32,618 nucleotides of DNA from Aeromonadales bacterium (lineage in GTDB: Bacteria; Pseudomonadota; Gammaproteobacteria; Enterobacterales; GCA-002770795). Each line of letters starts with the position of its first letter. Within the stretch, counting starts at the first letter, position 1. The stretch lies in contig DRNA01000206.1 of assembly GCA_011322365.1 (NCBI GenBank), positions 1 through 32,618 of the forward strand, in the 5' to 3' direction. The translations under genes were made by a program, and so were the position numbers. The notes beneath the pieces are model-generated. The model did not search any database. It worked only from the letters and a program-made list of their open reading frames with translations, and had not been told where the DNA came from. Shown here one piece after another: positions 1-32,618 of the stretch.

Positions 1-141
1 AAAGTCTTTTGACTCTCCACCAAATTTCCTGGCTAATACGGTACATAACGCTGCTGTCAGGGTTGTTTTACCGTGGTCTACGTGGCCAATGGTGCCCACG
101 TTAACGTGGGGTTTGTTTCTTTCAAACTTTTCTTTGGACAT
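1..141 (-). CDS. tuf: Elongation factor Tu, N-terminal part (runs off left edge)
   Basis: Reverse strand translates to [47 protein letters not shown], the EF-Tu N-terminus with its G1 GHVDHGKT loop; tRNA-tuf gene order also fits. Confidence 0.97.
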
Positions 142-213
142 TTTATTCTCCAACAATAGCAATTTTAGCGGATACAAAAAACCGGCGCAGCACTCACGTG
201 CAACCCCGAAAAC

Positions 214-290
<77 letters not shown>

Positions 291-388
291 AACAAATATT
301 TGAGCACCGATGCGCTCACGTTATAATTCTCGTCCCTTTAATAATCCACACCTTTAATAAGAAGATGCAAAAGTTCAGAGAAAAACTC

Positions 389-462
389 TGGAGCGGGATA
401 GGGGAGTCGAACCCCTCTGACCAGCTTGGAAGGCTGGGGCACAACCGATATGCCAATCCCGC
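389..462 (-). tRNA. tRNA-Gly (anticodon TCC)
   Basis: Reverse complement GCGGGATTGGCATATCGG...CTTCCAAG...GGGTTCGACTCCC...ATCCCGCTCCA; CCA encoded. Confidence 0.95.
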
Positions 463-536
463 ATCATCTTTAGTTTCAGGCTATTAAACCTTTAAATATC
501 AAGAGCTTCCTTGATATTTACGACTACTACAAATTA

Positions 537-621
537 TGGTGGAGGGAGGTGGATTCGAACCACCGAAGGCGGAGCCGTCAGATTTACAGTCTGATCCCTT
601 TGGCCACTCGGGAACCCCTCC
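537..621 (-). tRNA. tRNA-Tyr (anticodon GTA)
   Basis: Reverse complement GGAGGGGTTCCCGAGTGGCCAAAGGGATCAGACTGTAAATCTG...long variable arm...GGTTCGAATCC...CCTCCACCA. Confidence 0.95.
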
Positions 622-751
622 AATACAAAAATAACTCCGAAATCTACCTCATGAATTTATCATGTACTTCAGAGAGCGCGCATAATGCCAATATGATCAA
701 CAAAGATCAAGCAATATCGCTTCTGGGAACCATATAAATCCCACTAAAAAA

Positions 752-827
752 TGGTGCCGGCTGAGGGACTCGAACTCTCGACCTACGCATTACAAGTGCG
801 TTGCTCTACCAACTGAGCTAAGCCGGC
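752..827 (-). tRNA. tRNA-Thr (anticodon TGT)
   Basis: Reverse complement GCCGGCTTAGCTCAGTTGGTAGAGCAACGCACTTGTAATGCG...AGTTCGAGTCCCT...GCCGGCACCA. Confidence 0.96.
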
Positions 828-855
828 GCTGTCACTCCAAATAGGAGGGAGGCAA

Positions 856-884
856 ATTCTAGTGACTTACTGATTAAAATTCAA
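856..884 (-). promoter_or_regulatory. Putative sigma70 promoter for the tRNA-tuf transcription unit
   Basis: On the minus strand: TTGAAT (879-884), 17-bp spacer, TAGAAT (856-861), followed by a pyrimidine/GC-rich discriminator (TTGCCTCCCTCC) and then tRNA-Thr. Confidence 0.6.
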
Positions 885-1815
885 CGTCTTTACAACTTTT
901 TTTTGTAACTTCTGCAAGAAATTGGCCTTTCATTTCCATTATTTGGCTTTTTTTGAGTAAATCCTGAGGATTCTGTTGTGAAGTGAGCTTAAAAATAACA
1001 CGATAGACAATTTCTTCTCTTACTCTGTCGGCTATTTTCAGGCTTAGTTTGGGTAATTTTTTTCTGGCACGTTTAATAATGGTCTCTGCATTTACCCTGG
1101 AGGAAAACACACCAAGCGATATACCGCGTTGCCATTCACCTTTGGTAATCAAAAAGGCATCCATACCGGCTTTTTTAACCTGCTTAAGTTTCTTTTTAGC
1201 TATTTTATAATCTGATGCAGGTGCTACCATGGCAAGATATCCCGCCGGTCGAATTTTTGTAGTTTGTTGTTCAGTATAAGCAATCTCAGTTTTTTTCAGA
1301 AACTGCCCAAATTTTTTAGCCTGTATCCTTTTCAGCGGATTTAACGAATAGCATGTGGTAACAGGCATGGATTCTACATTGGTAGCTGATTCTTTTTGCT
1401 TATTATTCTTTTCCTCCAGGGCCTGAGGCACCTGATTAAGGTTATTTTCACCATCTGTAATGCCTGTTGATGGCTGAGTATTGGTTACAACGGTTTTATC
1501 AGGCTGTGTTTCTCCTCCATCCAAAGCCGATTCACCAGAACTTTGTTGGGCAACCAATTCTGTAACGGGTTGCTGTTGAATTGATTCTTCCTGCTTCATA
1601 GGTTTAGCCAGATTAGCCGAGAGAGTACTTTCTATTCGTTGCGGCTGAAGCTTTTTTTCAGCATGCTGAGGTTTAATAATTTGGATATGATCGGCATTAA
1701 TTGAGAGTGATTGTTTTTCATGCATCGCTTCGGTAGCCGGCTGATAACGTGTTAAATGCCAGATCAGAACACCCAGGTTAGCGAGGATTATAAGATACAA
1801 CAACCACTTTAACAT
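874..1815 (-). CDS. SPOR-domain-containing membrane protein
   Basis: Single N-terminal TM helix (MLKWLLYLIILANLGVLIW), Gln/Ser-rich linker, C-terminal SPOR-like repeat (GYLAMVAPASDYKIAKKKLKQVKKAGMDAFLITKGEWQRGISLGVFSSRVNAE). Confidence 0.75.
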   Translation of the reverse strand: MLKWLLYLIILANLGVLIWHLTRYQPATEAMHEKQSLSINADHIQIIKPQHAEKKLQPQRIESTLSANLAKPMKQEESIQQQPVTELVAQQSSGESALDGGETQPDKTVVTNTQPSTGITDGENNLNQVPQALEEKNNKQKESATNVESMPVTTCYSLNPLKRIQAKKFGQFLKKTEIAYTEQQTTKIRPAGYLAMVAPASDYKIAKKKLKQVKKAGMDAFLITKGEWQRGISLGVFSSRVNAETIIKRARKKLPKLSLKIADRVREEIVYRVIFKLTSQQNPQDLLKKSQIMEMKGQFLAEVTKKSCKDVEF

Positions 1816-1828
1816 GCGATTACATTAC

Positions 1829-2638
1829 TCATTGATGTCGGATATAAAGGCCCTGTAACACCAGATCCCTGTGATAGCTACTTGCCATGTCTAGCTGGGA
1901 TGAAGCTTCCAGACCATCACCACCCGTGATTAACAATAGTCCATTTTGCTGTGCTTTGTGAAATTGCTGCCAGCGATTTTGTAAATAGTCCCGTATCATA
2001 AACTGACAACCCAAAGTGACCGCATCTGAAGTAGAATGACCATAGATCGCATCAGCTTCATCATTTCGTTTGTCATCAGCAAACATTTTCACCTGCGCCG
2101 TAGCTCCGGTTAACATTTTTTGAAGTAACTGAATACCCGGTACAATATGCCCACCCAGATGTTGTCCGCTCTCATCAATAGCATCGATTGTTATCGCTGT
2201 ACCACAATCAACAACCAAACAGGCCTGATGATATTTATGCCAGGCAGCAATCATTGCCAGCCAGCGATCAACACCCATCCTTTCAGGCTTAACATAAGCA
2301 TTGTGCAGAGATTGCCAGCATCGCTCAGATTTCTGTAATGTACATTCAATAGAAAAATGTTGTTTCATATAGGCCTGTAACAAAGCCCGATTTTCATTTT
2401 GACTAACGCTGGAGACCAAAACCTGTGAAAACAGGAGCTGATCCGTACCCTGTAACAGCCACTGGTTATGTGCTATTAATGAATGCCATTGATTAAGCGG
2501 CAGGTTTAGACTGTTAGATGCCAGTTGTATCTCAGCAGCCGGATCAGCAGGACTTTCTTCGTCACTTCTTACATCACCTTCTCTATCTGATAATGCCCAT
2601 TTGATATAACTGTTGCCCAAATCAACGTAAAGCTTCAT
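1829..2638 (-). CDS. coaX: Type III pantothenate kinase
   Basis: N-terminal VDLGNSYIKWA, ERMGVDRWLAMIAAW, VVDCGTAITIDAID, GGHIVPGIQLLQKML motifs; adjacent to birA. Confidence 0.93.
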   Translation of the reverse strand: MKLYVDLGNSYIKWALSDREGDVRSDEESPADPAAEIQLASNSLNLPLNQWHSLIAHNQWLLQGTDQLLFSQVLVSSVSQNENRALLQAYMKQHFSIECTLQKSERCWQSLHNAYVKPERMGVDRWLAMIAAWHKYHQACLVVDCGTAITIDAIDESGQHLGGHIVPGIQLLQKMLTGATAQVKMFADDKRNDEADAIYGHSTSDAVTLGCQFMIRDYLQNRWQQFHKAQQNGLLLITGGDGLEASSQLDMASSYHRDLVLQGLYIRHQ

Positions 2639-3680
2639 GTTTTTTTACTCTCACTTTCACTTCACCACTGGATAGTTTTTCCAGTCGCTCCATATTTATT
2701 GCCCGGTTATTATGCTGGTGTCGTTGAACTAACAGATGCCCTTCATTATCAATACCTCTGGCGATCCCGAAATAAGGGGAGCCGGATGCTGGAGTAACCT
2801 CAACACACTTACCTGTCAACATATCATAATCACGCCACCTTTGAATAATCTGATCAGGTTCATGAAGTACTTTCTGTTCGAGCTCAGCCCAATGGTTAAT
2901 GATTTCAGCCAGTAATTGATTTCGAGATAACTTTTTACTTTTCTTTCCCATTAACTGATTCAAACCCATCACCGGTTGTGCTATGGTCTGCATCAGGGCT
3001 TCGCCAAAATTGCGAGTATCGGACATATTTAAACCTACTCCAATGACCCATTTAATACCTGTCAGTGAGCTGGTTCGAGTTTCAACCAGTATTCCACCTG
3101 TTTTTATCAGATTATTATCATCCTCTACAACAATATCATTGGGCCATTTTAAGCGCAGCTGGTGAAATCCTGCAGCCTTCAGTACCTCCAGAACACAAAC
3201 ACCTGCAGCCAGACTTAACAGATTAAGCGCTGGATTGATATGGCTAAGCTGTCGGGAAAAGGAGAAGCTCAGGTGACTGGCCATCGGCATAAACCAGCGT
3301 CGCCCCAATCGACCTCGACCATCGGTTTGCCATTCAGCTGCACAAATGTTCAAAGAAGACGATGGTAATTCTGCAGTTAATAAATATTCATTGGTTGAAT
3401 TAATTTCTTCAAATAACTGGAGATGAATGGGTAGATCTGATTCTTTAAGATATCCATTGATAGCCGCCACATTCAATAATTCAACCGGCTCTCTAACCAT
3501 TATCTGTTGCTCTGTAAAAGATAAACCTGGAAATTGTTGTTGCTGCAGACGTTGCAGATAAAGTAAGAGTTCATCTTTTGATAGCAAGGTATTCTGTAAA
3601 ATTTCAGCAGGAGAAAATTCTCCACCTTTGCAGAGAATTTCTAAAACAGATAGGGTTTGAATATTTTTTTTTGGATGCAT
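2622..3680 (-). CDS. birA: Biotin--[acetyl-CoA-carboxylase] ligase / biotin operon repressor
   Basis: EINSTNEYLL, AAEWQTDGRGRLGRRWFMP (GRGRRG-like loop), LRLKWPNDIVVE, KTGGILVETR; N-terminal HTH-like region. Confidence 0.93.
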   Translation of the reverse strand: MHPKKNIQTLSVLEILCKGGEFSPAEILQNTLLSKDELLLYLQRLQQQQFPGLSFTEQQIMVREPVELLNVAAINGYLKESDLPIHLQLFEEINSTNEYLLTAELPSSSLNICAAEWQTDGRGRLGRRWFMPMASHLSFSFSRQLSHINPALNLLSLAAGVCVLEVLKAAGFHQLRLKWPNDIVVEDDNNLIKTGGILVETRTSSLTGIKWVIGVGLNMSDTRNFGEALMQTIAQPVMGLNQLMGKKSKKLSRNQLLAEIINHWAELEQKVLHEPDQIIQRWRDYDMLTGKCVEVTPASGSPYFGIARGIDNEGHLLVQRHQHNNRAINMERLEKLSSGEVKVRVKKHEALR

Positions 3681-3701
3681 AACCAGACCTGTTCATTTAT
3701 T

Positions 3702-4712
3702 CTATCCACAAAATGGATAAGTGCGAACTTCCTTTTCAAGCAAAACCCCAAATGTCGACTGAACAGTCTGCTGGATCTCTTTTGCCAATGCCAGTAATTG
3801 TTCTGATTTTCCACCTCCAAAATGAACCAATACCAAAGCCTGATGCTGATGCACTCCCACAGCACCTTTGCGTAGCCCCTTAAAATTGACTTTTTCAATT
3901 AGCCAACCCGCTGCCAGTTTCCATTGTTTTTGTTGCGGGTAGGCAATCACATCAGGAAAAGCCTGCTTAATAACACGGTAATGCTCATCAGAAATTATCG
4001 GATTTTTGAAAAAACTTCCGGCGTTACCTAATACCCCGGGATCGGGTAATTTACTTTGTCGAATTTCGGCAACTTTAGCGGCTATAAATGCTGGCGTTAG
4101 ATTGTCGCTATGTTGAAAACTCTGGAGCGGCCCATAATCGAGTTGTGGATTTGGCGTTCGGGTCAGGCGAAGCCCGACACGTGTAATAACAGCAGCATCT
4201 TTAAGTTCTGTTTTAAAAATACTCTGTCGATAGGAAAACTGACACTCACCAGGTGTAAGACGAATAAATTCTCCTGTCTTTAAATGATAAAATTCCACCC
4301 AGTCAATAACATTGCTCAATTCCACACCATAGGCACCAATATTCTGCACAGGCGCAGCGCCTACCGAACCAGGGATTAAAGCAAGATTCTCTATGCCCCA
4401 CAATCCCTGAGAGACGGTCCACTGCACAAATTCATGCCAGTTTTCACCTGCCGCCACTTCGAGCAGACACCGTCTATCATTTTCATTCACCAGCTTTTTG
4501 CCCTTGATATTAATATGGGCAACAGCACAATCAAGTTTTTCCGGTAAGAGAAAATTACTGCCTCCACCGAGAATAAGACAGGGGGCATTACGCAATTCCT
4601 GCCGCAACAGCGGTAAATCTTCATCGCTATCAATGCTATAAAGCACTTTAGCATCACAGGGGAAGGCAAAAGTATTGAAATGAGTTAGATCGGCGTTAGA
4701 CTCAGTTTTCAA
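3702..4712 (-). CDS. murB: UDP-N-acetylenolpyruvoylglucosamine reductase
   Basis: LILGGGSNFLL, GAAPVQNIGAYGVEL, FSYRQSIFK, LGNAGSFFKNP, AAGWLIEKVNFKG. Confidence 0.95.
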   Translation of the reverse strand: MKTESNADLTHFNTFAFPCDAKVLYSIDSDEDLPLLRQELRNAPCLILGGGSNFLLPEKLDCAVAHINIKGKKLVNENDRRCLLEVAAGENWHEFVQWTVSQGLWGIENLALIPGSVGAAPVQNIGAYGVELSNVIDWVEFYHLKTGEFIRLTPGECQFSYRQSIFKTELKDAAVITRVGLRLTRTPNPQLDYGPLQSFQHSDNLTPAFIAAKVAEIRQSKLPDPGVLGNAGSFFKNPIISDEHYRVIKQAFPDVIAYPQQKQWKLAAGWLIEKVNFKGLRKGAVGVHQHQALVLVHFGGGKSEQLLALAKEIQQTVQSTFGVLLEKEVRTYPFCG

Positions 4713-4859
4713 AATAGTTCCAGTTCAAAAACAATGGTTAAAGATAGATGACAGCTTAAAGAATATTTAAACTGAACTCAACTCTCTGTGTCTACTCTCC
4801 AGGGGATCGTCCGAGGTTAAATATTCCAGGTGATTAATTGCTCAGATTCCATAGTATGA

Positions 4860-5579
4860 CTACACCAGATCCACATTATGATAAATATTCTGTACGTCAT
4901 CCAGATCATTGAGCATGTCGATAAACTTTTCGAACATTTCCTTATCCTCTTCATCGATCTGAGTGGTTACCTGAGGGATAAACTGGATTTCATCTACCTC
5001 AAATTCAATATCAGTAAAAGTATCCATCAGGGCTTTTTTAGCTTTAAAGTATTCATTATGGGGGGCAAAAACAGTAATATTGCCTTCTTCATTTTCAATG
5101 TCTGTGACATCAACATCGGCTGACATCAATGCATCCAGTGCCGCTTCCTCATCGTCCCCCTTAAAAACCAGGATGGCGCTGTGATCAAACATGTGGCTAA
5201 CACTTCCCTGAGTGCCAATCTTGCTATGCGTCTTGGTGAAACAAACTCTCACATCACCAAAAGTACGGTTTGGGTTATCTGTCAGACAATCGACGATCAC
5301 CATACAATTCCCAGGGCCATAACCCTCATAACGAGCCACCGCAAAATCTTCTCCACCACCACCTTTGGCTTTATCGAGCGCTTTTTCGATAACATGGCTG
5401 GGCACCTGATCTTTTTTAGCCCGCTCGATCAAGCCCCGTAATGCCAGATTGCCTTCCAGTTCAACACCACCGGATTTTGCACAAACATAGATTTCACGGC
5501 TATATTTGCTATAAATCTTGGCATTGGCATCCGATGTTTTTGCCATGGATTCTTTTCGATTTTGGTATGCTCTACCCAT
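4860..5579 (-). CDS. YebC/PmpR/TACO1-family protein (YeeN-like)
   Basis: [38 protein letters not shown]...[28 protein letters not shown]...[23 protein letters not shown]; start placed at MGRAYQ rather than the longer ORF start. Confidence 0.88.
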
Positions 5580-5739
5580 TTCACTACCTTTTAGAAATTT
5601 TTGATTATAGTGCACAAGCAATTAATAGAGGTGCCACTAGTAAATATGCATTTAGTTTACTATTTAGTGCCTTTAAATGTATAGCCGGAATACAGTAAGT
5701 TGAATACAAAGTTGTTATTATTAAAAAAGCAGAGTCGCT

Positions 5740-6171
5740 TTAATGCGATTGAGGCGGTATTTTAGCGCCACTCTGATTGATCATATAGAGCATAGCTGAG
5801 ATTACTTCAGCATCACTACAATTACGACACCCTCCCCTGGGAGGCATTAAATTATTATTGTAGCCCTCAATTGCGTGGCGATACAATACATCCATGCCTT
5901 TGCTGATTCTAGAACTCCAGTCAAACTTATCATCTGGCATTGGTGCTCCCTGGGTGTTTTTAGCATGACAACCTTTGCAACGATAATTATAAATTACTTT
6001 ACCTGTTCTCCGGGGGCCTTTGTATACTTTCTTTTCATTTATTTCCTGCATAAACCCAGTAGTAGTGGGGAGAGTAGTTTTTTTTAATTGTGTGTCAGAT
6101 GCCATTGATAATATCGGTAAAAAAAACAGATATATTAAATAAAAGAGCAAGGTTGCATTTTTTTTATCCAT
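5740..6171 (-). CDS. c5-like monoheme cytochrome c, secreted
   Basis: Signal-like N-terminus, heme motif CKGCH, axial-Met region LMPPRGGCRNCSDAEVISAMLYM as in cytochrome c5/c555. AGGAGA precedes MDKKN, favouring start at 6171 over the ORF start. Confidence 0.85.
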   Translation of the reverse strand: MDKKNATLLFYLIYLFFLPILSMASDTQLKKTTLPTTTGFMQEINEKKVYKGPRRTGKVIYNYRCKGCHAKNTQGAPMPDDKFDWSSRISKGMDVLYRHAIEGYNNNLMPPRGGCRNCSDAEVISAMLYMINQSGAKIPPQSH

Positions 6172-6203
6172 CAAAATCTCCTGTTTGTTCACTTCGTCTA
6201 AAA

Positions 6204-6668
6204 CTAACACCAGGGTATTTTAGCATCAATAGAACTACTTCGCGCAAATCCAGATTTTTTGAGTAAATCACTCAACATACCCTTATCAGTATAAATTGAG
6301 GCCACACCGTCAATCATATCAGTCCTTTCCATAAAAATATTTTTAACTTTTATCCATTTAGACTTTTCGAAATACTCTTTAGAAAATTTTATGCCTTCTT
6401 GTGCTAATTTCATTTTACAAGTTGAAGATTTTTTATCAACCACTGGCACAGAAATTCCAGAGAGAGTAATCCACATGTTTTTAGGGAATCCGGACCAAAC
6501 ATCTATCATCAGGTTAATACGATTAGCTTTTTCGACTTGAATATACTTTGCTGCATAACTACCTTGGTAAGCGTTAAACATATGTTTTTTATCATATTTA
6601 TTCGTCGCCGACAATGTTGATGGAATTGTTGCCATCAAAAAAACCAATACAATTATTTTAAATTTCAT
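6204..6668 (-). CDS. Exported SNase-fold-like protein, apparently lacking catalytic residues
   Basis: Signal-like N-terminus; WITLSGISVP resembles the SNase VRLIGIDAPE strand; IDGVASIYTDKGMLSDLLKKSGFAR resembles DRYGRxLAxVYVDGxDLNxxLVxxGLA; terminal IPWC. Confidence 0.5.
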   Translation of the reverse strand: MKFKIIVLVFLMATIPSTLSATNKYDKKHMFNAYQGSYAAKYIQVEKANRINLMIDVWSGFPKNMWITLSGISVPVVDKKSSTCKMKLAQEGIKFSKEYFEKSKWIKVKNIFMERTDMIDGVASIYTDKGMLSDLLKKSGFARSSSIDAKIPWC

Positions 6669-7357
6669 TTTATCAACTCTTTAGTAAAATTTAACTTCTT
6701 ATCAAAAATTTCATCTATTAAGAAGCTCATAACCTCTAACATTTCTTCCTGGTTTTTATTGTAAAATGGAGCGGTAATATATTCATTATTAATAACAATA
6801 GAAGGCACGCCACGCAAGCCATATCTAACAGTAAGAATTCTTGCATGACTCACTTTCTCCATAATGTCACTGGAATTATAAAGGGCAATAAATTTTTCTT
6901 TATCCACTCCTTGACTCTCAAAAAACTGACTTAATGAATATTCATTCAAATAGACTTTTTTATTCTGATGTATTGCACTAAATAATAATTTGTGTGTTTT
7001 TTTAATGATTCCCAGGTGTTCTGCTATATAATATGCTTTTGCTAGAGGAACCCAGTCTGGGGTCACTACAGCAGGTATCCTTTTCAATATGACTTTATCA
7101 CTATTTTCACCTATCCATCTTTCCAGCTTGGGTTCCAGCCGGTAACAGGATGGACAGGAATATAAAAAAAACTCTAGTACAGTAATCCTATCAGACTGCA
7201 ATCCCGGTTGCTTCTTTTTATCTCCCTTTAGCTTTGTATAGTTTGAATTTTCGTGAAATATTCTTTTAGTATAGTCAGTTTTATCTGAATCTCGTACGGT
7301 TTCATTACCTGCGACATTTAATATCATAATTGAAATTGATAATAACAATATTTTCAT
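6665..7357 (-). CDS. DsbA-like thiol:disulfide interchange protein
   Basis: VLEFFLYSCPSCYRLEPKLERW (CPSC active site), GLRGVPSIVINNEY cis-Pro loop, signal peptide; 4-bp overlap with next ORF. Confidence 0.85.
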   Translation of the reverse strand: MKILLLSISIMILNVAGNETVRDSDKTDYTKRIFHENSNYTKLKGDKKKQPGLQSDRITVLEFFLYSCPSCYRLEPKLERWIGENSDKVILKRIPAVVTPDWVPLAKAYYIAEHLGIIKKTHKLLFSAIHQNKKVYLNEYSLSQFFESQGVDKEKFIALYNSSDIMEKVSHARILTVRYGLRGVPSIVINNEYITAPFYNKNQEEMLEVMSFLIDEIFDKKLNFTKELIK

Positions 7358-7430
7358 AAGTAAGTTTCTATTTTTCGTTTTTTCTGTTTAACAATCATTA
7401 TCCATTCACTTTATTATTTACCGTATAAAA

Positions 7431-10400
7431 TTAACTGGTTATTTTTTCTCTAAAACAAATCCAGAAATAGTAAATAACCGGGATAACTACCATTGATACT
7501 AATGGTGCGGTAATCATTCCACCTAACATTGGAGCGGCAATACGATGCATAATTTCTGAACCGGTACCATTTGCCAACATAACTGGAATAAAACCAGCGG
7601 AAATAACCAAAGCCGTCATCGCTTTTGGCCTTACCCTTTTTAAGGCGCCTTCGATCACCGCTTGTTTCAATTGTTCTCTGTTAACTGGTTGTTTCCTGTT
7701 TATCGCTTCTTTTAAATACACTATCATAACAACCCCAAATTCTGCAGCAACACCCGCCAGTGCAATAAACCCTACTGCAACAGCAATCGACATATTATAT
7801 CCCAGTATGTAGATAAGCCAAAAACCACCAACAAGAGCCAGTGGCACTGAAAGAATTACCATAAATGATTCTGCTAAATTATCAAAGCACATGTATAATA
7901 AAATAAGGATGATAATTAAAGCAAAAGGTATAATTTTAGTAACACGTTCTTCTGCGCGTTTCATATACTTATATTGTCCAACCCATTCGACACTATAGCC
8001 AGCCGGAATGTTAACCTTATCCTTAATTTCCTGTTGAGCACGTTTTATATAATCGCCTAAATCGGCATCTTTCTGAGTAACATAAATCCACGAGTTTAGT
8101 TTTCCATTCTCACTTTTAATAACTGGTGGACCTTCAGATATTTTTATTTCTGCCAGATCCTGTAATTGGACATGTGTATCTTCAGTAGCAATTATCTGTA
8201 GAGATTTAAGTTTGGATATAGAATCTCTCATACCTTGAGGATAACGCAAATTTATAGCATAACGTTCTCTCCCTTCAACATTCATGATAATATTTTTGCC
8301 ACCTATGGCAATACTTGCCACCTCTAAAATTTCAGCAACACTCAATCCAAAATGCGCTGCTGCATAGCGATCAATATCTATGTCAATATAACGTGCTCCG
8401 GTCGTTCTTTCAGAGTAGACACTAGCGGTATTTTTTAATGATTTTAAGATCGGCTCAATACGTTTACCAATTTCCTGAATCTTCTTCAAATTTGGACCCG
8501 AAATTTTTAATCCTATAGGCGTATTAATCCCAGTGGATAGCATATCTATTCTGGCTCTAATAGGCATCAACCAGGCATTACTTAGACTAGGAATTTGTAC
8601 TTTTTGATCTAATTCTTGTTTTAACTTTTTTAAAGTCATACCTTCCCGCCATAATTCTTTTGGCTTTAGTAAAATAGTTGTTTCAATCATCGTCAATGGT
8701 GCAGGATCGGTTGCAGTTTCCGCTCTTCCAACTTTACCAAAAACTCGTTTCACTTCCGGTATTGTTTTAATCATCTGATCGGTTTGTTGTAATAGTTGCT
8801 TAGCTTTTCCAATGGAAATAGACGGTAGAGTTGTTGGCATATACAATAAATCACCTTCATCCATCTCTGGCATAAATTCACTGCCAATATGCCTAACTGG
8901 ATATATAACAGAAATAAAGATAAAACATAACGTAAGAGTAAGTAACATTGGATTTTTTAAAGCCCAATCAAGGAATGGTTTATAGATGTCCATAATTTTT
9001 TTACTGATGAAATTATCAGATTCCTTTCTAATTTGACCCTTTACCATCATGACAATCAGAGCAGGTACAAGTGTAATTGATAATGCAGCTGCAATTGCCA
9101 TGGCATAAGTTTTTGTGATGGCTAAGGGAAAAAAGAGGCGGGCTTCCTGTGCCTGTAAAGCAAAAACAGGCAGAAAACTGATGGTAATGATTAAAAGTGA
9201 AAAAAATAGTGGTGAACCTACTTCAAGAACAGCCTGTGAGATTGTTTCAATTCTTTGTGCCGTACTGAATTTATCGGTTTTCATACTTGTTGCTAACCGT
9301 TCAAAATGTTTATGTACATTTTCAATCATGACAATACTGGCATCTACCATTGCTCCAATTGCAATTGCAATACCACCCAACGACATGATGTTGGCATTTA
9401 CTCCTTGATTTTTCATAATAATAAAGGCTATTAAAATGCCAATTGGTAAACTAAGAACAATAACTAGAGAAGAGCGAATATGAAGTAAAAATACTGCGCA
9501 GACCAATACAACTATTATCAGCTCTTCGATTAATTGATGAGTTAAGTTTGTAATTCCCCTTTTAATTAAAGCCGAACGGTCATAAGTTTCAATAAGTTCA
9601 ACCCCATCTGGCAAAGATGTTTTTATATATTCTATTTTTTTCTTAATCCTGTTGATAGTATGCAAAGCGTTTTCACCGCTTCGCATAATTACAATACCAC
9701 CAACAACTTCACCTTCACCATCAAGTTCTGCTATATTTCTTCTTGCAGCAGGACCTATACTAATATCTGATGAAATATCTTCTAATAAAACAGAATTTAT
9801 AGATGTCCGCCTTCTAATAGTTGGGATTGAAATCAAGCCGATATCCTTAATTGACTTTAGATAACCATTCATTCTCACCATATATTCGGCTTCTGAAATT
9901 TCCAGTACAGAACCACCTAACTGTTTCACTGAATCAGAAATTGCCTGTTTTACATTGCCAATTGTCAGGTAATAACCCCTTAATTTATTAGGATCAATTT
10001 CTACCTGATATTGTTTAACCATGCCCCCCACGGTCGCAACTTCCGCAACACCAGGAACAGACTGAAGATCATATTTTATTGACCAATCCTGTAGGCTCTT
10101 AAGTTCTGATAAATCATGTTTTCCAGTTCTATCCAATAAAGCATATTGATAAATCCAGTCAACACCGGTAGCATCTGGTCCTAATTGTGGCTTTACTCCT
10201 GATGGCAAATCATCACTCAATTCACTTAAGTATTCAAGTACACGACTTCTTGCCCAATATAGATCCGTTTTGTCCGAAAAAATAATGTAAACAAATGAAT
10301 CACCGAAAAAAGAGTAACCTCTAACCGTTGTTGCCCCAGGCACAGCTAACAGAGCCGTTGATAATGGGTAAGTAATCTGATCTTCAACAACATCCGGTGG

Positions 10401-10568
10401 CTGACCAGGATAACTGGTTCTGATAATTACCTGAACATCTGATAAATCTGGTAAAGCATCAAGTGGTATCTGTTTGATAGAATAAATACCCCAGATGCTA
10501 AACAAAATTGATATTAAAAGAATTAATATCCGATTTTTTATAGACCATCTTATAATAAATTGTACCAT
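7431..10568 (-). CDS. CusA-like heavy-metal efflux RND transporter (HME-RND, predicted Cu(I)/Ag(I))
   Basis: 1045 aa; [100 protein letters not shown]. Confidence 0.94.
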   Translation of the reverse strand: [1045 protein letters not shown]

Positions 10569-10572
10569 TTAT

Positions 10573-11871
10573 TTAATGATCCATCTTGCTATCTATATTA
10601 TTTTTCAGCTCATTATTTTTTATTTCATTTCTTTCCATACGTGCTAAGGCACTTAATATATTACTCTCGGAATCTATAAGAAACTGACCAGAAGTTACAA
10701 TTCTATCACCTTCCTGAAGACCTGACAAAATCTCCATCTGCCCATCCGATTCTTCACCTGCTATAATCTCAACAGGTTGAAGATTAAAATCTGATAATAC
10801 TTTCACTATATGAGCTGAATCAGCAGTTTTTATAACAGCATCTCTTGGTACCAATAACACATTATGTTTTGTTCTTCCCTCAATAAAAACTCTTGCAAAT
10901 GTACTTTGGGTCAAATCTTCCCTGTCAGACTTAAATTTTATTCTGACTTCTAATGCTCTGGTAGTATAACCCACCGGGTCATCCACTCGCTCAACTATTC
11001 CATTAAATAATACACCAGGTAAATTTCTTAATCTAATTCGTACCTTTTGCCCCTCTTTGACTAAATTCCACTGTCGCTCAAAAATTTCTGCCGTTATCTC
11101 AACTACCTGATAATTCCCACCCAGATTAAAAACAGTAAAAGAATTATTAATTTTGTCACTAATTTTTCCTCTCTTTGCATAGATATAACCATCCTCTTTA
11201 GAATATATCCTTACTGGAATATTGGGAGAGGCACCTTGTTGTAGTCTAGATATATCCCCGGCATCAAGTCCTGAGTGTATAAGTTTTGTCATCAGATGGC
11301 TGGCGTTAGATTTATCTTTTCGAGAAAAAAATGTCACGAAGTCTGATTCATTCTTAAATAACTCTTCTGATGCTACAGAAAAAAGAAACTCCTCTTTTTT
11401 GATTATATCCCCACTATATTTCTTATTCATATCTACAATTCTACCTGAAATAGGAGAGGTTATTCTTCTTCTGGACATAGGATCAATTCGAGTTATTTTT
11501 CCAATCGTTTCAATGGTATGTTTAAGATCCCCTCTTTTTACTCTCTGGGTTTTAATTGCTAAACGCTCTTGCATTCCAGGCACTAAATTTACAACAGCAT
11601 AGTCTGGAGACTTTGTATTTTGTTTCTTTTCTTCACTGTTTTCCTTCATTAATACCAAATCCATTCCACAAATTGGACAACGGCCCTCTTTGTCAGATAA
11701 AACATGGGAATGCATTGGGCAAACATAGATTTCTTTCTTAATCTGTTCTTGGTCACGCTGCTTATTTACTGCAGAATTTCCCGCCAGATTCTCAGAGGAA
11801 TTCACCACATTAATTAACACAGTTATACACAATAAAAATGCATAAAACACTATTAACATCTTATTATTCAT
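10573..11871 (-). CDS. CusB-like RND periplasmic adaptor with N-terminal heavy-metal-binding domain
   Basis: YVCPMHSHVLSDKEGRCPICGMDLVLM followed by MFP barrel-sandwich sequence (RRRITSPISGRIVDMNKKYSGDIIKK...); 4-nt gap to the CusA-like gene. Confidence 0.9.
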   Translation of the reverse strand: MNNKMLIVFYAFLLCITVLINVVNSSENLAGNSAVNKQRDQEQIKKEIYVCPMHSHVLSDKEGRCPICGMDLVLMKENSEEKKQNTKSPDYAVVNLVPGMQERLAIKTQRVKRGDLKHTIETIGKITRIDPMSRRRITSPISGRIVDMNKKYSGDIIKKEEFLFSVASEELFKNESDFVTFFSRKDKSNASHLMTKLIHSGLDAGDISRLQQGASPNIPVRIYSKEDGYIYAKRGKISDKINNSFTVFNLGGNYQVVEITAEIFERQWNLVKEGQKVRIRLRNLPGVLFNGIVERVDDPVGYTTRALEVRIKFKSDREDLTQSTFARVFIEGRTKHNVLLVPRDAVIKTADSAHIVKVLSDFNLQPVEIIAGEESDGQMEILSGLQEGDRIVTSGQFLIDSESNILSALARMERNEIKNNELKNNIDSKMDH

Positions 11872-11889
11872 AAATAATTTCTATATTGA

Positions 11890-12849
11890 TTAATTATTTT
11901 TTTCATTTAAGCTCTCAAATTTTATAGCAAAAATTTTATCCCAATTTTTGCCGGTAACATACAACACCCCTGTTTTTTTATCATAGGCTATACCATTTGC
12001 CACACTTGACCAATACTTCCTATTAGTTACAGGATAAAGCCGGCTCAAATCAAGCCATGCCAATACAACAAAATTAGTTTTATCAATAATGGCAATACAG
12101 TCTGTTGGCCAAATATTTGCAAAAATATATTCACCCACCATCTCCATTTCATTTATTCCTTTCAATATCACATTATTTGCTAAAACTTTGTGCTTTTTTA
12201 TTGGCACTTTATTACCTAATCGAAATCGAGACATATCCGTAGTACTATTACTAATTACAATAGTATCATCATCTCTCAGGACGCCCCAACCATCGCCTGT
12301 AAAAGTATATTTCTCCCTCAACCTCATGCTCTTCTTATCAATAACAAGTAACTCTTCTTTTTTTAAAGTTGTCATTAATATAGTATCATCCAATTCTGTA
12401 ATTCCCTCTACAAAAATATTATCCGGCAATTTTAACACATCATATTTAAAGGGAGCATTATCAGTTTTCTGGAGTTGATATTTGATTAACCTTGACTGAC
12501 CCAATCCTCCTGATGACTCAAAAATAAAAGGTTCTGAAAAAAGCAGTCCCTGTGTACTGATTTTGTTTCCATGTTTATAGGTATCCAGAATCTGATATCT
12601 TATATTTTCAAGATTATCATCACTTGAGTTAATGACATCCAAACTGTGACTATAAAAAAGCCTACCAAAATATTTCAAATAATAATTATTTTGTTTATCT
12701 ATAATATATTGGATGGAACAGGTCTGATGTGAAATTTCTATTCTTTTGTCATTGGCACTAAGATAAGAAATTTTACACCAAAAAAAAACAAATAGATTCA
12801 GTAAGATAACTGGTTTTATATCTAACATTAAAACGCCAACTGTAACCAT
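11890..12849 (-). CDS. Glutamine cyclotransferase (plant/bacterial-type glutaminyl-peptide cyclotransferase)
   Basis: STQGLLFSEPFIFESSGGLGQSRLIKYQL, EGITELDDTILMTTLKKEELLVIDKKSM, GWGVLRDDDTIVISNSTTDM, INEMEMVGEYIFANIWPTDCIAIID, VANGIAYDKKTGVLYVTGKNWDKIFAI: blade motifs of the Glu_cyclase_2 beta-propeller family. Confidence 0.88.
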   Translation of the reverse strand: MVTVGVLMLDIKPVILLNLFVFFWCKISYLSANDKRIEISHQTCSIQYIIDKQNNYYLKYFGRLFYSHSLDVINSSDDNLENIRYQILDTYKHGNKISTQGLLFSEPFIFESSGGLGQSRLIKYQLQKTDNAPFKYDVLKLPDNIFVEGITELDDTILMTTLKKEELLVIDKKSMRLREKYTFTGDGWGVLRDDDTIVISNSTTDMSRFRLGNKVPIKKHKVLANNVILKGINEMEMVGEYIFANIWPTDCIAIIDKTNFVVLAWLDLSRLYPVTNRKYWSSVANGIAYDKKTGVLYVTGKNWDKIFAIKFESLNEKNN

Positions 12850-12878
12850 TGAAACAAATATTCAATATAAACAAATTT

Positions 12879-12909
12879 AAAGCCTGTTTATTTCATATAA
12901 ACAGGCTTT
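12879..12909. terminator. Strong hairpin, probable intrinsic terminator (or processing/attenuation element)
   Basis: AAAGCCTGTTTA-TTTCATA-TAAACAGGCTTT: perfect 12-bp stem, 7-nt loop, beginning about 5 nt downstream of the lipoprotein stop codon (minus strand). Confidence 0.65.
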
Positions 12910-12914
12910 TGTTT

Positions 12915-15086
12915 CTAGTGCAATGAATAGATAGCTACGTCATGATGTAATGGATCAAACTGATAAATTTTTAACCGTCTGCTTGGCTCAAAATTAAATT
13001 CAATTTCCACTTTATGCATTCCAGGCAATCCAGTGACATCATCAACAGCTGGAACCATTATCGGGCCCCAGGGACCTCCAGCATTTGGCCATGCATGATG
13101 ACGACCAAATGTAAAAAAACAGCCTGATCCAAATTGTTGGGCTGCATTATCATTAATGGTTCCATCTTCGGTCAAAGCCCGTGGTGAAGGTTCTAGAAAT
13201 TCTTCAGTTCCCCCTGTGTTCATAGGAAAAACTCTATCATTTGAAATGACCTCAGTAACATTCTGTTCAACAATATCACCTTTAATCACGCTCACTCCCT
13301 GACCATCATTCAAAGTTTGAGGAACCTCTCTTAAAGCCTGCTTTGATGTATTTGTCGTATTATCCAGTAACACATGATCCACCAATTGTGTCCGATTTCC
13401 CAAAATTACTGTTTGTTCGGTATGTATTGAATCAGCCATAGCTGTGGTTGGATCAGTATCCTGAAATTGATTTTCCCACCCTCTGGAACCACCAAAGTCT
13501 ACATTCATATAACCATGAGGAAAATGATCACCATTATACAGGGTAACCTTATAATTATAGGGTCTGATGTTCCAGTCATGAGCGCACCCGTTACAAATGC
13601 CTTTAATAGCCGCAGGACCCTGACCGCTATCATCACCTGACAGACCTGTACCGGTAATGCCCTGTCGACTGGCATAAATTGTATTATTGACAAACAATAA
13701 AGTAATAGTGGCATCAGGATCTGCTGTAACTCCTGCTGGAAGTTTAGTTCTGTCCTGCCAATCAAGGAATGCACTCTTCAGCTCATCTGCAAATCCGATC
13801 CTGACTGTAGGTGGTGTAGCATTTGAACCTGATGCAGGAGTGACATACTCACGTAACAAATTCCACATTCTTTTCGCCGGGGAAAGATCACCTATCTTGG
13901 CAATCGCTGCCAATTTCTGAGATTCTCCTCCCATGGGATTTAGCCCGAAAACATCCACTTCATGGGCCACAAGGGTTTTACCACCAGCTGTTTTAAGAGC
14001 ATTTTCCATGACCTGTACTCTTGGGGGGTGGATTCGCCAACCCCAGGTGTAGACCAGATTAAAGTATTTTCCCTGAGTTTCTTTTATTTTTATCTTGTAC
14101 CTCTTGCCTTCCTCCAGCATTGGGAAATATGATTGATCCATAGATGCATGAAATGGTCCTCGACCTCCATCAGGTGCTACATCAAAATTCATAACCATTG
14201 GAGAAAAATCTTCAATACCTCCATGTAAAATGTTGACATGGTAAGTTACAGTCCAGGGAACATCCTGTACCTGTGAAGGGTCTAGAAGTGACACATTTGA
14301 TTCAATATGTTGATCCCAGTAGAGCATTTCCACATCCACATTGCCACCTACTTTTGTGCCACTTTCATCGTAAACCGGCTCAACCACTGCAATTTTATTG
14401 GGGCCGTTGTAATGTAACATGGGGAAACCACTGTAGGCCTTTCCTGGAATATGATTACCCTCCAGAATATCAAGGCCTCGTTGAACTGCCACTTCATCCA
14501 CTTCACCCAGTATTTCTGCTTTTTGTATAGCATCCAATACTTCTCTAAGGGCATCCGTTGGAGATTCTTTATCAATAGAGGTTTTTGTCACCGGGCCATC
14601 ATGAAGCATATATTGGCTGGAGCCCAGTGCTGAAGGCTGTGTGTTCTGCATTTCGTTGCCCAGGAAATCAAACAGATTACTATTGACAGTATTGAGAAAA
14701 TTACTGCCTGGTGGTTTGTCAAATGGACTTTGAGCTGGAAATTGTCCCTCAGGAGTTATCACGGTTGTGGTATCACCAGAGGTTGTTTGCATGGAACCAA
14801 AAAAGCTTCCATTACCGGGATGAGGTTGGGGGCATGGATGTCCTGTCCAGCCACTAAAAGAACCAGTATTAGAACCATCGGGAGGGAACCAGTTTCCAGA
14901 CGTTAACTGACAATTACCAACACCTTCAGGTGAGCCCGGTTCCCACGGTTGTTCTGGAACAAAGGCATCTCTCCCATCCTGTCCATCTTTACCATCTTTA
15001 CCGTCTTTTCCATCTTTACCATCCTGACAGGCGACGAGTAACAAAAAACTCAAACTCAAATAAATAATATTATTCCGTTTTTTCAT
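12915..15086 (-). CDS. Large lipoprotein with short collagen-like (GXY)6 tract; function unknown
   Basis: MKKRNNIIYLSLSFLLLVAC lipoprotein signal with C, then QDGKDGKDGKDGKDGQDGRDA; about 700 aa of sequence with no family I recognise. GGGAGAT precedes ATG at 15086, favouring that start over 15116. Confidence 0.85.
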   Translation of the reverse strand: MKKRNNIIYLSLSFLLLVACQDGKDGKDGKDGKDGQDGRDAFVPEQPWEPGSPEGVGNCQLTSGNWFPPDGSNTGSFSGWTGHPCPQPHPGNGSFFGSMQTTSGDTTTVITPEGQFPAQSPFDKPPGSNFLNTVNSNLFDFLGNEMQNTQPSALGSSQYMLHDGPVTKTSIDKESPTDALREVLDAIQKAEILGEVDEVAVQRGLDILEGNHIPGKAYSGFPMLHYNGPNKIAVVEPVYDESGTKVGGNVDVEMLYWDQHIESNVSLLDPSQVQDVPWTVTYHVNILHGGIEDFSPMVMNFDVAPDGGRGPFHASMDQSYFPMLEEGKRYKIKIKETQGKYFNLVYTWGWRIHPPRVQVMENALKTAGGKTLVAHEVDVFGLNPMGGESQKLAAIAKIGDLSPAKRMWNLLREYVTPASGSNATPPTVRIGFADELKSAFLDWQDRTKLPAGVTADPDATITLLFVNNTIYASRQGITGTGLSGDDSGQGPAAIKGICNGCAHDWNIRPYNYKVTLYNGDHFPHGYMNVDFGGSRGWENQFQDTDPTTAMADSIHTEQTVILGNRTQLVDHVLLDNTTNTSKQALREVPQTLNDGQGVSVIKGDIVEQNVTEVISNDRVFPMNTGGTEEFLEPSPRALTEDGTINDNAAQQFGSGCFFTFGRHHAWPNAGGPWGPIMVPAVDDVTGLPGMHKVEIEFNFEPSRRLKIYQFDPLHHDVAIYSLH
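14967..15020 (-). repeat. Six 9-bp tandem repeats encoding Gly-X-Asp triplets
   Basis: Minus strand GGTAAAGAT GGAAAAGAC GGTAAAGAT GGTAAAGAT GGACAGGAT GGGAGAGAT = (GKD)4-GQD-GRD. Confidence 0.95.
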
Positions 15087-15096
15087 TTTTATCTCC

Positions 15097-15720
15097 CTAC
15101 ACACTGTGCATATCAACGAGAAAGGGTTTAAACTCCTTTCCTGTACTTAACCGTGCAACTGCTTCAGCAATATACAAGGCATGCTGTCGACTGGCTTTAC
15201 TCATCCATCGTCCTGTTTTTTCATTTCCGACCCAGGCGAGGCCATTAATTCGTCCACGTATTCCCCACCCCATCAGGATTTCACGAATATCATCGGGATT
15301 TCCCGTTAAAAATTGCCATCGAGCACCATGTGAATCTGCCAATTCTTTTAAATTGTCTGGTGTATCATGATAAGGGTCTGTAGAAATGGTATACATGAAA
15401 ACATCCTTACCCAGTCTATCTCCTATCATTTTCTGTACTTTTACCATATTACTGATTATTGGAAAATGTTTCTCACCCCGCACCGATGTGAAATTGACCA
15501 AAACCAGTTTATTATGGATAAGCTCTTCGTAGAACCAGGATTTTTTCTTGTGTTGATCGATGACAACTGCTTGAGGAAATCGATGGGAAATTGGACCGGT
15601 AATTCCTCTGGGACAGTTTTTGAAACCAGCCTTTAATGGTTCTGATTTGCTATTACCCGCCACCGCTACGGCCGGCAAAGCCGAAGCTAGTGTCGTAAGA
15701 AATGCTCTTCTATTTTTCAT
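15097..15720 (-). CDS. SCO1/SenC-like thioredoxin-fold protein lacking the CxxxC motif; Tat-type signal
   Basis: NRRAFLTTLASALPAVAVAG signal; LVLVNFTSVRGEKHFPIISNMVKVQKMIGDRLGKDVFMYTISTDPYHDTPDNLKELADSHGARWQFLTGNPDDI matches the SCO fold, with G and F at the expected Cys positions. Confidence 0.82.
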   Translation of the reverse strand: MKNRRAFLTTLASALPAVAVAGNSKSEPLKAGFKNCPRGITGPISHRFPQAVVIDQHKKKSWFYEELIHNKLVLVNFTSVRGEKHFPIISNMVKVQKMIGDRLGKDVFMYTISTDPYHDTPDNLKELADSHGARWQFLTGNPDDIREILMGWGIRGRINGLAWVGNEKTGRWMSKASRQHALYIAEAVARLSTGKEFKPFLVDMHSV

Positions 15721-15762
15721 TGTTTACTCCATCTGAATTTGATGATAAATATAATGCTTTTG

Positions 15763-17523
15763 TTAGCCTGGGGTAATATCCCATCGCAACATCATTGCGT
15801 TGTCTTCATGCACGTTATTATGACAATGAATAACATAGCGACCTACAAAATCATCAAATCGATAAAATACTTTTACAACATCATTTGGACCCAGAGTCAT
15901 GACATCTTTTCGAGACTTCAAAACGCCTGTCGGCGCTTTGCCATTCCATTCCAAAATCTGACATTCCTCAAAATGAACATGACATGGATGTGCCCATGAA
16001 CTTCCAGCATTTCTGAAAGTCCAGACTTCTGCTGTTCCCTGCCGGGGTGATGCTGAAATGATGGCAGGATCCATAAATTGTCCATTAATAGTCCAAAGTC
16101 CCATATCATGATCAAAAACCCATTCACGATGGACCAGGGTATCGAGTACATCCTGTGGAGGAATATCGGGCAAGGGACGCAAAGTGTTGGGAACCTGACT
16201 GACATCGACTTCACCACTATCCATCTCTACGACCCTGAATTGCAAAACTTCCATACGGTCATTGCCGCTGAGACGACGGCCTGTGGGACCTTGTCCACTG
16301 TCCTGTTCCATCAGATTAAGTAATTCCAGCGTATCACCCGCTACAAACTGAGAAAAATCAATAATCACGTCATGGCGATTTGCTGGTCCCAAAATAATAC
16401 TGGTAGCTCCCCTGAAAGGTTCTTCCAGCAGATTGCCATCATTGGTAATAACATCAAATGGAATAGCCGTATCCCTGCTCGAAGTACGGTAAAGACCTAG
16501 CTCATAAAATCGAGATGGGCCTCCATCATAAATACGAAACCTATATTTTCTACGTTTCACATTTAAAAAAGGTTGTACTTTCCGGTTAACCGTTATCAAG
16601 TCACCTAAATGACCATCGGTATCAAAAACATTATAAGTTGGATTGCCCTCGGAATTAAATCTAACATCATGCAATATCAAAGAAATATCAAAACCTAAAG
16701 AATTACCATTTCCATCATCACCAAATTGCATATTGCCCGGTAATTTTAATGCTTGAGGGTTCGGATCTGTTTCATCTCCCGAATCAATATCATCATAAAA
16801 TATAGCCATCCCCGATAATCCGGCATAAACATTAGTAGCTGTAAAATCAATCATATGATCGTGATACCAGAGGCTAGCTAATGCTTCGCGGTAATCATTC
16901 CGGGCATAATACATCGCATAATGATGTTCCCAGAATTCACCAGGCATGGCAAAATCCATAGGATATCCATCACTTTCAGATGCAGTATGAGCATTATGAA
17001 GGTGGGTACTAATAGCGGGATAGCCAATAGGCATCTCAACATTATCCGATGTTGGCAGGTCATTGTAGCGTCGAACAAAAACCGGCTCACCATATCGAGC
17101 AACTAACGTAGGACCAGGTGTTGAAACATTACCAGTGGAAGCGTCACTGTACATCCAGGCAAGTGACCCCGAGCCGGCTGTCTTTCCCGCCTGGGCTGGG
17201 GTTAAAGCACTCAGATCTGAATGATAATTCCACACTCCTTCTGTTATATGCTGTTCATAGACTTTCACCGCCTCAAACTCGTCATAGCGTTGATGTCTAT
17301 TAGGATCAATAGGTGGACTGAGTGCTGCTGCACCTATATTATTGAGTTTCGGTGGTATAAATAGCGGTTCGGTATAGGCGCTAACAGGCGGGCTATCCGG
17401 CTCTGAACCAGGACTTCTTATACCTGTTGGCCTACATAACTGGGCACTTGCAGAACCTGCGCCAAAAATAGCAGGCACCCCCAACAACATACCCCCTTTT
17501 AGGATATTACGTCTTTTGATCAT
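15763..17523 (-). CDS. Multicopper oxidase (CotA/bilirubin-oxidase-like), Tat-exported
   Basis: KRRNILKGGMLLGVPAIFGAGSASA Tat signal; copper motifs STHLHNAH, LWYHDH, HPCHVH, HCHNNVHEDNAMM. AGGAGGAGGGG lies 5' of ATG at 17523. Confidence 0.94.
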   Translation of the reverse strand: MIKRRNILKGGMLLGVPAIFGAGSASAQLCRPTGIRSPGSEPDSPPVSAYTEPLFIPPKLNNIGAAALSPPIDPNRHQRYDEFEAVKVYEQHITEGVWNYHSDLSALTPAQAGKTAGSGSLAWMYSDASTGNVSTPGPTLVARYGEPVFVRRYNDLPTSDNVEMPIGYPAISTHLHNAHTASESDGYPMDFAMPGEFWEHHYAMYYARNDYREALASLWYHDHMIDFTATNVYAGLSGMAIFYDDIDSGDETDPNPQALKLPGNMQFGDDGNGNSLGFDISLILHDVRFNSEGNPTYNVFDTDGHLGDLITVNRKVQPFLNVKRRKYRFRIYDGGPSRFYELGLYRTSSRDTAIPFDVITNDGNLLEEPFRGATSIILGPANRHDVIIDFSQFVAGDTLELLNLMEQDSGQGPTGRRLSGNDRMEVLQFRVVEMDSGEVDVSQVPNTLRPLPDIPPQDVLDTLVHREWVFDHDMGLWTINGQFMDPAIISASPRQGTAEVWTFRNAGSSWAHPCHVHFEECQILEWNGKAPTGVLKSRKDVMTLGPNDVVKVFYRFDDFVGRYVIHCHNNVHEDNAMMLRWDITPG

Positions 17524-17563
17524 GAACCCCTCCTCCTGAAAATTCCTCTTCATAATCGAGGAC

Positions 17564-17592
17564 ACTATAGACGAAACCATTTTATTATGCAA
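17564..17592 (-). promoter_or_regulatory. Putative sigma70 promoter of the multicopper oxidase transcription unit
   Basis: Minus strand TTGCAT (17587-17592), 17-bp spacer, TATAGT (17564-17569), about 40 nt upstream of the RBS-supported ATG at 17523. Confidence 0.6.
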
Positions 17593-17848
17593 TTTTCAGA
17601 TTAAACTGATGCAAAAGTAGGGTTTGTTAATATGCTTTTAATAATTAGATTCATTCTGGTGCAGGTGATTGCCAGAGGCTTTCTTAATTTATCTTCAATA
17701 GAATTCTCTTACAAAAATTGGGCACGACTCTCCAATATAAGTAACTACTGTAAGGCAATATTCTTTTTACATTAAAATAATTAATGGTAGAGCCAGAGAA
17801 GAGAATAACATCATTAATTAATGAGTCACCAACTGGCTCTGACTTCAA

Positions 17849-18757
17849 TTAATCTTTAATATCCGGTTCAAAAAAGCTCCAGGTGATCTGCGGGAATTCC
17901 TCTCTGAGTTTTTTTTCAATAGTATTAATATTTTCAATCAATTTTATTTCACTACCTGTTGCTTTCATTCTCGCTTTTATCGCCACCATTACATCCGTTC
18001 CCATTTGAAGGGTAATTATATTGTATAATTTATCCAACTCAGGTTGCTGGTTTAAAAATTGCTGCATTTTTTCTTTCTGTTTTTTTTCAATACCCTGTCC
18101 AATTAATAATGCTTTAACTTCAATGCCAACTAATAGCGCAATAATAAATAATAGAATACCAATTGAGATAGTTCCGATGGCATCATAAAGCGGATTACCT
18201 GTAATCATCGTCAGCACAATTGCACTACTCGCAAGAACTAAACCAATTAATGCAGCCAGATCTTCACCAAATACTACAATCAACTCACTCTGTCTTGATT
18301 CTCTAAACCACCTCCATAAGCTATCCTTTCCTCTGACCTTATTAATTTCTCGTACACACCCGAGAAAAGATAGACCTTCCGCTACTATTGAAAATCCCAA
18401 CACACCAAGCGCAACCCAGGGATAACTTAAAGCTGAAGGATTATGTAGCTTATGCCAACCTTCATAGATTGAAAACAAACCACCCATACTGAAAAGTAAT
18501 AAAGCTACAATAAATGACCAGAAATAAATCTCTTTTCCAAACCCCAGCGGAAAATCTTCATTGGGTGGTTTTTTAGCCGACTTCATGCCCCAAAGCAATA
18601 AAATCTGATTACCCGTATCGGCTGTAGAATGAATAGCTTCTGCCAGCATTGCCCCTGAATGGGTGAAAATAGCAGCAACTGCTTTAGCTACAGCAATAGC
18701 AAAATTAGCTGACAGTGCATAGATAACCGATCTAACAGAATTCGCTTTGGAAGACAT
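17849..18757 (-). CDS. Cation diffusion facilitator family transporter
   Basis: Multiple TM helices; SGAMLAEAIHSTADTGNQILLLWGMKSAKKP and PLGFGKEIYFWSFIVALLLFSMGG typical of CDF (ZnT9-like subgroup). Confidence 0.9.
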   Translation of the reverse strand: MSSKANSVRSVIYALSANFAIAVAKAVAAIFTHSGAMLAEAIHSTADTGNQILLLWGMKSAKKPPNEDFPLGFGKEIYFWSFIVALLLFSMGGLFSIYEGWHKLHNPSALSYPWVALGVLGFSIVAEGLSFLGCVREINKVRGKDSLWRWFRESRQSELIVVFGEDLAALIGLVLASSAIVLTMITGNPLYDAIGTISIGILLFIIALLVGIEVKALLIGQGIEKKQKEKMQQFLNQQPELDKLYNIITLQMGTDVMVAIKARMKATGSEIKLIENINTIEKKLREEFPQITWSFFEPDIKD

Positions 18758-18875
18758 TTTATTTCTTAATTGTGAACACTACCCTATAATTTGAATTATT
18801 CTGGCTTGCAGGTCAAGCCTATTTCCATTTATGCTGTTATAAATTTATTATCACCCAGTTCATTCAGGAGAGTTT

Positions 18876-19505
18876 GTGCAGATTCTATATCCATTGCTTA
18901 TTCTCTTGCTGGTGTTAACGTTATTGTTTAGTTTTATGGGGTTGAGAAGCCTTCGTAAAAGACGCCCCGTTAAAGCCAGTGTTCAACTGTTGGTTAGCCT
19001 ATGTCTGGGACTGCTCATGTTCAGCAGTGGCTTACTCATTTTTTCAACCTATGGCTATCAACAACTCACCTATGAAGAACCAATCGCTATCATTGAAGTC
19101 AGCAGGCTAAAGGGTTCTCATTTTAGTGCTAAAATCACTTTTCCACATCAACGTATTCTACAATTTCAACTTTCAGGTGATGAAGTATATGTGGATGCAC
19201 GAATTTTAAAATGGCACCACTGGGCCAATTTATTGGGTTTCCATACGCTTTATAAACTGGATAGAATAGGGGGACGATATCTGAATTATGAAGATGAAGT
19301 CAATAAAAAACGCTCTGTTTATACTTTACAATTGAGTAGAAACACTGATTTATATGATTTGAGAAAAAAATATCCAGCCATGCAATGGCTGGTTGATGCA
19401 CAATATGGAAGCGCCGCTTTTATACCCGTTCAATCCGGACAGCGTTTCCAACTGTCAGTATCCAATAGTGGTTTAATTTTACGACAACTGGATGGCCCCC
19501 ACTGA
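18876..19505 (+). CDS. Conserved membrane-anchored protein of unknown function
   Basis: Two N-terminal TM helices (ILYPLLILLLVLTLLFSFMGL; LLVSLCLGLLMFSSGLLIFSTYGY) and a soluble C-terminal domain; overlaps the next ORF. Confidence 0.7.
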   Translation: MQILYPLLILLLVLTLLFSFMGLRSLRKRRPVKASVQLLVSLCLGLLMFSSGLLIFSTYGYQQLTYEEPIAIIEVSRLKGSHFSAKITFPHQRILQFQLSGDEVYVDARILKWHHWANLLGFHTLYKLDRIGGRYLNYEDEVNKKRSVYTLQLSRNTDLYDLRKKYPAMQWLVDAQYGSAAFIPVQSGQRFQLSVSNSGLILRQLDGPH

Positions 19506-20490
19506 ATTTCACATATTTTTGTTTTCCAGAAGCCTATCCGAGTGTAAAATCACACTATCTTCTTCAAGTATAGCGATAATCCATTTGCCCAAAGAATTAC
19601 AACGAGTCTACTGGAAACCTGCAAACTGGCCAGTTCTTTTCGGGTTGGGTCTTCTGCATCTGCTCAGTTTTCTGCCCTTGCGGGTATTACGACGTATTGG
19701 ACGATCAGTTGGTCGTCTGCTTTATAAAGTTTCCCGGCGGCGGCGTCATATTGCCAGGGTTAATTTACAGTTATGTTTTCCAGACATGAGCCCTGAGAAG
19801 CGTCAACAACTCCTTGTTGAAGTCTTTGAAAATACTGGTATGGGATTACTTGAACTTGCCTGGTGCTGGTACGCCTCTATTCCCAGGCTTGAAAAATCAT
19901 TTGATATTCATGGTCTGGAACATATCCGTAAAGCACAGCAACAGGGTCATGGCGTTCTACTTCTGAGCTTTCATCTCACCAGTCTGGAACTAGGTGGTAC
20001 CATGCTTGCAACCCGACAGAAAGACATTATTGCCATGTATCGACCCCACAAAAACCCGATATTTGAACATGCCATGACATCGGGCCGGGCACGAGTTCTC
20101 GAACCAGTTGACCGGGCCGATATTCGAAAGGTTGTTAGTGTCTTAAAAAAGAAAAAGGTGGTCTGGTATGCAGCCGATCAAAACTACGGTATAAAACAGG
20201 GAGTATTTGTGCCATTTTTTGGTATCCCTGCCGCCACCATCACCGCCACCAGCTGGTTTGCAAAAAAAGGCAATGCCATCGTTATCCCCATGACACATCG
20301 TCGCTCTGAAAAGGGTATGGATATTAGCATTCATCCTCCTCTTGAAAACTTTCCTTCAGGTGACGATACTCAGGATGCGGCCACCAATATGGCTTTTCTG
20401 GAAAATTATCTTAAACAATATCCTGCGGATTATATGTGGGTTCATAGACGGTTTAAAACACGTCCAGAAGGCGAAAGTGGTGTTTACTGA
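19492..20490 (+). CDS. LpxL/HtrB-type lipid A biosynthesis acyltransferase (start codon uncertain)
   Basis: LGLLHLLSFLPLRVLRRIGRSVGRLLY, ARVNLQLCFPDMSPEKR, GVLLLSFHLTSLELGG, MYRPHKNPIFE, WYAADQNYGIKQGVFVPFFGIPAATIT, DYMWVHRRFKTRPEGE. Confidence 0.9.
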   Translation: MAPTEFHIFLFSRSLSECKITLSSSSIAIIHLPKELQRVYWKPANWPVLFGLGLLHLLSFLPLRVLRRIGRSVGRLLYKVSRRRRHIARVNLQLCFPDMSPEKRQQLLVEVFENTGMGLLELAWCWYASIPRLEKSFDIHGLEHIRKAQQQGHGVLLLSFHLTSLELGGTMLATRQKDIIAMYRPHKNPIFEHAMTSGRARVLEPVDRADIRKVVSVLKKKKVVWYAADQNYGIKQGVFVPFFGIPAATITATSWFAKKGNAIVIPMTHRRSEKGMDISIHPPLENFPSGDDTQDAATNMAFLENYLKQYPADYMWVHRRFKTRPEGESGVY

Positions 20491-20685
20491 CCATTAATGG
20501 TTTTAAAGCTTTATATTGTACAACTACAGTTTAAAGACTTCACTATTAATTGATTGTGTCCTTTATGGTAATATCACACAACAAAATGTGCATGAAATAT
20601 TAGCATGCATGAATGCAGTTGAATTTAAGACCATAAATCCATGAATCATTTTAATCAACAAAAAAACGCACGAGGTTTATGCTAA

Positions 20686-22449
20686 GTGTCTGAGGATAAA
20701 TTACAGGGCGCTTCAGCTTCCCAAACTTATAAAAGATTGTTTGCTTTTACCAGAAAATATCTGCTGGCATTTGTTGTTGCCATTTTTGCAAATCTGGTTT
20801 ATGCAGTTATTGATGGGGTTTTTATTGAAGCTATGGCTCCCCTCATTGATGAAGGCCTTTTTAAAAAGGATTCCAGTTTTTTAATCATCGCACCAGTTTT
20901 TGTTATTACTCTGGTTGCAGTTAGAAGTATTGCTTCTTTTGTATCGGGTTACCTGATGGGCTGGGTTGGACAGAATGTCGTTGCTGACCTCAGGCAAAAA
21001 GTGTTTGCAAAATACATGCAACTTCCGGCCAGCTATTTTGATACACATGTCAGTGGCGATATGGTTTCAAAGTTAACCTTCAATGCTGAAAAAGTTGCCA
21101 TTACCGCAACCAATGCTATTACCGTCATAGTCAGGGAAAGTGGTTTTCTGATTTATGTATTAATCTCCATGTTGATGAAAAGCGTCTTTCTCACATTGCT
21201 TTATCTTATCTCACTTCCATTGATTGCGATTGTAGTTCGAGCTGCAACAGTCCGCTTTAAAGATGCCAGTAGCAGTATGCAGGATGCTATGGGTGATATA
21301 ACAAACATATCATCTGAAGCAATTAGTGGCTATCGTACTGTCAAGGTTCATAATGGTCAGCAACAAATTAGCAGTATTTTCAATGGTGCGGTACGACAAT
21401 TCAGAAATAAATTTATGAAGTTGGTCGCCACCAAAAATGCCAGCAGTCCCCTAGTGCAATTTTTTGCAGCCACGGGATTATCTGTTGTACTTTATTTTTC
21501 TTTAAGTGAAGTTCAATCAGGAAAATTAACTGCAGGAACATTTACCGCCATGGTGTTTTTTATGATGGCAATATTACGTCCATTGAAGCAACTCACATCA
21601 ATCAATAGCCAGATCCAAAGTGGCCTCATCGCAGCTAAAAGTTTATTCGATGTGCTTGATCTTGAAAATGAAAAAGACGAAGGCACAAAAATGTTAGAAA
21701 ATTTTAAAGGTTACATTCGTCTGAAAAATGTATCTTTGCAATTTCCCTCCCGCTCAGAAAAAGCCATAGATAATTTTAGTTTCACTTGCCAGCCCGGACA
21801 AATTATTGCCATTGTAGGGAGTTCAGGAAGTGGTAAAAGCACATTATTAAATGTCATGATGAGTCTGTATCAGCCAAGTTCAGGTACTATTTATTATGAT
21901 GACATCCCATTAAAAGAAATATCATTAACTTCATTACGAGAAAATATTGCCCTGGTTTCTCAACATGTTACTCTTTTTAACGATTCTATAAAAAATAATT
22001 TAACCTTTGGCTTAACTCGTGAAGTTGACGATAACGAAATCATTAATGCTTTAGAAAAAGCCCATGCTTTGGAGTTTGTTAATCGTCTCCCACTTGGAGT
22101 CGATACACGGGTAGGTGACGGGCAATCTACTCTATCTGGTGGACAACGTCAGCGTCTGGCCATTGCCAGGGCTATTTTACGTGATAGTCCTCTGTTATTT
22201 TTAGATGAGGCCACTTCAGCTCTGGACAGTGAGTCTGAAGAAAAAATTCAAGCGGGACTGGAAGAAGTGATGGTGAACAAAACCACCTTTGTTGTGGCCC
22301 ATCGTTTATCAACAATTCGTCATGCAGACATTATCATTGTCATGGATGAAGGACGGTTAATTGAACAGGGCAGCCATGATGAACTCATCTCAAAACAGGG
22401 CGCTTATGCCAGATTGTATGAATTACAATTTGGAAAAAAAAATAATTAA
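20686..22449 (+). CDS. msbA: Lipid A export ABC transporter permease/ATP-binding protein (GTG start)
   Basis: Six-TM exporter domain; Walker A GSSGSGKST, signature LSGGQRQRLAIARAIL, Walker B LLFLDEATSALD; adjacent to the LpxL-like gene. Confidence 0.92.
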   Translation: MSEDKLQGASASQTYKRLFAFTRKYLLAFVVAIFANLVYAVIDGVFIEAMAPLIDEGLFKKDSSFLIIAPVFVITLVAVRSIASFVSGYLMGWVGQNVVADLRQKVFAKYMQLPASYFDTHVSGDMVSKLTFNAEKVAITATNAITVIVRESGFLIYVLISMLMKSVFLTLLYLISLPLIAIVVRAATVRFKDASSSMQDAMGDITNISSEAISGYRTVKVHNGQQQISSIFNGAVRQFRNKFMKLVATKNASSPLVQFFAATGLSVVLYFSLSEVQSGKLTAGTFTAMVFFMMAILRPLKQLTSINSQIQSGLIAAKSLFDVLDLENEKDEGTKMLENFKGYIRLKNVSLQFPSRSEKAIDNFSFTCQPGQIIAIVGSSGSGKSTLLNVMMSLYQPSSGTIYYDDIPLKEISLTSLRENIALVSQHVTLFNDSIKNNLTFGLTREVDDNEIINALEKAHALEFVNRLPLGVDTRVGDGQSTLSGGQRQRLAIARAILRDSPLLFLDEATSALDSESEEKIQAGLEEVMVNKTTFVVAHRLSTIRHADIIIVMDEGRLIEQGSHDELISKQGAYARLYELQFGKKNN

Positions 22450-22464
22450 GGATGGAGAAACTAA

Positions 22465-23184
22465 ATGCCCTGCCCATCGTGTGAAAGTAAACTGGAAAAA
22501 CCTTTTGGTGAAAAAAACAGCTATCACTTAACTTGCTGTCAGAATTGTGGTTTGATTTATGTTGAAAATATGCCTTCGAATGAAGTGTTACACGATTTTT
22601 ATCAAAATTATCACAAAACATCACAATATACCGCCAAACTTGATTCAAAATTACGTCGAGCAAAAAAACGCATTAAATGTATAAAAAAATATACTCAAGG
22701 TAAACGATTTATTGATGTTGGATGTAATGCTGGTTTCGCCGTTGAAGCCGCCAGAATATGTGGTTTTGATGCCCAGGGTGTGGATGTTGATGGAAAAACA
22801 ATCGCTCTGGCTAAAAAGTTTTTTCCCGAGGCCTGTTATCAGTCTAAAAGCATTCAGAAAATTGCTGCTGAGGGACAACAGTTTGATCTGATCTATTGTA
22901 GTGAAGTCCTTGAGCATTTACCCAGCCTGCATGATTTTGTCAAGGCTCTTTATGACGGATTAGATAAAAATGGTGTGTTGTATTTAACCACTCCAGATAT
23001 TGGGCACTACTCTTTACCAGGTAACACTGAAAAACTGCTAAAATGGGATGCGGTAAGACCACCAGAACATTTATATTATTTTTCAAGAAAATCCTTGCAG
23101 TATCTCTTTTTACAAGCTGGTTTTAGCAAACTTAAATTTCAATTCAACTTTAAACCCACACTAAAATTACTCGCCTGGAAATAA
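22465..23184 (+). CDS. Class I SAM-dependent methyltransferase with N-terminal zinc-ribbon-like CxxC pairs
   Basis: CPSCESKL...CCQNCGLIYVE; FIDVGCNAGFAVEAARICGFDAQGVDVD; FDLIYCSEVLEHLP. Confidence 0.88.
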   Translation: MPCPSCESKLEKPFGEKNSYHLTCCQNCGLIYVENMPSNEVLHDFYQNYHKTSQYTAKLDSKLRRAKKRIKCIKKYTQGKRFIDVGCNAGFAVEAARICGFDAQGVDVDGKTIALAKKFFPEACYQSKSIQKIAAEGQQFDLIYCSEVLEHLPSLHDFVKALYDGLDKNGVLYLTTPDIGHYSLPGNTEKLLKWDAVRPPEHLYYFSRKSLQYLFLQAGFSKLKFQFNFKPTLKLLAWK

Positions 23185-24204
23185 TGGATACTTTCTTAAT
23201 TCCTCCGCCAGGACCTGATAACTCTGAGATACTTTATCCTTCATCAAAGCATTATTGTACAAATACATACAATCAGTATTAATGCTCGTCTTCAGATCTT
23301 CAATATTAATCAAGCTCAATAATTGCTCTGACTTTAAATTATCCAGAGCATTCATATAACGTTTAGTCATATGATGTTTTCCTGGAAGAATGGCAATGGT
23401 TTGACTACAGCTGGAAATCGACTCCGTCAGCATTGACATACTATCTACTGTACAAAATACCAGACTTGCTCGTCCAAGAAAAGCCTGCATTACTTTCTCA
23501 GGGTGATGGTTATACCAGACAGCAGCTTCCAGAATATCTGACGGTATTTTTGTTTTTAACAATTTTTCATTTTCAAGACCGGTTCGACGAGAGGTAGTCA
23601 GTAGCCACTTGATATTAAATTGTTCTGAAAAATACTTCATGGCATCCGCTATTAACTGCCAGTCATCTTCAGTGTATTCACATCGTGCCCCATTACCACC
23701 AATAATCATTAACCATATTTTCTCATCCTCATCCTTTCCGAAATAATTTTTAGCGGCTTCCCTGGTACTTTTTAATGTTGTAAGACAGGGAGCAAAGGGC
23801 ATAATAATATTATTACCCACATTAACAGGCTCCAATGTCATAACCACTGTAAATAAAGATGCCTTTAATTTTCGCAATGAACCAATGAAAATATTATGAA
23901 TATTGAGATTTTTGGCCAGCTCAGCATTTAAAAATGATGTATTCCCTCCAGCAGAAATAATTAAATCATAGGTTCCATTAATCCCTGGATTGCCATAAGC
24001 GAAACGAATAATAAAATATAATCTTACTAGCTCATTATTTAATATCACCCTTAACAAAATTCGCATCCAGCGGTACTTTAGGGTAATAACTTTTTCATCA
24101 ATCTGTATATTTGCTTCATAGACTATCTCTGACAAATGTTGAATTAGACCCTTAGCCTGATTGACATGCCCAGGCACACCGTCACTTAGCAGCAATATTC
24201 TCAT
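23167..24204 (-). CDS. ELM1/GtrOC1-family putative glycosyltransferase
   Basis: LLLSDGVPGHVNQAKGLIQHL, DLIISAGGNTSFLNAELAK, WLLTTSRRTG, VFCTVDSMSMLTESISS; paralogous to 27188-28264. Confidence 0.75.
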   Translation of the reverse strand: MRILLLSDGVPGHVNQAKGLIQHLSEIVYEANIQIDEKVITLKYRWMRILLRVILNNELVRLYFIIRFAYGNPGINGTYDLIISAGGNTSFLNAELAKNLNIHNIFIGSLRKLKASLFTVVMTLEPVNVGNNIIMPFAPCLTTLKSTREAAKNYFGKDEDEKIWLMIIGGNGARCEYTEDDWQLIADAMKYFSEQFNIKWLLTTSRRTGLENEKLLKTKIPSDILEAAVWYNHHPEKVMQAFLGRASLVFCTVDSMSMLTESISSCSQTIAILPGKHHMTKRYMNALDNLKSEQLLSLINIEDLKTSINTDCMYLYNNALMKDKVSQSYQVLAEELRKYPLFPGE

Positions 24205-25259
24205 AATTGCTCCAGACTGGAATCATTTATATAATTATCCACTACTTTCTGATAGATAATGGCTATTTTTTCATTCATTCTCGACATAGTGAAATTTTTT
24301 CTGGCAAATTCAAAACAGGGAGTGAAATCCTGCTGTTTGCTCAAAGCCAGTTCGATTGCACGTGCTAAATCGGCTGAATTGCCTACTTCAGCAATGTAAG
24401 ATCTGGGCAAAATCTCATTTGCTACAGGAACATCCGTTGAGACAACAGCCGTATCCATAAATAACGATTCTGCAACTACATAAGAAAAACCCTCTCTCAT
24501 AGAAGAAATAATGGTTAAATCAGCCAGTTTAAGATAACCCTTAATATTATTTTGAAAACCTGAAAAATATACGTGCTGTATACCTAACTGCTTTACTTGC
24601 TTCTGCAATCGTTTGTTCTCAGGGCCTTCACCTATTATAAGCACATTACATGGAATATTTTTAACCGCTGAAAGTAAAACATCCAGAGCTTTAACCTTGA
24701 CTAACCGGCCAATCGACACCAGAACAGGTAAATCATTTTCAATACCTAAATCAGCTCGTGTTATTTTTTCATATGCTTTATTTATAAAGTCATCAGGAAT
24801 TCCATTATAGATAACACTTTTGTGGCAATTATGAATTTTATCAATAACAGACCGGCTTACTCCAATAATGTAGTCAAAGTTTTCATACATTGATAGATTT
24901 TTTTTCTGGCTGTGGATCGTCGCCACCATTTTACAATTTATAAAATAACGAATATTATTCAATAATGCTGCCGCTTTACTTGCATGTGCATGAATAACAT
25001 CAGGTGAATATTTCTTCAACAATCTGATTGATCGATACATTAACAAAGGATTCCGGCGAGATTTAGTCAGATCGATGCTCTGAAAAACAATCTCCGGCCT
25101 AAATCGTTTTCGATATTTTTCATGCGCGAAAACAATAATTTCGTTAGCCTCTTCTTTGGGAAGATAATCACCTATATTATTAGCCAGGGCAATAAAATGA
25201 TTTTCTAGTCCCCCTTCTTCATTCCCACCCAGCATAAGACAGAGTTTCATTTTCTCCAT
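24201..25259 (-). CDS. GT4-type glycosyltransferase
   Basis: SIGRLVKVKALDVLLSAVKNIPCNVLIIGEGPENKRLQKQVKQLGI; SSMREGFSYVVAESLFMDTAVVSTDV. Confidence 0.9.
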   Translation of the reverse strand: MEKMKLCLMLGGNEEGGLENHFIALANNIGDYLPKEEANEIIVFAHEKYRKRFRPEIVFQSIDLTKSRRNPLLMYRSIRLLKKYSPDVIHAHASKAAALLNNIRYFINCKMVATIHSQKKNLSMYENFDYIIGVSRSVIDKIHNCHKSVIYNGIPDDFINKAYEKITRADLGIENDLPVLVSIGRLVKVKALDVLLSAVKNIPCNVLIIGEGPENKRLQKQVKQLGIQHVYFSGFQNNIKGYLKLADLTIISSMREGFSYVVAESLFMDTAVVSTDVPVANEILPRSYIAEVGNSADLARAIELALSKQQDFTPCFEFARKNFTMSRMNEKIAIIYQKVVDNYINDSSLEQL

Positions 25260-26062
25260 CCTCTCTTACCGGTACGCACCCTTAGTTTAAAAGCATAAAA
25301 GTTATCTTTACCACTTACTTTAATACGCTTCAACTCAAATGGTTCTAACAGATTACAATCTATCCCATCATGAGTGGTAACTGCCGAGTGAAATCCACAA
25401 TTTTTTACAAGTTCTAAATCATCTCTGTCATAAATTCCAAAAGGATAGGCAAAACTGGTGATTTCTATGTTAAATATCTGTTGCAACTTTTCTCTTGCAC
25501 CACAAATTTCAGTTGTTTTTTCAGTTTTATTGAGCTGAGATAAATTTGCATGAGTTTTAGTATGCGCAGCAATTTCGATTATGCCAGAATCTATAAGTTT
25601 TTTAACCTGTTCATCGCTAAGTTTTTTATCTTTGACCAACTCACCCGAATTATGATGCTCTTTTTTATGGATTGACCAATCATTATCATGCCTGTCGATG
25701 ACAAGATACAAAGTGGCACAGGCATTATATTTTTTCAAAATTTTCAATGCATAAGTGTAATTATCTTCATAACCATCATCGAAGGTAATGGCAACTGTTT
25801 TGGGGGGAATTTCATCTCCATAAGCCAACAATTGTTTCATGGTAACAAAATTGATACCCTGTTCATCCAACCATGCAATTTGTTGTTCAAACATTTCTGG
25901 AGTAACCCGTAAACCATTAAATTTCGCCCCCTTGATATGATGAGAAATCTGATGATACATTAAAATTCTTGGACAGGAGTATGAAACAGATTTTTTCCAC
26001 CAGCCATAACGGTTTGAGTAAAAAACCAGGAATATTATAAAAACAATCAGAACATAAGTCAT
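25247..26062 (-). CDS. Polysaccharide deacetylase (NodB-like)
   Basis: ILMYHQISH, VAITFDDGYEDNYTYALKILKKYNACATLYLV, IAAHTKTHANLSQLN, ITSFAYPFGIYD. Confidence 0.92.
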   Translation of the reverse strand: MTYVLIVFIIFLVFYSNRYGWWKKSVSYSCPRILMYHQISHHIKGAKFNGLRVTPEMFEQQIAWLDEQGINFVTMKQLLAYGDEIPPKTVAITFDDGYEDNYTYALKILKKYNACATLYLVIDRHDNDWSIHKKEHHNSGELVKDKKLSDEQVKKLIDSGIIEIAAHTKTHANLSQLNKTEKTTEICGAREKLQQIFNIEITSFAYPFGIYDRDDLELVKNCGFHSAVTTHDGIDCNLLEPFELKRIKVSGKDNFYAFKLRVRTGKRGWRK

Positions 26063-27204
26063 AGAGTTAACTTTTCCCTGTCGCCATCTGCCAGTTCCTG
26101 ATAGAGTACAATGGTTTTCTCCAACATAGAATCTAAAGTAAAAGGATTGGTTTTTCTGGGGTAATTTTCACTATTTAATACCTTAATAGTCACATCAATC
26201 AATTCCCTTCGATTACCCTGAGAAACCTTTCCCTCTGGATATAAAACAGTTAATATTTCGCCCACCCCACCATGATTCCAAGCGACAACTTTTCGCCCCA
26301 TAACCAATGGCTCGAGTACAGTACGTCCAAAACTTTCAGCTTTATTTGATAATGAGAACACCAGATCAGATATGGCATAAATTTCCTTAATATCCTTTCT
26401 TTGCCCGGTGAAGGTAATATCTTTTTCTATACCCAGTACCTTTGCCAGTTTTTTTAGCTCATTTAGATAACGCATTTTTTTACTATGGGCATTTCCAACA
26501 ATTAAACCATGTACTTCAGGATTTGATTTTTTAATCTCTGCCATCAGATACAAAAAGCTCTTTTGTCCTTTTAAACGTGTAATCCTCCCTGGAAGGGTAA
26601 GGATAATTTTATCTCTGGTCTGTGGATATTCACGCCTCCATTGCTGCAACCATTTAGTTGGGACGACAAAATCTTCAGGGAATTCGTTACTGTCTATTCC
26701 ACGATAAATTAAATGAATTATTTCCTCCGGTACATCTTTATAATTTTCTAATATATAAGCCCTTATTGTTTTAGATACTGCAATTAATGCATCAGACTTC
26801 ATCATAATGTTACTGTATCGATTCACAGAATACATTCCGTGTACTGTACTAACTACTTTTATCTTATGTCTTTGATCAGATGATTTTAATGCATAATAAC
26901 AAAGCCAGGCAGGCAATCGAGAACGTACATGAAGTATATCTGGTTGAATACTTTCAATAATTTTTCTTAGCGGTTTTATTTTCCTCAAACTAAATACTGA
27001 CTTTTTGTGTACAGCCAACTGAATATGTTCACTACCATTATCCAATAATTGTTCAACCATGTTTCCACCATTTGAAACAACTATTGAACGATGTCCTTCC
27101 TTCACCAGCTTACGAGCCACTTCAAGTGTTCCACGCTCAACCCCCCCGGCATTTAATTCAGGTAAGATCTGTAATACTGTTAACTTCTTACTTTTCGGTT
27201 GCAT
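26059..27204 (-). CDS. GT4-type glycosyltransferase
   Basis: LQILPELNAGGVERGTLEVARKLV; LTLPGRITRLKGQKSFLYLMAEI; SLSNKAESFGRTVLEPLVMGRKVVAWNHGGVGEIL. Confidence 0.92.
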   Translation of the reverse strand: MQPKSKKLTVLQILPELNAGGVERGTLEVARKLVKEGHRSIVVSNGGNMVEQLLDNGSEHIQLAVHKKSVFSLRKIKPLRKIIESIQPDILHVRSRLPAWLCYYALKSSDQRHKIKVVSTVHGMYSVNRYSNIMMKSDALIAVSKTIRAYILENYKDVPEEIIHLIYRGIDSNEFPEDFVVPTKWLQQWRREYPQTRDKIILTLPGRITRLKGQKSFLYLMAEIKKSNPEVHGLIVGNAHSKKMRYLNELKKLAKVLGIEKDITFTGQRKDIKEIYAISDLVFSLSNKAESFGRTVLEPLVMGRKVVAWNHGGVGEILTVLYPEGKVSQGNRRELIDVTIKVLNSENYPRKTNPFTLDSMLEKTIVLYQELADGDREKLTL

Positions 27205-28264
27205 TATTATTGCTTATTTTTTCGAGCAGCCATCTGGCAGCTTTTTCTCCCTCATTCAAGGGGAAATCATTGCGAAACATTTCTTTAGCCCTGATGTACA
27301 CATCTAGCGTAGTTACCTGATGACTAGTGACAAGATCGGCTATGGACTTTGAAACCTTTGAATGTGTACTTCTCATTTCAAAAATGCCTACATCTGCTCC
27401 CGAACTTAATGCCTCAAATATCATGCTAACACTATCGGGAGTAACCCAGACCTGTTCATTTTGTGGTAAGTTTTCCTTAAGCCAATTTTTTTCGCAATCA
27501 TCAAATTTAATTAATTTAAGGTTGTTATGCTGTCGCATAATTTTGTCAATGGTATCTTCAAAGTTTTTTGGTGTTCTTCTTGAAGTTGAAATTTTCCAGC
27601 GAACATCTGCTTTTACTGCAATTAAATTCCTAAACTGTTGAACAATTTCTTCTTCGTCCCAGATGTAATGTTTACTTGGACCGCCCAACAGAATTAAACC
27701 CGATTGAGGCATTTTCTGCTGTGGTTGCATCCTGTTAATTGCACCTCTGATAGTTAAAACATTATCAGTATTTTCTAAGCCATCATGTTCGGGTACTATA
27801 AGATAATCAAACCAACTTACGGGTAGAGAAGGTTTCATTAATATTACGGAAGGAATTTTATAAGCTCTACTAGCAGCAAGTACTGTACAATGTGTAGCAT
27901 GTCCAGCACCAATGATAAGGTTAGGAGCAGGTAATGAAATATCCGGGACAAAACCAAACAGGGCTTTTAATTTACTCCAGTTATTTTTAAATAACGTTCT
28001 ACGTTGTTGTCGAGTCGAAAAAACATATGCTTTTACTCCATTAAAATTATATTCCGGTTCAGATACTACTGGTTGGCTTAATTGACGCTCCAATGCATCA
28101 ATTAAACCTAAAATCTGGTTTATGTGACCTGGTTTATCATCGGTAACATACCAGATAATTAAAAGTTGACACCTGTTTGCAGGCTGTTCGAGAATCGAAG
28201 CCGTCGTGGGATGGCGCTTTTCCACAATAGATAACCTTTTCTCTGACGGCCTCCTGGTGTCCAT
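27188..28264 (-). CDS. ELM1/GtrOC1-family putative glycosyltransferase
   Basis: WYVTDDKPGHINQILGLIDALERQL, NLIIGAGHATHCTVLAASRAYKIPSVILMKPSLP, WKISTSRRTPKNFE, VWVTPDSVSMIFEALSSG. Confidence 0.8.
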   Translation of the reverse strand: MDTRRPSEKRLSIVEKRHPTTASILEQPANRCQLLIIWYVTDDKPGHINQILGLIDALERQLSQPVVSEPEYNFNGVKAYVFSTRQQRRTLFKNNWSKLKALFGFVPDISLPAPNLIIGAGHATHCTVLAASRAYKIPSVILMKPSLPVSWFDYLIVPEHDGLENTDNVLTIRGAINRMQPQQKMPQSGLILLGGPSKHYIWDEEEIVQQFRNLIAVKADVRWKISTSRRTPKNFEDTIDKIMRQHNNLKLIKFDDCEKNWLKENLPQNEQVWVTPDSVSMIFEALSSGADVGIFEMRSTHSKVSKSIADLVTSHQVTTLDVYIRAKEMFRNDFPLNEGEKAARWLLEKISNNNATEK

Positions 28265-28270
28265 ATTTAA

Positions 28271-28483
28271 TTATTTCTTTAATCGATAGATAGTGCCGCA
28301 ATAGGGACAAACCACCTCATTGGTTTTCTCAAGAGGCAAGAACACTCTAGGATGCTCTGCCCACCTGGAAGACTCATCAGTCGGACAATGGAGTGGTAAA
28401 TCCTTAGCAGTTACTTCTACAATTTTGCTACTATTTTTTTGCTTGAGGTTTTGTTGTGACACGGCTCTGACTCCAAATAACAA
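28271..28483 (-). CDS. Zinc-finger domain (zf-CHCC) protein
   Basis: LPLHCPTDESSRWAEHPRVFLPLEKTNEVVCPYCGTIYRLKK: C...H...CPYC zinc-binding pattern, about 70 aa. Confidence 0.85.
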   Translation of the reverse strand: MLFGVRAVSQQNLKQKNSSKIVEVTAKDLPLHCPTDESSRWAEHPRVFLPLEKTNEVVCPYCGTIYRLKK

Positions 28484-28638
28484 GATGTTTAGAAAATAAA
28501 TATCGAATATTGACCTGAATTATAACCTTTACATATCGATATTTCAGCTAGATCATGGGCTTTTATACTTTTTCAGTAAATAATAGCTTCAGGCTATCTC
28601 TATCAATAGATTATGCCCTTTAATCTATAACTATTGAG

Positions 28639-31467
28639 CTAATCCCAGGGATATAGACCATGATATTTTAAAATAGCTATGTTCTTTTCTAATTCTTTCT
28701 TGCTGATAACGGAATAATCTACTTCCTGGTCCTGAAGCGTAAGCGTATTAATCTTGTCGATCTGATTTAAATAAGAATCCATGATTGTTTCAGCATGTGC
28801 CTGTATTAATAGTTTATTCTGCAACAGCACCTTTACCTGATCAATCAAACTACTTACTCGGGTTAATAACGAATATTGCTTTGCATTTTTAAGCACCAGA
28901 TATTGAACCAGAAACTCCAAATCAATGATCCCGCCATCTTGCTGTTTCATCAGCGTCTTCCCCGTCATTTTTCCAATTTCGTGTCTCTTCATTTTCATAC
29001 GCATAGTTTTAATTTCAGCTTTTAATGACACATTCTTGTTTGCACCAGAAATCACCCTGGTTTTAATCAACTGGAATCGTTCTGCCAAATCGCTAGTTCC
29101 AAATAAACACCTGGCTCTAACCAACGATTGATGTTCCCAGGTCCAGGCTTCATTTAACTGATAATTCTCAAATTCATTCACCTGTGTGACCAGCAGCCCA
29201 GAGCGTCCTGAAGGACGTAATCGAGTATCTATCTCATACAATACTCCATTAGGCATTCGTGTATTAATATAGTGAATTAATCGCTGTGCAATTTTAATAA
29301 AGAATTCTATTGCAGGTACTGTCCTTTTACCACTGGTTAAGCTGTTGCTATTACCGTAGATAAACACCAGATCAAGATCAGATGAAAATCCCATTTCTTT
29401 ACTACCAAGTTTACCCATTGCAATAATAGAAAAATCAACGTCACTTCCATCCTCACGGACTAACCGTCCATATTTTTGCTCTATTTTTATTCTTGCCAGC
29501 TTATAACACTGCCATAAAATGGCTTCTGCCACTTCAGATAAAGCTATACACAACTTAGCTCCATCCAGATATCCACTGATAAAGCTGGCAGCCAGTTGAA
29601 AATGCTGTGATTGTTTATATTCCCTTAGAGCACATAAAATCTGCTCTTCATCTTCTTCAGGTATTCTCAAAACCCGGTTGTTTAACTGCGCACTTCGGTC
29701 AATTTTTTCTGACATTTTCAACCATTCCGGATTGAGTAAGTCATCAATTACCAATGGATAATTTGTTGTGTGAGTAGCTATCCAGTTACTTTTTGAAAAT
29801 AAATTAGTCAAAATATCCAGAGTTTTATTATTCTCTAAAAATAATTGTAAATATGCGGTGCGAGTAGCTACTGTCTCCATCAATACCAGCATTCGTTTAA
29901 AGGTATTCGTTGAATTCTTATAATTTCCACATATCTGTACTAAATAAGGAATTAACTGATTAATAAGGTCGCTTCCTTTGATTCCAGAAAGGCGTATCAT
30001 TCCAGAGAGCCTTTTTCTAAACTGACATAACTCATTAATTATCTCTTCGGCATTAGAGTAACCCATTGAGTTTATTATCCTGATATTTTTTTCGCTCTGG
30101 TCAGGTAATAGAAATATATCTTTTAATTGAGTAAATATTTCATCTGTTTCGTGACTTAATGAGATCTCACCCGCTTTAAATTGTTCATTGAAAATTCGAT
30201 GAATAGAGGTTCTACAAGCATTTAACTGCTCACAAAATATTTTCCAGCTGTCATAGCCGCATAAATAAACCAGTCGCTCTTTATCCAGTTCATTCGATGG
30301 CAATTGCTGTGTTTGCTCATCGGCAAAAGACTGTATACAATGTTCCATATGCCTTAATTTTAAGTAACAGGTTTTTAATAAAGTACAATCTTCTACAGCC
30401 AATAAAGATAACTGACGAATTTTTTCCAGAGTCAAAAGTGTGGAGGTGTTTTGTAGAGTGCGCTGTTTACCACCATGAATTAATTGTATAGCCTGTACTA
30501 TAAATTCAATTTCCCTTATACCGCCTTTGCCCAACTTTATGTTATCTTGCAAATTCCTTCTTCTATGCTCGGCTTCAATTTGTCTCTTTAACTTTCGTGG
30601 TACTTCCAATAATGAAAAATCGATATAACGACGATAAACGAAGGGATTTACTATTTTTTGAAATTCTAACTGTTCTTCATTAGAGCCTGTGATTAATCTT
30701 GCCTTTATCATGGCAAATCTTTCCCACCCTCTGCCCTGTTCAAGATAATATTGTTCCAGTGCATCCATACTCAAAACTACTGCTCCACTATCGCCATAAG
30801 GTCTTAATCGAGTATCAACCCTGAATACGAATCCATCAGCAGTAATATCCGTTAACAACTGGATAACTAACTGGGTTAGCTTTGTAAAATATTGAATATT
30901 AGACCACTGTTTTCTACCTCCAACAGTCCATCCTTCTTTAAAATAGAGAAAAATCAAATCAATATCTGATGACAGGTTAAGTTCTCTACCGCCTAATTTA
31001 CCCATACCCACAACAAGTAATTGTTGTTCAACACCTGAATGGTCAACAGGCATTCCCAATGATTTTTTTAAAAATTCATGAGCCCAGTTACTAGCATACT
31101 GAATACAGCTATCAGCCAGAGCTGAACATCCATTCATTACTTTTATAGTATTATTTTGATATTCATCATGAATTAACCCTATCATGGTTAAGTTTCGATA
31201 TTGGCGTAAATGCTTCTTAATTTCCTCTATATTATTGCTTTCACATATTCTTTCCTGCAAATCGAGGATAAGATTTTTCCTTTCCTCCCCATTTACAAAC
31301 CACTCGGGATGTTGTTTCCTCAGGTGTTGAATATAATCACTTAGTATATAATCAGCTAAGGCTGGCAGATTTTTGTCGATAGCGTCTTTCTGCATCAATT
31401 GCATTAAAAGAGGAAATTGATATGAATTGATTTTCTGTCTCATAATGCCCGTATTAATACCTTCCAA
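28639..31467 (-). CDS. glnE: Bifunctional glutamine synthetase adenylyltransferase/deadenylase
   Basis: Two nucleotidyltransferase domains: GMGKLGGRELNLSSDIDLIFLY and AMGKLGSKEMGFSSDLDLVFIYG, each followed by RVDTRLRPYGDSG / EIDTRLRPSGRSG; 942 aa. Confidence 0.95.
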   Translation of the reverse strand: MEGINTGIMRQKINSYQFPLLMQLMQKDAIDKNLPALADYILSDYIQHLRKQHPEWFVNGEERKNLILDLQERICESNNIEEIKKHLRQYRNLTMIGLIHDEYQNNTIKVMNGCSALADSCIQYASNWAHEFLKKSLGMPVDHSGVEQQLLVVGMGKLGGRELNLSSDIDLIFLYFKEGWTVGGRKQWSNIQYFTKLTQLVIQLLTDITADGFVFRVDTRLRPYGDSGAVVLSMDALEQYYLEQGRGWERFAMIKARLITGSNEEQLEFQKIVNPFVYRRYIDFSLLEVPRKLKRQIEAEHRRRNLQDNIKLGKGGIREIEFIVQAIQLIHGGKQRTLQNTSTLLTLEKIRQLSLLAVEDCTLLKTCYLKLRHMEHCIQSFADEQTQQLPSNELDKERLVYLCGYDSWKIFCEQLNACRTSIHRIFNEQFKAGEISLSHETDEIFTQLKDIFLLPDQSEKNIRIINSMGYSNAEEIINELCQFRKRLSGMIRLSGIKGSDLINQLIPYLVQICGNYKNSTNTFKRMLVLMETVATRTAYLQLFLENNKTLDILTNLFSKSNWIATHTTNYPLVIDDLLNPEWLKMSEKIDRSAQLNNRVLRIPEEDEEQILCALREYKQSQHFQLAASFISGYLDGAKLCIALSEVAEAILWQCYKLARIKIEQKYGRLVREDGSDVDFSIIAMGKLGSKEMGFSSDLDLVFIYGNSNSLTSGKRTVPAIEFFIKIAQRLIHYINTRMPNGVLYEIDTRLRPSGRSGLLVTQVNEFENYQLNEAWTWEHQSLVRARCLFGTSDLAERFQLIKTRVISGANKNVSLKAEIKTMRMKMKRHEIGKMTGKTLMKQQDGGIIDLEFLVQYLVLKNAKQYSLLTRVSSLIDQVKVLLQNKLLIQAHAETIMDSYLNQIDKINTLTLQDQEVDYSVISKKELEKNIAILKYHGLYPWD

Positions 31468-31513
31468 TCCTTTCTACCGACTTAATTACCAGTTATACTT
31501 GATACGATTTCTG

Positions 31514-31541
31514 TTGAAAATCTGCTATATACCCGTACTAT
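31514..31541 (+). promoter_or_regulatory. Possible sigma70 promoter upstream of the solute-binding protein
   Basis: TTGAAA (31514-31519), 16-bp spacer, TACTAT (31536-31541), ATG at 31580. Confidence 0.35.
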
Positions 31542-31579
31542 GTCTGATTAACCTAACATAGATAGCTAGCACAAAAATA

Positions 31580-32308
31580 ATGAAATTAGTATTTGTTACA
31601 TATTTGGTACTTATATATTTTATCACAGGCCTGGTAACAAATAAGGCTTATTCTATCGAAATTTATACAGAGTACATCCCCCCCTACCAGGTAAAAATAA
31701 ACGATACGATTAGTGGAGATATTACTCAAAAAATAAAAAAAATTATTAACTGTACGGGCTATAAGTCTGATTTTTTTATGTTGCCCTGGCCTCGTTCCTA
31801 TCATAGTGCTTTAACCAAAAAAAATGCTTTAATTTATTCCATGTATAGAAGTGTTGAAAGGGAGAATCTGTTCTACTGGATCGGCCCGGTTATTAATGCC
31901 AGGGTAGTTCTATATAAACTAGCAAAGAGAACTGATATAAATATCAGCTCCTTGGAAGATATACATAACTATAAAATTGGACTTAAATTAGGTGATTTTA
32001 CTACAACATATTTTATAAACAATGGTTTTAAAGCTAGTCAAAATTTTGTCTATGTTTCTGATATAGAATCACAAATTAAGATGTTGTTTAATAATCGTTT
32101 CGATGTCACTGTTGGACTTAAAGGTACATTAGAATTTTATGCCAGAAAAATTAATTTACCCGTTAAAGAGCTATTACCAATCATGTTGTTAAAAGACCAT
32201 AGTTATAAACTTTACCTGGCAATGAATAAAAATTCAGACCCCGATGTCATCAAAAAAGTACAACAATGTTATGATAAATTATCCTATATGTTCGATCCAG
32301 GCCCCTGA
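31580..32308 (+). CDS. Periplasmic solute-binding protein, family 3-like
   Basis: Signal-like N-terminus; IEIYTEYIPPYQVKINDTISGDITQKIKKI; LPWPRSYHSALTKKNALIYSMYRSVERENLFYWIGPV; LEDIHNYKIGLKLGDFTTTYFINNGF. Confidence 0.8.
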   Translation: MKLVFVTYLVLIYFITGLVTNKAYSIEIYTEYIPPYQVKINDTISGDITQKIKKIINCTGYKSDFFMLPWPRSYHSALTKKNALIYSMYRSVERENLFYWIGPVINARVVLYKLAKRTDINISSLEDIHNYKIGLKLGDFTTTYFINNGFKASQNFVYVSDIESQIKMLFNNRFDVTVGLKGTLEFYARKINLPVKELLPIMLLKDHSYKLYLAMNKNSDPDVIKKVQQCYDKLSYMFDPGP

Positions 32309-32362
32309 TAGATAGATGTACCCTGTTAGAGTGGTGCAGAAGTACTTGCTGAGGAGTATCAA

Positions 32363-32524
32363 ATGCTATCCCGCATGAAGGGGCCGGCCTTGCCTGTGAG
32401 CCTTTCGCCAATGAATTCGCTTCTATCCTGCCCTCAAGATGTTGCGGGTTGGCTTTGTCGCCAGATTATTCCCTGCTCACACTCACATCCACCCCCTGAA
32501 AACAAAAAGCCCTGCTATTGCTAG
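32363..32524 (+). CDS. Possible 53-aa Cys-rich small ORF (speculative)
   Basis: GAGGAG-TATCAA-ATG start context; MLSRMKGPALPVSLSPMNSLLSCPQDVAGWLCRQIIPCSHSHPPPENKKPCYC*; stop lies within the terminator hairpin. Not in supplied ORF track. Confidence 0.25.
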   Translation: MLSRMKGPALPVSLSPMNSLLSCPQDVAGWLCRQIIPCSHSHPPPENKKPCYC

Positions 32525-32535
32525 CAGGGCTTTTT
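32504..32535 (-). terminator. Intrinsic terminator of the rRNA operon (symmetrical, possibly bidirectional)
   Basis: AAAAAGCCCTGCTA-TTGC-TAGCAGGGCTTTTT: perfect 14-bp stem, 4-nt loop, T tract on either strand, about 11 nt past the 5S 3' end. Confidence 0.92.
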
Positions 32536-32546
32536 GTTTTAATAAG

Positions 32547-32618
32547 TGCCTGGCGTTGTCCTACTTTCACATGGCAACTGCCACACTATCATCGGCGCAA
32601 AGCGTTTTCACTTCTGAG
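32547..32618 (-). rRNA. rrf: 5S rRNA, 3' part (runs off right edge)
   Basis: Reverse complement ...GCGCCGATGATAGTGTGGCAGTTGCCATGTGAAAGTAGGACAACGCCAGGCA, typical 5S 3' half. Confidence 0.93.

Follow-up and report, generated by a model that had tools for sequence, protein, structure and literature searches.

Multicopper oxidases and their accessory proteins

Several bacterial manganese oxidases are multicopper oxidases (MCOs) that rely on poorly understood partners. In the MnxEFG complex of Bacillus, the Mn-oxidising MCO is accompanied by MnxE and MnxF, accessory proteins that bind copper and have no known similarity to characterised proteins (PMC5622069). In Pseudomonas putida GB-1, the genes listed for the mnxG operon are those for MnxG, a YVTN beta-propeller protein, two SCO proteins, a binding-protein/cytochrome c and SurA (PMC11409713, Table 4). 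A manganese-oxidase activity was also reported for CotA (PMC3618234). Furthermore, the MCO CutO is reported to need a partner gene, cutF, for its maturation (PMC8456105). With a partner family recognisable by its sequence, the metal-oxidising enzymes among the many CotA-like MCOs could be picked out.

The window, i.e., the whole stretch of 32,618 nucleotides analysed here, carries such a CotA-like MCO, followed by a gene for an SCO-like protein and by a gene for a predicted lipoprotein, hereafter X. By description, X is comparable to MnxE and MnxF; the partner of these is the much larger MnxG, whereas the neighbour of X in the window is a CotA-like MCO. It seems fairly probable that X is exported and serves as an accessory subunit to this CotA/bilirubin-oxidase-like MCO and that the unit makes an extracytoplasmic metal-oxidising complex. 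This reading is drawn from the conserved MCO-SCO-X order, the co-occurrence of X and MCO, the correlation of their identities and the four invariant histidines and five invariant aspartates of X. The manganese-oxidase activity reported for CotA and the MnxEFG precedent were also counted in its favour. No paper pairing an MCO, an SCO protein and a collagen-like lipoprotein was found in the literature.

The MCO-SCO-X unit

The three genes lie on one strand, with gaps of 42 bp between MCO and SCO and of 10 bp between SCO and X, and form a compact unit for testing:

15763..17592, minus strand: MCO, bilirubin-oxidase/CotA-like, with the Pfam domains Cu-oxidase_2 and Cu-oxidase_3
15097..15720, minus strand: SCO1/SenC-like protein of 207 aa
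12915..15086, minus strand: gene X, a 723-aa predicted lipoprotein of an undescribed family (from the ORF, its translation and relatives)
12879..12909, minus strand: hairpin with a 13-bp stem, just 3' of the stop codon of X and resembling a terminator on either strand

In the ORF call, X starts with the ATG at 15086, its stop codon ends at 12915 and its product has 723 aa. The hairpin that follows probably ends the MCO-SCO-X unit.

The domains of the window MCO and its intact copper motifs (HLHN, HDH, HPCHVH and HCHNNVHEDNAMM) are those of a bilirubin oxidase/CotA-like enzyme, and in the family alignment the HxH motifs and HCHNxVHEDxAMM are conserved. Its best PDB matches are bilirubin oxidase (8rtq, E=4.6e-56) and CotA (1gsk, E=2.8e-36); the NCBIfam CueO model also scores, below its cut-off. 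Whereas this MCO, two genes upstream of X, belongs to the bilirubin oxidase/CotA group by sequence, X itself has no detectable sequence relation to MCOs. The MCO carries a twin-arginine-like signal.

The second protein has a SCO1-SenC domain (Pfam, E=2.4e-9). A CxxxC copper-binding motif was not found, by scan and alignment, in the window SCO or in its orthologues located between MCO and X, so that copper loading by this SCO should not be assumed. CxxxC is present in the second SCO of two more distant clusters, L014 and L038, and in the SCO of the acidobacterial locus L040. The window SCO starts with a twin-arginine-like motif, NRRAFLT, which is unusual for an SCO protein.

Gene order and co-occurrence

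The order MCO-SCO-X was found in nine clusters (the window, L004, L005, L006, L013, L014, L037, L038 and L039). L042, at a contig end, holds MCO, SCO and the start of a partial X gene. As L013 comes from a one-contig genome, the linkage is not a binning artefact. Some X genes have other surroundings. The acidobacterial copy L007 has no MCO or SCO beside it over the extent of its contig (3.7 kb on the upstream side, 0.9 kb on the downstream side), and its genome (G429) also contains the L042 cluster. In L041, an X-like gene has no MCO within about 7 kb. L007, L042 and L043 all belong to G429, a genome in which short contigs apparently carry X in more than one copy.

In a sample of 399 genomes of the phylum, X (found by profile search) and window-type MCOs (E<=1e-80) mark an identical set of three genomes, which belong to three different families, and both are absent from the other 396. 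Two independent genes would share the same three genomes with a chance of roughly 1 in 10 million. Furthermore, the pairwise identities of X and MCO are correlated (r=0.94; 0 of 10,000 permutations as high), which suggests that the unit is inherited together. The predicted partnership of X with the MCO, proposed by the first-pass annotation and staked there on linkage to MCO or SCO genes in relatives, is well supported by the nine linked clusters and by the exact co-occurrence in the sampled phylum.

X is rare and scattered, being found in 5 of 369 genomes in the sample of one class and in 1 of 39 in the family of its nearest relative. No relative of X was found in plasmids, phages or viral contigs.

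Wider neighbourhood and the metal concerned

Three further genes lie beyond X in the window:

11890..12849, minus strand: glutamine-cyclotransferase-like gene, beside X (Pfam Glu_cyclase_2, 5.2e-54)
10573-11871, minus strand: CusB-like protein with an HMBD domain, heavy-metal RND pump
7431-10568, minus strand: CusA-like protein, heavy-metal RND pump

The glutamine-cyclotransferase-like gene also follows X in L005, L037 and L039, and each of the seven window-type clusters from gammaproteobacteria has CusB/CusA-type pump genes after X. A larger conserved island after X (5740-11871 in the window) recurs with unchanged gene order in the relatives L004, L013 and L039; it comprises CusB, CusA, a DsbA-like protein, a 154-aa unknown protein (6204-6668) and a small cytochrome c (5740-6210).

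The more distant clusters L014 and L038 retain MCO-SCO-X and lack CusAB; after X they have their second, CxxxC-bearing SCO and then a protein of the cytochrome c type, which in L014 also has a recognised periplasmic-binding-protein domain. Comparison of annotations, not of sequences, indicates that these two clusters share with the P. putida GB-1 mnxG operon an MCO, SCO genes and a cytochrome c/periplasmic-binding-protein gene. However, that operon has a giant MnxG-type MCO followed by a beta-propeller gene, and no X is listed in it. In L040, a distant X homologue of 868 aa (4435-7041) lies directly downstream of a 1777-aa MCO (7153-12486) whose best PDB match is the manganese oxidase MnxG (9bxa, E=3.9e-92). 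The genome region of L040 also encodes a sulfatase-modifying-factor-like protein, an SCO and a cytochrome c, the last two behind the X-like gene. In G675, an MnxG-like MCO and an X-like protein are on different contigs, and G437 (L056) has an MnxG-like cluster without X. Any resemblance to known manganese-oxidation operons is confined to relatives (L014/L038, by annotation, and L040); the window cluster has CusAB instead.

The link with metal oxidation comes from the mnxG-operon-like genes of L014 and L038 and from the X-like gene beside the MnxG-like MCO of L040, and metal oxidation by the MCO-X unit is moderately supported by these comparisons. Manganese as the substrate is a tentative lead taken from the gene context in relatives, and its probability is put somewhat under one half.

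The same neighbourhood could be read as periplasmic copper tolerance, where the MCO would be a CueO-like cuprous oxidase, X would sequester or deliver copper and the CusAB-type pump would export it, manganese not being involved. The presence of CusB (with HMBD) and CusA after X in every window-type gammaproteobacterial cluster and the score of the MCO with the CueO model point that way. As such pumps fit copper as well as manganese, a role in copper tolerance stays in contention. It is nevertheless unlikely, given that the MCO is nearer to bilirubin oxidase and CotA than to CueO, that L014 and L038 keep the unit without CusAB and with mnxG-operon-like SCO and cytochrome c genes instead, and that an X-like protein is paired with an MnxG-like MCO in L040.

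The body of X

The alignment of X contains 12 members, the window protein and 11 relatives, and family members range from 540 to 870 aa. Three conserved regions stand out:

14025..14045, minus strand: WGWRxHP motif with H353, residues 348-354, invariant in the 12-member alignment
13482..13541, minus strand: conserved segment LYNGDHFPHGYMNVDFGGSR, residues 516-535, with invariant N518, D520, H524 and D530
12918..12965, minus strand: C-terminal YQFDPLHHDVAIYSLH, residues 708-723, with invariant D711, H715 and H723

Four histidines (H353, H524, H715 and H723) and five aspartates (D293, D317, D520, D530 and D711) are invariant in 12/12 members, as are W348, G349, W350, R351 and P354, and the second proline of the family motif in the WGWRxHP region is nearly invariant. 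Invariance of H225 and H714 is limited to the ten closer members. The first-pass annotation had suggested that His clusters and a CNGCAHDW segment could bind metal. The clusters are present, and they are conserved in part: next to the four invariant histidines, neither CNGCAHDW nor GRHHAWPN is kept in the family, the CNGC cysteines being limited to 4/12 members and the GRHH histidines varying. A candidate metal site can be placed among H353, H524, H715 and H723.

Searched alone and as a family profile, the body of X gave no significant match in Pfam, NCBIfam or PDB sequences, in agreement with the earlier description of a lipoprotein whose body could not be assigned. By these searches, it is an undescribed protein family. 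A DUF5121 match, which scored 16.4 bits for P0001 where the cut-off is 23 and reached an E of 0.0018 at best across the members, was taken as chance.

AlphaFold gave no reliable model for full-length X (five sequences, pLDDT 36); the N-terminal half (residues 135-478, mean pLDDT 61.7) has a strand-rich core. Foldseek searches with the two low-confidence models returned no significant match (E 0.17 or worse). Among the 50 first-ranked matches of both models, roughly half or more were cupredoxins (CotA, azurin, laccases and nitrite reductases), with CotA and azurin as the best, a signal that is weak and correlated. These non-significant cupredoxin matches, together with a strand-rich segment of plausible size at about residues 230-340, would suit an X that arose from an MCO by loss of the copper centres and is now a degenerate protein of several cupredoxin domains. 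Such an origin looks improbable: no Pfam cupredoxin match was obtained, and hhalign of the X profile against the MCO family gave a probability of 0.2%, not above column-shuffled controls in any domain pairing, this null being rough as some shuffles scored absurdly high, probably because of gap clustering. X as an MCO in its own right, with no Pfam Cu-oxidase domains and the same hhalign value, is not supported at the sequence level.

Proposed function

As an accessory subunit, X would bind the MCO and supply or gate the metal. The MCO-SCO-X unit would form an extracytoplasmic complex oxidising most likely Mn(II), alternatively Cu(I). A metal site in X could be built from some of the four invariant histidines and five invariant aspartates. 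In the source organism, the lipid anchor and the (GKD)4GQDGRD tether would hold the complex at the outer membrane. Counted against this reading are the solitary X in L007, the MCO-less L041, the X-less MnxG-like cluster of G437, the CusAB-type pumps of the seven gammaproteobacterial clusters and the low confidence of the structure models. Gene structure, lipobox, tract, gene order, co-occurrence and invariant residues are direct observations, from which the complex, its metal binding, its substrate and its place at the membrane are inferred.

Alternatively, X could be a helper for the maturation or export of the MCO, with its twin-arginine-like signal, and not a part of the working enzyme. Linkage and co-inheritance would suit a chaperone equally well, and the CutO/cutF pair offers a precedent. 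However, a family of such length with invariant His and Asp is large for a chaperone, and its homologues adjoin two quite different types of MCOs, which makes a helper role quite unlikely.

A bolder extension of the accessory-subunit reading would make X a new class of large metal-binding partners, with a new fold, associated with both CotA-like and MnxG-like MCOs and marking an undescribed manganese-oxidation complex of gammaproteobacteria and acidobacteria. This is a speculative, rather doubtful proposal.

The lipobox and the GXY tract

Two features mark the start of X:

15027..15086, minus strand: signal peptide and lipobox, MKKRNNIIYLSLSFLLLVA followed by the cysteine (from inspection of the sequence)
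14967..15020, minus strand: (GKD)4-GQD-GRD tract of six GXY triplets (from the sequence)

The signal peptide ends in a lipobox with its cysteine (MKKRNNIIYLSLSFLLLVAC), as in bacterial lipoproteins. The lipobox LVAC covers residues 17-20 (window 15038-15027), with the cut between LVA and C, after which comes QD(GKD)4GQDGRD. Translation of gene X thus confirms the lipobox cysteine and the GXY tract after Cys-Gln-Asp that had been noticed from the letters. Gln at position +2 of a lipoprotein fits outer-membrane sorting under the general Lol rule. In the source organism, X is most likely lipid-anchored and is predicted at the outer membrane.

The tract GKDGKDGKDGKDGQDGRD (residues 23-40, window 15020-14967) has all six triplets in register. 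Its codons are GGT AAA GAT / GGA AAA GAC / GGT AAA GAT / GGT AAA GAT / GGA CAG GAT / GGG AGA GAT. As the 9-mer GGTAAAGAT is identical in 3 of the first 4 repeat units, repeat slippage is possible in the tract.

A degenerate pattern that asks for a small residue, a Cys and four Gly codons in register has one match in the 3.65-Mb genome that carries the window, the X tract itself, and its reversed control has zero matches there, indicating that the tract is more than chance. Across the 369 genomes sampled from the class, a pattern with six Gly gave 8 sites versus 6 control matches, so that most other matches are noise and genuine cases are few.

Among the 12 aligned members, only the window X combines a lipobox that closes its signal peptide with a GXY run behind it; both are absent from the 11 relatives. 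The nearest relative, the X of L004 (69% identity), and most others start with ordinary-looking signal peptides. Two further matches of the search expression, VGAC in L004 (far beyond the signal peptide) and FVAC in L041, have no GXY run behind them.

Collagen models do not recognise the tract: Pfam Collagen has no match to X at E<=1, and the NCBIfam model SclB scores 15.4 bits for a cut-off of 325. The tract contains no proline, and its Lys stands at X and its Asp at Y, which leaves it without Lys-Gly-Asp pairs. In collagen peptides, charged residues other than Arg at Y are as a rule unfavourable unless they come in the Lys-Gly-Glu or Lys-Gly-Asp order, i.e., Lys at Y and then an acidic X, which is stabilising (PMC7824840). 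Without proline and with an unfavourable charge order, the tract is read as flexible and a triple helix as unlikely. It is probably a short flexible charged lipid tether, not a real collagen, and a flexible, possibly length-variable spacer is a reasonable description. Like the bacterial collagen-like proteins Scl, Bucl and Lcl, X is an exported protein with in-register Gly-X-Y repeats; unlike them, it has only six proline-free triplets with an unfavourable charge order, in one family member and with no collagen-model match.

That the tract is a minimal collagen trimerising X at the membrane, the stalk imagined by the first-pass annotation, is very improbable: six in-register triplets do stand right after the lipidated Cys and lipid anchoring could raise the local concentration, but the tract is missing from the 11 aligned relatives, does not match Pfam Collagen and lacks both proline and the stabilising Lys-Gly-Asp/Glu order (PMC7824840). 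An eye-catching GXY repeat can be, as here, a private tether on a protein whose interest lies elsewhere.

A lipoprotein head, CGDGDDGAPGAPGADGADG, with a likely lipobox and GXY tract, was also seen at about 1530-1600 of L066 in a different gammaproteobacterium (G1068).
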